A stretch of 64,000 nucleotides of DNA, taken from NCBI GenBank assembly GCA_947454705.1, contig CANGKZ010000010.1:1-64000 (forward strand), given 5' to 3'. The notes beneath the pieces are model-generated. The model did not search any database, was not told where the DNA came from, and saw only the letters and a list, made by a program, of their open reading frames with translations. Of the stretch, positions 1 to 64,000 are shown piece by piece. Each line of letters starts with the position of its first letter. Positions within the stretch are counted from its first letter, which is position 1. Made by a program: the position numbers and the translations under genes. The DNA comes from Verrucomicrobiota bacterium. GTDB lineage: Bacteria > Verrucomicrobiota > Verrucomicrobiia > Limisphaerales > UBA9464.

Positions 1-166
1 CCGCCCTCCGGCCCTCCCAGACCGCGCCACCCGTGGTCACAGGCTCGGAGCCATCTCCGTCCGCAAAAAACTCCCGACCTAGGACCCCTGTCACTCCGCC
101 ATCTCGCAACACTCCCACTGACCAACTCTCGCTGTCATACGCCCCTTCAGCCACCACTCCGCCCCC

Positions 167-988
167 CTACTCCTTGCCCTTGCCGTCGTCTCCGGTCCAG
201 GTGCCGATTTCAAGATGGGGGTCGTTGTCGTTGTTCCAACGGGCCCGCCATTCATTGCTCTTCGGGTTCACGACTTCGCGTCGAAGTCCGGATTCGGCGT
301 GGCCGTCGGCAAACATCAGATTGCACCGGTTGTTGTGGCGCTTGGAGGGCCATTGATCGCTTTCCTTGGGATCAATATTCCCGTCCCAGCTCGCGTCGGT
401 CTTGCTATCGGCAAGCATGATGAGGGAGCTGGGCGCGACCACCGCGGATTCGCGAACTTCGGGAACGGCTCCGATGTCACCACCGAGCCCCAGCTGGGGC
501 AGTGCGCCCGGAGCTCGCAGACCCCAGTCGTTGTATCCGTAGGTGAAGGCGGCCGCTCCTTTGGAAAACACCGGCGTTCCGATGTATTCGAGCTGTCCCT
601 TGAGGGTCTTGTTGACGTTGGTATCCCACTTCGCATCGGGCCGGCCGGCCGGGCACCAGAAGGCCGAGCGGTTGGTGCCCATCTGCGAAAACAGCCGGTT
701 CACCCAAATGTAGGAAAAATAGCCGGGGTTTGCTTTGCCATCCACCGTGGTGCGGGCATCGATGCAGCCCGGGTACGCGCGGAATTCCTGCACGTACATG
801 ATGGTCGCCAGCCCCATTTGCTTCTGGTTGTTGAGGCACGCGGTGCCGAGGGCCTTGCCCTTGGCCTTGGCCAGCGCAGGCAAAAGCATGCCGGCGAGGA
901 TCGCGATGATGGCGATCACCACGAGGAGCTCGATCAGCGTGAACGCGGAACGGCCACCGGGCATAGAAAGGGAGCGAAGGGGCTTCAT
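167..988 (-). CDS. Prepilin-type N-terminal cleavage/methylation protein (type II pseudopilin-like)
   Basis: A 273-residue protein with a short basic leader followed by the type IV prepilin/pseudopilin motif, [19 protein letters not shown] at about residues 15-33. Cleavage is expected between Ala15 and Phe16, with the conserved Glu at +5. The hydrophobic helix then serves as membrane anchor and assembly domain. The C-terminal half carries the CNLMFADGHAE motif (near residue 225) typical of the large verrucomicrobial/planctomycete DUF1559-like family with an H-X9-DG-type ending. Function is inferred as an exported, pseudopilin-like surface or periplasmic protein. No secretion ATPase, secretin or prepilin peptidase gene lies in the window, so it acts as an orphan here. 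A related protein is at 62127-62894. Confidence 0.9.
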   Translation of the reverse strand: MKPLRSLSMPGGRSAFTLIELLVVIAIIAILAGMLLPALAKAKGKALGTACLNNQKQMGLATIMYVQEFRAYPGCIDARTTVDGKANPGYFSYIWVNRLFSQMGTNRSAFWCPAGRPDAKWDTNVNKTLKGQLEYIGTPVFSKGAAAFTYGYNDWGLRAPGALPQLGLGGDIGAVPEVRESAVVAPSSLIMLADSKTDASWDGNIDPKESDQWPSKRHNNRCNLMFADGHAESGLRREVVNPKSNEWRARWNNDNDPHLEIGTWTGDDGKGKE

Positions 989-1105
989 GGGGGGAGGAAT
1001 TGGACCCTTCGTTTAAGCCCGATTTACGCTCCGGGATCAATGCCAATGTTACCCGCGGAACCGCAATTCAAAAGAGTACCGCGAAAAACCTCCGCGCCTT
1101 CCCGA

Positions 1106-2386
1106 TCAGCTCACACTCACCACCACGTAATTCCGCTTTCCCTTGCGCAGCAGAACATGCTGCCCGAACAGCAACTCCGCGGTGGTGATTTTCTGCGCCA
1201 GATCAGAGAGCCGGGTGTTGTTGAGCGACAGACCTCCGCCTTCGAGATCCTTTCGCGCCTGGCCTTTGCTGGGGCTCAGGCCGGATTCTACCGCGAGTTC
1301 GATCACCGGGATTCCCTCCCCTTCAAACCGGGCCTTGGACAACGACTTGGTTGGAACCTCGCCCACGATTTCGTTGAAGGTGGATTCGCTGATGCCTTCG
1401 AGTCCGCCTCCGAAGAGAATTTCGGAGGCACGAATGGCCTCCAGAGTGGCGGCTTCGCCGTGCAGCAGCGTGGTGACGGCGCGGGCCAGGGCACGGTGCG
1501 CAACGCGTCCGCCGGGATTGGCGGTGTGCTGGGCTTCGAGTTCCTCGATCTCGGTGCGGGTGAGGAAGGTGAAGTATTTCAGGTACCGGATGACGTCGCG
1601 GTCGTCGGAGTTCACCCAGAATTGGTAGAACCGGTACACGCTGGTCCGGCGGCGATCGAGCCACACGGTGCCGCTTTCGGTCTTACCAAATTTGGTCCCA
1701 TCCGCCTTGGTGATGAGCGGCAGAGTGAGGCCGAAGGACGGTTTGCTGAGCTTCTTGCGGATGAGTTCGATGCCGGCGGTGATGTTGCCCCATTGATCGG
1801 ATCCGCCGATCTGGAGGTCGCACCCCTGGTCGCGATTGAGCACGTAGAAGTCGAACGCCTGGAGCAGCATGTAGCTGAACTCGGTGTAGCTGATGCCCAC
1901 CTCGCGGTCCTCCATGCGGGCGCGGACCGATTCCTTGGCCACCATCTGATTGACGGTGAAGTGCTTGCCGATGTCGCGAAGGAAGTCGATGAAGCGGACG
2001 CCTTCGGTCCAGTCGGCGTTGTCCACCAGACGGGCGGGGTTGGACGGACGATCGAAGTCGAGCAACCGCGCGAGCTGGGGTCGCACGCCGGCGACGTTGG
2101 CGGCGATTTGGTCACGGGTGAGGAGCTGGCGTTCCTGAGACTTGCCGCTGGGGTCACCGATGCTGCCGGTGGCTCCGCCGGCGACGGCGATGGGGACGTG
2201 TCCCGCCTCCTGGAAACGACGGAGGGTGATGAGGGGAACGAGGCTGCCGACGTGGAGGGAGTCGGCTGTGGGATCGAATCCGCAGTACAGCGTGACCGAC
2301 CCGGTGGCGAGCCGGCGGCTCAATTCCTCGGTATCGGTGCAATCGGCGATCAGCCCGCGCCATCCCAGCTCTTCAAAAATGTTCAT
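1106..2386 (-). CDS. tyrS: Tyrosyl-tRNA synthetase
   Basis: 426-residue class I aminoacyl-tRNA synthetase that charges tRNA-Tyr in the cytoplasm. The HIGH motif appears as HVGS at residues 45-48 just after the substrate-pocket segment YCGFDPTADSL; the KMSKS loop is KFGKT at residues 232-236; the tyrosine/ATP pocket segment GGSDQWGN is near residue 194. A C-terminal S4-type RNA-binding region covers roughly residues 350-425. Length and motif order match bacterial TyrS. The ATG at 2386 fits the usual N terminus. It is downstream of the kinase gene on the same strand but separated by 670 bp holding a repeat, so it probably has its own promoter. Confidence 0.97.
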   Translation of the reverse strand: MNIFEELGWRGLIADCTDTEELSRRLATGSVTLYCGFDPTADSLHVGSLVPLITLRRFQEAGHVPIAVAGGATGSIGDPSGKSQERQLLTRDQIAANVAGVRPQLARLLDFDRPSNPARLVDNADWTEGVRFIDFLRDIGKHFTVNQMVAKESVRARMEDREVGISYTEFSYMLLQAFDFYVLNRDQGCDLQIGGSDQWGNITAGIELIRKKLSKPSFGLTLPLITKADGTKFGKTESGTVWLDRRRTSVYRFYQFWVNSDDRDVIRYLKYFTFLTRTEIEELEAQHTANPGGRVAHRALARAVTTLLHGEAATLEAIRASEILFGGGLEGISESTFNEIVGEVPTKSLSKARFEGEGIPVIELAVESGLSPSKGQARKDLEGGGLSLNNTRLSDLAQKITTAELLFGQHVLLRKGKRNYVVVSVS

Positions 2387-2668
2387 CGGAGGGCGAAGTC
2401 TATCGCGATCGCCACTCCGGGGAACAAGGGGGAAGTTGCTTTGATTCCGGACGTCGGAGGGTCACCCGAAAACTTTTTTCAGATGGTTTGAAACTTTCCC
2501 CCCGGAATCCGGAGAGAATGTATGTACCTATCGCCCGCCTCACAATTCGAAGGTCTTGGAGGGCTTAGAAGGCGCGGAGCTGGGTTCCCCGGGGTTGGGC
2601 CGGGAGTAAACTTGCACTGGATTTACAACCTGCGAAATCCACGCGCACCCCGAATCAGACGCCAAGGT

Positions 2669-2699
2669 GTGCCCGGCTGTACGACAGCCGGGCACTTTT
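2669..2699 (+). terminator. Strong intrinsic terminator without an upstream plus-strand gene
   Basis: Perfect 12-bp stem (GTGCCCGGCTGT pairing with ACAGCCGGGCAC) with a 3-nt loop, followed by TTTTGCGTTTT on the plus strand. The U-rich tail exists only in the plus direction, so it should end a plus-strand transcript. No plus-strand protein gene precedes it in the window. Confidence 0.7.
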
Positions 2700-2750
2700 G
2701 CGTTTTGAGGGCCAGAATCCCGAAATTGAGCCCACTGATTAGCCTAAATG

Positions 2751-3047
2751 CGGCAGTTAAAGGGTTGAAAAGGTTGAAGCGTTGAAGTGGAATCCGACGC
2801 TTCGGCGGGGGGTTTCTCATTCGTTTGGAGTCCCGTCTTCAGACAGTTCTGGGAGGCGCGCATCGAGGGATGCAGCGGGTTGATTTCCAGCCGTTCGTTG
2901 GCCCCTGCGTCCAACAGCAGAGCCGCGTAAACGCGGTACTCCAAACGTGTCGGGAACCCCGTCGCCAAAATCCGGCGCTGCGAGAGAAAACCACCGCGGG
3001 GCCGAATTCCCCTTCAACCCTTCAACTTTTTACCCCTTCAACTGCCG
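2751..3047. repeat. MITE/REP-like dispersed repeat, copy 1
   Basis: About 297 bp bounded by imperfect terminal inverted repeats: CGGCAGTTAAAGGGTTGAA at the left end (2751-2787 arm) and a polypyrimidine arm ending TTCAACTGCCG on the right (3009-3047). Inside are two REP-like units in opposite orientation, one with GGAGTCCCGTCTTCAGAC (from 2827) and one with CCGCGTAAACGCGG followed by TACTCC (from 2923). The inner 130 bp match the reverse complement of 21178-21434 at roughly 85% by eye. It sits directly after the kinase stop codon. Confidence 0.8.
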
Positions 3048-3056
3048 TTTTCAGGA

Positions 3057-6000
3057 TTACCGTTTGGCAGTCGGTTCCACCGTAATCCCGACCAAAAAAG
3101 GCGCGACCCGAGTTCGCGCCAGGGATGCCGAACCCACAAAATCGATGTGATCCACGGCGACCTGCGGACGCGGATTGGTCCAAGTGTACCGATACAAACA
3201 CTGAACCCGCAGGGCGCGTTCGGAGATGGGACTGAGCGACTTGTGCGCCACCGTGGAACCGGTTGGGACGGTATCCTCGGAGGGATCCACCCAGTGGTCA
3301 CCGATCTCTGATTTGAGCGACACCGGGACGCGGAGGGACTTGCCGTCGGCGTAGTGAAAATCAAGGAATCCGACCGTGATCGCCAACCGGTCCCCGGGGA
3401 CGTCGCACGCCCCCAGAAAATGGATTCGATCCACGAACATTCCCACCCGGATGTCCCGGAGGGCGGTGGCATTGGTCCCGCTCCAATCCGGCAGCTCGGC
3501 CGCAACCTGGTTGGTGATCGAGTCCTTGGGAACGAGGTGTTCGGGCAATCCTTCTGCTGAAATCCGACACGCGGCACGGTAATCAAAGAGGATTCCGTCG
3601 ATCTCCCGCACGTGGGATCGACCGTCGGCCGGTAGTTTCCAATTCGTGGAGTCCAGGTCGAGGGATCGATTGAAGTACCGGGAAAGATCCAGCTGAGCGG
3701 CGGTGCAGGCGCTGGATCTTGGAGGAATGGCGTCGGCGACAAACGGGGGGGCCGGAATCGGTTGCAGTCCTGAGTGCAGGCTCACGCGGAGCTCATCCAT
3801 CGAACGGGAAACACGGCGCAGCGGCTCCCAAGAGGGAAGGGCCTGGATGGGCCGATCGGAATGGGAAAGCGGCAGGCTCTGACCAAACTCGGCAACCCGT
3901 TGGCTGAGCTCCGTCAGACTCCAGAATTCGAGCAGGTCGTTTGCATACCCAACTCCGAGCGTGGTTCCGTCGGGGGAGAATCCCAGCCAGGTGACTGCCA
4001 CGAACGTGGGTGAAGGCAACCCGGCAACCCGCTTCCAGTCGGAGGTTCGATAAACATCGAGGGTGTCACCACGGGCCGATACTGCGATCAGTTGGCCGTC
4101 GGAAGACCACGCGGAGGCGAGATTCGGCACGTCGGAACTTTCCACCGGGATTTCCTTCAGGACCTTTCGGGACGCCAATTCGGTGACGCGATGACTTCTT
4201 TTGCCGGATTCAAGCAAGCGATCTCCAGAGGGTGAAAATCGCGCCCGAACTCCGCCCTGAATCGGGATTACCCCCGAGGTTTTCCCGGGAGGCTCGATCA
4301 GCTCCAACTGCGATGACGCGGCGTTCGCGACCCAGAATCGACGGTTTCCAGGATCGTACTCCAGAAACCCTCCACGATTCCGCTCCGGTGATGGAACCCA
4401 ATGAAACTGAGGTTCCGGGCTCACATCGAACAGGCCGACGCGGTCCGGATATCCTAACACCGCAACCGTCCGATGATCCGCAGAAAGGGCTGCCTGCGTG
4501 AGCCAGACCATTTCATCCAGCTCCCGCCGGTGCCTGACCTCCCAGGATTGGGATGCTCCCTTTCCCGTGGGGGCAAAGAGCCGGAAGTCACTCCGTCCGA
4601 CCGCCACGATCCCTTGATTTGTTCCCAGCCAGAACGCGCTGTGAGCACCGAACATGGGGAGGAAAGCCTCCACCTTCCCGGAATCCAGTCGCAGGACATG
4701 CACTCCATCCTGCCGACTCACCGCCACCCGCTCGCCATCCGGACTGAAGTCGCCGCTTCGAATTCCCGATTCCTCATGCGCCAGGATTTCCACCATCCGA
4801 CGGCCCGCGGGCCGGATGCGTCGCAAGATCTGAATTTCGCTGGCGGTAAACACCGCGAGTTCGTCGCCCGACCGGTTGAACTGAACCGGACGCCACCCGG
4901 GGGCAACGCCAATCCGTTCGAGCGTCGAAACATTCCACAGCACCGCGGGACCGGAGGATGCGCAGGTGATTAGCAGCTCTCCGTCTGGCGAGATGGTGAC
5001 CCGGTCCACATCCCCCTGATGCGCGTGAAGCTCACGCCGCGTTCCGTTGCGAAGATTCCAAAGGTATACCTGCCCCCGTTCTCCGCCGGCCGCCACCACA
5101 TCGGACCGCCAGTCGTAGAAATTGCATCGCTCGGGAAGTTTAAGCACCAGCGAGGGCTCGGACTTTCGAAGCGCCCGCAACTCGATCAATTCCGTGCGGG
5201 CCAGCATGAAACGGGAATCGGTCGCGTTGACGTCGAAAATCAACGCCGCGGGGGACCGGACCGGCAGGGGCCAGTGGTCGATCTCCGTTCGGGTGGCGAG
5301 GTTCCAAAGGTGGACCTCGTCGCGTGGATCGAGCGAAATATAGGCGGTTCCATCGGGAGTGAATCCCCCCCAATCCCCCGCGCTCGATCCGACCTCGGTT
5401 TCCGTTTTCAGATCCAGCAGGACATCACTGGCCTTCCGGTAGGAAACCATTGCGTAACGGCCCGAGGGGTCAACTTCCGCAGCAATCACCCGATTGTCGA
5501 TGTTCCTCCGCCAACTCCACACACGCTTCGATCCATCGAGATATCGGAAGTGAACCCGCTGGGACGAATCCACCTCGACGCAGATTCGCATCCCGGGATC
5601 CACGGTGAGCAACTCAGTGGATTCGAGCCGCTGAAGTCGCCGCTCGGTGGGGGCGAAATCGTGAACAGTCAGGTTCGCCACCACCTCGTCGCGAATCGAT
5701 TCAAGAGCTTCGCCTCGCGCCCCCTCCGCTGCGGTCACGAGCACCTGGAGGTTGGTGAGGGACAGCTCCAGGCGGTCGGACAGACGCGAAGCCCGGGCCT
5801 GCGCGACGAGGGATTTCACCAACTGGTCCCGGGTAAGATCCCGCTCCTGACGGATGGTATTTCGCGACGACGCCAGCGAGAGCGTGGCAATGCCGCCGCC
5901 GACCATCAGGGCAAGGAGCAGGACGAGAATGACCAGCCCCATGGCGGATTCCACCTTGTGCCGGAGCACCCATAAACGGAGGCGTTCCAATTCCCCGATC

Positions 6001-7001
6001 GGTCGCGACTCGATGGGTTCTCCTGCGCGCCATCGACGTAGATCCGCCGCCAGCTCGGACGCGGAGGGAAAACGATGCGAGGCCCGCTTGGACAATCCCC
6101 GCAGACAGATCGTTTCCAAATCCGACGGAACATCCTTCACCACCGTCGAAGGTCGGACCGGTTCGTCGTCCACAATTTGCCGCATCAGTTCCCGCGGATT
6201 GTTCCCTTCGAAAATCGGACGTTGCGCGAGCAGTTCGTACAGGATCGTGCAAAGCCCATACACATCCCCGGACACGGTAGCGCTGGCGACGCCTCCCGCG
6301 ATGATCTCGGGCGGCAGGTATCGCGGAGTGCCGATCAGGTCGAAGGTCGCGGTGACGTGGACATCTTCCTCCAACAATTTCGCCAAACCAAAATCGCTGA
6401 CATAGGCCTGCCCGGCTTCATCGAACAGCACGTTGCCGGGCTTCATGTCGCGATGGAGGATTCCGCGCTGATGGGCGAAGTGAACCGCGTCGGCCAGGGC
6501 GATGACGAGATCGGCAATGCGGTCCCACTGTCCGCGGAATCCTTGCAGCCGTTCGGACAACGTCCCCCCGGCCGCGAGCTTCATCGTGAAGTAGGGAATG
6601 CCATCGCACTCCCCCACTTGGTACACGGGCAGAATGGCTGGATGATCGAGGGTCGCGATGGTCCGGGCCTCCAGCTGGAACCGCTGCCGCATCTCCTGCG
6701 ATCCGAGCTGATGCGGCAGGAGCATCTTCAGGGCGACCTCGCGTCCGGGCTCATGCTGATACGCCCGGTACACGATTCCCATTCCGCCACGCGCCAGCTC
6801 GGCGGTGGCGGTGTAGCCCGAGATGGCCACCAACGACCGAACCTCGAGTCCATCGGCCAGGATCGCGGGTTCGTTGGATTCCTCCCCTGCCCCCACCGGA
6901 TCGAACAGCACCTGCGAAAGACATCGCGCGCAAAGGCCGTCCAACGGTTCATCATTGAGCGCCCCGTGGCAGACGGGACATCGGGCGGAGGACGGGGGCA
7001 T
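3057..7001 (-). CDS. Transmembrane Ser/Thr protein kinase with zinc-ribbon head and WD40-type repeats
   Basis: 1314 residues. The N terminus has a CxxC...CxxC zinc-ribbon-like element (Cys8, Cys11, Cys24, Cys27). A PknB-type kinase domain covers about residues 60-330 with the glycine loop ARGGMGIVYRA, the VALK lysine (Lys92), HRDMKPGN (183-190) and DFG (203-205), so it should be active. A single membrane helix lies at about 353-377. The long region that follows, presumed outside the cytoplasm, has repeats of the FSPDGxxL/WD40 kind. The last ~200 residues form a separate domain starting near LDLSRYFN and containing a FHYADGKSLRVP segment, resembling a beta-rich tail found in other PVC proteins. 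The start codon lies 3 bp after the sigma factor stop, so the two are co-transcribed. Ligand and targets are unknown. Confidence 0.93.
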   Translation of the reverse strand: MPPSSARCPVCHGALNDEPLDGLCARCLSQVLFDPVGAGEESNEPAILADGLEVRSLVAISGYTATAELARGGMGIVYRAYQHEPGREVALKMLLPHQLGSQEMRQRFQLEARTIATLDHPAILPVYQVGECDGIPYFTMKLAAGGTLSERLQGFRGQWDRIADLVIALADAVHFAHQRGILHRDMKPGNVLFDEAGQAYVSDFGLAKLLEEDVHVTATFDLIGTPRYLPPEIIAGGVASATVSGDVYGLCTILYELLAQRPIFEGNNPRELMRQIVDDEPVRPSTVVKDVPSDLETICLRGLSKRASHRFPSASELAADLRRWRAGEPIESRPIGELERLRLWVLRHKVESAMGLVILVLLLALMVGGGIATLSLASSRNTIRQERDLTRDQLVKSLVAQARASRLSDRLELSLTNLQVLVTAAEGARGEALESIRDEVVANLTVHDFAPTERRLQRLESTELLTVDPGMRICVEVDSSQRVHFRYLDGSKRVWSWRRNIDNRVIAAEVDPSGRYAMVSYRKASDVLLDLKTETEVGSSAGDWGGFTPDGTAYISLDPRDEVHLWNLATRTEIDHWPLPVRSPAALIFDVNATDSRFMLARTELIELRALRKSEPSLVLKLPERCNFYDWRSDVVAAGGERGQVYLWNLRNGTRRELHAHQGDVDRVTISPDGELLITCASSGPAVLWNVSTLERIGVAPGWRPVQFNRSGDELAVFTASEIQILRRIRPAGRRMVEILAHEESGIRSGDFSPDGERVAVSRQDGVHVLRLDSGKVEAFLPMFGAHSAFWLGTNQGIVAVGRSDFRLFAPTGKGASQSWEVRHRRELDEMVWLTQAALSADHRTVAVLGYPDRVGLFDVSPEPQFHWVPSPERNRGGFLEYDPGNRRFWVANAASSQLELIEPPGKTSGVIPIQGGVRARFSPSGDRLLESGKRSHRVTELASRKVLKEIPVESSDVPNLASAWSSDGQLIAVSARGDTLDVYRTSDWKRVAGLPSPTFVAVTWLGFSPDGTTLGVGYANDLLEFWSLTELSQRVAEFGQSLPLSHSDRPIQALPSWEPLRRVSRSMDELRVSLHSGLQPIPAPPFVADAIPPRSSACTAAQLDLSRYFNRSLDLDSTNWKLPADGRSHVREIDGILFDYRAACRISAEGLPEHLVPKDSITNQVAAELPDWSGTNATALRDIRVGMFVDRIHFLGACDVPGDRLAITVGFLDFHYADGKSLRVPVSLKSEIGDHWVDPSEDTVPTGSTVAHKSLSPISERALRVQCLYRYTWTNPRPQVAVDHIDFVGSASLARTRVAPFLVGITVEPTAKR

Positions 7002-7004
7002 GGT

Positions 7005-7799
7005 TCAGTCGTTTGCCGGATCCTTCACCGCTGAATCCCCGATTCCCTCGGCACCTGGGCCGGCTTTTTCGAGTCGGGGATCCAACTGGCTTCCCCGGTC
7101 CATGAGAATGCGCCGAAGCCAAGACAGTTCGGCATCCACTTCATGCGGAGCCGAAACGGTCTGGGCAACCTCCGCGCGCAGGGCCGTTCGAACCGCCTGC
7201 CGCAGACGAAACACTTCAGTCTTAAGCGCCGGCAAGGTGAGCGAAAGCGCAGCCGCTGCCTGTTCGTACGAAGGCGCATCCTCGCCCGACGGCAGGAAGG
7301 GTTTGAGGCGCGAGAACACATGCGCCCGACCGGACTCAGCGTACTGGACGCGCACCCGCTCGACTGACGCCGCGAGCAATGACACGGCCCACACGCGGTC
7401 AAAGTTCCGGATGATTTCCTCCGTGAGATTCGGCCCAGTCAGCTCGGTTGGTGCCCCTTCGGCATTGAGACTGATTTCGCTGGTGCCGCCGCCACGTTTC
7501 AACGAGGCACGCCGGGCGGCTTCGTCGTGGAGAAACCGAACCAGGGCCCCGAGCAAAAAACTGCGGAACCGTCCCCGTGCCGGATCCACGCGCCGCCAGA
7601 CCGCGCTCTCCAGCATCTGGAACATGAAGTCCTGGGTGAGATCCTCCGCTTCGGCCTCAGAGTGTCCCCTTTGACACAGGAAACGGTTCACCGGCTGCCA
7701 GTAGCGACGACACAATTCGTTCATGGCCGCCTCGGCGCGCGAGTCGTTCGCGCGGCCTGCATCGGTCACAAGCGACCATTGTGTCGTGGGAAAAAGCAT
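7005..7799 (-). CDS. ECF-family RNA polymerase sigma factor
   Basis: 264 residues. Region 2 is clear (NELCRRYWQPVNRFL, then the DLTQDF core motif near residue 53). Region 4 helix-turn-helix is around residues 165-215 (YEQAAAALSLTLPALKTEVFRLRQAVR). It is longer than a typical ECF factor (about 190 residues) because of a linker and a C-terminal tail. It directly precedes the kinase gene with 3 bp between stop and start. Families pairing an ECF factor with a Ser/Thr kinase are common in Planctomycetes and Verrucomicrobia, where the kinase is thought to control the sigma factor. That link is inferred here; no anti-sigma factor is visible. Confidence 0.92.
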   Translation of the reverse strand: MLFPTTQWSLVTDAGRANDSRAEAAMNELCRRYWQPVNRFLCQRGHSEAEAEDLTQDFMFQMLESAVWRRVDPARGRFRSFLLGALVRFLHDEAARRASLKRGGGTSEISLNAEGAPTELTGPNLTEEIIRNFDRVWAVSLLAASVERVRVQYAESGRAHVFSRLKPFLPSGEDAPSYEQAAAALSLTLPALKTEVFRLRQAVRTALRAEVAQTVSAPHEVDAELSWLRRILMDRGSQLDPRLEKAGPGAEGIGDSAVKDPAND

Positions 7800-8012
7800 C
7801 CTTACCGCATCGGTTCTTGAAGCGAGAGGAGTCCGGAGTCAAGCCACGACCCTAGGGAACCTTTGGCTCCGGAATTGGCGTTGTCCTTTTCCCGGAGAGG
7901 AGGAGGGTCAACCCACGCCCGAAATCCGACAAGCCCCGGTGAGCCAATCCGGCCCCGAAGGACCATCGTATTCCCACACAAGAAACCCAACACACACCAA
8001 CCCCACGAATCT

Positions 8013-8267
8013 ATGGCCGAACAAGTTGATCTGCATCACCCCCTGATCGTTGAGTTCCCCAACCACCGGGATGCGATTCACGCCCTGAAATCCTCGAACG
8101 CGCACTTTCGTCGCCTCTTCGACGAATACCACACGGTGGACCGCGAAGTGGTCCGGATCGAGGGCGAGATCGAACCCGCCAGCGATGACCGCACCCGTCA
8201 GCTCAAGCACCGCCGGGCGCAATTGAAGGACGAGCTGGCCGCGCAGTTGTACGCCTGGAAGGCCTGA
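8013..8267 (+). CDS. DUF465/YdcH-family small protein
   Basis: 84 residues starting MAEQVDLHHPLIVEFP. It is mostly helical and charged, with HPLIVEFPNHRDAIHALK followed by a heptad-rich segment and an RRAQLKDELAAQL end, matching the DUF465 (YdcH) pattern. The frame stays open upstream to 7863, but the ATG at 8013 is chosen because family members begin just before this conserved His-Pro segment. Function is unknown in the family. It is divergent from the sigma factor gene and convergent with typA, sharing a bidirectional terminator. Confidence 0.85.
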   Translation: MAEQVDLHHPLIVEFPNHRDAIHALKSSNAHFRRLFDEYHTVDREVVRIEGEIEPASDDRTRQLKHRRAQLKDELAAQLYAWKA

Positions 8268-8314
8268 TCCGAATCGCGGGATTCGAATCCGTCGCTGACG
8301 AGGTAAACAAACAG

Positions 8315-8357
8315 CAAGGCCGGGATTCCATCGCGGAATCCCGGCCTTGATTGCTTT
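8315..8357. terminator. Bidirectional intrinsic terminator between the DUF465 gene and typA
   Basis: Perfect 15-bp stem (CAAGGCCGGGATTCC, loop ATCGC, GGAATCCCGGCCTTG). The plus direction is followed by ATTGCTTTT and the minus direction by CTGTTTGTTT, so it can serve both convergent genes. Confidence 0.85.
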
Positions 8358-8402
8358 TAACTCCGGCATCCCAGGAGGAAGGCCGGATCGATTCGCCCGA
8401 GA

Positions 8403-10238
<1,836 letters not shown>

Positions 10239-10510
10239 AAACGATTCCCCAAACTAGGGCGCGGGAGAATGCCGTCCAACCCACATAGGTCAAGCACCAC
10301 GGCAGGCCCGAACGGCCTATTTCGAGGTTTCGGAGGAGGAGTTCCAAGCAAAAAACCTCGAATCACGGGGGATATTACGCGATTCCACCCCAAAACGCCT
10401 TCAAATCGACGCAAAGACGTCACAAAAAATCTCGGCGATAAATTCGGGCGACCCACCCAAAGAACCGGACTACCGTTGCCTCCACGCGGTTCCCACGGTA
10501 TCCGTCGTGC

Positions 10511-12205
10511 ATGTTCTTGCGCCGCTTCGCCCGGATCGAAACCGCCGCCTGGTGCTGGGGATTAAGCCTCCTGACGTGGCACGCCGCCCAGGCCGCGCCG
10601 CGGGATCTCTCCGCCGGGTTCGCCGCGATTTCCACCAATTCGCTGCTCACCACCACGGCGACACTCGGGTCCGACTACTTCGAGGGCCGCGGCCCCGGCA
10701 CGCGCGGCGAGGAACGCACCACCGCGTGGCTGGTGGAACGGTTCAAAAACCTCGGCCTCAAGCCGGGCGGAACCGGCGGATCCTGGTTCCAGGAAGTCCC
10801 CATGGTGGGAATGAAATCCACCACCGCCCTTTCCTTCCATCAGGGCGCGCAGACCGAAGCCCTCACCTACCCGCAGGACTTCGTGTCGTGGTCCCCGGTG
10901 CAAAAGGATTCCATTTCCGTTCACGGCGCAGAACTGGTGTTCGTCGGCTACGGCGTGGCGGCCCCGGAGTACGGATGGGACGACTACAAGGGCGTCGATG
11001 TCCGAGGCAAAATCCTGGTGATGCTGATCAACGACCCGCCGGTGCCCGATCCGAAGGACGCCACGCGGCTCGACGATTCCATGTTCCGCGGCAAGGCCAT
11101 GACCTACTACGGTCGCTGGACCTACAAATACGAGATCGCCGCCGCCAAGGGCGCAGCCGGTGCGTTGATCATTCATGAAACGAAACCCGCAGCCTATCCG
11201 TGGTTTGTGGTGGTGAATTCGTGGGGACGCGAACGCTTTGATCTCGAGGGTTCCAAGGAACAGCAGGTGAAGGTGGCGGGATGGTTGAGTCTGGAGCGTT
11301 CGCAGAAGCTCTTTGCCAGCACGGGCACCACCTACGAGGCGGCGAAGGCCCTTGCGCTACGGAAGGATTTCAAGCCGGTGTCGCTCGGCGTGACGGCGGA
11401 TTTCGATGTCACCAACACGGTCCGACACGTCCGCTCGAAGAACGTGATGGCGCGACTCGACGGCAGCGACCGCAAGGCCAGCAGCGAATGGGTGGTGGTC
11501 ACCGCGCACTGGGATCACCTGGGGATGGATGCCTCGCTTCCGGGCGACAAAATCTACAACGGCGCCGCCGACAACGCGATTGGCACGGCGGGTCTGGTGG
11601 AGCTGGCGACCGCCTTCACCAAGCTTCCGAAAGCGCCGCGCCGGACGCTGCTCTTTGCCGCGGTCACCGGGGAGGAACAAGGGTTGCTCGGCGCGAAATA
11701 CTACGCGGAACACCCGCTGCATCCGCTGGAACGCACGGTGGCGGCGATCAACATGGACGGCCTCAACACCTGGGGGGCCACGTCGGATGTGGCCATTGTG
11801 GGATACGGAAACTCAACCCTCGACGACCGCGTTCGCGAGGCCGCGGTGAAACAATCGCGCACGGTGAAGCCGGAAAACACACCGGAAAAGGGCATCTTCT
11901 ACCGCAGCGACCACTTTGAATTCGCCAAGGTGGGCGTGCCGGCTCTGTACCTGAAGGCGGGGCGAGACTACGTGGGACGCCCCGAGGATTACGGCACCCG
12001 CAAGGCCGACGAATACACCGATCGCGACTACCACAAGGTGAGCGACGAGGTGAAACCCGACTGGGATCTCACCGGGGCAGTGCAGGATCTTCGCCTGCTG
12101 CTGGAAGTCACCGACACCGTGGCCAACACGCCATCCTGGCCCGAATGGAGCCCGGGAACGGAGTTCAAGGCCCGTCGCGACGCGATGCTGAAGCCGCTGC
12201 GTTGA
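10511..12205 (+). CDS. Secreted M28-family metallopeptidase
   Basis: 564 residues with a signal peptide (about 1-28, ending AAQA). The N-terminal region has a PA-type insert (about 130-250). The M28 catalytic core has the zinc ligand motifs AHWDHLG, GAADNAIGTA, TGEEQGLLGAKYY and NMDGL, and the C-terminal SDHFEFAKVGVPAL. In this family two zinc ions are bound by His, Asp, Glu, Asp and His residues within these motifs, and the proteins usually act as exported aminopeptidases. Substrate cannot be told from sequence. It stands alone between typA and the serine acetyltransferase gene. Confidence 0.93.
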   Translation: MFLRRFARIETAAWCWGLSLLTWHAAQAAPRDLSAGFAAISTNSLLTTTATLGSDYFEGRGPGTRGEERTTAWLVERFKNLGLKPGGTGGSWFQEVPMVGMKSTTALSFHQGAQTEALTYPQDFVSWSPVQKDSISVHGAELVFVGYGVAAPEYGWDDYKGVDVRGKILVMLINDPPVPDPKDATRLDDSMFRGKAMTYYGRWTYKYEIAAAKGAAGALIIHETKPAAYPWFVVVNSWGRERFDLEGSKEQQVKVAGWLSLERSQKLFASTGTTYEAAKALALRKDFKPVSLGVTADFDVTNTVRHVRSKNVMARLDGSDRKASSEWVVVTAHWDHLGMDASLPGDKIYNGAADNAIGTAGLVELATAFTKLPKAPRRTLLFAAVTGEEQGLLGAKYYAEHPLHPLERTVAAINMDGLNTWGATSDVAIVGYGNSTLDDRVREAAVKQSRTVKPENTPEKGIFYRSDHFEFAKVGVPALYLKAGRDYVGRPEDYGTRKADEYTDRDYHKVSDEVKPDWDLTGAVQDLRLLLEVTDTVANTPSWPEWSPGTEFKARRDAMLKPLR

Positions 12206-12303
12206 CCCGCGAGCCTGGATTCCTTCATCGCGATTTTCGGCGATTCCCGGTGCATCGGATGGACCGTTGCGCTGAAGGGGTCTCCTCGCGATAGTCCCGC
12301 CAC

Positions 12304-13221
12304 GTGAATTTCTCCGTCACCGAGCTGACCCAGTCCCTGCTGGCCAGCTACCGCCAGCACGGCGGCATCAATCATTTGGACGGCGTGAACCTGCCCTCGA
12401 AAGGGGCGGTGGTGGACATCACGCGGGATCTGCTGCGCGTGGTGTTTCCCGGATTCTTCGACGACCACGTCATCCACTCCTCCGAGCTGAAGGCAGAGAC
12501 CGCGCTGTTGCTCGATTCCATCGCCGGACGGCTGGAGGACGAGTTGTACAAGAGTCTCAACTGCTTCGGCTGCCCGGAATCCGGCGACAAGGATCCGCGT
12601 CACGCCGCGCACTCCATGACCGCCGAATTCCTGCAGCAACTGCCGCGGGTTCGCGAGTTGCTGCAGACCGACGTCGAAGCCGCATTCCAGGGAGACCCTG
12701 CGGCCCGGACGCGCGAGGAGGTCATCGTGGCCTACCCGTTCATCGAGGCCGTCGCCGTCCACCGCCTCGCCCACGTGCTGCACGAACGCGGAGTGCCCTT
12801 GATTCCACGCATCATGAGCGAGTGGGCCCACGGGCGCACCGGCATGGACATTCATCCGGGCGCACGCATTGGCACCCATTTCTTTGTCGATCATTGCACC
12901 GGCACAGTGATTGGTGAAACCGCCGAGATCGGCGCCCACGTGAAACTCTACCAGGGCGTCGGACTGGTGGCCCGATCGCTCGCCGCCGGACAGGCCCTGC
13001 GCGGACAGAAGCGGCATCCCACCCTGCAGGATCATGTGACGATCTACGCCAACGCGACCATTGTGGGCGGCGACACCGTCATCGGCAACGGCAGCACCGT
13101 CGGCGCGAACGTCTTTTTGATGCACAGCGTCCCCCCCCACAGCCTGGTGTTGATGGAGGACATCCGGGTCCGCGTGCTCAGCAAGCAGGAGAAAACGACC
13201 GCGGTGGATTTCCAAATTTGA
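12304..13221 (+). CDS. cysE: Serine O-acetyltransferase (EpsC/CysE type)
   Basis: 305 residues. Makes O-acetylserine from acetyl-CoA and serine, the first step of cysteine synthesis. The N-terminal helical region (about 1-180) ends in RIMSEWAHGRTGMDIHPGA, which is highly typical of SAT enzymes. The hexapeptide left-handed helix follows (GARIGTHFFVDHCTGTVIGE and KRHPTLQDHVTIYANATI). The start is GTG at 12304; no better ATG exists upstream of the conserved head. It is longer than E. coli CysE because of the N-terminal extension, as in Bacteroidetes-type SATs. An O-acetylserine sulfhydrylase gene is not in the window. Confidence 0.93.
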   Translation: MNFSVTELTQSLLASYRQHGGINHLDGVNLPSKGAVVDITRDLLRVVFPGFFDDHVIHSSELKAETALLLDSIAGRLEDELYKSLNCFGCPESGDKDPRHAAHSMTAEFLQQLPRVRELLQTDVEAAFQGDPAARTREEVIVAYPFIEAVAVHRLAHVLHERGVPLIPRIMSEWAHGRTGMDIHPGARIGTHFFVDHCTGTVIGETAEIGAHVKLYQGVGLVARSLAAGQALRGQKRHPTLQDHVTIYANATIVGGDTVIGNGSTVGANVFLMHSVPPHSLVLMEDIRVRVLSKQEKTTAVDFQI

Positions 13222-13230
13222 TCCTCGAAG

Positions 13231-13253
13231 CCGGGCAAGTTCCTCTTGCCCGG
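13231..13253 (+). terminator. Probable intrinsic terminator after cysE
   Basis: A 9-bp perfect stem (CCGGGCAAG, loop TTCCT, CTTGCCCGG) starts 9 bp after the stop codon of the acetyltransferase gene. The following tract is only moderately T-rich, so the call is tentative. It separates cysE from the exosortase locus. Confidence 0.5.
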
Positions 13254-13309
13254 ACTTCCCCGGCCGTATTTCTTGCGGTGCACCTTTTTTGATCCATGCC
13301 GGTCCCCTC

Positions 13310-14263
13310 ATGAGCGCCCCCACGTCCCAGCCCGCCCGGTTTCCGTACCGGGTTGAGATTGGCGTCGCCCTCGGCGCCTGGCTCGCGTTGTTCCACTGGC
13401 TCGGGAATTCCACCTTTGGCTACGTGGCCACGCCGTCGTTGTTTGGGTGGCTTTATCCCCTTTACGATGCCAACCCGGATGACGGCATCGGGCTGCTCGC
13501 CCCCTTTGTCACGATCTGGATGATCTCGCAGCGACGCAAGGAGCTCGAGTCCCTCACCTGGAACCCGTGGCTTCCCTCGCTGGGATGGGTCGTGCTCGGA
13601 CTTCTTTTGCATCTGGCGGGATATCAGGTTCAGCAGGGACGCGTCTCCGTTTTGGGCATGATCGTGGGATTGTACGGCATCACCGGGCTGTACTGGGGAC
13701 GCGATTGGCTGAAGCTGGCCCGCTTCCCGTTTGCGATGCTGCTGTTCTGCATTCCCACCAGCGTTTACCTGGCGGCAGTCACCTTTAAACTGCGCCTGTT
13801 CGTGGCCACGGTGGCCACCGGATTCTGCACCGAAATTCTGGGCATGCACATCCTGCGCAAGGGCACGGAAGTGTACAACGTGGGGCCGGATGGATTGCCG
13901 GGATTCCGTTTTGAAGTGGCGGCGGCCTGCAGCGGGATTCGCAGTCTCACCGCGGTTCTGCTTTTGGTACTGGTGTACGGGTTCCTGTTTTTCAGATCCC
14001 CGATTCGCCGTCTGATTTTGTTGCTGAGCGCCCCCGTGCTCGCGGTGCTGGGAAACATTTTTCGACTGATCACCGTGTTCATTGTCGGCGAATCCCTGGG
14101 CCAGGAGGCCGGTGCGAAAATTGAAACCGGATTCGGATTCGTGACCTTCATCGGCGTGGCCATTGGCGGGACGCTCCTGCTTGGACGCTGGCTCAAGGAG
14201 AAGCCCGAGAATCCGCCGTCAGCCCCCGAGCCCGCCGCCTCCACCGCATCCTCCCCGGCATGA
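13310..14263 (+). CDS. Exosortase-family membrane protein, copy 1
   Basis: 317 residues with about eight membrane helices. The catalytic Cys is Cys207 in AAACSGIRSL and the conserved Arg is Arg252 in GNIFRL. Where exosortases normally carry a His, about 20 residues after the Arg and four before a Gly (HxxxG), this copy has Glu272 (IETGFG). Exosortases are transpeptidase-like enzymes that cut C-terminal sorting tags at the inner membrane. A TTG at 13289 would add seven residues, but the ATG at 13310 is preferred. The stop overlaps the next ATG (ATGA), so it is translationally coupled to the EpsI-like gene. It is clearly paralogous to 15617-16570 (shared GNSxFGYVxxPSxFGWL head). Confidence 0.9.
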   Translation: MSAPTSQPARFPYRVEIGVALGAWLALFHWLGNSTFGYVATPSLFGWLYPLYDANPDDGIGLLAPFVTIWMISQRRKELESLTWNPWLPSLGWVVLGLLLHLAGYQVQQGRVSVLGMIVGLYGITGLYWGRDWLKLARFPFAMLLFCIPTSVYLAAVTFKLRLFVATVATGFCTEILGMHILRKGTEVYNVGPDGLPGFRFEVAAACSGIRSLTAVLLLVLVYGFLFFRSPIRRLILLLSAPVLAVLGNIFRLITVFIVGESLGQEAGAKIETGFGFVTFIGVAIGGTLLLGRWLKEKPENPPSAPEPAASTASSPA

Positions 14264-15024
14264 ACCTCGCGAGCCTCAAACCCACTCTCGCGGTCCTGAT
14301 TCTCATCGGGATCACCGCCGGCTTGATCAGCAGCCTCCGCTCCCGCCAGACGCTCGGGCAACCTGGTCTGCCCATCGCCAAGGTGGCGCTACACGACGAA
14401 GAGGGCGGAGTCGCCCGGCCGGAATCCATCCAGTTTCCAAAAACCATTCCCGGATTCACCTTCACCAATGCGCCGGTTTCGAAGGCGGAATTGGACTACC
14501 TGCCGCACGACACCACGTTCGGCCGCGGGCAGTACACCTCCGAGGACGGGGCCTGGTCTGCCGCGGTCAGCGCCGTGCTGATGGGAACCGACCGCACGAG
14601 CATCCATCGGCCGGAATACTGCCTCCAGGGCGTGGGCTGGGAAGTGGGGCAACCGCGGCTTCAACAGATCCGGTTGGCCGATGGATCCGTGCTGGAAGTC
14701 CAACGCATCGACACCCTGGGCAAGCAGACCGTCGGGGGACGCCAGATGGAACTCGCCGGCGTGTACGTGTTCTGGTTTGTCGCAGATGGGCAGCGCACCG
14801 CCAGCCACTGGAAGCGCCAGTCGGCGATCATCCGGGATTTGCTGACCAAAAACTCGCTTCCCCGCTGGGCCTACGTTTCCTTCCTCACCACCTGCCTTCC
14901 CGGGCAGGAGGATGACATGTTCGAAAAAGTCAGCGGTCTGATCGCCAAATGCGAACCGTTGTTAACCCGAAAGCCGGGAACTCTGGCCCAGGGAACTGAA
15001 GCCACCTCGAAGGGACTGCGGTGA
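14260..15024 (+). CDS. EpsI/DUF3485-like exosortase-associated protein, copy 1
   Basis: 254 residues with an N-terminal membrane helix (about 5-26) and an exported domain. The EpsI-family signature is seen as DRTSIHRPEYCLQGVGW (around residues 110-126), with the DTTFGRGQY segment before it and YVFWFVADGQRTASHW after it. EpsI proteins always accompany exosortases and extracellular polysaccharide genes; their exact biochemical role is not settled. The ATG overlaps the exosortase stop, and its own stop overlaps the GTG of the GNAT gene, so all three are probably made together. Confidence 0.85.
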   Translation: MNLASLKPTLAVLILIGITAGLISSLRSRQTLGQPGLPIAKVALHDEEGGVARPESIQFPKTIPGFTFTNAPVSKAELDYLPHDTTFGRGQYTSEDGAWSAAVSAVLMGTDRTSIHRPEYCLQGVGWEVGQPRLQQIRLADGSVLEVQRIDTLGKQTVGGRQMELAGVYVFWFVADGQRTASHWKRQSAIIRDLLTKNSLPRWAYVSFLTTCLPGQEDDMFEKVSGLIAKCEPLLTRKPGTLAQGTEATSKGLR

Positions 15025-15545
15025 GCGACCCTCGTTCCCTCGTGGAAACGCCCCACATTCGTCCCGCAACCCCTGCTGATGCCGAGGTCATCCGGGATTT
15101 CAATCTGGGTCTGGCGCGCGAAACCGAGTCGCTCGAATTGGATCCCGAAATCGTTCTGCGCGGGGTCACTGCCCTGTTGAAGGATTCCTCCAAGGGACGC
15201 TATTTCGTTGCGGAGATCGACGGACAGGTGGTCGGCCAGTTGATGCACACGTTTGAATGGAGCGACTGGCGGGATGGCATGTTCTGGTGGCTTCAGAGCG
15301 TGTTTGTTCACCCCGACTTCCGATCCCGGGGAGTGTTTACCGCGCTTTATCGGCATCTGGAATCGCTGGCACGTGAGGACGGTGGAGTCTGCGGGCTTCG
15401 GTTGTACATGGAGCACGCAAACCACAAGGCCCGCAGCGCCTACCTCCGACTGGGACTGTCCCCGGCGGGTTACGAGGTGGTTGGGTCACCGGACTGGCGC
15501 CCGCGCCAGACCCCGGCCAACACGCCTGGTGTACCAAAAAAGTAA
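15021..15545 (+). CDS. GNAT-family N-acetyltransferase
   Basis: 174 residues. GNAT fold motifs: acetyl-CoA-binding motif A in SVFVHPDFRSRGVFTAL (around residues 92-108), then a helix and the LYMEHANHKARSAYLRLGL segment typical of motif B, where the Tyr probably acts as general acid. The start is GTG at 15021, overlapping the EpsI stop (GTGA). It sits exactly between the two exosortase-EpsI modules, so it may modify a sugar or protein of the same surface pathway. The substrate is unknown. Confidence 0.88.
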   Translation: MSDPRSLVETPHIRPATPADAEVIRDFNLGLARETESLELDPEIVLRGVTALLKDSSKGRYFVAEIDGQVVGQLMHTFEWSDWRDGMFWWLQSVFVHPDFRSRGVFTALYRHLESLAREDGGVCGLRLYMEHANHKARSAYLRLGLSPAGYEVVGSPDWRPRQTPANTPGVPKK

Positions 15546-15579
15546 GGCTTGCGGACCCGTTTCCGCACGTCTCTGCTCT

Positions 15580-15606
15580 CGCCTCCGAATTCCAAGTTCG
15601 GAGGCG
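15580..15606 (+). promoter_or_regulatory. Hairpin just upstream of the second exosortase start codon
   Basis: A perfect 10-bp stem (CGCCTCCGAA, loop TTCCAAG, TTCGGAGGCG) ends 10 nt before the ATG at 15617, within the 71-bp gap after the GNAT gene. The T-tract is poor (GTTT), so it could be a weak terminator, a processing site or an element that controls access to the ribosome. Confidence 0.45.
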
Positions 15607-15616
15607 GTTTGAAGCA

Positions 15617-16570
15617 ATGGACTTAACTCCCGACAGGACCCGTTCGCCAGCATTCCCGAATCTGGGAGTGTTCGCAGTTCTGTTTGGCGTCTGGTGTCTG
15701 TTTTTTCACGTCGTCGGCAATTCCAGCTTCGGATACGTCCACTCTCCTTCCTTTTTCGGCTGGCTGACCGGCTGGTACCAGCTCGCCACGGTGGGGGAAT
15801 CCGGCGATGAACTCTGCCCGCTGATCCCGTTTCTGGTCGCGCTCCTGCTCTGGCTCAAACGCGATCAACTCGCCGCCGCCCCGAAGCAGGTCTGGCTTCC
15901 CGGACTGGCGCTCGTGGCGCTCGGAGTGTTAATCCACGTGGCCGCCTATCTGGTCCAACAGGTCCGCATTTCCGGCCTTGCCTTTCTCATCGGCGGGGCG
16001 GGATTCATGGCCGCACTTTGGGGGCCCCGGTTCCTGAGGGTGATCGCGTTCCCCTGGTTCCTGTTGATTTTCGCCGTCCCGCTCGACGCCTACACCAACT
16101 CGGCCACCTTTCCGCTTCGTCTGCTTTCGACCACGATTTCGGCGGGATTCTGCAAGGCGGTCCTCGGGCTCAAACTGGTTCAGCAAGGCACCACCGTTCT
16201 CCAACCCGCCACCACCACCTCGCCCGGATTCCACTTCGATGTCGTGGCCGCATGCAGTGGCATCCGAAGCGCGTCGGTCATTTTGCTGATTTCGCTCGTT
16301 CACGGGTATCTTCACCTGCGGACCGTTGCCTCGCGCGCGGTGCTCGTCTTTGCGGCCGTGCCTCTCGCGGTCTTTGGCAATATCGTCCGACTGATCGTGG
16401 TCTTTGTGGTGGGAGATGCCTTTGGCGAGGCGGCCGCCAAAACGATTGAAACCCGTTTTGGATTCATCACCTATGCCTCCGCCCTGCTCGGAGTGATCCT
16501 GATCGGGCATTTCCTACGGATCCGTGAAAAGCGGCGGGAAAACACCATCGAGCCCAGGCCCGCATCATGA
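15617..16570 (+). CDS. Exosortase-family membrane protein, copy 2
   Basis: 317 residues, multi-spanning, with about eight hydrophobic helices. The catalytic Cys is Cys213 (VAACSGIRSA) and the conserved Arg is Arg258 (GNIVRL). The third family position is Glu278 (IETRFG) rather than His, as in copy 1. Spacing is identical between the copies (Cys to Arg 45, Arg to Glu 20). It shares the HVVGNSSFGYVHSPSFFGWL-type head with copy 1, indicating duplication followed by strong divergence. The stop overlaps the ATG of the second EpsI-like gene. It presumably processes a different set of tagged exported proteins; none is found in the window. Confidence 0.9.
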   Translation: MDLTPDRTRSPAFPNLGVFAVLFGVWCLFFHVVGNSSFGYVHSPSFFGWLTGWYQLATVGESGDELCPLIPFLVALLLWLKRDQLAAAPKQVWLPGLALVALGVLIHVAAYLVQQVRISGLAFLIGGAGFMAALWGPRFLRVIAFPWFLLIFAVPLDAYTNSATFPLRLLSTTISAGFCKAVLGLKLVQQGTTVLQPATTTSPGFHFDVVAACSGIRSASVILLISLVHGYLHLRTVASRAVLVFAAVPLAVFGNIVRLIVVFVVGDAFGEAAAKTIETRFGFITYASALLGVILIGHFLRIREKRRENTIEPRPAS

Positions 16571-17310
16571 ACGCTTCCTCCCCGATGGTTGTGATGGTGC
16601 TGTCGCTCGCGCTCATCAGCGGCGGATGGGGTGCGCTTATGCGTGTCAAATCGCGTCAACACGCCGGGATTCCCGGGGTTCGCCTTTCTCCTATTCCCAC
16701 GCGCGACAAAACCGGGGCACTCGTGCGAAGCAACTCCGTGGCCCTGCCCCTGTTCGCGCCCGGTTACCGAGCCAATCCGGGCGACATTGACGACACGGAA
16801 CTCCGAACCCTTCCGCCAGACACCACCTTTGGTCGCGTGATCTACGAAAAGCCAGGCTCCCAGCTGAAGGTCCAAACCAGCGTCATCCTGATGGGGGCAG
16901 ACCGCACCAGCATCCATCAGCCCGAGTTCTGCCTGACCGGCAATGGCTGGGCCATTCGCGACCGCTCCACCCGACGCATCCCGTTCGATCGTATCGAAGG
17001 AGGAGGACTGGACGTCCGCCGGTTTGATTCCCGGATCCAATTCCGGAATCCGGACGGCACCGCTCAGGAAGCCGGTTCCGTGTATGTTTTCTGGTTTGTT
17101 GCCGATGGCCAGTGGACTGCCAGCCATTGGACACGTACCTTGTGGATGACGCGCGACCTTTTGACCGACAACGTGCTGCAGCGCTGGGCCTACATCAGCT
17201 ACTTCGCGGTTTGCGAGCCCGGCAAGGAGGATGCCACGTTTAATCAAGTGTGCGATTTGATCCGCACCACGGTTCCGAAGTTTCAGATCTCCGGCATCCG
17301 CACCCAGTAA
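16567..17310 (+). CDS. EpsI/DUF3485-like exosortase-associated protein, copy 2
   Basis: 247 residues. There is one N-terminal helix (about 5-23), then an exported domain with DTTFGRVIYEKPGS, the signature DRTSIHQPEFCLTGNGW and YVFWFVADGQWTASHW. The last stretch is almost identical to copy 1, while the rest has diverged. The ATG overlaps the exosortase stop by 4 nt (ATGA), so translation should be coupled. The partner exosortase is copy 2. Confidence 0.85.
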   Translation: MNASSPMVVMVLSLALISGGWGALMRVKSRQHAGIPGVRLSPIPTRDKTGALVRSNSVALPLFAPGYRANPGDIDDTELRTLPPDTTFGRVIYEKPGSQLKVQTSVILMGADRTSIHQPEFCLTGNGWAIRDRSTRRIPFDRIEGGGLDVRRFDSRIQFRNPDGTAQEAGSVYVFWFVADGQWTASHWTRTLWMTRDLLTDNVLQRWAYISYFAVCEPGKEDATFNQVCDLIRTTVPKFQISGIRTQ

Positions 17311-17320
17311 CCCTGTAATC

Positions 17321-17372
17321 TGCCATTCCGGCGTTTTGGTTTCCCGCTTAACAACGGGCTCCGGAGATGGCA
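17321..17372 (+). other. Interrupted hairpin between the exosortase module and the sugar transferase gene
   Basis: TGCCAT/ATGGCA and CCGG/CCGG outer pairs enclose a CCCG/CGGG inner pair. It lies 10 bp after the EpsI stop and 16 bp before the sugar transferase ATG. There is no terminal T-tract, so termination is doubtful; it is recorded as possible RNA structure. Confidence 0.3.
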
Positions 17373-17388
17373 ACCATAGCCGCATCGC

Positions 17389-18786
17389 ATGTTAAGCCGG
17401 CAACGGCAACTTCAGACCAAGCTGCACAAGCTGCTCGACGCCTTCCTTTTCGGGATCGCGTTTTGGCTGGCTCATTGGGTGCGTTCCCTGCCCTTGTTTG
17501 AGGTGCGGATCCTCGATTTTTCCGCCTACCGCTGGCTGCTCCTGGTCATCGTTCCCCTGGCTCCACCCGTTCTGGAGCTCGGCGGATTTTACCGTCGCCC
17601 GCTCCTCTTTTCCCGCGCCGACACCCTTTGGCAGCTGGTGAAGGGCGCCACCTGGATCAGCTTCGCCTTCATCACCATGCTGTTCTTCAGCAAGCAGGAA
17701 GGTGCACGCGGGTTGCCGTTCCTGTTCATCCCCATCGCAGCCGGACTCGTGATGGCCAAGGAAGAACTGGCGCGTCGATGGAGCCGCGCCCGGTTCGGTC
17801 GCAACGCCTCACGCCGTCGCGTCATCGTTCTCGGCAGCCCCACCCGGGGGGCCCGCTTCTCCGGGGAAACCGACCAACTCGAGGACGCCCTGCGCATCGG
17901 AAGCCTGGGTGACATCGAAGTCGTGGCCCACGCCGACCTCGGCAAGACCAAGCCGAACGAACTGGCCAACCTCCTGCACGACACCTCGGCCAACGCCGTC
18001 ATTATTTCTCCGCGGCAGGCGCTGTTCGGCGATATCGAGCAAGCCATCCAGATTTGCGAACTCGAAGGCGTGGAAGTCTGGCTGCTGGCCGACTTCTTCC
18101 AAACCCGACTCTCCCAAGCATCGGCCGATGACCTAAACGGCAACCCGGTGCTCGTCTTCCGCACCGGTCCCGATGCCTCGTGGCAGGCCTTGGCAAAAAC
18201 GGCGATCGATTTCGTCGGTGCCGTCGTGCTCCTGGTGGCGACGTCGCCCGTCCTTCTGTGTGCCGCGCTGGCGGTCAAGTTCACCTCCCCCGGCCCCATC
18301 CTCTTCCGCCAGCAACGCGCCGGCTTGAATGGACAACCCTTCACCATGCTGAAGTTCCGCACCATGGTGACCAATGCCGAACAGCTCAAACAGGAGCTCG
18401 CCCAGCTCAACGAAATGAGCGGCCCCGTGTTCAAGGTCACCAACGATCCGCGGATTACCAAAATCGGAAGGTATCTTCGTCGCTACTCCATCGATGAACT
18501 GCCTCAACTTTGGAACGTGCTCAACGGAGACATGAGCCTCGTCGGGCCGCGTCCGCTGCCGGTGGACGAGGTGAAACACTTCGATGACCCCGCGCACCGC
18601 CGCCGCCTCAGCGTCAAACCCGGTCTGACCTGCCTCTGGCAAATCAGCGGACGCAACAACGTGAAGGACTTTGGCGAATGGGTCCGGCTCGATCTGGAGT
18701 ACATCGACAACTGGTCCCTCTGGCTCGACATCAAGATCCTCATCCGGACCGTGCCCGCCGTGTTCGTGGGTGCGGGAGCGAAGTGA
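17389..18786 (+). CDS. Polyprenyl-phosphate sugar-1-phosphate transferase (exopolysaccharide initiating enzyme)
   Basis: 465 residues. The N-terminal part has several membrane helices and a CoA-binding-like middle domain (VIVLGSPTRGARF region, about 143-250). The C-terminal bacterial sugar transferase domain (about 260-460) has SPGPILFRQQRAG, FTMLKFRTMV, RRYSIDELPQLWNVL and DMSLVGPRPLP, all characteristic of the WbaP/polyisoprenyl glycosylphosphotransferase class. It transfers a sugar-1-phosphate to undecaprenyl phosphate and so starts a surface glycan repeat. Exosortase loci of this type usually carry such a gene, which supports a coupled glycan and protein-sorting system. Sugar specificity cannot be told. 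Confidence 0.93.
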   Translation: MLSRQRQLQTKLHKLLDAFLFGIAFWLAHWVRSLPLFEVRILDFSAYRWLLLVIVPLAPPVLELGGFYRRPLLFSRADTLWQLVKGATWISFAFITMLFFSKQEGARGLPFLFIPIAAGLVMAKEELARRWSRARFGRNASRRRVIVLGSPTRGARFSGETDQLEDALRIGSLGDIEVVAHADLGKTKPNELANLLHDTSANAVIISPRQALFGDIEQAIQICELEGVEVWLLADFFQTRLSQASADDLNGNPVLVFRTGPDASWQALAKTAIDFVGAVVLLVATSPVLLCAALAVKFTSPGPILFRQQRAGLNGQPFTMLKFRTMVTNAEQLKQELAQLNEMSGPVFKVTNDPRITKIGRYLRRYSIDELPQLWNVLNGDMSLVGPRPLPVDEVKHFDDPAHRRRLSVKPGLTCLWQISGRNNVKDFGEWVRLDLEYIDNWSLWLDIKILIRTVPAVFVGAGAK

Positions 18787-18793
18787 GCGCTTG

Positions 18794-18813
18794 AGTCCAA
18801 AGTCTAAGGTCCG
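18794..18813. repeat. Short GTCCAAAG-type repeat
   Basis: AGTCCAAAGTCTAAGGTCC, a run of degenerate 7-mers (GTCCAAA/GTCTAAG/GTCC) directly after the sugar transferase stop. The same word family recurs at 62894-62927 and 63951-63970. Confidence 0.5.
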
Positions 18814-18900
18814 GATTTGAAGTTTGGAGAGTGATGTCTAGGTTCGGTGCTCCGTGATGTTGGTTCGGTTTTCTTCCTGTTTCTACGACTCCTGTTTTCC

Positions 18901-19902
18901 ATGGCCACTTCTCCAAAACGCAAAGCCTCCCCCGCAACGTCCTCGAAATCCAAAGGCGCCTCCAAGGCCGCCCCGGTTTCCGTCGTCACCGGCGGCGCAG
19001 GATTTCTTGGATCGCACCTGACCGACCTGCTGCTCTCACGTGGACACAAGGTCATCAGTATCGACAACCTGGTCACCGGCTCGGTGCAGAACATCGACCA
19101 TCTCTCGGGCAATCCGAACTTCCGCTTCATCTGCCAGGACGTCACCGAATTCCTCTTTCTTCCCGGACGCGTTGATTACGTCTGGCACTTTGCCTCCCCG
19201 GCCAGTCCGATCGATTATCTGGAACTCCCGATCCAAACGCTCAAGGTCGGCTCGCTCGGCACGCACAAGGCGCTCGGCCTCGCCCGCGACAAGGGCGCGC
19301 GATTCCTCATCACCTCCACCTCCGAAATCTACGGAGACCCGCTCGTTCACCCGCAGCCCGAGTCCTACTGGGGCAACGTGAACACCATCGGACCGCGCGG
19401 CTGCTACGACGAATCGAAGCGCTTCGCCGAGGCGCTCACGATGGCCTACCACCGTCAGCACAACATCCCCACGCGGATCGTTCGCATCTTCAACACGTAC
19501 GGCCCGCGCATGCGTCGCAATGATGGCCGCGTGGTGCCTGCGTTCATCAGCCAGGCGCTCGCCAACAAGCCCATCACCATTTTTGGTGACGGCAAACAAA
19601 CCCGAAGCTTCTGCTACTACTCCGATCTGATCGAAGGCATCTACCGACTGATGATGAGCGAGACGAGCGACCCGGTGAACATCGGCAATCCGCATGAGCT
19701 CACCATGCTGCAATTTGCCGAGGAAATCATCGCGGCGACCGGATCGAAGTCGAAGATCGTGCACAAACCACTGCCCCAGGATGACCCGAAGCAGCGCCGC
19801 CCCGACATCACCCGGGCCAAGGCACTGCTCCAGTGGGAGCCGAAAGTGACGCTGGCCGAAGGCTTGAAGAGCACGATCGAATACTTCCGCCGCACGCCCT
19901 GA
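18901..19902 (+). CDS. UDP-glucuronate decarboxylase-like NAD-dependent epimerase/dehydratase
   Basis: 333 residues. A basic Lys/Ser-rich head (about 1-24) precedes an extended SDR fold with [11 protein letters not shown] (Gly31, Gly34, Gly37 bind NAD), the catalytic Ser/Tyr/Lys set in [17 protein letters not shown] and [12 protein letters not shown], and the [17 protein letters not shown] segment diagnostic of UDP-xylose synthases (UXS). The expected reaction is UDP-glucuronate to UDP-xylose plus CO2, supplying sugar for the neighbouring glycan pathway. The ATG at 18901 is preferred to the upstream GTG at 18847, whose extra residues are hydrophobic and unlike the family. Confidence 0.9.
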
Positions 19903-19951
19903 TCAACGCGGGTTGAGGCTCCGTTTTCGACGGCTAAACACGTCTGCCTCT

Positions 19952-20035
19952 TTCCCCTTCAACCCTTCATTGTTTCAAACCTTTAACCACCGTTTCCAGG
20001 TTCAACTCTTCACAGCTCGCCTCTTCAACTCCATT
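19952..20035. repeat. Polypyrimidine repeat fragment upstream of mtnA
   Basis: CCCCTTCAACCCTTCA, AACCACCGTTTCCAGGTTCAA and CTCTTCAACTCC resemble the terminal arms of the MITE/REP-like repeats at 2751-3047 and 21178-21434, without the REP-like core. It may be a decayed copy. It fills the 141-bp gap before the GTG of mtnA. Confidence 0.45.
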
Positions 20036-20043
20036 CTCCCCAC

Positions 20044-21165
20044 GTGAACGTACTCGTCCGCGGGCAGTCCAGCCCCTATCGCACGGTGGAATTCGACGCC
20101 ACCAAGAACGCCGTCCTCCTGATCGAGCAGCGGCTCCTGCCCCATCGCTTTGAACAGGTCGCCACGCGGACGCATCGCGACACCGCCAAGGCCATCACCG
20201 AAATGGTGGTCCGCGGCGCCGGTGCCATCGGAGCCACCGCCGCCTACGGCCTCGCCCAGGGTGCGCAGGAATTCAAGGGCTCGAACCTCGACCGCTTCTG
20301 CACCCACCTGATGTCGGTGTACGAAACGCTGAAGGAGGCGCGTCCCACCGCGGTGGATCCGGTGAACGCGATGAACGACGTGCTCCACGCCATGAGCGCC
20401 GGAAAATCGGTCGCCGAACAGAAGTCGCTCGCGGTCGCCGCAGCCCGTGCGTTTGCCGATGAAGACGTCGCGCACTGCCGCGAAATCGGCGTGCTCGGAG
20501 CCCCGCTGATCCTCGAGGGCATGCGCGTGCTGACCCACTGCAACGCGGGCTGGCTCGCGTTTGTCGATGTGGGCACGGCCACTGCGCCGCTCTACGAAGC
20601 CCAGGCCCAGGGACGCAAGTTCCACGTCTTCTGCGACGAAACCCGCCCCCGCTGCCAGGGCGCCTCCCTCACCGCGTGGGAGCTTTCCCAGCAGGGCATC
20701 TCGCACGACGTCATCGCCGACAACGCGGCCGGATTCCTCATGCAACGCGGCGAGATCGACCTCGTCATCGTGGGCAGCGACCGGGTGCTCGGCCAGACCG
20801 GCGAGGTGGCCAACAAGATCGGCACCTACACCAAGGCGGTGCTCGCGCATCGACACAAGATTCCATTCTACGTGGCGATCCCGGATTCCACGATCGACTG
20901 GAACCTGAGCTCCGGATTGGACATTCCGATCGAGGAACGTTCGGGCGACGAAGTGCTCGGAGCCTGGGGCATCGCGCAAAGCCAGAAAGGCGTGGGCAAA
21001 TCGAAGAAGTCCGGCCAGCGGACCTACGTACGCATCGCGAACCCGACCAGCACGGCCCGCAATCCGGGCTTCGACGTCACCCCGCCCGAACTCATCACCG
21101 GCATCATCACGCCCAAGGGAATCTTCAAGCCGAAGGACCTGCGGAAACTCAAACCGCGGGAGTAG
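20044..21165 (+). CDS. mtnA: S-methyl-5-thioribose-1-phosphate isomerase
   Basis: 373 residues. Converts methylthioribose-1-phosphate to methylthioribulose-1-phosphate in methionine salvage. Family marks: VRGAGAIGATAAYGLAQ, the catalytic Cys in LTHCNAGWLA, the DETRPRCQGASLTAWEL segment, the catalytic Asp in VGSDRVLGQTG, and NPGFDVTPPELITGIITPKG at the C terminus. The start is GTG. No other salvage gene is adjacent, so it acts as a lone gene here. The sequence also resembles archaeal eIF2B-related proteins, but the catalytic residues support MtnA. Confidence 0.94.
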   Translation: MNVLVRGQSSPYRTVEFDATKNAVLLIEQRLLPHRFEQVATRTHRDTAKAITEMVVRGAGAIGATAAYGLAQGAQEFKGSNLDRFCTHLMSVYETLKEARPTAVDPVNAMNDVLHAMSAGKSVAEQKSLAVAAARAFADEDVAHCREIGVLGAPLILEGMRVLTHCNAGWLAFVDVGTATAPLYEAQAQGRKFHVFCDETRPRCQGASLTAWELSQQGISHDVIADNAAGFLMQRGEIDLVIVGSDRVLGQTGEVANKIGTYTKAVLAHRHKIPFYVAIPDSTIDWNLSSGLDIPIEERSGDEVLGAWGIAQSQKGVGKSKKSGQRTYVRIANPTSTARNPGFDVTPPELITGIITPKGIFKPKDLRKLKPRE

Positions 21166-21177
21166 CGGAGCGGTGTG

Positions 21178-21434
21178 CGGGTTGAAGGGTTTAAAAAGTT
21201 GAAGAGTTGAAGGGGAGAAACGCGGTTGCATCCCGTATGGAGTCCCGCGTTTACGCGGCTCCGCTGTTGGACGCGGGGCCATCGAAAGGTTGGAAATCAA
21301 CCGGCTGCATGCCTCGAGACGCACCTCCCCGAACCGTCTGAAGACGGGACTCCAAACGAATGAGCAAACCCTCGCGCCAGCGTCGGACCCCCCTTCAACA
21401 CTTCAACTGCCGTTTCCTGGCTCAACCCTTCAAC
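21178..21434. repeat. MITE/REP-like dispersed repeat, copy 2 (inverted relative to copy 1)
   Basis: Fills most of the 287-bp convergent gap after mtnA. Left arm CGGGTTGAAGGGTTTAAAAA, right arm ending CTTCAACTGCCG plus extra pyrimidine tract. Inside, GGAGTCCCGCGTTTACGCGG and CCGTCTGAAGACGGGACTCC are the REP-like units. Its reverse complement matches copy 1, including CTCATTCGTTTGGAGTCCCG and GGTTGATTTCCA. Confidence 0.8.
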
Positions 21435-21452
21435 CGCCGCCACAGGCCCCGC

Positions 21453-22187
21453 TCACCTCGAACTCCAGCGAAGCCGGTACAACCCGCCGGATCCCGTCAA
21501 CGGGAAGCGGCCGATGAATTCCACCGGACCCGAAGTAACGGCGGTTTTCACGTCCGTCCATTCTTCGCTGGCTCCACCCGGTGCACGTCGTTGCACCGAT
21601 GCCGACCCGAGCGAGGCGTCCCACGCCACCACGCCCTCCGTGGCGCCGACCGACACCCAGCGCCACTTGGCTTCGAGCTGGGGCTCGGCGATCCAATCAG
21701 TGTTGAGCGAGTGAATCATCGTCCCGTCCGTCTGCTGCATCTGCATCCGAAAATCAGGGACCGTTTTTGCAATCGTCGTCGCGCTCTTCAGATGCGAAAT
21801 CCGAACGCCAATTCCGTCGTCGGACTGAACCTCCAGCTCCATCGATTGCGTCAGCGCGAAATCGCCGCCGAGCACCAGCGTTCCGGAGCCGGTTCCTGAT
21901 CGGCGCGGGATTCCTCCCAGAAAGGTTTGAAACACCAACCCCTCGATCGCGTACACCTCGTTGGGAAAGGTACGATCGATCAACCTCAACGTGAAACTGC
22001 CAGTGGTTGATTCCAAGAGCGGCGCGTGGTCGCAAACAGCGCATTGATCCACCATCACGCTCCCTGGCAGCAGGGCGTAGCGAACCGGCTCGGCAGCCTG
22101 GGCTTTCACCGCCTGCGGGAAACCCATCCACGCAGCCACCAGACCGGCGGACAGCGCAGTTCCAAACTTGGTACGGTTCGATTTCAT
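21453..22187 (-). CDS. Secreted protein of unknown function
   Basis: 244 residues. A signal peptide covers about residues 1-30 (ends VKAQA). A CAVC pair is near residue 49, followed by a beta-rich body with no recognised catalytic motif. The C-terminal end reads GGLYRLRWSSR, resembling the xFYRLR ending seen on many exported verrucomicrobial proteins. The start overlaps the esterase stop by 4 nt, so it is the last gene of the six-gene minus-strand operon. Probably periplasmic or surface-located; function unknown. Confidence 0.8.
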   Translation of the reverse strand: MKSNRTKFGTALSAGLVAAWMGFPQAVKAQAAEPVRYALLPGSVMVDQCAVCDHAPLLESTTGSFTLRLIDRTFPNEVYAIEGLVFQTFLGGIPRRSGTGSGTLVLGGDFALTQSMELEVQSDDGIGVRISHLKSATTIAKTVPDFRMQMQQTDGTMIHSLNTDWIAEPQLEAKWRWVSVGATEGVVAWDASLGSASVQRRAPGGASEEWTDVKTAVTSGPVEFIGRFPLTGSGGLYRLRWSSR

Positions 22188-23833
22188 CGGGTTCCCTTGC
22201 AGTTCGGGCAGTTCGCGGCGTGGCCGAACCGCGCCTTCAAATAGTCCAGCCCGGCCTGCGCCCCCTTCGGTGCGTTGGCCTCCACGGCCGACTGCATTTC
22301 CGCGAGGGTTTCCACAAAGGTCCGCGGATGCCAGCCGTGGCGCTTCTGGGATCCGTATTCGATCCGGTCGCCGATTGCCGGCTTCGACGCCTTGAGAAAG
22401 TCCTCAAACAACCGAACGCCGCCATCGAGGAAATAGTCATCCGCGTCGCCCACCCACACGTGGATCTTGCCGCGAAGCCTCGGGGCAAAGTCGGTCCAGT
22501 GATCCGCGAGGAGCTGGCGGAGGTCGTACTTTTTCCAGTGCTCGGCCACGACGGGATCAATGGCGCCGGTGCGCGAATCCCAGATCGGCACCGGCAATCC
22601 GTCTTTGCCGCGCGGACTGAAGGTCGCGTTCCAGGCGCCCCACTGGCCGCCCGATCGGATGTACGAATCGCCCCACCCGAGCACGTTCTCCACCTGCATC
22701 TCGTGACGCATGGTGAACTTCGTGTCGCCATTCAGCTCCCGCGCGCTCGGACGCTCGAAGCCCTCGCGGTTCACGAAGGCGTTCCGATCCTGGTACAGGT
22801 TCATGAGCTGCATCGCGCGGAAATCCAGCGGATCAGGATACCCGCTCCAGCATCCGCCAAAGTAATCGGGATAGAACACCTGCAGCGCGAGCGAGACCCA
22901 TCCGCCGGTGGACCCACCCGCGGTGAAGCGGGCATGCGGCTGACCGATGCAGCGAAAGGTCGATTCGATGTACGGGATCAGTTCCTCCACGAGCGCCGTT
23001 CCGTACGGACCGTGGTTGGCGGAATCCACCTGATACGGATCCCCCAGCGGCCCCGCCCCGTCGAGTTGCACCACCACGAAGCGCTTGGTGTCCGGTGCCA
23101 TCCAGCCCTTCCGGAATTCGGAGGCTTCGGCCATCTGGCGCTCCACGAGATCGTAGCGGGAACCGTAGCCTCCGATTCGAACCAGCAGCGGGTAGCGTCG
23201 CGTGGGTTCCGAATCAAACCCGGCCGGGAGGATCACCCCCACGCGCAGAAACATCGGGCGTCCCCAGAATTTCGTGAGCACCTCGGAGCGGAACTTCACG
23301 AAGCGCGTGTGCTCGGTGTCCTTGGGCAGGGAATCGACGGGAATCTGTTGATCGATCACCACGCGCACCGGCGCGCGTTGGGCGGGATCGAGATGCACCA
23401 CCACGGGTTTGGAATACCAATTGCCCGGGGCGTTCGGGAGCAGCAGATCCCGGTTGGTGGCCAACACGGCCTGCACGCGGTATTCGCCCGATGGCAGATC
23501 CGCCAGGTCGCGCAACGGACTCAGCGCACTCCGTGAATCCACCCCGACTTCCGATCCCGGACTCCACCGCGCAACATCGCGGGCGAGCACGGGTGGTTGC
23601 TTCAATCCGGTCTGACCGATTTCGGTACGCGGCTCCGCTCCGGATGGTGCCCCCAGCACGACAAACAGGCGTCCATCCACCGGCGCGGCTCCACCGGGCG
23701 TGGACAGTTTCACTTCGATCTTCAACCGGGCCGCAGCGCGGGGCGTACCGGTCGCTTCGACGGCGGGATTTCCCAGCGCGAGGCAGAACCCGCTCACGCA
23801 TCCGGCAATCAGACCCAACGCAATTCGGACCAT
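22184..23833 (-). CDS. Secreted alpha/beta hydrolase (putative esterase D-like)
   Basis: 549 residues. A signal peptide (about 1-22) is followed by an immunoglobulin-like N-terminal region and a C-terminal esterase domain (PF00756-like). The nucleophile elbow is GGSTGG (in FTAGGSTGGWVSLAL), and a candidate catalytic His lies in RHGWHPRTF close to the C terminus. Such secreted esterases often release acetyl or feruloyl groups from plant polysaccharides; the true substrate is unknown. The gene starts 36 bp after the cytochrome/dehydrogenase-like gene and overlaps the next gene by 4 nt. Confidence 0.87.
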   Translation of the reverse strand: MVRIALGLIAGCVSGFCLALGNPAVEATGTPRAAARLKIEVKLSTPGGAAPVDGRLFVVLGAPSGAEPRTEIGQTGLKQPPVLARDVARWSPGSEVGVDSRSALSPLRDLADLPSGEYRVQAVLATNRDLLLPNAPGNWYSKPVVVHLDPAQRAPVRVVIDQQIPVDSLPKDTEHTRFVKFRSEVLTKFWGRPMFLRVGVILPAGFDSEPTRRYPLLVRIGGYGSRYDLVERQMAEASEFRKGWMAPDTKRFVVVQLDGAGPLGDPYQVDSANHGPYGTALVEELIPYIESTFRCIGQPHARFTAGGSTGGWVSLALQVFYPDYFGGCWSGYPDPLDFRAMQLMNLYQDRNAFVNREGFERPSARELNGDTKFTMRHEMQVENVLGWGDSYIRSGGQWGAWNATFSPRGKDGLPVPIWDSRTGAIDPVVAEHWKKYDLRQLLADHWTDFAPRLRGKIHVWVGDADDYFLDGGVRLFEDFLKASKPAIGDRIEYGSQKRHGWHPRTFVETLAEMQSAVEANAPKGAQAGLDYLKARFGHAANCPNCKGTR

Positions 23834-23869
23834 GCAGTCAGGCTGGAGACAGACCTCCTCGCCGTCAAA

Positions 23870-26800
23870 TCACGGCTGGGCGATGCCGCTCCGCCGACCG
23901 AGTCCCGACAAAAACCGAACCAGGTCGCGGAATTCTTCGTGGGTGAGGATCGCGGTGAGTCCCGATGGCATGAGGCTGCCGATGGCGCGTCGGGACTCGA
24001 TGGTCTCCGGCTTGAGTCGCACCAACCGCGACCCGAGGTGATCCCACATCAACAATTCCTGGGGTGTCTCGCTTCGCAGATAGCCCTGATACGTTTCGCC
24101 GTCCTTGGTCACCACCTCATGCGCCATGAAGCCTTCCTTCACCTCGCGCTGAGGCTCGAAAATCGCGCCGACGATGTACTCCAGCGTCTGAGCAGTGCCG
24201 AGCGCTCCGAGGTCGGGACCGATCTTTCCCGCAGCTCCCGTGACACTGTGACACGTGGTGCACCCCAGTTCCGCCCGTTGGAACACGGATTCACCGGCGC
24301 GGGAATTTCCCGCACTCCGAACCTCGGCCAGAAACGATTTCAGCGCGGCTGCATCCATGGGAGCCGCCTCGCGATCGAGTCCGGCGGCGCGCGTGAGAAG
24401 GGCGGCGAGCGCGGGATCACGTCGTCCACCCGATGCCATCACACGCAGCGCCAGCTTGGCGGAATCGGCCGTGGGCGGGCGTTTGGAAATCTCCGCAATC
24501 AACGCGGTCGCGGCATCCCGCTGCTTGAGGAAGGCGAGCACGAGGGCTTCCACCGACCGCGAATCCAACCGCTCTGAAAGCAGCGTCGCAGCGTGTCGGG
24601 CCGCCGCCTGGGAATCCAATCGCACCAGCGCCGTGGTGGCGTCGGATCGAATCGCCGGCGACGCACCGTTCGATGCCAGGTCTTCGAGCAGTTTTCGCGC
24701 GGAGTCATCGGCGTATCCGGCAAGACCCGACGCGGCGAGTCGCAGCACCGATTCCTGCGTGGCCGGATTCTTCGCCAGCGATTCCACGCGAGTCCGTGCC
24801 GCGGGAAGTCGCCAAGTCCCCGCGAGCGCGGCCGCCCATCCCTGCACTGCGGGCACCTGGCTGTCCAGCAGGGGGACCAATCCTGATACCGCCGCAGGAT
24901 CCGGCCGAATTCCCCGCGCGCGGCTTCCCTGCTCCGCCAGTGCGAGCGCCGAGGCATGAAGCGCGGAGAGGTAGTTGGTGCCGATGGTGAAACTCCGCAC
25001 CGGGAGCAGCGCAGCCAGGTCGGCAGCGTCGCCGCGTTCCCCGACGGTGGACACGAGGCTCCAAAGCGTGGGTTCATCGAGGGCCACTTCCGCGATGCGA
25101 CGCAATCGCCCCGCAGCGAACCGGGCCGCCTCGGCCCCGCCCTGGGCGCGGGAGAAGAGATTCAATCGTTCCGCCCGCCCTTCAAATGTCAGGGTTCCCG
25201 CCTGCTGCTGCGGGGCCCAGAGCGGACGCAGCTGCTGAACGCATTGAACAAAGGCGTACTCGATGGCCGGATCCAACGGGTACTCGGCGACCATCGCGGC
25301 AACCTCCACGGCGCGCGCCTCTTGAACGTAGGCGCAGGCCACCACCGCCTCCAAACGCACCAGAGGATGTGGATCGAACGCCAACCGGGACAGCACCTCC
25401 AGCGGACGCGCGAGCCGATCCGCCCAGTGCCCGGCCACGCGAGCGGCGAAGGCGCGGACCTCCGGCTTCAGCGACAGCGAGGCCTCCCGCAAGAGGTCGG
25501 GCTCCACCGCTTCGAGTCCCGCAGCCACGCCCAAAGCGGCGAACCGCGCTTCGTCCAGCCGCGGTGCGTTTGACGGCATCCGCTTCAACCAAGCGCGAAG
25601 TTCTGGCAGCACCGCAGCGGGCGGCCGATCGGAAAGCTCGCGCTGCGCCATCTGACGATTCCATCGCTCGGTGGAAATCAGCTCATCGAGGAGCGCGGCG
25701 GTGGAGCGTCCACGCAGAGGCTTCCACGACACGAGCGGACGTCCCTGAGCCGTCACGCGCCAGATGCGGCCGTGCCCCTTGTCTCGATCGGGATGACGGA
25801 AACTCGTCTGGTAATGCCCGATCACCGGATTGTACCAGTCGCACAAATACAGCGCTCCATCGGGTCCGAACCGCGCATCCACGATTCGAAACGCGGTGTT
25901 CGTCGATTCAATCAATGGCGCGAGTCGCTCCGCGCGAAAGGTCGATCCCACCGGGGTCATGCGGAACCGTTCCACGGTGTTTTGCAAATAGCCTCCGGTG
26001 ATGAACTCGCCCTGATTCGCCGCGGGCCAGTGGCTGTTATCCACCACATCACCGCCGCCGAATTTGCGTCCCTGGTTCCAGATCGACCGCTGTTCGAGGA
26101 AATGATCCGTGGGAATCATCGCCTGCGTGAGGTGGTACACACCGTGTCCATTGCCCGCGAACACGAAGGGCTGGCCCCAGCGGTCGAACACATTTCCAAA
26201 CGGATTGTGTGCCCCCATCGCGCCGGACCAGAAGGGTTCCAGCCGTCGCTGCAGCGGCCACATGCGCCACACGCCGGCATGGTTCAATTCCTCCACCCCC
26301 CAGGGCGTTTCCACCCGCGATTCGGCATGCAGCCCCTGCGAGAACAGAAGCTCCCCCGCCGGGCCCCAGGCGAAGGAGTTGATCGTCTGGTGCATGTCGC
26401 CCGTGCCAAACCCACGGAACACCACGGTGCGCTCGTCCGCACGGCCATCGCCGTCGGTGTCGCGGAGATGAACCAACTCGGTGCTGCTTCCCACGTACAC
26501 GCCGCCGTGTCCCCACTCGAGTCCGCTCGGGATCATCAATCCATCCGCAAACACCGTGGTGCGATCCGCGCGGCCGTCGCCATCGCGATCCTCCACCACG
26601 ATCACCTTGTCCTCGGCCGCCTGCCCTGGCCGGATCTGCGGATACACGGTGCTGCCAACCACGAAGAGGCGGCCATCGGGATCGAACCGAATTTGGATCG
26701 GCTTGATCACGCCCTCGCGCTCCGAGGCGAACAGGGTGACATCAAACCCGGGCGCCACGCGGAACGAGGCGCGCTCCGTCGCCGGATCGAGGGGATCCAC

Positions 26801-26890
26801 CCCCTGCCCCAGAATCGGTACAGCCAGTCCGCCGCCCGCCGCCAGCACCCGGAGAGTCGCGAAGAAACGGCGCGAGAAATTCAGGATCAT
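23870..26890 (-). CDS. PVC-type membrane-bound dehydrogenase-like protein with C-terminal cytochrome c domain
   Basis: 1006 residues. After a signal-like N terminus comes a propeller domain (about 40-390) with repeated DxDGDGRADxxTVF metal-binding-like loops and NSFAWGPAGELLFSQG, as in the PVC membrane-bound dehydrogenase family (TIGR02604-like). The middle part (about 400-850) is helical and HEAT-like. The C terminus (about 865-1000) is a single cytochrome c domain with CTTCHS as heme site and LMPSGL as the possible Met ligand. It may oxidise a sugar-type substrate and pass electrons on through the heme; the substrate is not known. The ATG overlaps the SGNH-like gene stop by 4 nt. Confidence 0.9.
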   Translation of the reverse strand: MILNFSRRFFATLRVLAAGGGLAVPILGQGVDPLDPATERASFRVAPGFDVTLFASEREGVIKPIQIRFDPDGRLFVVGSTVYPQIRPGQAAEDKVIVVEDRDGDGRADRTTVFADGLMIPSGLEWGHGGVYVGSSTELVHLRDTDGDGRADERTVVFRGFGTGDMHQTINSFAWGPAGELLFSQGLHAESRVETPWGVEELNHAGVWRMWPLQRRLEPFWSGAMGAHNPFGNVFDRWGQPFVFAGNGHGVYHLTQAMIPTDHFLEQRSIWNQGRKFGGGDVVDNSHWPAANQGEFITGGYLQNTVERFRMTPVGSTFRAERLAPLIESTNTAFRIVDARFGPDGALYLCDWYNPVIGHYQTSFRHPDRDKGHGRIWRVTAQGRPLVSWKPLRGRSTAALLDELISTERWNRQMAQRELSDRPPAAVLPELRAWLKRMPSNAPRLDEARFAALGVAAGLEAVEPDLLREASLSLKPEVRAFAARVAGHWADRLARPLEVLSRLAFDPHPLVRLEAVVACAYVQEARAVEVAAMVAEYPLDPAIEYAFVQCVQQLRPLWAPQQQAGTLTFEGRAERLNLFSRAQGGAEAARFAAGRLRRIAEVALDEPTLWSLVSTVGERGDAADLAALLPVRSFTIGTNYLSALHASALALAEQGSRARGIRPDPAAVSGLVPLLDSQVPAVQGWAAALAGTWRLPAARTRVESLAKNPATQESVLRLAASGLAGYADDSARKLLEDLASNGASPAIRSDATTALVRLDSQAAARHAATLLSERLDSRSVEALVLAFLKQRDAATALIAEISKRPPTADSAKLALRVMASGGRRDPALAALLTRAAGLDREAAPMDAAALKSFLAEVRSAGNSRAGESVFQRAELGCTTCHSVTGAAGKIGPDLGALGTAQTLEYIVGAIFEPQREVKEGFMAHEVVTKDGETYQGYLRSETPQELLMWDHLGSRLVRLKPETIESRRAIGSLMPSGLTAILTHEEFRDLVRFLSGLGRRSGIAQP

Positions 26891-27897
26891 CGGAGCGTGG
26901 AAGAAGGTTGGAGTTGCGGTGTCCTGCCGGCGATCCGCCGGTCCGCCTCGGCGATGAGCGGCACGAACTGTTCAATTTCCTGAGGAAACCAGCGAATTTT
27001 CGGATCCCGATGATCCCGGCTGCTTTGCTGTTCGGTGCGATCTCCTCCGAGGAAGGCCCAGTTGGTCGGACGCACGTAGAGGAACCAGAGCCGGTTTTTC
27101 TCCACAACAGCCGACTGCAGATCCTTCACGCGGGGATCCGACCAGACGCCGCCTTCGGAGCGCATGAGGGCATCTGCCAGCGGGGCATTTCCCAATTGTC
27201 GCACCACCGACGACGCGACCGCGCGCTCCCCGGCGGACGAAAGCTGAAGTCCATCCACGGTGCGTCGAGCCTTTGCGTTCGCCTCAGGCTTCAATGCAGC
27301 CGCCACATCCCAGAGCATGAGCCCGCGCTCGCGGGCGATGCTGCGAATGATTTCAGAGTAGGCATCGAGCACCGAATTCCGCGGTTCCAAATCGGGCAAC
27401 GGCGGAGCGCCGCGTTCGAACGGCGTTGGGGTGACCAGCACCAACCGCGGCGTCACCTGCCGCAACTCCTCCAGAAGTCCGAGATAGGCGGCGCGAAATT
27501 CGGTCGGACGCGCGGGCCCCGACAACGCCTCGGCCCGGCCAAACTGCACCACGATCACCGAGGCCTGCGTGCGACGCACCTGCTGGGCGAGGTCGGGATA
27601 GTTCACTTCGCGCGGACGCGAGAACACCGTGTCGCCTTCCTTGGCGAGATTGCGGATTCGCAGCTGATGTCGCGGATGCGCCAGCAAGAGCGCGGTTTCG
27701 AGAATTCCCGACGCGTTCTCCGCCACCGCGGAAGATCCACCAACCAACACGACCACGTCGTTGGTCTGAAACCCGAGTCCACCGGCAGGCGCGGCGTGGA
27801 CGAGAGCATGACTCACCACCGCCACGAGAACCGAAACCAGCCCGCACCATCGGGCAACGAATGAAACCGGGTGCCTTCGCAGAGAATGAGAAGTCAT
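26887..27897 (-). CDS. SGNH/GDSL-like protein, probably catalytically degraded
   Basis: 336 residues with a signal peptide (about 1-35, ending VHAAPA). The overall plan follows the SGNH proteins that accompany PVC cytochrome genes, but key residues are altered. Block I is VVLVGGSSAVAEN (Gly replaces Asp of GDS), the usual Gly-x-Asn of block III is FGRAEAL, and block V is DGLQLSSAG, with Gln where the catalytic His normally lies. The C terminus adds an Arg/Trp-rich stretch (VRPTNWAFLGG). The start at 27897 fits the signal peptide, although the frame is open further upstream. It lies 13 nt after the DUF1501 stop and is coupled to the next gene by a 4-nt overlap. It may be a binding protein rather than an enzyme. 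Confidence 0.82.
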   Translation of the reverse strand: MTSHSLRRHPVSFVARWCGLVSVLVAVVSHALVHAAPAGGLGFQTNDVVVLVGGSSAVAENASGILETALLLAHPRHQLRIRNLAKEGDTVFSRPREVNYPDLAQQVRRTQASVIVVQFGRAEALSGPARPTEFRAAYLGLLEELRQVTPRLVLVTPTPFERGAPPLPDLEPRNSVLDAYSEIIRSIARERGLMLWDVAAALKPEANAKARRTVDGLQLSSAGERAVASSVVRQLGNAPLADALMRSEGGVWSDPRVKDLQSAVVEKNRLWFLYVRPTNWAFLGGDRTEQQSSRDHRDPKIRWFPQEIEQFVPLIAEADRRIAGRTPQLQPSSTLR

Positions 27898-27910
27898 GTT
27901 CGGGGCGGAT

Positions 27911-29335
27911 TTAGCTGAGCAGGGATTCCACCACTTCGGCCTGCGTGACGGTGGAGTCGGTGAGGCTGTCGTCGCGTCCCTCGTGCGGATAGGTGAGCCG
28001 CGTGTGATCGAGCCCGAGTGCGCGGAGCAGCGTGGCGTGGAGGTCGTACACCCGCACCACCTGGTCCACGGAGCGGTATCCAAATTCATCGGTGGCCCCG
28101 TGGACATGCCCCTTCTTGAATCCACCGCCCGCCATCCACAACGAGAAGGCATGACGGTTGTGATCCCGGCCGTCCTTGCCCTGGGAAATCGGGAGACGTC
28201 CGAATTCCCCGGTCCAGAGCACGATGGTGTCGTCGAGCAGGCCGCGTTGCTTCAAGTCCTGCACCAGGGCGGCGCTGGGTTGATCGGTCATCCGACACAA
28301 ATCGCGAAGGCGGTCGGCGTTTTTGTCGTGGGTGTCCCACGGTTGTCCGCTGAGGTACACCTGCACAAACCGCACGCCGCGTTCCACCAACCGGCGCGCC
28401 ATCAGGCAACGACGCGCGTAGTTGGCCGTGGCCTTGTCGGCATGGTCGAGTCCGTACAGGCGTCGGACCGACTCCGGTTCCCGTTCCAGATCGAGGACTT
28501 CTCCGACCGAGGTCTGCATCCGGGCGGCGATTTCAAAATTGGTAATGCGCGCCTCGAGCTCCGGGTGCCCCGGGTGACGCGTGAGGTGCTGCCGGTTCAA
28601 ACTCTCCAGCAGGGCGAGCTGGTCGCGTCGAATCGCCGGCGTCACTTCTCTGGGCGTGGCGAGGTTGAACACCGGCGTTCCCTCGCTGCGGAGTTGCGTG
28701 CCCTGGTATTCCGCCGGGAGCCAACCGGAGGTCCAGTTGCGGATGCCATCGACGGGAAGTCCGCCCGGATCCGAAAGCACCACGTAGGCGGGAAGGTCCT
28801 GTCGCTCGGTGCCGAGTCCGTACAACACCCACGCGCCGAGCGTGGGCCGGCCGGCCTGGAATTTGCCGCTGTGAATGAGGCGAAGGGCGGATTCGTGATC
28901 GACCGAATCCGTCTTCATCGACCGCACCAGCGTGATGTCGTCGCAGATCGATCCCGTGTGAGGCAGCAGCTCCGAAAGTTCCATGCCGCACTGGCCGTAG
29001 CGACGGAACTGGAACGGCGAGCGCAGCATCTTGCCGGCCTGTTTGTCGAAGTGGATTTCGAGATCGCCCGGATAATTTTGTCCATCGAGCCGGTTGAGCT
29101 CTGGCTTCGGATCGAAGAGATCCATCTGGCTCGGTCCGCCGTGTTGGAAAAGGCAGATGACCGATTTCGCCCGCGGACGCGAACCGGGAGGATGCGGCGC
29201 GAGCGGTCGATGCGACGGGGCGCCCGCCGTGCCTTCGGCCGCGAGCAGGTGCGACAGCGCGAGCGACCCGAGCCCGCCCGCGGAGGTGCGGAGGAAGGCG
29301 CGGCGATTGAAGGAAAACGGGGAGTTACTCGACAT
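27911..29335 (-). CDS. DUF1501 protein with twin-arginine signal
   Basis: 474 residues. A Tat-type signal (RRAFLRTSAGGLG near residues 10-22) is followed by an alkaline-phosphatase-superfamily-like domain. Family motifs are HGGPSQMDLFDPKPELN, FRRYGQCGMELSELLP, the metal-site segment GEFGRLP, and GRDHNRHAFSLWMAGGG. DUF1501 proteins resemble sulfatases and phosphatases in fold, but their substrate is unknown. It starts inside the last 11 nt of the DUF1553 gene, the usual gene pair in PVC genomes, and is followed by the SGNH-like gene. Confidence 0.9.
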   Translation of the reverse strand: MSSNSPFSFNRRAFLRTSAGGLGSLALSHLLAAEGTAGAPSHRPLAPHPPGSRPRAKSVICLFQHGGPSQMDLFDPKPELNRLDGQNYPGDLEIHFDKQAGKMLRSPFQFRRYGQCGMELSELLPHTGSICDDITLVRSMKTDSVDHESALRLIHSGKFQAGRPTLGAWVLYGLGTERQDLPAYVVLSDPGGLPVDGIRNWTSGWLPAEYQGTQLRSEGTPVFNLATPREVTPAIRRDQLALLESLNRQHLTRHPGHPELEARITNFEIAARMQTSVGEVLDLEREPESVRRLYGLDHADKATANYARRCLMARRLVERGVRFVQVYLSGQPWDTHDKNADRLRDLCRMTDQPSAALVQDLKQRGLLDDTIVLWTGEFGRLPISQGKDGRDHNRHAFSLWMAGGGFKKGHVHGATDEFGYRSVDQVVRVYDLHATLLRALGLDHTRLTYPHEGRDDSLTDSTVTQAEVVESLLS

Positions 29336-31667
29336 ACACGGCGGCGTTTCCGGCGAGGAGCATCTGACAGAAATTCGCCCAGGCGCGGTGAACGGTCTCC
29401 GGCGCAGAGTCCGGGCACCGGGAATTCAGAAACGAGATCGAGGCGTTGCGCTCGGGCTCCGAGGGGGGACGTCCGACCGCGAGTTCAAACGCGGCATCCA
29501 GACGCGACGCCGTGTCCGTGGACGTTCCCGTGAGAACCCGTTGCGCCATGGCGGCGGCGCGCTTGCGGGCGAATTCGGAATTCAGCAGCGAAAGCGATTG
29601 AAGCACCACCGTGGAGGGATTGCGTTGGATGCAAACCGGGTTGGGCTGCGGACCGTCAAAGACTTCGAGAAGATTCACCGGCTGGGTCCGGCGTTGTTGA
29701 AGATAAAGCGTTCGCCGATGCGCCCCGGCGGCGGATTCGGCGATTTGAATCTGGCCGGTGGAATCCACCTGGATCGGCGTGTAGGCGCCGCCGATGCGGG
29801 TGTCGAGTTCGCCGCTCGCCGCGAGCATGGAATCGCGCAGGCCCTCGGCATCCAATCGGCGAATGGGATAATGCCAGAGCAGCCGGTTGGATCCGTCCAC
29901 CTGCCGCGCCTTTTCCGCGAGAGCGGCCGAGGCACCGGTGCGGTCGTCGAATCGCGACGACTGACGCCATGTGGCGGAATTGAGAATGAGCCGGTGCAGA
30001 TGCTTGAGGCTCCAGCCGGAGCTTACGAACTCCGACGCGAGCCAATCCAGCAGCTCAGGATGCGACGGCACCGCACCGCTGCGCCCGAGGTTGTCGGCCG
30101 TGGCGACCAGCCCCTCACCGAAGTGAAGTTTCCAAACGCGGTTCACCCACACGCGGGCCACCAGCGGGTGTCGCGGATCGGTCAGCCAATTCGCCAGCGC
30201 CAGTCGACGCCCCGTCGTGCCCGCGCTCGTACTCGATGGATTGCGATCCCCGGCGAGCGTGAACTTCACCGAATCGCCTGCGAGGAGTTCGGGAACTCCC
30301 GGCCCCACTTCCGCGCCTTCGTTGGCATGGTTGCCCCGGAGCAGAAGATGATGCGCAGGCGCCGCGGTCGCGGGTTCGCTCAAAAGAGATACGATGTCGA
30401 ACGGCTTCGGCGCAGAGGCCTGTTGCCTGGCGAGCGATTCCCGCAGCGGCGCGAGGGCGGCCTTGAGTTCAGGGAACTTCTCCAACAGCCGGGATTCCTC
30501 CACCTCCACGAGGGACGCGTGATCCTTCAACCGCTTTTTCGCCGCGTCGCTGCGTTTGGATTCCGGGGTGTCGAAGGCTTCCAGGATCGCCTTGGACTCC
30601 GGGGTTTTCGCCGCAGCGAGTGCTTCTTCAACCCAGCGCCGACGAAACGGGGTCTGCACGGCGGTGATCGCGTCTTCGAGCGTCTTCACCGACTTCTGAT
30701 GCGCCTCCACGGCCCGCGCGCGCGCCTCGCGTTCAGCGCGGGAGGCGAGTCCGACCGTGCGGGCCTGCGGCTTCACCCAAGCCTCGGGATCGAAGGCCGG
30801 ACGCAGCACCGCTTCGAGCGCGTAGTAATCGGTCTGCCGCACCGGCTCGAACTTGTGATCGTGGCAGCGCGCGCATTGAAGCGTCACCCCGAGGAAGGCA
30901 TTGCCCACGAGTTGAACCGCGCCTTCGAGCACGGTGTAGCGGTCCACCTTGACCTCGAGCGGATTGCCATCGCTTTCTCCCGTGCCATCGGGCGGATTCC
31001 GCAGAAAATGCGTGGCGATGAGCAGGTCCTCGGTGCCCGGACGCACGTCGCCGTCGCGGACAAATCCGGCCAGCTCGTCCCCGGCGATCTGCTCGCGAAT
31101 AAATTGATCAAACGGTTTGTCGGCGCGCAGCGAGCGGACGACATAGTCCCGGTACTTCCACGCGAGCGGACGATCCGAGTCGGCGTTGAAGTAGCCGTTG
31201 GAATCGGCATATCCCGCCACATCCAGCCAGTGACGTCCCCAGCGTTCCCCGTACGCGGCGGAGGCGAGAAACCGTTCCAACCAGAATTCCCACGCACCGG
31301 GACGCTCATCGGCCAGGAATTCGTTCAGCTCCTCGGGAGATGGAGGCAGACCGCGCAGATCAAAACTGAGGCGTCGCAGCAGCGTTCGACGATCGGCCTC
31401 GGGGGATGGGGCGAGCGAGGCGCGGTCGAGTCGGGCCAGAATGAATTGATCAGGAATGGTACGGACCCATTCCGGCCGGGAGACCGCTGGCGGCGATGGA
31501 CGTTGAACCGGTTTGAACGACCAATGATCGGCGGAGGGAAGCGGCGTGGTCGCCGCGGTGGCGGCCTGCGGGTCAAGGACCGACCCTATCCAAGCAACCG
31601 CCAGCAGCCCAAGCACGGGGCTCAGGAAGGGACGGAACAGGTTGGATCGGACGGCGGACCGGAACAT
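29325..31667 (-). CDS. DUF1549/DUF1553 protein
   Basis: 780 residues from the ATG at 31667. A GTG at 31706 would add 13 residues before the signal peptide (MFRSAVRSNLFRPFLSP...). There is no N-terminal PSCyt1 heme domain. DUF1549 runs from about residue 65 (VRTIPDQFILARLD), with LRRLSFDLRGLPPSPEEL, WGRHWLDVAGYADSNGY and a CARCHDHKFEPV heme-type motif. DUF1553 (about 460-740) has RLALANWLTDPRHPLVARV and SHPELLDWLASEFV. It is first in the operon and overlaps the DUF1501 gene by 11 nt. The family has no established reaction; it is probably a secreted partner of DUF1501. Confidence 0.9.
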   Translation of the reverse strand: MFRSAVRSNLFRPFLSPVLGLLAVAWIGSVLDPQAATAATTPLPSADHWSFKPVQRPSPPAVSRPEWVRTIPDQFILARLDRASLAPSPEADRRTLLRRLSFDLRGLPPSPEELNEFLADERPGAWEFWLERFLASAAYGERWGRHWLDVAGYADSNGYFNADSDRPLAWKYRDYVVRSLRADKPFDQFIREQIAGDELAGFVRDGDVRPGTEDLLIATHFLRNPPDGTGESDGNPLEVKVDRYTVLEGAVQLVGNAFLGVTLQCARCHDHKFEPVRQTDYYALEAVLRPAFDPEAWVKPQARTVGLASRAEREARARAVEAHQKSVKTLEDAITAVQTPFRRRWVEEALAAAKTPESKAILEAFDTPESKRSDAAKKRLKDHASLVEVEESRLLEKFPELKAALAPLRESLARQQASAPKPFDIVSLLSEPATAAPAHHLLLRGNHANEGAEVGPGVPELLAGDSVKFTLAGDRNPSSTSAGTTGRRLALANWLTDPRHPLVARVWVNRVWKLHFGEGLVATADNLGRSGAVPSHPELLDWLASEFVSSGWSLKHLHRLILNSATWRQSSRFDDRTGASAALAEKARQVDGSNRLLWHYPIRRLDAEGLRDSMLAASGELDTRIGGAYTPIQVDSTGQIQIAESAAGAHRRTLYLQQRRTQPVNLLEVFDGPQPNPVCIQRNPSTVVLQSLSLLNSEFARKRAAAMAQRVLTGTSTDTASRLDAAFELAVGRPPSEPERNASISFLNSRCPDSAPETVHRAWANFCQMLLAGNAAVYVE

Positions 31668-31770
31668 GCGGCGTGGGCGGCTGGGAACACCGACGAACCT
31701 ACCCACCCCGCCTGTTCAAATCCATGCAGGATTCCGCCGCTCAAACTCCAACCCCGCCCTGATTCCGAGA

Positions 31771-32943
31771 TCAGGCGGTCTTGGCGATCTCGCGTTCCTC
31801 CAGGTAGCAGGCCGGATCGGAGGCCCAGAGATCGTTGTACACCTGAACCGCACGCACGCGGAATCCTCCGCCGCAGACGCCGAGGAACCGGCAGTTGGCG
31901 CAGCGGCCGCGCAGGTGTTCGTTGCGATTGCGAAGATTCGAAAGCAGGGCGTTGGCGGGATCCCTCCAGATTTCACTGAACGGACGCTCCTTCACATTGC
32001 CCAGCGTGAGCGATTGCCAGAATTGGTCCGGATGCACGTTGCCCTGGGTGTCGATGTTCCCGATGCCCGTGCCGGAGCTGTTGGCGCCGCCGCCGTTCCA
32101 CTTGAGCAGGTCGAGCACCTGATGGGCGCGCTCGGGATTTTCCCGGAGCAGGCGCATGTAGAGGTAGGGACCATCGGCCGGTTGATCGACGGTGAGCACT
32201 TCGCGCGGCGTGCCGTCGGCCGCCCAGCGCTGGGTGCGTTCGAGGATCTTGTCGAGCGCCTTGCGGCTGTCCTGGTGGGTTACGTCCACCATGCCGCGTC
32301 CGCGTCCGCTGTAGACGAGGTGGTAGAAGCACACGCGGTCGATGTTTTCCTTTTCGATGAAGTCGAGGATGCCGTCGAGGTCGTCGAGGTTGTGTCGCGA
32401 CAAGGTGAGACGGAGTCCGACCTTTTGCTGGACCGCCTTGCAGTTGCGGAATGCGCGAACGGCCTTTTCAAAGGCCCCGACGCGTCCGCGGAAGTGATCG
32501 TGGGTGGCACCGATGCCATCGAGGGAAATGCCGACGTAGGAGAACCCGAGGGCCTTGATCCGTTCGGCCGCGGCGGGATCGATGAGCGTGCCGTTGGTGG
32601 ACAGCGTGAGCCGGAGGCCGGCCTCGCGGGCCATGGTGGCGATGTCGAAGAAGCGCGGATGAACGAGCGGTTCGCCGCCGGAAAGCAGCACGGCGGGGAC
32701 GCCGAAACCGGCCAGATCCTTCACCACGTTGGTGCACTGGTCCCAGTTCAGTTCACCCGGGTATTCGCGGGCGTCCGAATCGGAATAGCAGTGGATGCAC
32801 TTGAGATTGCACCGCCGGGTGATGTTCCAGACGACGATGGGTTTTCGTTCGCTGGCAGTCCGGGGAGCGCCGTGTCCCTGGCCGTAGCGCAGGGCGTCCG
32901 CGGACTGGGAGACACCACAATAGAGACGGGTGAGGTTAATCAT
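31771..32943 (-). CDS. ahbC: AhbC/NirJ-like radical SAM protein with SPASM-type C terminus
   Basis: 390 residues. The N terminus MINLTRLYCGVSQSADALRY closely resembles AhbC (12,18-didecarboxysiroheme deacetylase) and NirJ-like enzymes. The radical SAM cluster is CxxxCxxC at Cys45, Cys49 and Cys52 (RRCNLKCIHCYS). SGGEPLVHPRF and GISLDGIGATHDHFRG follow. FYHLVYSGRGRGM is a characteristic AhbC/NirJ segment. The C-terminal Cys cluster (CANCRFLGVCGGG, then DPACYLEE) should bind a second iron-sulfur cluster. It probably removes acetate side chains in a siroheme-derived heme route. No ahbA, ahbB or ahbD is in the window, so substrate assignment within the family is not certain. Confidence 0.75.
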   Translation of the reverse strand: MINLTRLYCGVSQSADALRYGQGHGAPRTASERKPIVVWNITRRCNLKCIHCYSDSDAREYPGELNWDQCTNVVKDLAGFGVPAVLLSGGEPLVHPRFFDIATMAREAGLRLTLSTNGTLIDPAAAERIKALGFSYVGISLDGIGATHDHFRGRVGAFEKAVRAFRNCKAVQQKVGLRLTLSRHNLDDLDGILDFIEKENIDRVCFYHLVYSGRGRGMVDVTHQDSRKALDKILERTQRWAADGTPREVLTVDQPADGPYLYMRLLRENPERAHQVLDLLKWNGGGANSSGTGIGNIDTQGNVHPDQFWQSLTLGNVKERPFSEIWRDPANALLSNLRNRNEHLRGRCANCRFLGVCGGGFRVRAVQVYNDLWASDPACYLEEREIAKTA

Positions 32944-33119
32944 GACCGGTGTAGGAAAGCGGAGGAGGAATTCCGGCGCGCCGCGCTTCTTGGCAAGGGC
33001 TGCCCGGGAATTGCCCGGAGTGAACGCAAGATCCGTTCACACTCAAACCGGCCAAAACAGCTCTCCCCCACCTCAACGCTCCGATTGCACCGTCCCCGGT
33101 TCGACGGCAGAATCGCCCG

Positions 33120-34097
33120 ATGCGTATTCTCACCGGCATCCAGCCGAGTGGTGCCCTTCACCTGGGCAACTACTTCGGCGCCATGCTGCCCGCCATCCAG
33201 CTCCAGAATCAGGGCGAGGCGTTCTATTTCATCGCCAACTACCACTCGATGACGTCGCTCACCGATGCCGATCTGCGGCGCCGGTTCACCCTCGACGTGG
33301 CCCTCGACTGGCTCGCCTGCGGACTCGATCCCGCGAAGGCCGTGATCTGGCGTCAATCCGACGTCCCGGAACACACCGAGCTCGCCTGGTTGCTCACCAC
33401 CATCACGCCCATGGGCCTGCTGGAACGCTGCCACAGCTTCAAGGACAAGGTCGCGAAACTCGGCGACGGCGAAATCGGATCGGTGAACCATGGATTGTTC
33501 GCCTACCCGGTGCTGATGGCTGCGGACATTCTGCTGTACGACTCCAACGTGGTGCCGGTGGGCAAGGACCAGAAGCAGCACCTCGAGGTCACCCGCGACA
33601 TCGCGCTCAAGTTCAATCACATCTATGGCGAGACCTTCGTCATCCCCGAGCCGCGCATCCAGGAATCGGTGGCGGTGGTGCCCGGGCTCGACGGGCAGAA
33701 GATGAGCAAGAGCTACAACAACACGATCGAACTCTTCGGCGACGAAAAGGCGACCAAGAAGAAGATCATGGGGATCGTGATGGACAGCCGCACCCCCGAG
33801 GAGCCCAAGCCCGATGCTGAAAAGAACGTGGTGGTGCAGCTCTTCAAGCTGCTGAACGCCGAGGAAGGAGCCCGGCAGGAGGAACTGCTGCGCGCCGGCG
33901 GTTATGGCTACGGCAGCCTGAAGAAGGCGTTTTTCGAATACTTCTGGAACTACTTCGCGCCTTACCGGGCGCGTCGCGCGGAACTCGCGGCGGATCCTGC
34001 AGCGGTGCAAAAGATCCTCGCCGACGGAGCCCAGCGGGCCACCGTCATTGCGCGCCAAACCCTGGCCCGGGCGAAGAAGGCCAGCGGACTCGACTGA
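33120..34097 (+). CDS. trpS: Tryptophanyl-tRNA synthetase
   Basis: 325 residues, the standard length. The class I motifs are HLGN at residues 14-17 (PSGALHLGN) and KMSKS at residues 194-198; KDQKQHLEVTRDIA around residue 149 and YPVLMAADILLYD around residue 129 are also typical. Charges tRNA-Trp. The ATG at 33120 begins the conserved MRILTGIQPSG head. It lies 176 bp from the divergent radical SAM gene, so promoters for both should lie between. Confidence 0.97.
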   Translation: MRILTGIQPSGALHLGNYFGAMLPAIQLQNQGEAFYFIANYHSMTSLTDADLRRRFTLDVALDWLACGLDPAKAVIWRQSDVPEHTELAWLLTTITPMGLLERCHSFKDKVAKLGDGEIGSVNHGLFAYPVLMAADILLYDSNVVPVGKDQKQHLEVTRDIALKFNHIYGETFVIPEPRIQESVAVVPGLDGQKMSKSYNNTIELFGDEKATKKKIMGIVMDSRTPEEPKPDAEKNVVVQLFKLLNAEEGARQEELLRAGGYGYGSLKKAFFEYFWNYFAPYRARRAELAADPAAVQKILADGAQRATVIARQTLARAKKASGLD

Positions 34098-34125
34098 GTC
34101 TGAGTTTATAGCGCCTGCTGCGCGC

Positions 34126-34659
34126 TCATTGAACCTGAGCCGGCGCCGGTTGAACCCCGGCGGCCGGTGCGGCATCGGTCGGCGGCTGCGCAGGCGGGGG
34201 AATGACCTCGTTGCCGATATCCACCGCGAGGCCCCAGGTGCCGTCCGGCCTCATGTGCCAGATGCTGAGATATTTTCCCGTCACCGTGGCCTTGCGGCCG
34301 TGGAGAATGTAGTTGCCCCAGGTCCAGGCGAGGTCGCCGCTGCGCGCGGTTTCGCCGCCCTGCGGTTCCCATTTCAACGCACCGGCCGGGACTCCCTCGA
34401 GACCGGCGCGAATGGCCTCCGTGCCCACCACGGGAGGCCCCGCAGGAGGAAGCTCGACCGAGCGCGGATCGGTGTAGCGCGCAAAGGCGTCGGCCGGCGG
34501 AATCTGCATGGCCAGCCGGGCAAACTGACGGTCGGTTTCCAGCGCGGTCATCTTGGGCACCGCCGGCAGCATCCCGGGTGTTCCTTTTTTGGAAGCACAT
34601 CCCGAGACCCACAGGGCTCCCATGCACGTCGCCGCGGCGATCCATCGACCGAATTTCAT
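34126..34659 (-). CDS. Lipoprotein with DUF4440/SnoaL-like fold
   Basis: 177 residues. The lipobox VSGC follows a short hydrophobic leader, so Cys21 would be lipidated. The body (about 35-155) resembles the NTF2/DUF4440 group, with GTEAIRAGLEG and LAWTWGNYILHGRKATVTGKYLSIWHMRPDGTWG (described here as neighbouring segments). The tail is Pro/Ala-rich. Members are small pocket proteins of uncertain role. It is convergent with trpS, with only 28 bp between the two stops. Confidence 0.8.
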   Translation of the reverse strand: MKFGRWIAAATCMGALWVSGCASKKGTPGMLPAVPKMTALETDRQFARLAMQIPPADAFARYTDPRSVELPPAGPPVVGTEAIRAGLEGVPAGALKWEPQGGETARSGDLAWTWGNYILHGRKATVTGKYLSIWHMRPDGTWGLAVDIGNEVIPPPAQPPTDAAPAAGVQPAPAQVQ

Positions 34660-34720
34660 GCCGGCCGATCTACGCGAGCCACGCCGCCGGGTAAAGCCCG
34701 GATCGAACCGCGGGATCTTC

Positions 34721-35545
34721 TCACTTCAGTTGACGCGCAAAAAACCGAAGCGAATCCGCGAGATGTTCAGTCCAGTACGGCCACGTGTGGGCTCCGGGGA
34801 ATTCCTCGTATTCGTGGGGAATCGCGAGGGCTTCCAAGGTTCGATGCAGCTCGCGGTTGTGCTCCACGAGAAAATCGTCCTCGCCGCAATCGAAGCGGAT
34901 CGGCGGCAGACGCGACATGTTTGCGAGCATGGCATCGAGCACTGATTGATCCATCGCTGCCGGGCTGTATTGACTGATGGGGCCGCTGGAAAATTTCTCC
35001 AACTGCTGCGCACGCGTTGCCGAGGAATGACCGGACGCCGCGGTGGCCCATTCCGGATACTTCGCCGCAAGGCGCAACGCGCCGAAGCCGCCCATGCTCA
35101 GACCCGCGACAAAGATCGGGGATTCGGAACTCACCGCCGGCACCGCCTGTCGGACTGCGGCGGGAACATCCTCCACGATCCAGCGTTCAAAATCGGGAAT
35201 TCCTCCAGCGGCAGTCACGCCCTTTGCGGGCACGTGCGGGACGTAGCCCGACCCTTCGCCCCACAGGCCATCGCTCGGCATGGCGAGAACCATCGGTGGA
35301 ATGGCTCCCTCGCGAATCAGCCGCGCTGCAGTCCGGTGCGCACCGCCCTTCATCGCCCAGGCCCAGTGGGATCCGTAAATCCCGTGGAGCAGAATCACCA
35401 GCGGGACATGGCTTCGACCCGCGACCTCCGGCGGTACGTGCAGCGTGATGTCGGCGCGATGGCCGAGCGACGGACTGTTCAAGGTAACCCAGCGGAGCCC
35501 CTCGAATTCGAGTGCGGGGTCGGAAAGTTCCAGCGTTTCAAACAT
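34721..35545 (-). CDS. Putative esterase, S-formylglutathione hydrolase-like
   Basis: 274 residues from the ATG at 35545. The open frame extends upstream to 35767, but that part overlaps the alcohol dehydrogenase gene. An alpha/beta hydrolase of the esterase D family, with HGIYGSHWAW (oxyanion region), the nucleophile elbow GLSMGGFGALRLA, an Asp in RFDCGEDDFLV and a His in PGAHTWPYW. The GLSMGGFGAL segment is very like S-formylglutathione hydrolases. It begins 14 bp after the class III-like alcohol dehydrogenase gene, so together they may remove formaldehyde or act on a related thiol ester. General esterase activity is equally possible. Confidence 0.85.
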   Translation of the reverse strand: MFETLELSDPALEFEGLRWVTLNSPSLGHRADITLHVPPEVAGRSHVPLVILLHGIYGSHWAWAMKGGAHRTAARLIREGAIPPMVLAMPSDGLWGEGSGYVPHVPAKGVTAAGGIPDFERWIVEDVPAAVRQAVPAVSSESPIFVAGLSMGGFGALRLAAKYPEWATAASGHSSATRAQQLEKFSSGPISQYSPAAMDQSVLDAMLANMSRLPPIRFDCGEDDFLVEHNRELHRTLEALAIPHEYEEFPGAHTWPYWTEHLADSLRFFARQLK

Positions 35546-35559
35546 GGGCAAACAGGATT

Positions 35560-36660
35560 TCAAAACACGATCACACCCTTGGCATTGCGGCCTTCCATCA
35601 TGTCGTCGATGGCCTCGGACAACTTCGCAAGCGGGTACTCGCGGGTCACCAGTTCGTCGAGCTGCAGCTCGCCGCGCCGGTAGTGATTGAAGATGCGCGG
35701 AAAGTCGCGACCGGGAACACAGCCGCCGTAGAGCGGGGTCACGTAGGTCTTGTTCCACATGAACCACGGCATGGACACCGTGACCGGGTCATTGATTCCA
35801 CTGACCTGCAGCGCCATGCCGCCGTCGCGGATCATGCGCAACGGGGTGAAGGCCAGATGAGGCACGCTGGTGGCCTCGAAGGCGAAGTCGGCCCCGCGTC
35901 CGGCGGTCAGTTTGCGAACCTGTTCCGAAACCGCGGCGAGTTCGCGATCCTCGGCGGCGGCGACCACCGTGTCGGTCGCGCCGAAACGCCGTGCCGTGGC
36001 GAGGCTCGATTCACGGCGATCCACCGCGATGATTTTTCCTGCCCCGGCGAGTCGCGCGCCCTGGATCACATTCAACCCCACGCCGCCGCAACCGATCACC
36101 ACCACGGAATCGCCGGGCTGGATCTTGGCCACATTCACCGCTGAACCAAATCCGGTCATGACCCCGCATCCCACAATCGCTGCACTGGCAAACGGAATGC
36201 CCGCCCCCAGCGGCGTCACCGCGGCCGCGCGCACCAGCGCGAGACCGGACAGCGTTCCCAGATTAAACGACCGGTCCACCGGCTGGCCGCGCCACCGGGT
36301 GCCGTCGCGATGCGCGTGTCCGAGCGAGGGCTCCATCACGTGGGCCGGCTTGCTGTGTTCGCACAACACTTCGGCCTGACGCCGGCATTGAAAACAGTCG
36401 CCGCACGGAATCGCCCAATTCAGCAACACGGCATCACCGGGGGCGACGTGCGACACGCCCTCGCCGACTTCGCGCACCACGCCCGCGCCCTCGTGTCCCA
36501 TCACCAGCGGACGCTTCCACGAGAGCGACGCGTGATCCGTGTGACAGATCCCCGCGGCGCGCATCTCCACCAACACTTCGCCGGCCTGGGGCGAGTCGAC
36601 TTCAATTTCATCGAGGACAAACGCCCCGCGTCCGTCGGCGATGGCGGCAGGCGTCAGCAT
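35560..36660 (-). CDS. Zinc-dependent alcohol dehydrogenase, class III-like
   Basis: 366 residues. Catalytic zinc ligands: Cys39 (AAGICHTDH), His56 (GHEGAG) and Cys165 (VGCGVMTGFGSAVN). Structural zinc: Cys86, Cys89, Cys92 and Cys100. The Rossmann motif is GCGGVG (190-195). The CGVMTGFGSAVN stretch resembles glutathione-dependent formaldehyde dehydrogenases, whereas other parts are nearer to generic medium-chain ADHs. It oxidises an alcohol or S-hydroxymethyl thiol with NAD(P). The downstream esterase (14-bp gap) supports a formaldehyde-type pathway. Substrate is not proven by sequence. Confidence 0.88.
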   Translation of the reverse strand: MLTPAAIADGRGAFVLDEIEVDSPQAGEVLVEMRAAGICHTDHASLSWKRPLVMGHEGAGVVREVGEGVSHVAPGDAVLLNWAIPCGDCFQCRRQAEVLCEHSKPAHVMEPSLGHAHRDGTRWRGQPVDRSFNLGTLSGLALVRAAAVTPLGAGIPFASAAIVGCGVMTGFGSAVNVAKIQPGDSVVVIGCGGVGLNVIQGARLAGAGKIIAVDRRESSLATARRFGATDTVVAAAEDRELAAVSEQVRKLTAGRGADFAFEATSVPHLAFTPLRMIRDGGMALQVSGINDPVTVSMPWFMWNKTYVTPLYGGCVPGRDFPRIFNHYRRGELQLDELVTREYPLAKLSEAIDDMMEGRNAKGVIVF

Positions 36661-36857
36661 GCGCGCCTCCCCGCGGGCGCGGAGCCCGGGACGTGATTAA
36701 ACTCGGTGAAGTCGGAAAAATTCATGAGCTTGAGCATGGACCCGCGGATCGGAGCAGCGGGTGGCGCTGGTTGTGCCGTCTTGCCGGGCCTCCGACAAGC
36801 CCGCGCCATCGCGGCATTTTGATTTCCAGTTCCCCACCTCCGCGTTATGGCTCGCGC

Positions 36858-37787
36858 ATGACGTTGTTCCCCGCGTGGGTTCGAACCTGCGTTCCAGCAC
36901 TCTTGCTCACCGGCATGCTGGCCGGCTGCGCCTCCGTGGACCGGTCGGCCGGAACAGCGCCGCCCCAATCCTGGGACGCCTTCAAGCAGCGCCGGGCCGT
37001 TTCGATCGCCGGCACCAACGGATGGGCCACGCTGGTGGGATTGCTGTGGATGGAGGAAGGACGCCACGTGCTCGGATCGGGCCCCACGGCAACGCTGCAT
37101 CTTCCGGCCGGACGCGCGCCGGAGGTCGTGGGCGAACTCGTTCGAACCGGGCGCACGGTGAAATTCACCGCCGCTCCCGGAGTCTCGACGCACCTGCATG
37201 ACGCCGGTGCGGATTCCTCGCTGCTCTCCCCGGTCACCGAAACGAACGATCCCCCGATTCTCCAAGTGGGGGATCTGCGCATGTTTGTGATTTACCGGGG
37301 ACCCCGCGTGGCATTGCGCGTGAAGGATCCGCTGGCACCCACGCGCGTGCACTTCAAGGGCCTGGAGTATTTCCCCTATTCCGAAACGATGAAGGTGGTG
37401 GGAAAACTGGAAGCACCGGCCAAGGGGCGAATGATCCAGATCGCCGACGTCACCGGAGCCGTCACCCCCACACCATCGGCCGGGGTGGTGCGGTTCAAAC
37501 TTCACGGCGTGGAGCAAACGCTGGAAGCCACGGAAGACGACGAGACGCACGATCTGTGGTTTGTGTTCCGCGACGGAACTTCAGGAAAGAGCACCTACGG
37601 CGGCGGACGTTTTCTGCACGCTCCGATGCCGTCGGCAGATGGCAGTGTGGTGTTGGACTTCAACTTCGCCTACACCCCGCCCTGCGCGTTCACGCCCTTC
37701 GCCACGTGTCCGGTTCCGCCGCGTCAGAACTGGCTGACCGTTGCAATCCCAGCCGGAGAACGAAAGTACGCCGGGGGGCATGAGTAG
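36858..37787 (+). CDS. DUF1684 lipoprotein
   Basis: 309 residues from the ATG at 36858; upstream in-frame codons exist but would precede the lipoprotein signal. The leader ends LLTGMLAGC, with Cys24 as lipid anchor. The body fits DUF1684: VGLLWMEEGRHVLGSGP near residue 60, VGDLRMFVIYRGPRVALRVKD in the middle, and the C-terminal signature NFAYTPPCAFTPFATCPVPP followed by QNWLTVAIPAGERKY. The family has no known reaction. It is divergent from the dehydrogenase gene. Confidence 0.85.
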   Translation: MTLFPAWVRTCVPALLLTGMLAGCASVDRSAGTAPPQSWDAFKQRRAVSIAGTNGWATLVGLLWMEEGRHVLGSGPTATLHLPAGRAPEVVGELVRTGRTVKFTAAPGVSTHLHDAGADSSLLSPVTETNDPPILQVGDLRMFVIYRGPRVALRVKDPLAPTRVHFKGLEYFPYSETMKVVGKLEAPAKGRMIQIADVTGAVTPTPSAGVVRFKLHGVEQTLEATEDDETHDLWFVFRDGTSGKSTYGGGRFLHAPMPSADGSVVLDFNFAYTPPCAFTPFATCPVPPRQNWLTVAIPAGERKYAGGHE

Positions 37788-37889
37788 TCGGAGATCGAAG
37801 ATCGGGCTGAGAGATTGGTGGTTCGGCGATTCCGAAGCGCGGGTCTAAGTCCGGTAACGACGGCGCTGCACTGCCGTCGCAACTGCCGC

Positions 37890-39326
<1,437 letters not shown>

Positions 39327-39483
39327 AAGTGTAAACGTGTAGCGTCCGTTGCGCGGAGATCACGATGGAATCCCGAGAACGGCATCGGCATCAGTGAACT
39401 CCCGAATCCCAACATCCCGCTAGCACCGGATCACCCCAACCTTGGACAAATGCGTCGTGAGGTGCTGAAAGCTCCACTCGCGT

Positions 39484-40242
39484 TCAGCGACGATGGCTGA
39501 GAAGCCAGTCGTAGAACTTCGGCTCGTTGTAGGCGTGGGTCCAGGAGTCGTGGCCGTCGTCGGGATAGACGGTCAGCTGGATGTCCGACACGCCGGCGCG
39601 CTTGAAGGCATCCACCATGCGTTCGCTCTCCGAGAGGGGCACCACGTTGTCCTTGGCTCCGTGAAAGGCCCAGACGCCGAGGGTCTTCAACGCCTGTTGC
39701 TGCGAGGGCAGCAGGGCGCGGATGCGATCTCCACCGCCGCAGACCGGGGCCACGGCTGCGAATTTCTCAGGATAACGAAGTGCCAGGCTCCACGTGCCGT
39801 AGCCGCCCATGCTCAGGCCGGTGACATAGATGCGCGTGGGATCCACGGGCACCTGCGACTGAATGGTGTCGATGAGGGCAATCAGCGCCTCGTTGTCCCA
39901 GGTTTGATTCGAGGGGCACTGCGGTGACACGAGGATGAAGGGGAACTCGCGCCCGGCCGCGGCCTGCTTGGGAGGGCCGTGAACGGCCACCAGATTTACA
40001 TTCGTTCCCCGCTCTCCTGCGCCGTGCAGAAACAGGACCAGCGGCCAGCGTTTGGCCGGCTCGGTCGCGGCGGCCTTCGGGACGTAGAGGAGGTAGTCGA
40101 GCTGATTGGTCTTTTGGACAACCCCGACAAAGCGCCGGCTGACCTGCGTCCCTGGAACCGGAGAAACCCGGGACTTGGCAACGTGAGTGGTCGAACATCC
40201 GGCCAGGAAAAGGATGGCAGCCAGTGCGAGGAGGGATTTCAC
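39484..40242 (-). CDS. Lipoprotein carboxylesterase/phospholipase-like hydrolase
   Basis: 252 residues from the GTG at 40242, chosen because it begins a lipoprotein signal (VKSLLALAAILFLAGC). Longer in-frame starts lack sense. Alpha/beta hydrolase fold: FLHGAGERGTN (oxyanion), the nucleophile elbow GLSMGGYGTWSLAL, an Asp in FHGAKDNVVPL and a His in PDDGHDSWTHAY. This is the carboxylesterase or poly-ester/xylan-esterase-like group often found with plant-polymer degraders. It would be anchored on the cell surface or periplasmic membrane. The substrate is unknown. Confidence 0.87.
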   Translation of the reverse strand: MKSLLALAAILFLAGCSTTHVAKSRVSPVPGTQVSRRFVGVVQKTNQLDYLLYVPKAAATEPAKRWPLVLFLHGAGERGTNVNLVAVHGPPKQAAAGREFPFILVSPQCPSNQTWDNEALIALIDTIQSQVPVDPTRIYVTGLSMGGYGTWSLALRYPEKFAAVAPVCGGGDRIRALLPSQQQALKTLGVWAFHGAKDNVVPLSESERMVDAFKRAGVSDIQLTVYPDDGHDSWTHAYNEPKFYDWLLSHRR

Positions 40243-40444
40243 GGTGAAACCCTGTCCAACCGCGCGGTTCCCGCCAAGCCTGGAATCCGGTTCAACGGCC
40301 GCTGACATCCGCCGCGCCAACGTCCCTTTTTCATTTTCCCGGTTCGTGGGTCGCACTGAGGGATTTTTCGCGCATTTTCGCCAAAAACCGCCCCCAACAC
40401 CGCATCTTGGGATCGAATCAACCCGCTTCCGCCTCGAAAAACCA

Positions 40445-40473
40445 TTGGCATCGTTTCGATGCTCTGGTAACAA
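40445..40473 (+). promoter_or_regulatory. Candidate sigma-70-type promoter for the small basic protein
   Basis: TTGGCA (40445-40450), a 17-nt spacer, then TAACAA (40468-40473). The -35 is close to consensus and the -10 is weak. It lies 69 nt before the ATG of the small basic protein gene. Confidence 0.4.
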
Positions 40474-40541
40474 CCCCGCTCCGCTGGACGGCCGGAAGGC
40501 TGTCCTCACGGATCTGTAGCAACGCGATTACGACCAGTTTT

Positions 40542-40697
40542 ATGTCCCAGCACCGCAGCCTCCGCGCCGCCGCCTCCACCGGCGGAAAGCGCAACGTCCT
40601 GAAGCGCTTCGAGCGCGTCGCCATTCTCAAGTCCCGCGCCCAATGGAAAGACGGCGAGCGCGTGACCGGTCTCCGCAAGACCAAGCCCCCAGAGTAA
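40542..40697 (+). CDS. Small basic protein, Chlamydiae/Verrucomicrobia type
   Basis: 51 residues, very basic, starting MSQHRSLRAAASTGGKRN and ending RVTGLRKTKPPE. It has the pattern KRNVLKRFERVAILK plus QWKxGERVTGLRKTK of the small basic protein family (TIGR04137-like) found in Chlamydiae and Verrucomicrobia, thought to be ribosome-associated. The longer frame from 40407 is dismissed because the family starts at the MSQHR motif. A promoter-like site lies upstream and a strong terminator follows, so it is probably monocistronic and well expressed. Confidence 0.88.
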   Translation: MSQHRSLRAAASTGGKRNVLKRFERVAILKSRAQWKDGERVTGLRKTKPPE

Positions 40698-40778
40698 GGC
40701 GCCGCGAGCCGGTCAGCAGGCCATTCGGGTTTCGGAATCTCCGCTCCCCGTCCCCTGCTCCAGCACCAAGTTTCGGCA

Positions 40779-40841
40779 ACCCATTGCCCGTTCCGGTTCT
40801 CCTCCCGTGGGAGCCCGGCAGCCGGCAATGGGTGCTTTTTT
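40779..40841 (+). terminator. Intrinsic terminator after the small basic protein gene
   Basis: ACCCATTGCC (40779-40788) pairs with GGCAATGGGT (40824-40833); an inner CTCCC/GGGAG pair (40802-40813) lies within the loop. It is followed by GCTTTTTTGCATTTT. Located 82 bp after the stop codon. Confidence 0.75.
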
Positions 40842-40996
40842 GCATTTTGGATTGTCCTTCGACGACGTTCGACGTTGGGTGGGCTGGTCCTGGTTTGTTT
40901 GAGTTGGGGCGGTTCCAAGCTTCATCGATCCGTTGATCCAGAGGATTCGAAAGACACGGAACGGTCCGCGACTCGGCTTCAGATTTGGCATCGCTC

Positions 40997-41710
40997 ATGA
41001 TCCGACTTCAAAAATTTCTCGCCGACGCCGGCGTGGCCTCCCGCCGCGCCGCCGAGCGTCTCATCGTGGAGGGTCGGGTCGGCGTGAACGGCAAGACGGT
41101 CACCGAACTCGGCACCAAGGTGGACCCGGTGGCGGCACGCATCACGGTCGACGGACAACAGGTCCGGACCCGTCGAAAGGTGTACGCCGCCCTCAACAAG
41201 CCCGTCGGATTCCTGTGCACGCGCTCCGACGATCTGGGCCGCCGTACCGTTTTTGATCTCCTTCCCGAGGACTGGACCAACCTGTTCCCGGTGGGACGGC
41301 TCGACCGCGACAGCGAAGGCCTGCTTTTCCTCACCAACGACGGGGATTTCAGCCTCAAGCTGACCCACCCCCGTTTTGGCGTTCACAAAAAGTATCAGGC
41401 CGTGGTCCGTGGCAAGGTGGGCCAGGCCGAGGTGAACCGTTTCACCGACGGCGTGGAGCACGACGGCGAGATTCTGAAGGCCGAGCGGGCCAAGGTTCTT
41501 TCCGCCAACAACACCCACAGCATCGTGGAATTGGAGCTCGCGCAGGGGAAGAACCGCGAGGTCCGCCGACTCTTTGAAGTGCTCGGACACGAGGTGGAGC
41601 ACCTCCGCCGGGTGCAAATCGGGTCCATCAAACTCGGGGAACTTCCCCCGGGAAAATGGCGTATTCTGACCGAATCCGAGATTAAATCCCTCTTGCGGCC
41701 TTCCGCCTGA
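40997..41710 (+). CDS. Pseudouridine synthase, RsuA/RluB family
   Basis: 237 residues from the ATG at 40997; a TTG at 40985 would add four. The N-terminal S4 domain (about 1-60, RLQKFLADAGVASRRAAERLI) is followed by the catalytic domain with GRLDRDSEGLLFLTNDGDF, whose Asp (GRLD) is the nucleophile. HKKYQAVVRGKV and the C-terminal GKNREVRRLFEVLGHEVEHLRRVQIGSI are typical of RluB/RsuA. It modifies a uridine in rRNA; the exact site cannot be told from sequence, though the S4 plus RluB-like end favours 23S rRNA. Confidence 0.92.
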   Translation: MIRLQKFLADAGVASRRAAERLIVEGRVGVNGKTVTELGTKVDPVAARITVDGQQVRTRRKVYAALNKPVGFLCTRSDDLGRRTVFDLLPEDWTNLFPVGRLDRDSEGLLFLTNDGDFSLKLTHPRFGVHKKYQAVVRGKVGQAEVNRFTDGVEHDGEILKAERAKVLSANNTHSIVELELAQGKNREVRRLFEVLGHEVEHLRRVQIGSIKLGELPPGKWRILTESEIKSLLRPSA

Positions 41711-41747
41711 GGTCGGAGGGTTCCCCCCGGCTCCGATTCAACCGATT

Positions 41748-41795
41748 GAGCCCAAGTTTGAGCCGAATTCCGAGCCTGAGATTGAGACCGAGTTT
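41748..41795. repeat. Four degenerate 12-bp tandem units before the SH3 gene
   Basis: Units GAGCCCAAGTTT, GAGCCGAATTCC, GAGCCTGAGATT and GAGACCGAGTTT follow each other directly, ending one nucleotide before the ATG at 41797. Each begins with GAG and has a C-rich middle. Confidence 0.6.
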
Positions 41796-41796
41796 T

Positions 41797-42831
41797 ATGA
41801 GATCGACCACTCTGAGAACCGCCCTGTTTTCCGCCGGTGCCGCCTGGCTGACGTTCCTTTCCGCGAACGCGCAAATCCCCGCCACTGTGACGGGCGATCG
41901 CACGAACCTCCGCGCCAAGCCCGGCTTCGACGGGGAGATCCTCGGCAGCCTCAAGAAGGGGGACACCGTGTCGGTGCTCGGTGAAGTGGACGGTCTGGCT
42001 GCGGACGGCAAGAGCACCCGCTCCTGGTCCAAGATCGCGCTACCGGCCAAAGTGCCCGTCTGGGTTTACGGCCCGCTGATCGACACCAAGGCCAAGACGG
42101 TCAAGGCCGCGACGGTCAACCTGCGCGCCGGCCCTGGAAAGAACTACAGCGAACTCGGCAAAGCCACCCAGGGCACCCCGGTCAACATCGTGCGATCGAT
42201 GGAAGACTGGATCCAAATCGAGCCTCCGGCCGGAGTTTTCGCCTACGTGGCAAGCAGCCTGATCGACACGACGGCTCCCGCTGCAGCCAAGGCCCCGGTG
42301 GAGACCAAGCCGGCTCCGGTCGCTGAGACGAAGCCCGCCGCCCCGGCGCCGGTGGAATCGGCCCCTGCTCCGACGGAAACCAAAGTCGCTGACGCACCGC
42401 AGCTGAAGCCCGCCACCAACGACTCAGCACCTGCCGCGGCCTCCACGCAACCCGTGGTTACAACGGCCGCACCGGCCCCGGCTCCTGCTCCTGCTCCCGC
42501 GCCGGTGATCACCACCCCTGCCGTTCCGATTAGCACGCCGGCGACGCCCATCACGACCGCAGCCACCCCGGTTCCCCCCGCTGAAGTGAAGCCCCGCCAC
42601 GTGATTCGCGACGGCGTCGTGGGCAACGCCATCAGCGTTCAGGCCCCCGGATACTACGAACTCAAGAGCATCCACGGCGAAGGCGTGGTGGACTACCTGA
42701 TCAGTGATTCGCGCGACATCGACCTCAGCAAGTTCCACGGAAAGGCCGTGACGATCTCTGGTGAAGAGTGGCGCGATGTCCGCTGGAAGACCCCCGTGTT
42801 GAAGGTGAAGTCGATCGAAGCCGCTTTCTGA
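41797..42831 (+). CDS. Exported bacterial SH3-domain protein with Pro/Ala-rich linker
   Basis: 344 residues. A signal peptide (about 1-26, ending LSANAQ) is followed by two SH3b-like repeats: one with TGDRTNLRAKPGFDGEILGSL (listed from about 31; RAKP core) and one with AATVNLRAGPGKNYSELGK near residue 105. Next is a long low-complexity linker (about 160-280) with several PAPAP runs, then a C-terminal beta domain with VVGNAISVQAPGYYELKSI. SH3b domains bind peptidoglycan or other ligands, so a cell-wall or envelope role is inferred. The ATG at 41797 is preferred over an upstream TTG that would read through the tandem repeat. Confidence 0.87.
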   Translation: MRSTTLRTALFSAGAAWLTFLSANAQIPATVTGDRTNLRAKPGFDGEILGSLKKGDTVSVLGEVDGLAADGKSTRSWSKIALPAKVPVWVYGPLIDTKAKTVKAATVNLRAGPGKNYSELGKATQGTPVNIVRSMEDWIQIEPPAGVFAYVASSLIDTTAPAAAKAPVETKPAPVAETKPAAPAPVESAPAPTETKVADAPQLKPATNDSAPAAASTQPVVTTAAPAPAPAPAPAPVITTPAVPISTPATPITTAATPVPPAEVKPRHVIRDGVVGNAISVQAPGYYELKSIHGEGVVDYLISDSRDIDLSKFHGKAVTISGEEWRDVRWKTPVLKVKSIEAAF

Positions 42832-42874
42832 GACCCGCCTCCCAGGTCGGATTCACACCCTCACGCTTCACGGG

Positions 42875-43756
42875 ATGAGCCAGCTAATCGACGGCCGCGC
42901 CATTGCGCAGCAGATCCACACGGAAACCGCTGCGCGGGTCGCTGCATTGAAGGCCCGGGGTATCCAGCCCGGACTCGTCTTCATTCGCGTTGGGGAAGAT
43001 CCCGCGTCGCAGGTGTACGTGGGAATGAAGGAGAAGAAATCTGCCGAACTCGGATTTCGTTCCACCACGCTGGTCCTTCCGGTCAGCACCACCGAGGCTG
43101 AACTGCTGGCCCGGATCGATGCCCTCAACGCCGATCCCTCATGGCACGGCATCCTGGTGCAGGCTCCCCTGCCCTCGCACATCCGATCGGCCACCGTGTA
43201 CACACGCGTGGCCCCGGAAAAGGACGTGGATGGATTCCACCCGCTCAACGTCGGCAAGCTGCTCCTCGGGGACAGCGACGGATTCGTTCCCTGCACCCCC
43301 GGTGGCGTCCATGAACTGCTGATCCGATCCGGCGTCCGCACCGAAGGAGCCGAAGTGGTCATCCTCGGCCGGGGCAACATCGTCGGAAAACCGATGGCCT
43401 CGATTTTGATGCAGAAGGGTCGCACGGCGAATTCCACTGTGACGATCGTTCACAGCGGGAGCCGCGACGCGGCCGCCCACTGCCGTCGGGCCGATATTCT
43501 CATCGCGGCCATGGGCGTTCCGGAATTCGTCAAGGCATCCATGGTAAAGCCCGGCGCGACCGTGATCGACGTCGGAGTCAATCGCATCCCCGCCCCCGGT
43601 ACCCCCACGGGCACCCGCCTGGTTGGAGATGTCGCGTTTGAGGAAGTAAAGGCCGTCGCCGGATTCATCACCCCGAATCCCGGCGGAGTCGGTCCGATGA
43701 CCATCGCCATGCTTCTGGCGAATACCACCCGGGCGGCCGAGCTGGCCTCGCGCTAG
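42875..43756 (+). CDS. folD: Bifunctional methylene-THF dehydrogenase/methenyl-THF cyclohydrolase
   Basis: 293 residues, standard FolD length. The N-terminal catalytic part has GLVFIRVGEDPASQVYVGMKEK, where the final Lys region is the active-site lysine motif, and HGILVQAPLPSHI. The NADP-binding part has FVPCTPGGVHELL, VVILGRGNIVGKPMA and GATVIDVGVNRI, and NPGGVGPMTIAMLLANT is at the C terminus. It interconverts 5,10-methylene- and 10-formyl-tetrahydrofolate, supplying one-carbon units. It is 43 bp after the SH3 gene and may be read with it. Confidence 0.96.
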   Translation: MSQLIDGRAIAQQIHTETAARVAALKARGIQPGLVFIRVGEDPASQVYVGMKEKKSAELGFRSTTLVLPVSTTEAELLARIDALNADPSWHGILVQAPLPSHIRSATVYTRVAPEKDVDGFHPLNVGKLLLGDSDGFVPCTPGGVHELLIRSGVRTEGAEVVILGRGNIVGKPMASILMQKGRTANSTVTIVHSGSRDAAAHCRRADILIAAMGVPEFVKASMVKPGATVIDVGVNRIPAPGTPTGTRLVGDVAFEEVKAVAGFITPNPGGVGPMTIAMLLANTTRAAELASR

Positions 43757-43866
43757 GGTTTTGTATCATTCTTGATAAGGTAGGTGGGGATTTGGATTGA
43801 GTCCGCCCCCCCGAAGCATGCACCTTCGTGACATGGAATGGAGGACGTTCCCGGCCTCCCCACGTC

Positions 43867-46566
43867 ATGACAACCCCCGCTGCGAAACCTTCCCGGCTTC
43901 AGCTGCGGATGACCCTGCGCATCACCGCGTTCTGCGTGGCACTCGTGCTGGTGTCGGTAGGGATCTCCGCATGGACAGTTCTGGAACTCCGTCGGGCGAA
44001 CGTCACAGCGGAATACGGACGCGAGCTCGTCACGATCGTCCGGAATGCCGCGCCTCAGATCCCGGGCTCGTTGATCGATTCGATTCCCGTCCTTTCCTCC
44101 TCGACGAACCCGCCGGTCGATGCCGCCCGAGTGCTTCACGATCTCCTGGTTCGCATTGAATCGCGAAACCCGATGTCCGCCGGGAACGCTCTTCCGTTGC
44201 GGGTCCTGCGGCCGGGAGATGAAGCCCGGTACCAGCAGGAGCTCGATGTACTCGCGTCCACGGATTCCAAGCCGGGCAACGTCCGAATCGAACTCACCGA
44301 ATCCCTGCGAACCACCCTGCTGGGCTTGCCCACGTCGGCAGTTCAGACCAATGACGCCGCCGGCCGCATGGTCCTGACCGCTGCCGCGCCCGTCCGCAGT
44401 GACAGCGGCAAGGTGATCGCCGTTCTGCAGGCCGAGTGGCTGGTGAGCGGGGTGGACAAAAATGCGTGGAGTGCGGCATGGATCGTCGCGGGCACCGGAT
44501 TGGCCTTTGCCGTGGTGGCGGGAGCGTTGGCTCTCCTCTTCGCACGAAACCTGGTGTTTCCGATTCGAAGCCTGATCGAAGCGATTCAACACCTCGCCAC
44601 GGGACGGCTCGAACATCGCGTCCAGGTCACCCGTTCCGACGAACTTGGCGAGCTTGGGCGCAGCCTCAACCACATGGCCGCGCAGATCGCGCAATCCCGC
44701 GCCCTGCTGGAGGAACAAAAGGCAGCCCTGCTCGTCGCCACCACCGAGGCCAAGGCCGCCAGCCGCGCCAAGAGCGAGTTTCTCGCGACCATGAGTCACG
44801 AGATTCGCACGCCGATGAACGGCATCCTGGGCTTCACTGCCCTGCTGCTCGAATCCCCGCTCAACGCCGAGCAACGAAGCCACACGCGTCTGGTTCAACA
44901 AAGCGCGAGCAACCTGCTGGCGATCATCAACGACATCCTCGACCTCTCCCGGATTGAAGCGGGCAAACTGGAGCTGGACCTCACCACCTTTGATCTTCGA
45001 GAGCTGACCGAAGGCGCGGTGGACGTGATCGCCTTCACCGCGCATCGCAAAGAAATCGAGGTGGCACTGAGTCTCGACAACAACATCCCGACCGGGCTGC
45101 GGGGCGACTCCAACCGCATTCGTCAGATCCTGCTGAACCTGCTCGGAAACGCGGCCAAGTTCACCGAACAGGGGGAAATCGTCCTCTCCATCCGGCGTCT
45201 GCAGGACACCTCGGACGGCCTGATCACGCTGCGTTTCGAGGTCCGGGACACCGGCCCGGGAATTCCCACCGAAGTGCAGGAACGGCTCTTCCAACCCTTC
45301 AGCCAGGCAGACAGTTCGACCACGCGCGTGTACGGCGGGACCGGCCTGGGACTTGCCATTTGCAAGCGACTCGTCGAGTTGATGAAGGGCACCATCGGCC
45401 TGGACAGCCGGCCCGGGCACGGATCGACCTTCTGGTTCCAGATCTCGCTCGAACCGGCGGCGCTCTCCACCCCGCCGGTCGCCGATACCGAGGCCCTGGC
45501 TGGAAAACGCATTCTGGTGGTGGACGACAACGAGACGAATCGACTCCTTCTCATCCATCAACTCGTCCACTGGGGCGCGCTGGCGGAGGCAGTCTCGGGA
45601 GCCGATCGTGCCGAGGAGGCCCTTCGTGCCGCCGTCAGTGCCCGACGGCCCTTTCACCTCGCGGTGCTGGATTTTCAAATGCCGAGAACCGACGGCATGC
45701 AGCTCGCATCGCGCCTTTCGCGCAACGCACTGTTCCGCGAGCTCCACCTGGTGTTGCTCTCGTCCACGCACGAGCGGCCGGCCGCGGGTTCGCTCGAATC
45801 GGCGGGCATTTCCGCGAGCCTCCAAAAACCGGTCAAGCGAACCGAACTGCTTCGAGCCCTGCTTCGTGCCCTTTCGGAGCCGCCGCGATCAGCACCTGCG
45901 ACAAGCCCGGTTTCGGAATCCTTCAACGCCGCCGCCCCCGCACGCCCTTCGGCAGCGGAAGCGCCGGTTCAAATCCCCGGCCCCAGTTCCCCGACGCCCA
46001 TTCTTGCGGCAGCGACTCCGGGGTCGCAGAATCAGCCGTTGACACCAGCTCAGGCCACCCCGCCTGCCCAGCCAAAGCCTGCGACGAGCAGCACACCAGA
46101 CGCTTCGACTGCGGCTCCGCGACCTCCCGCCCCGGTGGCCGCCGAGGATGCCGCGTCAAAGCCGCTCCGAATCCTGATCGCCGAGGACAACCTCCTGAAC
46201 CGCATTCTCGCCACCAAGCTCCTGAGCCGCCTCGGATACAATGCCGAAACGGTGAACAACGGCATGGAAGTGCTGGAGACCACGCAACAACAGGCCTTCG
46301 ACGTGGTTCTCATGGACTGCAACATGCCGGTGCTCGACGGATACGAGGCCTGCCGTCGTCTGCGGGAACGCGAGGCCGGTCAACCGCACCGCACCTACAT
46401 CATCGCCCTCACCGCCAACGCGATGGTGGAGCATCGGAACCAGTGCTTTGCCGCAGGCATGGACGACTACCTGGCGAAGCCGTTTCAATCCTCCGATCTC
46501 GCCAGCGCCCTCGGACGTGCCGCACGGGCCATCGCCGGGGAACGCATGGTCATTCAGGACAAGTAG
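43867..46566 (+). CDS. Hybrid sensor histidine kinase with two receiver domains
   Basis: 899 residues from the ATG at 43867 (a GTG at 43828 would add 13). TM1 lies at about 17-39, a periplasmic sensor at 40-198, TM2 at about 200-225 and HAMP at about 225-280. HisKA has [11 protein letters not shown] with phosphoaccepting His311, and the ATPase domain has [22 protein letters not shown] and GGTGLGLAI. Receiver 1 (about 540-665) has Asp602 in VLDFQMP. A Pro/Ala/Thr-rich linker (about 670-770) leads to receiver 2 (about 770-890) with Asp817 in VLMDCNMP. No Hpt domain is visible, so phosphotransfer onward needs a separate partner. The stimulus is unknown; no output regulator is nearby. Confidence 0.92.
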
Positions 46567-46645
46567 GATCGGCCCAGGATCCCGCTCTGGGGTCCAGTTC
46601 TTCGCTCCTCGGTCGAATCCCCCTCACGAGTCAGAATCGCCCGCA

Positions 46646-49045
46646 CTACTTCCCAGATGCGGACGAATTCCCCAGCGAATCGTCGCGTTGGAACACCGGA
46701 TCCTTGCCGCCCTTTTTCCAGAATCGAAGCGTCCGATCCTGGCCTCCGGCGACGATCCATTCCGAATCGCCGCTGATCCCCAGGCCGTAAACGAAATCCG
46801 AGGATCCCTCGTAGGCACTCACGCGCCCGCCGGAGTCGTCCACCACGCGGAGCTCTCCGTCGCCCGAGGCGATCACCACCCGGCCCGGAACTCCGAGGAA
46901 TCCCACCGCCGTGGCTTCATGCCCAAGACCCGTGGCCTGCTTGCGCTTTTCGCCCGTGGCGGAGTCCCAGAACTTCACCACCATGTCCGCCCCCGCGGTC
47001 GCGAGCGTCGAACCTTCCGGCGACCACGCCACGCCGAGCACATGGCCCGTGTGGCCTTCGAGCGCGCGGACCTGACGGGCCGATGCGGCATCGAGCACGC
47101 GTCCGAAACGATCCGCCCCGCCGCTCAACAGCGCCGTGCCGTCGGGTGAATACGTCAGCGAAAGAATGCTGTCGCTGTGCAGCGCCGGGACCGCAAACAC
47201 CAGCCGCCCGGTGGACGGTTCCCAGACCGACAGGTCACCTCCACGCGTCGGCTCACCACCGCCCGCGGCCAGACGCTGCCCGTCGGGACGGAACGCCAGC
47301 GCATTCACGCGGTCGGCAAACACCGGGGCGTTGGTGCGTCCATCGGTGCCCAGGCTCCGCACCGGCACCCACTCCGGATCGAGCCGCAGATGGATTGATT
47401 CGGACTTGCCCGCAACCCCGCGCAGTTCTGTACCACTTTTGAAACTCAAGGACTGGAGCGTCTGGGACAGCGCGATGCGGTCCACCGGGGCGCCGTCGGC
47501 GGCGTTCCAAATTCGGAGCACCTGGTCGGCGTGCGAAGTGACCACGCGACGGGAATCCGGGGAAATCCCTGCGGCCAAAACGGTCGGCAGGCTGCCCAGG
47601 GCGCGGGCATCGGCCTCGTCCGCGCTGCGAATCGATTGGGTCCGGTCTGCGGTGAGTCGCGCCACGCGAATCTGATCGGCACTGACCACGAGCTCGGCCC
47701 GGCCGACGGCGTCGATCGCGAGCTCCCGTTCATTGCGCGCCGACTCCAGTTTCTGAACCAGCGGCTTGAGCTCCTGCTCCGCCTTGTCCACGTCCTTGCC
47801 CGTGGCGGTGATTTTCTCGTTGGCCGCCTTCAACTCCGCTTCCGGAACCGCAGGCTTTGCTGGGCGCCGCTGAAGCCGGATCAATGCCGTCTCGGCATCG
47901 TAGCATGCCTTGCGGGCGGCATCGACCGACGGTTGTTTGGCAGTCACCGCAGCCTGCGCCGCGGCCAGTGCTTCACCCGACTTCTTCACGCGCTCGCGCT
48001 GGTTGCCTAGTTCCTTTTCGGCGATCTCCAGGTGCGTTTTCACGCGTCCCAACTCCTCGCCCAGTCGGGTGATGCGACGCCGTGCCGCCGCCCGTTCCTC
48101 GGCATCGGCGAGATCTCCGCGCAGCTCCATCACCCAGCGCTTGCCGTCCGCATCGGACAACAGCGCGTGTGCGCCCTGGATCGACAACGCCACGCGACCA
48201 TCGGGACTCACCGCGCGTCCGCCTTCCTGGATTCCAGGGGATTCCTTTTCGGATCCGGTGGACGCCTTCGCGCCCTGTTGCACGTATTCGCGATGCCACA
48301 ACTTCACCTCGCGGAATCCACCCGAGGCCAGCCATTCCCCGTCGGGACTGAGCGCGAGGGCATTCACCAAGTCGCGATGCGCCGCACCGGGACCCGCTGC
48401 AGCGCTGTTGGTTCCGGCGAGCGTGGGATCGGCGGGACGCGACAACACCGCGCCGTCGGAAATGCGATACACCTCAATCTGATTGCCCCGTCCGCACGCG
48501 GCGTAGCGTCCATTCGCGGACACTGCGACCGCCATGATTGCATCCACGCGATCCGGCATCGGCTGCCACTGGATGACCTCGGCAAGCTGTTGACCCGCCT
48601 TCGCTCCCTGATCGATCCAAAGTTGGAGCAACCCCAACTGCTCCGGCGTGAGATTCGGCGCGTTAACCTTGTTGTCCTTGGGCGGCATCCGCGGCTTTTC
48701 CAAGTGCGCGGAGACCTTGAACAACAGCGATTCCGCAGATTTTCCAGGAATCAGCGCCGTGCCGGATTCGCCACCCTTGAGAATGTCCGCCGGCGTTTCC
48801 AGCAATAGATCTGCCTTGGTGGTGGTGCGGTTGTGGCAGGGCAGACAGCTCTCGCGAAAGATGGGGACGATGTCCCGATAAAACTCCACGGGCTCGGTCC
48901 GGGTGAGCTTGGCCACCGGCAGCGCCTTGCGCGTGGTTTCGTCGGCTGCCTGCGTCGAAAGTCCGACCGTGCCGGCGACCGCAAGCACTGCACCCATCCA
49001 CGACATGCGGGGCATCGGTGCCCGAGTTGAAAACCGGTTCTTCAT
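46646..49045 (-). CDS. Secreted cytochrome-WD40 protein with coiled-coil insert
   Basis: 799 residues. A signal peptide (about 1-33) is followed by a PSCyt1-type cytochrome domain (about 50-160) with CLPCHN as heme motif and EKPRMPPKDN as the probable Met ligand region. The WD40 propeller starts near ALSPDGEWLASGG. It is interrupted by a long, strongly charged helical stretch (about 305-475) with Glu/Lys/Ala heptads. More blades follow, such as SLTYSPDGTALLSGGADRFG and VAWSPEGSTLATAGADMVVKFWD. It is probably periplasmic or at the surface, scaffolding and passing electrons. The ATG overlaps the PPC-type gene stop by 4 nt and it is the last gene of the cluster. Confidence 0.88.
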   Translation of the reverse strand: MKNRFSTRAPMPRMSWMGAVLAVAGTVGLSTQAADETTRKALPVAKLTRTEPVEFYRDIVPIFRESCLPCHNRTTTKADLLLETPADILKGGESGTALIPGKSAESLLFKVSAHLEKPRMPPKDNKVNAPNLTPEQLGLLQLWIDQGAKAGQQLAEVIQWQPMPDRVDAIMAVAVSANGRYAACGRGNQIEVYRISDGAVLSRPADPTLAGTNSAAAGPGAAHRDLVNALALSPDGEWLASGGFREVKLWHREYVQQGAKASTGSEKESPGIQEGGRAVSPDGRVALSIQGAHALLSDADGKRWVMELRGDLADAEERAAARRRITRLGEELGRVKTHLEIAEKELGNQRERVKKSGEALAAAQAAVTAKQPSVDAARKACYDAETALIRLQRRPAKPAVPEAELKAANEKITATGKDVDKAEQELKPLVQKLESARNERELAIDAVGRAELVVSADQIRVARLTADRTQSIRSADEADARALGSLPTVLAAGISPDSRRVVTSHADQVLRIWNAADGAPVDRIALSQTLQSLSFKSGTELRGVAGKSESIHLRLDPEWVPVRSLGTDGRTNAPVFADRVNALAFRPDGQRLAAGGGEPTRGGDLSVWEPSTGRLVFAVPALHSDSILSLTYSPDGTALLSGGADRFGRVLDAASARQVRALEGHTGHVLGVAWSPEGSTLATAGADMVVKFWDSATGEKRKQATGLGHEATAVGFLGVPGRVVIASGDGELRVVDDSGGRVSAYEGSSDFVYGLGISGDSEWIVAGGQDRTLRFWKKGGKDPVFQRDDSLGNSSASGK

Positions 49046-51393
49046 TTGGCGGGCGCCGCGGCTGCGGGCGGATCGATTTGAATCGTGAGCGGCTTGGAAA
49101 ACAGCTGCACGGCGGCATCCCGCGGCGCGGCACGCTCTTCTGCGGACTTCTTGGCGGCCTCGGCGTTCTTCTTACGCTGCTCCGCGGCCGCCTTGTCCGC
49201 GGGCTTCGCCGCCGCGACCGCAGCATTCGCCGCCTTGAGCTCTTCATCCGCCGCTGCAATGGCGCCAGGCTGGTTGCGATACTTGCCCACCACCACGCCC
49301 TGAACCCAGAGCGGATGCGCGCCCGCCGGAGCCTTCAATTCCGCGATCTTCAACTCGACGGTGGCGTTGGTGGCCTTCTCGGCGATGGAGATCTCCTTCA
49401 CCTTGTCCCACTCGGGCCGGCCGGTGGGCTTGATGGTGAAGGCGCCCTGAAAATCCCCGCGACGAATCACGCGTACCGGAATTGATACGGTTCCCGTGGG
49501 GGTGGTCTTGAGCGGTCCGGCGGCGTCGAGCACCAGTTCCACAGGAGCCTCCTCGGCATCGCACACGGCCACTGCGAATCCGCGGGTGGCGCGGGTGACG
49601 GGCGGGTCGATGTTGGTATCTGCGAGATCCCAAACCACGGAGGCCGGAGCCGCCACTTGTGGGGCGGATCCCGCCACTGCGGCGGCGGAGCCCAGGATGT
49701 TCACCCACGCGGCCCCGGAGGCATTGGTGGAGGCGTGCAGCAGGAGAAGACCGGAATTCTGTCCCGCGGCGATGCGTGACGGGAGCGCCACAACCCCGAC
49801 CGGGAGTCCGGTCGCGTTCAAGGCGATCTCGCCCGAAAATCCATCGCGCCGATACGCGAGCACCTTCACCGCCACCACTTCGCCACGTCGCAACACGGTG
49901 GAGGCAGCCGCCACGCTGCGGTCATCGGCCTTCACCTTCGGCGGCGGCAGCGTGAGGGCAACGAGCTGGAAGGAGGGCGTCTCGCGTCGGACCACCAGCC
50001 GGTACGGAAGCCGGGGCGAACTGGCAGCGCCATGGAACAAATCCCGAACCAGTATCCGATACTCGCCATCGCCGGGAATCTCAAATCGTCCCGCGGGATC
50101 GCGCGAGGCGGTGTTGAACTCCGCGCCGCCGAACTGGGCATCCGAATCGGAATAGTCCTGAACATCTTCGAACGATTCAGTTCCGTCCTTAGCGACCTTC
50201 ACCCGCTGAATCACGGCAAGGGGATCCACCGGGAACCCGTTGCGTTCGCCGGAGAGATCGAGCCAAAGCACGTCGCCTTTTCTCGCCGCAAAGCGAACGC
50301 CGGTGGTTTCGCCACGGCGGGGAAAGAGTCCGTGAACTTCACAGGGAACGCCGGAACGAACCACGATCGGCTTCCATCCGTTGGTGCGGGAGACCGCGAG
50401 CACGGGATCGAGCGCGGGGCGGGAAAGGAGGATCGGATTGGCCACGCCGTTTGTCGTGCTCATCCGCCATTCCACCAGTTCTCCGGAGAGCGAAAGTGCG
50501 GAGGGGCGGACTTCCGGGAGGACGGCGGGCACCGCGTTGGTGGACGACGGAAGCTCGACCGAAAGTTCGAGCTGCTGAAGCGGTTGATCGTCGCGTCCGG
50601 TCAATGGGCTGGGCACGCCGCCGGGAAGATTGCGACCGAACACGGTCACCGTTCCTGCCGCGCCGGCACGGACGGCGGCGGGAAGAACGAAGTCCACCTG
50701 CGGCGCTCCAGACAGCTCCAAGCGGCAGGCGAACTCGTCGCCTCCTCGGAACGTCACGTCGTGGATCTTGATGAAAAAAGCGCCGCCCGGAGGTGCCTTG
50801 AAGGTGACGAATCCACGGGCCGAGCGTGCGAGCTCGTGCTGTTTTCCGTCGAGGATGCTGAGAATGGGCTCGAGCCGGGAATCGAGTCCGGTGGCCAGCA
50901 CCCGTGCGACCAGCGCGGTTCCCTCCGGAGCAGAAGATTTGAACCACGACGCCGTGTTCGCCGCCACGCGGTCACTCACGCCGGTGCCGACCGGAAGTTC
51001 CATCGCGGTGGTGGAATTAGGATGCGAGGCCGGGGCAATCAACTCAGGACCGGTTCCAATCCAAATGCTGCGGGGATTGGAAACTCCGAAGCGTCCCACG
51101 AAACGAAGATCGTACACGCCCGCGGGCAGATCTGCGGGTGCGGAGAGTCGGAACTCCGATCCAGAGCCGGGCTTGAGTTCGGCCCGGATTCGGGAGTCGG
51201 ACGCGAGAACCCCGGTGGGTGTATCCAAATTGGAACCCACGAAGCTCACTTCCTGGGTCGAGCCGGCGCGGAGACCGAGCGGATACAACCGGGTCAGCCG
51301 CGGTTGCGGCAGCGGAGTCTGGGCGAGCGCGGCGAGGGATCCTGCCAGGACGCTCCACGCAACGAGACGGGGGAAAGGCTGAAGCCAGCGCAT
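49042..51393 (-). CDS. Secreted PPC/Ig-like domain protein
   Basis: 783 residues. The signal peptide ends at about residue 24 (LAALAQ). The N terminus has RLYPLGLRAGSTQEVSFVGS, an IPT/Ig-like start common in PVC proteins, followed by PPC-type beta domains with ADLPAGVYDLRFVG and PPGGAFFIKIHD. The C-terminal ~70 residues form a charged Ala/Lys/Glu helix (ELKAANAAVAAAKPADKAAA). No catalytic motif is seen, so a binding or structural role is likely. It lies 78 bp after the DUF1553 gene and overlaps the cytochrome-WD40 gene by 4 nt, indicating one transcript. Confidence 0.85.
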   Translation of the reverse strand: MRWLQPFPRLVAWSVLAGSLAALAQTPLPQPRLTRLYPLGLRAGSTQEVSFVGSNLDTPTGVLASDSRIRAELKPGSGSEFRLSAPADLPAGVYDLRFVGRFGVSNPRSIWIGTGPELIAPASHPNSTTAMELPVGTGVSDRVAANTASWFKSSAPEGTALVARVLATGLDSRLEPILSILDGKQHELARSARGFVTFKAPPGGAFFIKIHDVTFRGGDEFACRLELSGAPQVDFVLPAAVRAGAAGTVTVFGRNLPGGVPSPLTGRDDQPLQQLELSVELPSSTNAVPAVLPEVRPSALSLSGELVEWRMSTTNGVANPILLSRPALDPVLAVSRTNGWKPIVVRSGVPCEVHGLFPRRGETTGVRFAARKGDVLWLDLSGERNGFPVDPLAVIQRVKVAKDGTESFEDVQDYSDSDAQFGGAEFNTASRDPAGRFEIPGDGEYRILVRDLFHGAASSPRLPYRLVVRRETPSFQLVALTLPPPKVKADDRSVAAASTVLRRGEVVAVKVLAYRRDGFSGEIALNATGLPVGVVALPSRIAAGQNSGLLLLHASTNASGAAWVNILGSAAAVAGSAPQVAAPASVVWDLADTNIDPPVTRATRGFAVAVCDAEEAPVELVLDAAGPLKTTPTGTVSIPVRVIRRGDFQGAFTIKPTGRPEWDKVKEISIAEKATNATVELKIAELKAPAGAHPLWVQGVVVGKYRNQPGAIAAADEELKAANAAVAAAKPADKAAAEQRKKNAEAAKKSAEERAAPRDAAVQLFSKPLTIQIDPPAAAAPAK

Positions 51394-51471
51394 GATTCAA
51401 TTCACCGGCAACAGCCGAGCGGTTGGGGACCTGGACGAACTTCGAAACTCGCAACGGCGCACAGCCGGCGC

Positions 51472-54009
51472 TCAGTGGTTGAAGAGGAACTCCTTCGTGT
51501 TGAGAAGGGCCCAGAGGGTGTCCTCGTAGGCTTCACGACGAGCCTTTGCCCGGGCGGCATCGTCCTTGGCGAGCGAGAGCTTCTTGCCCACGTAGTCGGC
51601 GGCGAGCTTCAACTCGGCGGGCTCCGGATCGCGCGAGTAGGCCACGCGATACAGATCGCGGAGTTTCACGTCATCCGGCTTCGCGCCGTCCTTCGCCAGC
51701 TTGCCGGCCCGGCTGGTGTCCGCCGCGAGGCGGTCCTGGATGTCCTTGGCATTGAGCAAATGCAGACTCTGACTGAGCGAGGCATCCATGCTGCGTTCGC
51801 ATTCGCACGCGCTGCTGCTCTCGGGACGTCCGAACACGGTGAGGAAGTAATTCCCCGCGTTGAACGAATTGTCCGGAAGGGCCACGGCACGCGTGCCCAC
51901 CGGGAGCCCATCGAACTTGCTCTCGGATTCCAGCAGCGTGTTGACCGCGTCGTACAACACCTCGGCCGAAAGCCGACGCGGATAATACCGGGCGAAGTGA
52001 TGACGATCCCGTGCGTTGTACTCGTTTGGAATCGCGCTGAGCTGATACGTGCTCGAGCGGGCCAGGGTTCGCACCAGGTCCTTGAGGTCGAATCCGCTCT
52101 TCACAAATCGATCCGCCAGCGCATCGAGCAATTCGGGATTGGTGGCCGGATTGGTGTCGCGCATGTCGTCTTCGGGATCCACGAGTCCGCGATTGAAGAA
52201 GTGCTTCCAATAGCGGTTCACGAGGGCGCGGGAAAAGAAGCGATTCTCGGGACGCGTGAGCCAGTCGGCCAGCGCCTGACGCGGGTCTTCATCGGCCCCG
52301 AGCGAAAGCGGACGCTCACCGAGGCCCGCCGGGGGAACGGGCTTGCCGGTCTTTTTGTTCGTGGCCTGCGCCTTCCCGCGCTTGTGGACGATGGAGTCCT
52401 CGCCCGGACGGTTGCCGGACTTGTAGCTCACCTGGGAGAAGAACGCGCCGAAGCTCCAATAGTCGGCCTGGCTCCACTTCTCATACGGATGATGATGGCA
52501 CTGGGCGCACTGGAGACGCAGCCCGAGGAACAACTGCGCCGTGTCCTCCAGCTGATTCTGCAGCGTGCGGACCTGACGATACCACGCCACCGGGGGATTC
52601 TCGCTGATGTCTCCCGAAGCGGCGACCACCTCGCGGACGAATTGATCGTAGGGCTTGTTGTTGCGGAGGCTGTCGCGAATCCAGCCGTGGAACGCGTAGG
52701 TGCCACGCGCCTGCTTGGCTTCGTTGCGCTTGTTGCGAAGCAGCGCACTCCACTTGTTGGCGAAGTATTCCGCGTAGTCATCCGAGGCCAGCAACCGCTC
52801 GATCACGGCATCGCGCTTGCCCGGGAGCACATCGGCCCGGAAGGCGTCGAGCTCGGCCGGAGTCGGGATGCGGCCCGCGATATCAATCGTGACCCGGCGG
52901 AGGAAGGTGGTGTCGTCGCAAACTTCGCTCGGCGGCATGCCCACTTTCTTGAGCTGCTTGAAGACGAGTTCATCAACCAGCGTTTTCACCGGCGGCAGCT
53001 TGGCCACCGGGGCACCCAGCGGAACGGTGCCTCGGAAGGTGGCCACCTTGCCCTGATAGCGAACCATCACGGCCACTTCGCCGGGCTGGTTGAAGACCTT
53101 GACCCGGCCGATGGTGTCGGTCGCGGCCATGTCCTTGTCGTTCGGTTCGTACAGCGCGCCGCGGGTGACGTCTTCGGTCGATCCATCGGTGTAGTGCGCC
53201 GTCACCACGAGCTGCTGCTCGCTGTTGAGTCCGAGCGTGCGCTCGATGGGGAACACGGAAATGCGCTCCACCGACGGGGCCTTGGGATCGCCCACCGGCA
53301 TGCCCTGACGGATCCAGCGCACCAGCATCCGGTAATCGTCGGAATCCGGATCAATGCGCTTGCCGCCGCCGTGCGGAAGTTGGGCGGTGCCCTTGGTCAG
53401 CAGCAGGCTTCGTTCGGGAGCGGCCGGGAAGAGTCGGCGTCCACGCGCCTCCTTCACCAAGTGCTCGTAGTCCTCGCCCGGTTCGAATCCGAGCAACGAA
53501 AGACGAAATCCATTCTGGCCGGCCGCCTTGCCGTGGCAGCCGCCGCCGTTGCATCCGGTCTTGGTGAAAATGGGAACGATCTGATTCGCAAAATGGATCG
53601 GAGCCGAAACCGCAGCGTTCTCGACGCGGAGGGGAATCGAAGTTGAGGTCCCATCGGGCGAGACCGCCGACAGGGTGCCGGTGCCGTCGGCCAGCGGGGT
53701 CACGCGACCCGACTTGTCCACCGCGGCGAGCGAGGCCGGGGCGACGATCCACTTCACCTCGCGGGTGAGGTCGCGCTCCACGCCATCGTCCTGCGCGCGG
53801 GTGGCCAGAATTTGCTGCGCGGCATCGTGTCCCTTGAGAACCAACTGCGATTCACCGGGACGAAACTCGATTTGAACCGCCGCGGCGCGGGCGCTGAAAC
53901 CCAGCACCGTCGCCAACGCGGTCCAACCCAGGACTGACTTGAAAACGTTCATGCCACGAAATGCGTTCGTTGTGGAACCCGTCCGGCTCGAAAAGGGGTT
54001 CGTGATCAT
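51472..54009 (-). CDS. DUF1549/DUF1553 protein with Ig-like head and CX4CH motif
   Basis: 845 residues from the ATG at 54009, chosen because it overlaps the DUF1501 stop and has an AAGGA-like site (GATGAAGGAACTGG) upstream. A start at 53952 would give a cleaner signal peptide (MNVFKSVLGWTALATVLG). A Big2/Ig-like region precedes the motif GCNGGGCHGKAAGQNGF, a heme-type site with four residues between the cysteines. DUF1549 (about 360-560) has FLRRVTIDIAGRIPTPAEL and the normal CxxCH in CAQCHHHPYEKW. DUF1553 (about 590-840) has LADWLTRPENRFFSRALVNRYW. It forms the usual pair with the DUF1501 gene upstream. Confidence 0.9.
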   Translation of the reverse strand: MITNPFSSRTGSTTNAFRGMNVFKSVLGWTALATVLGFSARAAAVQIEFRPGESQLVLKGHDAAQQILATRAQDDGVERDLTREVKWIVAPASLAAVDKSGRVTPLADGTGTLSAVSPDGTSTSIPLRVENAAVSAPIHFANQIVPIFTKTGCNGGGCHGKAAGQNGFRLSLLGFEPGEDYEHLVKEARGRRLFPAAPERSLLLTKGTAQLPHGGGKRIDPDSDDYRMLVRWIRQGMPVGDPKAPSVERISVFPIERTLGLNSEQQLVVTAHYTDGSTEDVTRGALYEPNDKDMAATDTIGRVKVFNQPGEVAVMVRYQGKVATFRGTVPLGAPVAKLPPVKTLVDELVFKQLKKVGMPPSEVCDDTTFLRRVTIDIAGRIPTPAELDAFRADVLPGKRDAVIERLLASDDYAEYFANKWSALLRNKRNEAKQARGTYAFHGWIRDSLRNNKPYDQFVREVVAASGDISENPPVAWYRQVRTLQNQLEDTAQLFLGLRLQCAQCHHHPYEKWSQADYWSFGAFFSQVSYKSGNRPGEDSIVHKRGKAQATNKKTGKPVPPAGLGERPLSLGADEDPRQALADWLTRPENRFFSRALVNRYWKHFFNRGLVDPEDDMRDTNPATNPELLDALADRFVKSGFDLKDLVRTLARSSTYQLSAIPNEYNARDRHHFARYYPRRLSAEVLYDAVNTLLESESKFDGLPVGTRAVALPDNSFNAGNYFLTVFGRPESSSACECERSMDASLSQSLHLLNAKDIQDRLAADTSRAGKLAKDGAKPDDVKLRDLYRVAYSRDPEPAELKLAADYVGKKLSLAKDDAARAKARREAYEDTLWALLNTKEFLFNH

Positions 54010-55343
54010 CCGACCAGTTCCTTCATCGGCTGGCATCCATCGGGCACCAGATACTGCGGACGCCCGGTAAGGTCGGGCAGCGTGACCTTGTTCACGTCGA
54101 TGCCCAGATTTTGATACAGCGTGGCGAACACTTCGCCGAACTGCACAGGACGTTCATTCGGTTCGCCGCCGAGACGGTCGGTGGCACCGATCACCTGCCC
54201 CACCTTCATTCCGCCGCCCGCCAACACGGCGCAATTCGCGCGCGGCCAGTGGTCGCGTCCGCCGTCCTTGTTGACGGTCGGGGAACGACCGAACTCGCCC
54301 CACATCACCACGCTGACATCCTTGTCCAGCCCGCGCTGCTTCAAGTCCTCGAGCAGCGCGCTCACGCCCTGATCGAGCAGCGGCAGGTCGTTGCGGGCGT
54401 TGCCGAAATTGTTGCCGTGGTAGTCCCAGAATCCGTAGGCGACGGTCACGAAGCGGGCTCCGGCCTCGACCAATCGACGGGCCACGAGGAACTGCTCGTT
54501 GAGCATCGGGGCGGCATCGCCGTGAACCTTTGCATCGCCCTTGCCGTAGCGCTCGAGCAGACGCGGATCCTCGGATTTCAAATCGAGCGCGGCGAGCAAC
54601 CGGCTGGAGGTCAGCATGCCGAACGCCTGCTGGTTGAAGCCATCGAGCCCGGCCATCAATCCGCTGGAATCCACATCGCGACGGAACCGATCGAACGCGG
54701 CGAGCAGGCTCCGGCGGTCCGAGAGGCGGTCGGCCGAGATGCCGTTGAGCACCATGTCGGACTTGGCATCGGCCGCGGGACGGAAGGCATCGTGCGACAC
54801 CCCGGCGTATCCGGCGTTGGCCGCATTGTAGGGCCTGTGCTGCATCCGGGGTTCCAGGCCGATGAAGGCCGGCACCGCGGGATCCGCAGGCCCGAGCACG
54901 CGCGAAACACACGCACCAAACGTGGGCCATCCGCCCGGGGGCTGATTCCCCTTCCGGCGGCCGGTCTGGCACATGAAATCGGAGTGATCATCCACTGCAT
55001 CAGAAATGGAACGGATGATGGTGTACTGATCGGCCAGCTTCGCCATCCGGGGCAGGTGCTCGCAAATGCGCGTGCCGGGGACGCTGGTGGGGATCGACTT
55101 GAATTCGCCGCGGATCTCCGCCGGGGCCTCGTGCTTGAGATCGAAGGTGTCCTGGTGCGGCGGTCCACCGGGAAGGTAGATCATGATCACGGCCTTGTGA
55201 CCGGATCGCAGACCCGAGTCCGCCTCGGCCTTGAGCAACTGGGGGAGCGTCAGCCCTCCCATTCCCAGCGCGCCGATGCGGAGGAAATTGCGTCGCGACA
55301 CTCCGTCGCAAAACGTGCTGGCCTGTCCGGGAAGGGTGAGCAT
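54006..55343 (-). CDS. DUF1501 protein, tandem paralogue a
   Basis: 445 residues. A Tat-type signal is near residues 16-30 ([17 protein letters not shown]). Family motifs: [59 protein letters not shown] and the C terminus ...[13 protein letters not shown]. This copy differs most from its two neighbours (for example YGFWDYHGNNFGNARND where copies b and c have [16 protein letters not shown]). Its stop overlaps the DUF1553 ATG (ATGA), so this copy is the direct partner of that gene. Confidence 0.9.
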   Translation of the reverse strand: MLTLPGQASTFCDGVSRRNFLRIGALGMGGLTLPQLLKAEADSGLRSGHKAVIMIYLPGGPPHQDTFDLKHEAPAEIRGEFKSIPTSVPGTRICEHLPRMAKLADQYTIIRSISDAVDDHSDFMCQTGRRKGNQPPGGWPTFGACVSRVLGPADPAVPAFIGLEPRMQHRPYNAANAGYAGVSHDAFRPAADAKSDMVLNGISADRLSDRRSLLAAFDRFRRDVDSSGLMAGLDGFNQQAFGMLTSSRLLAALDLKSEDPRLLERYGKGDAKVHGDAAPMLNEQFLVARRLVEAGARFVTVAYGFWDYHGNNFGNARNDLPLLDQGVSALLEDLKQRGLDKDVSVVMWGEFGRSPTVNKDGGRDHWPRANCAVLAGGGMKVGQVIGATDRLGGEPNERPVQFGEVFATLYQNLGIDVNKVTLPDLTGRPQYLVPDGCQPMKELVG

Positions 55344-55417
55344 GGGAAAAAATCAGTAAAAAGTGGGACTCGGGGCGCTCAACGACGCGCCACACCCGGC
55401 CGGGGCGTCGGCAGAAA

Positions 55418-55441
55418 CGGAATCGGAATCGGAATCGGAAA
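55418..55441. repeat. GGAATC microsatellite
   Basis: Four units of CGGAATC-type hexamer (CGGAATCGGAATCGGAATCGG) in the 209-bp gap between DUF1501 copies a and b. Probably a minor slipped-strand repeat. Confidence 0.4.
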
Positions 55442-55552
55442 TTGGGTGCGGCTTTCGGTCACGTCGTTCAGACAGAAATGGATGGGAAACAGTCGGTTGG
55501 AATTCAGCAGGAATTCCCCGGTTTCCAGCGGTGAGGCGGGCGGCGAAGGCGT

Positions 55553-56911
55553 TCATCCGACGAGCTCCTTCATGGGTTGCAGCCCGGCATCCACCAGGAA
55601 CTGCGGACGTCCGTTGAAATCGGGCAGCGTGACCTTGTTCACATCGATCCCGAGGCCGTGATAGAGCGTCGCAAACACTTCGCCGAACTGCACCGGACGC
55701 TCCGTGGCCTCGCCGCCGAGTCGATCGGTGGCCCCGATGACCTGGCCGTGCTTCATCCCGCCGCCGGCCAGCAGCGCGCAGCTGACCCGGGGCCAGTGGT
55801 CGCGACCGCCTTCCTTGTTGATCGTCGGCGTGCGGCCAAATTCACCCCACACCACCACGCTCACGTCCTTGTCGAGGCCGCGTTCGTGCAGGTCGGTGAT
55901 CAGCGCGCTCAACCCCTGGTCAAGCAGCGGCAGGTCCTGTCGCAACGCACCGAAATTGTCGCCGTGATGATCCCAGCGGCTGAACGCGAGGGTCACGCAG
56001 CGGGAACCGGCTTCCACCAATCGACGCGCGATCAGGAACTGCTCCATCAGCTTTGGGCCGCCGTCATCGCGATTGCGCGGATCGCCCTTGCCGTAGCGGG
56101 CCACCACGCGCGGATCCTCGTTCTTCAGGTCCAGCGCCGAGGCCAGTTTGCTCGAGGTCAGGATGCCAAACGCCTGCTGATGGAACGCGTCCATTCCCTC
56201 CATCATGCCGCTGCCGTCCACCTCGCGGCGGAACCGGTCCATCGAGGACAACAACGCCCGCCGGTCGGAAAGCCGGTCGAGGGTGAGCCCGTGCAGCACC
56301 ATGTCCTCGGCTCCCCCGCCCTTGTTGGGTTGGAACGGCGCGTGGCCCACGCCGAGAAAACCGGGACGCCCGTTGTCGGACCACGGCTCGTGTCCCATTT
56401 TTGGGGCAAGGCCGACGTACGGGGGAATCGAGGGATCCACCGCGCCATCGAGCTTCGACAACACCGAGCCCAGCGCGGGCCAGCCGCCGGGCGGCATGTT
56501 CTTGGTGTCCCGGCCGGTCATGCACTGCGCGGCGTAGTGGTCGCCGTTGCAGCCCACCATCGAGCGGATGATCGTGTACCGGTGCGCGAGCTGCGCGAGT
56601 TTGGGAAGGTGTTCCGAGATCCGGATGCCGGGGACCGAAGTGGGGATGGGCTTGAACTCCCCGCGCACTTCCGCCGGGGCATCCATCTTCAGGTCGAACA
56701 TGTCCTGATGCGACGGGCCGCCCGGCAGGAAGATCATGATGACCGCCTTGTGCGATCCAGTAGATCCGCCCGGCGCCGCGACGCCCGCGCGCAGGAGGTC
56801 CGGCAGGGCGAGCCCCCCCATTCCCAGCGCGCCGATGCGCAGGAAATTGCGACGCGACACCCCATCGCAGAACCCGCAATCCGCCGGCTTGGGTGAGAGA
56901 ATTTTCAGCAT
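55553..56911 (-). CDS. DUF1501 protein, tandem paralogue b
   Basis: 452 residues. The Tat-type signal [19 protein letters not shown] is at about 18-36. [58 protein letters not shown] and [20 protein letters not shown] are the conserved blocks. The C terminus ends [11 protein letters not shown]. It is very close to paralogue c at residue level in the second half, indicating a fairly recent duplication. It lacks an adjacent DUF1553 partner. The gap upstream to copy c is 104 bp and downstream to copy a is 209 bp. Confidence 0.9.
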
Positions 56912-57015
56912 GACGGCAAAAACTTGGCGGGGGTGAATTTCGAAGGCGCTAAGTCGCGGAGGAAATGCGGTTGAGGATCAGGAGGGAGTGCCGCTGAGGG
57001 TGTGATTGCGACGCT

Positions 57016-58377
57016 TCATCCCACGAGCTCCCGGATGGGTTGCCAGCCGTTGTCGACGAGGAACTGGGGGCGACCCGAGAAGTCGGTGACCGTCACCTTG
57101 TTCACGTCGATGCCCAAATTTTGATACAGCGTGGCGAACACCTCGCCGAACTGAACGGGACGTTCCACCGCTTCGCCGCCGAGACGATCGGTGGCACCGA
57201 TCACCTGGCCGTGCTTCATGCCGCCGCCGGCGAGCAATGCGCAGCTGACCCGGGGCCAGTGGTCGCGTCCCGCATCCTTGTTGATGGTCGGGCTCCGGCC
57301 GAACTCGCCCCACACCACCACCGACACATCCTGGTCGAGTCCGCGCTCGTGCAGGTCGGTGATCAACGCGCTGAGGCCCTGATCGAGCAACGGCAGGTCC
57401 TGACGCAGCGCGCCGAAATTGTCGCCGTGGTGATCCCATCGACTGAAGGCCAGCGTCACGCACCGCGCGCCCGCTTCGACCAACCGGCGTGCCACCAGGA
57501 AGTGCTCCATCAGCTTCGGCCCGCCGTCGTCGCGATTGCGCGGATCCCCCTTGCCGTAGCGTTCCACCACGCGGGGATCCTCGTTCTTCACGTCGAGGGC
57601 CGAGGCCAACTTGCTCGAGGTCAGGATTCCGAAGGCCTGCTGGTTGTAGGCATCGAGCCCCTCCATCATGCCGGAGGAATCCACCTCGCGACGGAATCGG
57701 TCGAGTGCGCCGAGCAAGGCCCGACGATCCGTGAGACGATCGAGGGTGACGCCGTTGAGCGCCATGTCCTCCTTGCCGCCGCCCTTGTTGGGTTGGAACG
57801 GGGCGTGGGCGGCGCCGAGGAATCCGCCATCGCCCGAACGAGCCCAGCGCATTTCGCCCATTTTTGGGGAAAGCCCGACGAACGGAGGCACCTGCGGATT
57901 GGCCGGGCCCTGAAGCTTGGAAAGCATCGCGCCCATCGCAGGCCAACCTCCGGGGGGCTGATTGCGATTCGGCCGACCGGTCAGGCACTGGAAGGCATCG
58001 TGGTCGTCAAAGGCCCCGACCATCGACCGGATCACGGTCACCTTGTCCATCACCTGCGCGAGGCGGGGAAGGTGCTCACAAATTTGGATGCCGGGCACCC
58101 GGGTGGAAATCGGACGGAATTCGCCCCGCACTTCCCGCGGGGCATCCTGCTTCAGGTCGAACATGTCCTGATGCGAGGGCCCTCCCGGCAGGAAGACCAT
58201 GATGACCGCCTTGTGCCCCAACCCGGCGCTGCGAGCCCCGGAAAGATCCTGAGCCTGAAGCAGTTGAGGCAACGCCAACCCGCCCATCCCAAGCGCTCCA
58301 ATGCGCAGGAAATTGCGCCGCGAAACTCCATCGCAGTACGTGCTGCCTGGGGGCTTGGGTCCGAGCAGGGTGAGCAT
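57016..58377 (-). CDS. DUF1501 protein, tandem paralogue c
   Basis: 453 residues. The head carries a Tat-type signal ([19 protein letters not shown]) and CDGVSR as in copies a and b. The motif [17 protein letters not shown] is followed by [16 protein letters not shown]. The second half is almost the same as copy b ([40 protein letters not shown]). The C terminus ends [11 protein letters not shown]. It is the first gene of the lower cluster; a 165-bp gap separates it from the next DUF1501 gene upstream and may hold a promoter. Confidence 0.9.
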
Positions 58378-58542
58378 GGTCGTTTAGATCATCAATTTCG
58401 TGGGGCTTTAACGGCCCATTCTTACACCTCGAATAGCCGTGGAGGCAAGCGTTTGGAACCGATCCGGGAGAAAAAATTCGGGCAAAGTTAGACACCCATT
58501 TTTCCCGTTCAACTGTACCACTTTTGATTCACCTCTTCCGAC

Positions 58543-60069
58543 TCAGGCGAGGAGCGGACGCACCACGTTGCCGGCCACGTCGGTGAGGCGGTAATCGCGC
58601 CCCTGAAAACGGAAGGTGAGACGCTCGTGATCCAGGCCGAAGAGGTGCAGCACGGTGGCGTGAAAGTCGTTCACGTGAACCGGATCTCGCTCGATGTTCC
58701 AGCCGAGCTCGTCGGTGCTGCCGAGCACCTGTCCGCCGCGGACCCCGCCCCCGGCCATCCACATGGAAAAGGCGAACGGGTGATGATCGCGCCCGGTCAC
58801 CTTGGCGAATCCCGGTCGATTCTCCCCGAGCGGCGTGCGACCAAATTCGCTGGCCCAGACCACCAGGGTTTCATCCAGCAGACCGCGCTGCTTGAGATCG
58901 CGCAGGAGGGCGCCGACTGGCTGATCCACCACGCGGCAGTTGAACTCGAGGTCCGAGTTCAGGTCGTTGTGATGATCCCACGAGGCATGATGGATGGCCA
59001 AGAAGCGGACGCCGCGTTCCACCATTCGACGCGCCATCAGGCAGTTTCGGGAGAAGCTCTTGAACGCATCGGGACCGCCCCCGCGATAGGTGGTCAACCC
59101 GCCGGCGTCGCGATCCACCCCGTAGGCTTCGCGGATCGACGCCGGCTCCAGGTCCAGATTGGTCAGCTCCGGCGCCGCGAGCTGCATGCGGGCGGCGAGT
59201 TCGTAACTGGCGATGCGGGAGGAAATCTCGGGATCCCCCACCGCCTTTTTCCGCAGGCCGTTGAGGTCCCGGAGCGCATCGAGGCCCAGATGACGCGCCT
59301 CGGCGCTCCATCCCGGAGGATTCGACAAATCGCGCACCGGCTCGCCGCGGTCACGGAACATCACCCCCGCGTAATTTGACGGCAGGAATCCGCTGCCGAA
59401 CATGGTCGTGCCGCCGCTGGCCGCGCGCCCCGCGGTGAGAACCACGTACCCGGGCAGATTCTGCGATTCGCTCCCCAGCGCGTAGGTGATCCATGAACCA
59501 ATGCTGGGACGCCCCAGCATCATCGATCCGCAATACATCAGCAGCTCGCCGGGATGATGATTGAACGCCTCGGTGTGCATCGACCGCACCAGCGCGATGT
59601 CATCCGCGCAGGCGCCAATCGAGGGCAGACGCGTGCTCAGCTCCATGCCGCACTGACCGTAGCGACGGAACGGATGCGGCGACCCGAGCAGCACCGCGGA
59701 ATCCTTCTGAATGAAGGCGAATCGCGCGGTTTTGGTGAAGGATTCGGGCGGCTTCTGCCCGTTGAATTCCATCAGGCGCGGCTTCGGATCGAACAGATCG
59801 AGCTGACTCACCCCGCCCTCCATGTAGAGGAAGATGCAGTTCTTCGCCTTCGGGGCGTAATGAGCGCGGAGACGTTCCGCGATCGCGGCGTGCGAGGCTG
59901 CAGGACGGGCCGGAGCCGCCTCGGTCTTGAGGTCGCGATTCAGCAGCGCCGCGAGTGCAAGCCCTCCGATACCGCGCGAACCGTTCACGAGAAAATCGCG
60001 ACGGGTCAGCGTGACCATCGATTCCAGATCCGGATTGGGCTTCGAGTCAGAGTTCATGCGGCATCCCAA
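58543..60069 (-). CDS. DUF1501 protein, second subgroup
   Basis: 508 residues, longer than the tandem trio. The Tat-type signal is LTRRDFLVNGSRGIGGLAL near residue 22. Blocks EGGVSQLDLFDPKPRLMEF, FRRYGQCGMELSTRLPS, GEFGRTP-like ASEFGRTPLGENRPG and TGRDHHPFAFSMWMAGGG are more like the copy at 27911-29335 than the tandem trio. It starts 3 bp after the stop of the DUF1553-type gene, so they form one unit. Confidence 0.9.
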   Translation of the reverse strand: MGCRMNSDSKPNPDLESMVTLTRRDFLVNGSRGIGGLALAALLNRDLKTEAAPARPAASHAAIAERLRAHYAPKAKNCIFLYMEGGVSQLDLFDPKPRLMEFNGQKPPESFTKTARFAFIQKDSAVLLGSPHPFRRYGQCGMELSTRLPSIGACADDIALVRSMHTEAFNHHPGELLMYCGSMMLGRPSIGSWITYALGSESQNLPGYVVLTAGRAASGGTTMFGSGFLPSNYAGVMFRDRGEPVRDLSNPPGWSAEARHLGLDALRDLNGLRKKAVGDPEISSRIASYELAARMQLAAPELTNLDLEPASIREAYGVDRDAGGLTTYRGGGPDAFKSFSRNCLMARRMVERGVRFLAIHHASWDHHNDLNSDLEFNCRVVDQPVGALLRDLKQRGLLDETLVVWASEFGRTPLGENRPGFAKVTGRDHHPFAFSMWMAGGGVRGGQVLGSTDELGWNIERDPVHVNDFHATVLHLFGLDHERLTFRFQGRDYRLTDVAGNVVRPLLA

Positions 60070-60072
60070 CGG

Positions 60073-62037
60073 TCACTCGCGATTCTGAAACTCATCGAGA
60101 TTCAGCACGGTCTGGGCCACGACACGCCCCCCTGCCCCGGGTTGAACGCGCTCGACGTCGAGCCCCAGCTTCACCAATCGACGCCGCTCGGCGGGACTGG
60201 GATTCCGGCCCAGACATTTTTGGAACAGCGCCACGATCTCGCGCGAAAACGCCTCCCCGGGGGCCGGATGAATCCCCGCCCCCAACGTCTCGGCCGCGGC
60301 GACAAAGGTGGGATGATTCAGCAACGTCAGGGCCTGCAGCGGCGTGTTGGATCGTTCGCGACGCGTGCAGACTTCGCTCGAACCCGCCTGGTCAAACGTG
60401 GCCAGGAGCGGATGCGCCACGGTGCGCTGGGTGAAGCTGTACAGGCTGCGCCGCCACAGCACGGGACCGGAGTCATCGGTCCAGGTCCACGCGCCGGCCG
60501 TGCCCAGAAACTTCACGTCGGGCGGCATCACCGGACGAAAACTCCGTCCTCCAATTTCTCGATTCAACAGCCCCGAAACATCGAGCACTGAATCGCGCAG
60601 GATCTCTGCTTCCAGCCGGATGCGATTCTGCCGCGCCAGCCGTCGATTGAGCGGATCCTGCACCTCGCAGTCCGCACGCGCGACGGACGACTGCCGATAG
60701 GTCGAGGAATTCACAATCAGGCGGATGATTTCCTTCCGGCTCCAACCGGACCGCACGAATTCTGATGCGAGCCACTCCAGCAATTCGGGGTGCGACGGAC
60801 GCTCCCCGCGCAGGCCAAAATCCTCCGTGGTGGCCACCAGCCCGCGCCCGAACAGATGCATCCAAAATTGGTTCACCGCCACACGGGCCGTCAGCGGGGC
60901 GGCGTCGGTGACGAGCCACTCGGCGAGGTCCGTCCGGTCCGGTCGGCGGCTCGAGGGCAGATCATTTTTCCGCGACGCCATTCGGTTCAAGGCCGCGGGA
61001 AAGGCCGGTTGGACCGCATCGCCCGGACGCCGGAAATCACCGCGCACGTGCATGCGGGTGGCGGGCCAAGGGGACCGTTCCTGAAACGTGTAGGCCACCA
61101 CGCCGCCGCCGAGGTCCGCATCGCGCGGATCCGTGCCGTCGAAAAACGAGTAGAGCTGGAAGAACTCCCGCTGGCTCATCGGGTCGTACTTGTGCGAGTG
61201 GCATTGCGCGCATCCCCAGGTGAGCCCGAGCCAGGCAAGCCCGGTGGAGGAGACCCGTTCCACCCGGACCCGCGCGGCATCTTCCGCAGCGTCCGATCCG
61301 TCCTCGTGGTTGGTCATCGTCATCCGGTGAAATCCGGAGGCGGCCACCGCGTTGGTGGCATCGGAGGCGGAAGGCAAGGCGCCGCGGGCGGCCAACAAAT
61401 CGCCGGCGATCTGCCACCGGCTGAACGTGTCGAAGGGGAGATCCGCATTCACCGCGCGGATGACCCAATCCCGATACACCCAGGCCCACGGACGTTCGCG
61501 ATCGACCTGATACCCGCTGGTGTCGGCGTACCGGGCGAGATCGAGCCAGTGGCGTCCCCAGCGTTCGCCGTAGTGGGGCGAGGCCAGCAATCGCTCCACC
61601 TGTCGCTCCCAGGCTCCGGATTGGGTGTCGGCCAGCCAGGTGGTCATTTCGACTTCCGACGGCGGAAGCCCAGTGAGGTCGAGGCTGAGCCGGCGCAGCG
61701 CGGTGGCCCGATCCGCCGGGGGCGAGGGCCGCACGCCTTCGTGCTCCAATCGGGCGAGAATGAATCGATCCACGGGTGTGGCGCCCCAGTTCGATCGACG
61801 CACCGCGGGAAGCTCGGGTCGAACGAGCGGCGCGAAGGCCCAGTGATTCGATCCCGCGAGGGCGAGGGCCTCCGCATTCGGAGTCCGTGAACTTTCGCCC
61901 AAGGCAACGAACCAGCCCGGAACCAACACCGAGATCAGGCACAGCGCCATCCTCGCCGCAGCGCCAAAACCACTCCAAAGGCCCTGAAAATGGGCCGTTC
62001 GCCGGGGTTCGGCGGAGGGAATGTTGGCGGAGTTCAT
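60073..62037 (-). CDS. DUF1549/DUF1553 protein without N-terminal cytochrome domain
   Basis: 654 residues from the ATG at 62037; a start at 62097 would add 20 residues and overlap less typical sequence. A hydrophobic segment (about 26-46) may be a signal or anchor. DUF1549 has VDRFILARLEHEGV, LRRLSLDLTGLPPSEVEM, WGRHWLDLARYADTSGY and CAQCHSHKYDPMSQ. DUF1553 has DLAEWLVTDAAPLTARVAVNQFW and SHPELLEWLASEFVRSG. It lacks the PSCyt1 domain. It overlaps nothing but sits 3 bp before its DUF1501 partner. It is divergent from the prepilin-like gene 90 bp away. Confidence 0.9.
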   Translation of the reverse strand: MNSANIPSAEPRRTAHFQGLWSGFGAAARMALCLISVLVPGWFVALGESSRTPNAEALALAGSNHWAFAPLVRPELPAVRRSNWGATPVDRFILARLEHEGVRPSPPADRATALRRLSLDLTGLPPSEVEMTTWLADTQSGAWERQVERLLASPHYGERWGRHWLDLARYADTSGYQVDRERPWAWVYRDWVIRAVNADLPFDTFSRWQIAGDLLAARGALPSASDATNAVAASGFHRMTMTNHEDGSDAAEDAARVRVERVSSTGLAWLGLTWGCAQCHSHKYDPMSQREFFQLYSFFDGTDPRDADLGGGVVAYTFQERSPWPATRMHVRGDFRRPGDAVQPAFPAALNRMASRKNDLPSSRRPDRTDLAEWLVTDAAPLTARVAVNQFWMHLFGRGLVATTEDFGLRGERPSHPELLEWLASEFVRSGWSRKEIIRLIVNSSTYRQSSVARADCEVQDPLNRRLARQNRIRLEAEILRDSVLDVSGLLNREIGGRSFRPVMPPDVKFLGTAGAWTWTDDSGPVLWRRSLYSFTQRTVAHPLLATFDQAGSSEVCTRRERSNTPLQALTLLNHPTFVAAAETLGAGIHPAPGEAFSREIVALFQKCLGRNPSPAERRRLVKLGLDVERVQPGAGGRVVAQTVLNLDEFQNRE

Positions 62038-62126
62038 GACGAGGAACTCAGGGAGACGATTCAGGCAGGCGACTTGTTCGGACGAATTTTGAAGCATTTT
62101 GAGCGGGCGTGCGTCTTTCTACGATC

Positions 62127-62894
62127 ATGACTCCCGACGCACGCCGCGAAGCGGTCCGAGTTTCCCCCCGGGCAGGTGCCTTCACCTTGATCGAACTGCT
62201 GGTGGTGATCGCCATTATCGCCATCCTGGCAGGTATGCTTCTGCCCTCGCTGTCGGGCGCCAAGGAGGCCGCGAAACGGATTTCGTGCGTCAATAATCTG
62301 CATCAACTCGGATTGTCCCACACGCTGTACGCGGGCGATCATCAGGGAAAGTTTGTGCCCCGCACGTACAACCCGGCCTGGCCCTCCCTGCTCTACGCGA
62401 GCTACCAGAGCGTCACGATCCTGCGCTGCGCGAGCGACGTGCCCAAGCCCTTCACCTTCGGCGCCACGAGCACGAACTACATCGCCGACAACGCCCCGCG
62501 CAGCTACATCATGAATGGTTGGAACGATTTCTTCCAAACCACCCTCCCGGCCGACGAATTCGCGAAGTACATGGCCCACACGGTGACGCTGTCGGTGCCG
62601 GACTCCGCGCTGCAGGAGCCGTCGGACACCATCGTGTTCGGCGAGAAGCGGTCGGACGCCAAGCACGGGCATTTCCACATGGACTTCCTCGACGGCAAAC
62701 TCGGCGACGACGTGGAGGAGTTGGAACACGGCCGCCACGGCAAGAACGCCTCGGCCAAGGGACAGGGATCAAACTACGCCTTTGCCGACGGCAGCTCGCG
62801 CTTCCTCCGCTACGGACGCTCCCTGAGCCCGATCAATCTCTGGGCCACCACGCAGCTCTGGCGGACCAACACGGCGACGTTTAATCCTCAATAA
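62127..62894 (+). CDS. Prepilin-type N-terminal cleavage/methylation protein
   Basis: 255 residues from the ATG at 62127 (a GTG at 62109 would add six). The leader has [20 protein letters not shown] (about residues 17-36), a pseudopilin-type anchor with the +5 Glu. The middle has [20 protein letters not shown], and the C-terminal part has [20 protein letters not shown], fitting the H-X9-DG-type DUF1559-related family. Probably an exported or surface-anchored protein. No secretion genes are nearby. Confidence 0.9.
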
Positions 62895-62927
62895 GTCCAA
62901 CGTCGAAAGTCCAAGGTCCAAAGTCGG
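62894..62927. repeat. GTCCAAGG-type tandem 7-mer repeat
   Basis: AGTCCAACGTCGAAAGTCC followed by AAGGTCCAAAGTCGG, built from degenerate GTCCAAG/GTCGAAA words. It sits at the convergent junction between the prepilin-like gene and kdsD. Related words are at 18794-18813 and 63951-63970. Confidence 0.5.
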
Positions 62928-62939
62928 ACACGGCAGGGG

Positions 62940-63911
62940 CTACATCAGTTTTAGTTTGGGGAGGTCCTGGGAGTCGACGAGGCCGACGGGTTCGCGTTTG
63001 GCGTTGACGACGATCAGGTCGTCGATGTTGCGTTCGTTGAAGATTCGCAGGGCTTCCACCGCCAGCGCCGTGTCGCGAATGCAGATGGGCTTGCGGGTCA
63101 TCACCAACTTCAACGGCAGGTCGAGCACCGCTTCATCCGACGCCATCAAGCGACGGAAATCACCATCGGTAAACACTCCGGCCAGTTTTCCGGTTCGCGT
63201 GATCACGCTCACCGATCCGGACTTGGCCCGGGTCATCACCAGCAGCGCATCCTTCACCTTCACGGTCTCGGAGGCCACGGCGCTGCGTTCGCCGCGGCGC
63301 ATGATGTCGCCGACGGTGACCAGCATGGCGCGTCCGATCGCACCGCTGGGATGTCGCTTGGCGTAGTCCTTCACCCGGAATCCCCGGGCCTCCATCACGG
63401 CAAGGGCCAGGGCATCGCCCATGACCAACATCGCGGTGGTGCTGGAGGTGGGGGCGAGATTGAACGAGCAGGCTTCGCGCGGGACCTTGCACTCGATGAC
63501 GACATCGGCATGACGCGCGAGGGTCGATTTCGCCGTTCCGGTCAGTGCTACGATGCGCACGCCGAATCGCTTCAACGCGGGCAAAAGGTGAACCAACTCC
63601 TCCGATTCGCCGGAGTAGCTCAGGGCGATGACCAGGTCGGCATCCTGAACGAGGCCCAGATCGCCGTGCAGGGCATCGACGGGATCAAGCACGACCGCGG
63701 TGGATCCGGTGCTGGCGAGGGTGGCGGCGATTTTGCGTCCGATATTTCCAGATTTTCCGATGCCGGCGACCACCACCTTGTTGCGTCGGGCGAGGGTTTC
63801 GACGATGGCCTCCACTGCGGCGTCGAACGAGGCATCGAGCGAATCCCGGACGGCACGGAGCGCCGAGAGCTCGATGGCAAACACTTCGCGGGCACGTCGG
63901 AGATGAGACAC
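62940..63911 (-). CDS. kdsD: D-arabinose 5-phosphate isomerase, KdsD/KpsF family
   Basis: 323 residues. An SIS domain (about 1-190) has GIGKSGNIGRKIAATLASTGS near residue 50 and ALSYSGESEELVHLLP, where Ser and Glu residues bind the sugar phosphate; TSSTTAMLVMGDALALAVME follows. Two CBS domains are in the C-terminal part (about 200-323, TGKLAGVFTDGDFRRLM; RNIDDLIVVNAKREPVGLVDSQDL). It makes arabinose 5-phosphate from ribulose 5-phosphate for Kdo synthesis in lipopolysaccharide. Capsule-type paralogues (KpsF, GutQ) have the same plan. Confidence 0.94.
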   Translation of the reverse strand: MSHLRRAREVFAIELSALRAVRDSLDASFDAAVEAIVETLARRNKVVVAGIGKSGNIGRKIAATLASTGSTAVVLDPVDALHGDLGLVQDADLVIALSYSGESEELVHLLPALKRFGVRIVALTGTAKSTLARHADVVIECKVPREACSFNLAPTSSTTAMLVMGDALALAVMEARGFRVKDYAKRHPSGAIGRAMLVTVGDIMRRGERSAVASETVKVKDALLVMTRAKSGSVSVITRTGKLAGVFTDGDFRRLMASDEAVLDLPLKLVMTRKPICIRDTALAVEALRIFNERNIDDLIVVNAKREPVGLVDSQDLPKLKLM

Positions 63912-63950
63912 GGATGGATTGTAAGGGAACCGGACCGTTCATTGAACCTC

Positions 63951-63970
63951 AAAGTCCGACGTTGCAGGAC
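63951..63970. repeat. Short repeat word upstream of kdsD
   Basis: AAAGTCCGACGTTGCAGGAC resembles the words of the 62894-62927 repeat. It lies in the region before the kdsD start at the edge of the window. Confidence 0.35.
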
Positions 63971-64000
63971 GGCGGCAATTTTGGAGTGCGGTGGCAGAGC

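Follow-up and report, generated by a model that had tools for sequence, protein, structure and literature searches.

Two anciently diverged exosortase-EpsI modules with glutamate in place of the proposed catalytic histidine in a Limisphaerales operon

Introduction

The described exosortases closest to those examined here are of the EpsH/XrtA type, multi-pass membrane proteins with CSGxR and N-x2-R motifs that are encoded together with an EpsI partner in exopolysaccharide loci, in genomes that also encode PEP-CTERM proteins (PMC1569441). Three exosortase motifs were called invariant by Haft and colleagues in 2006: Cys-x-Gly, Asn-x2-Arg and His-x3-Gly (PMC1569441). The XrtD (VPLPA-CTERM) and XrtW subfamilies are a second point of comparison, with an XrtD profile that also spans an EpsI-like part. 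Archaeosortase A belongs to the same superfamily but is archaeal and has PGF-CTERM substrates; it has Arg rather than His as the third essential residue, and the site can therefore vary.

We analyzed a window of 64,000 nucleotides from the genome of a Verrucomicrobiota bacterium of the order Limisphaerales (5.4 Mb in 80 contigs), in which two exosortase-EpsI modules lie in tandem. These modules share the listed features of the EpsH/XrtA type, but both exosortases carry Glu in place of the His of His-x3-Gly, and unlike XrtA they occur as two tandem copies that score 98.7 to 108.9 bits against a cut-off of 208. None of the XrtA, XrtB, XrtC, XrtD, XrtV or XrtW subfamily cut-offs was reached, the best match being the 108.9 bits to XrtA. 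The window proteins also fall far under the curated XrtD and XrtW cut-offs and have their two domains in separate, overlapping genes, although three relatives (G002, G004 and G008) do fuse exosortase 2 to EpsI 2.

Results and Discussion

Organization of the locus and family membership

The first-pass annotation had read positions 13310 to 17310 as exosortase-EpsI-GNAT-exosortase-EpsI, followed by a sugar transferase and a UDP-xylose-synthase-like gene, and this order holds throughout, with all genes on the forward strand. Upstream lies a cysE-like serine O-acetyltransferase gene (12304..13221), with NCBIfam cysE/EpsC matches below cut-off, whose position is conserved in the family (G001, G003, G005, G006, G007, G008, G014, G017 and G020). 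Module 1 comprises exosortase 1 (13310..14263; PF09721, E 1.4e-37) and the DUF3485 protein EpsI 1 (14260..15024; PF11984, 39.3 bits; motif DRTSIHRPEYC), and is followed by an accessory GNAT-family acetyltransferase (15021..15545; PF00583, 57.3 bits, above the Pfam cut-off). Module 2 comprises exosortase 2 (15617..16570; PF09721, E 2.9e-35) and EpsI 2 (16567..17310; PF11984, 46.9 bits; motif DRTSIHQPEFC); both EpsI proteins exceed the Pfam cut-off of 26.1 and, at about 23 bits, remain under the TIGR02914 cut-off of 42.8. The operon continues with an exopolysaccharide polyprenyl glycosylphosphotransferase (17389..18786; TIGR03025, 393.9 bits against a cut-off of 295.6; Pfam Bac_transf) and a UDP-xylose-synthase-like NAD-dependent epimerase/decarboxylase (18847..19902, with a possible ATG at 18901; PF16363/PF01370) that reached no NCBIfam cut-off.

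Each exosortase gene overlaps its EpsI gene by 4 nt (ATGA at 14260 and at 16567), as had been noted from the initial reading. The GNAT gene groups with module 1 in this genome because it overlaps EpsI 1 by a further 4 nt (GTGA at 15021) and is separated from exosortase 2 by 71 nt. That gap folds into a strong hairpin (approximately 15578..15608, forward strand), which we rejected as a conserved regulator since the corresponding region (15545-15617) does not keep it in G001, G006, G007 or G020; a promoter and terminator scan returned nothing above chance.

The paired genes had been described as related but strongly diverged, and the alignments agree: the exosortases are 41% identical (E 8e-77) and the EpsI proteins 40% identical (E 3e-57), each pair being homologous over its full length. 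Both exosortases pass Pfam Exosortase_EpsH (129.9 and 122.3 bits, cut-off 25.7), and with TIGR02602 the first passes at 106.1 bits and the second, at 105.0, falls just below the cut-off of 105.55. Both carry CSGIR and a GNIFR or GNIVR motif, and the Cys and Arg of these motifs are invariant across 62 aligned sequences of the family. The genome encodes four exosortases in total, the tandem pair plus one on contig C26, which adjoins an UpxY-type antiterminator, and one on C21, which is an exosortase-EpsI fusion.

The exosortase model, although confident at a pLDDT of 92.1, matched no solved structure, and no solved relative was found by sequence either. The likewise confident AlphaFold2 model of EpsI 2 (mean pLDDT 94.8) returned a match list dominated by one Mog1/PsbP/DcrB-like arrangement, the best matches being DcrB, SciW/EagT6, LpqN, Mog1, Tsi3 and PsbP, with VIA Z scores of up to 8.3, near the usual noise level, and a Foldseek E value of 2.2e-3. 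In this predicted structure EpsI/DUF3485, listed in Pfam as of unknown function, resembles a DcrB/Mog1/PsbP/EagT-like fold. The resemblance to SciW and EagT6, which bind their partners' membrane segments, invites the idea that EpsI may handle the tag helix.

A core exosortase of the order

In an alignment search of 217 genomes of the order (completeness of at least 85%), most contained a strong match to the operon-type exosortase, and among the 46 genomes with a single exosortase it was the sole one in 45. At 20 loci read from other families, EpsI lay beside the exosortase in 19 and a sugar transferase followed it in 17, with the UDP-xylose-synthase-like gene present in 10. The type encoded in the window operon is the core exosortase of Limisphaerales, linked to an exopolysaccharide operon. 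Two copies were found, among the matches listed, only in the window genome (G000) and in G002, G004, G006, G008 and G031. The G031 copies are identical over the compared stretch, with zero branch lengths, and because of this identity they may represent one gene assembled twice.

History of the two modules

Gene order at this locus differs among members of the genus. One (G006) has the arrangement of the window; in G002 and G004 the GNAT is absent, and module 1 precedes a module 2 whose exosortase and EpsI are fused; G001 and G007 have cysE-GNAT-module 2, and G003 and G005 cysE-module 2. Two genomes of the related genus g8 (G014 and G020) have a single module of the module 1 lineage, placed between the GNAT and the sugar transferase, and genera g2 (G008, G015) and g9 (G017) carry the module 2 lineage. 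The exosortase tree supports a module 1 clade (99/97), its grouping with g8 (91/93), and a clade of module 2 with g2 and g9 (100/98), such that the two module lineages form separate clades that are older than the genus; the EpsI trees are less resolved. In trees of the neighbouring sugar transferase and UDP-xylose-synthase-like genes, g8 is the sister group of the genus and g2 falls outside (86/85). This pattern is what a duplication in the family would leave if it preceded the split of these genera and copies were lost afterwards, and an old lateral or tandem acquisition of the second copy may be an alternative origin. Exosortase and EpsI share one reading frame in L044 (G002), L045 (G004) and L056 (G008), a natural fusion in the module 2 lineage.

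Both modules are under purifying selection, with dN/dS of 0.11-0.21, ratios that are rough because dS exceeds 1. We rejected a recent, decaying duplicate on the separate old lineages, these dN/dS values and the 40-41% identity; both modules are intact, and among the relatives we saw some with a single module and none with a decaying copy. The ancient module duplication suggested by the first-pass annotation, or an old acquisition of a second copy, is supported by separate, supported exosortase lineages that each have single-copy relatives in other genera and that are both constrained.

The same comparisons bear on the placement of the GNAT, from which a modified product shared by the modules had been proposed. 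An account in which both modules and the GNAT carry out successive steps of one pathway, with the GNAT modifying a shared product, could draw on the GTGA overlap between EpsI 1 and the GNAT and on the identical gene order in G006. However, the GNAT usually adjoins cysE in relatives: in G001, G007, G014 and G020 it separates cysE from a lone module, and the locus lacks it both in two-module G002 and G004 and in one-module G003 and G005. On this synteny we rejected the GNAT as an obligate component of the tandem; the same pattern tells against modification of a shared product and leaves a successive-step pathway very improbable.

Glutamate at the third proposed catalytic position

In the motif alignment, both window exosortases (AKIETGFG in copy 1 and KTIETRFG in copy 2) read Glu-x3-Gly where the 2006 triad has His-x3-Gly, as does every family member sampled. 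Their membership in the exosortase family by homology stands because later family models do not demand His-x3-Gly, and the window genome's other two exosortases, on C26 and C21, retain the His. Both forms occur across the order and even within one genus, g82 (Glu in G180, G181 and G189; His in G161, G171 and others). A tree built without the columns of the site itself implies at least five changes at the third position, two of them forced by strong branches, and outside the order the residue is His in 28 of 29 relatives, from which His is most likely the ancestral state. The exception outside the order, L271 of G283 in the same phylum, has CSGLH for CSGxR, with His for Arg, in addition to Glu for the third His, and is possibly inactive or a further variant. 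Within the order, L156 is the sole exosortase of G206 and of the operon type; neither His nor Glu is readable at its third site, and the genome carries 24 tags.

Sorting tags and the two modules

No PEP-CTERM match lies in the window, in agreement with the initial observation that it holds no tag-bearing substrate, and about 35 PEP-CTERM proteins are encoded elsewhere in the genome (37 TIGR02595 tags at E ≤10, 29 above cut-off), so C-terminal sorting tags do exist in this organism. Read directly, the tails have three parts, namely PEP (PEA or PET in some), a hydrophobic helix and an end rich in Arg and Lys, and they can be sorted roughly into PEP-x-T-W/Y and PEP-x-E subtypes. The stretch G000:C8:1-3132 contains four PEP-CTERM paralogues in tandem (L010, L019, L024 and L028), whose tails read PEPSE/PEPSK; another lies on C42, and the group is apparently expanded in this species. 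We rejected the C8 family as specific cargo of the tandem, since one-module G005 and G007 have weak homologues of it and two-module G002 has none.

It had been proposed that the two modules serve two distinct classes of tag, an idea in keeping with the NCBIfam exosortase subfamilies that have dedicated tags (VPDSG for XrtC, VPLPA for XrtD) and with the loose split between the PEP-x-T-W/Y and PEP-x-E subtypes. We also searched 1.3 Mb of the genome de novo for tripartite tails; the search picked up under half of the tags that the profile detects in those stretches, and found PEP-like tails only and no second recurring motif. Because of that low sensitivity, a small second class besides PEP-CTERM may exist. 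Both subtypes are found in one-module (G003, G007) and two-module genomes alike. Nor does tag number rise with the second module, the two-module members of the genus (G002, G004 and G006) having 25, 37 and 21 PEP-CTERM matches and the one-module members (G003, G005 and G007), at the same threshold, 40, 32 and 20. Because relatives with one module are no poorer in tags and have the same subtypes, and one tag class was found, the proposal is unsupported and we consider it improbable.

Do the glutamate forms act on tags?

As a check on the link between exosortases and tags, families f24 and f7 contained neither in 13 of 13 genomes. We compared tag numbers in single-exosortase genomes with a readable third residue (16 Glu and 28 His): the medians were 2 tags per genome for Glu and 4 for His, each ranging up to 37, with no significant difference in number (Mann-Whitney p 0.34; family medians p 0.94), and we discarded the idea that the Glu form predicts few tags. 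Most Glu-only genomes have 0-4 tags and few have many, but three (G180, G078 and G215) have 37, 13 and 7. That Glu-only genomes keep as many as 37 tags suggests that the Glu enzymes process PEP-CTERM proteins. Three other genomes of the order (G101, G203 and G222) have 26, 12 and 11 PEP-CTERM tags and no detected exosortase, perhaps through draft gaps or another processing route, and because such genomes occur, gaps in the drafts could also hide a His-type exosortase in Glu-only genomes.

These counts also weigh on a different role for the Glu forms, in which they would no longer sort PEP-CTERM proteins and would instead help to make or export exopolysaccharide together with EpsI and the sugar transferase, leaving the tags to the His-form enzymes on C26 and C21. 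The description of His-x3-Gly as invariant (PMC1569441), the exopolysaccharide-like operon and the 0-4 tags of many Glu-only genomes are consistent with such a role; the tag-rich Glu-only genomes, the lack of a significant difference between the two forms and the invariant Cys and Arg of the family alignment argue against it, and we judge it unlikely. A further reading, which we hold tentatively and at somewhat less than even odds, is that the third catalytic position has changed repeatedly between His and Glu within one syntenic, order-wide family, and that the Glu enzymes are still active PEP-CTERM proteases, Cys-Arg-Glu membrane peptidases of which this genus would have two side by side.

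Proposed function and implications

We hypothesize, with a probability of roughly 55%, that the two modules derive from the order's core exosortase-EpsI pair, as ancient paralogues or through an old tandem acquisition, and that their exosortases act on PEP-CTERM proteins with a Cys-Arg-Glu site and overlap in part in their roles. At the outer face of the inner membrane, each enzyme would accept secreted proteins by way of the C-terminal PEP-CTERM tag (a PEP motif, a transmembrane helix and a basic end) and would cleave them using the conserved Cys and Arg, with Glu in place of His as the third proposed catalytic residue. EpsI would serve as a membrane-anchored partner on the outer side, and the cleaved protein would be passed on toward the surface or exopolysaccharide. 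The two copies would share PEP-CTERM substrates, either with some redundancy or with each suited to different proteins or conditions, and the two His-type exosortases elsewhere in the genome would work alongside them. The recurrence of the exosortase-EpsI-sugar transferase order across Limisphaerales counts in favor of this hypothesis, and the lack of a substrate gene beside the pair counts against it.

By sequence comparison, this genus carries exosortase-EpsI modules of the core type that doubled long ago and have Glu where the proposed active site has His. Sequence conservation is the ground on which a Cys-Arg-His triad was proposed, and the exosortase mechanism rests on that triad. A large natural family with Glu for His, in which the operon is unchanged and PEP-CTERM proteins are kept in the genomes, allows the part played by the third residue to be tested directly, and having two copies in tandem offers a test of gene dosage and specificity within one organism.
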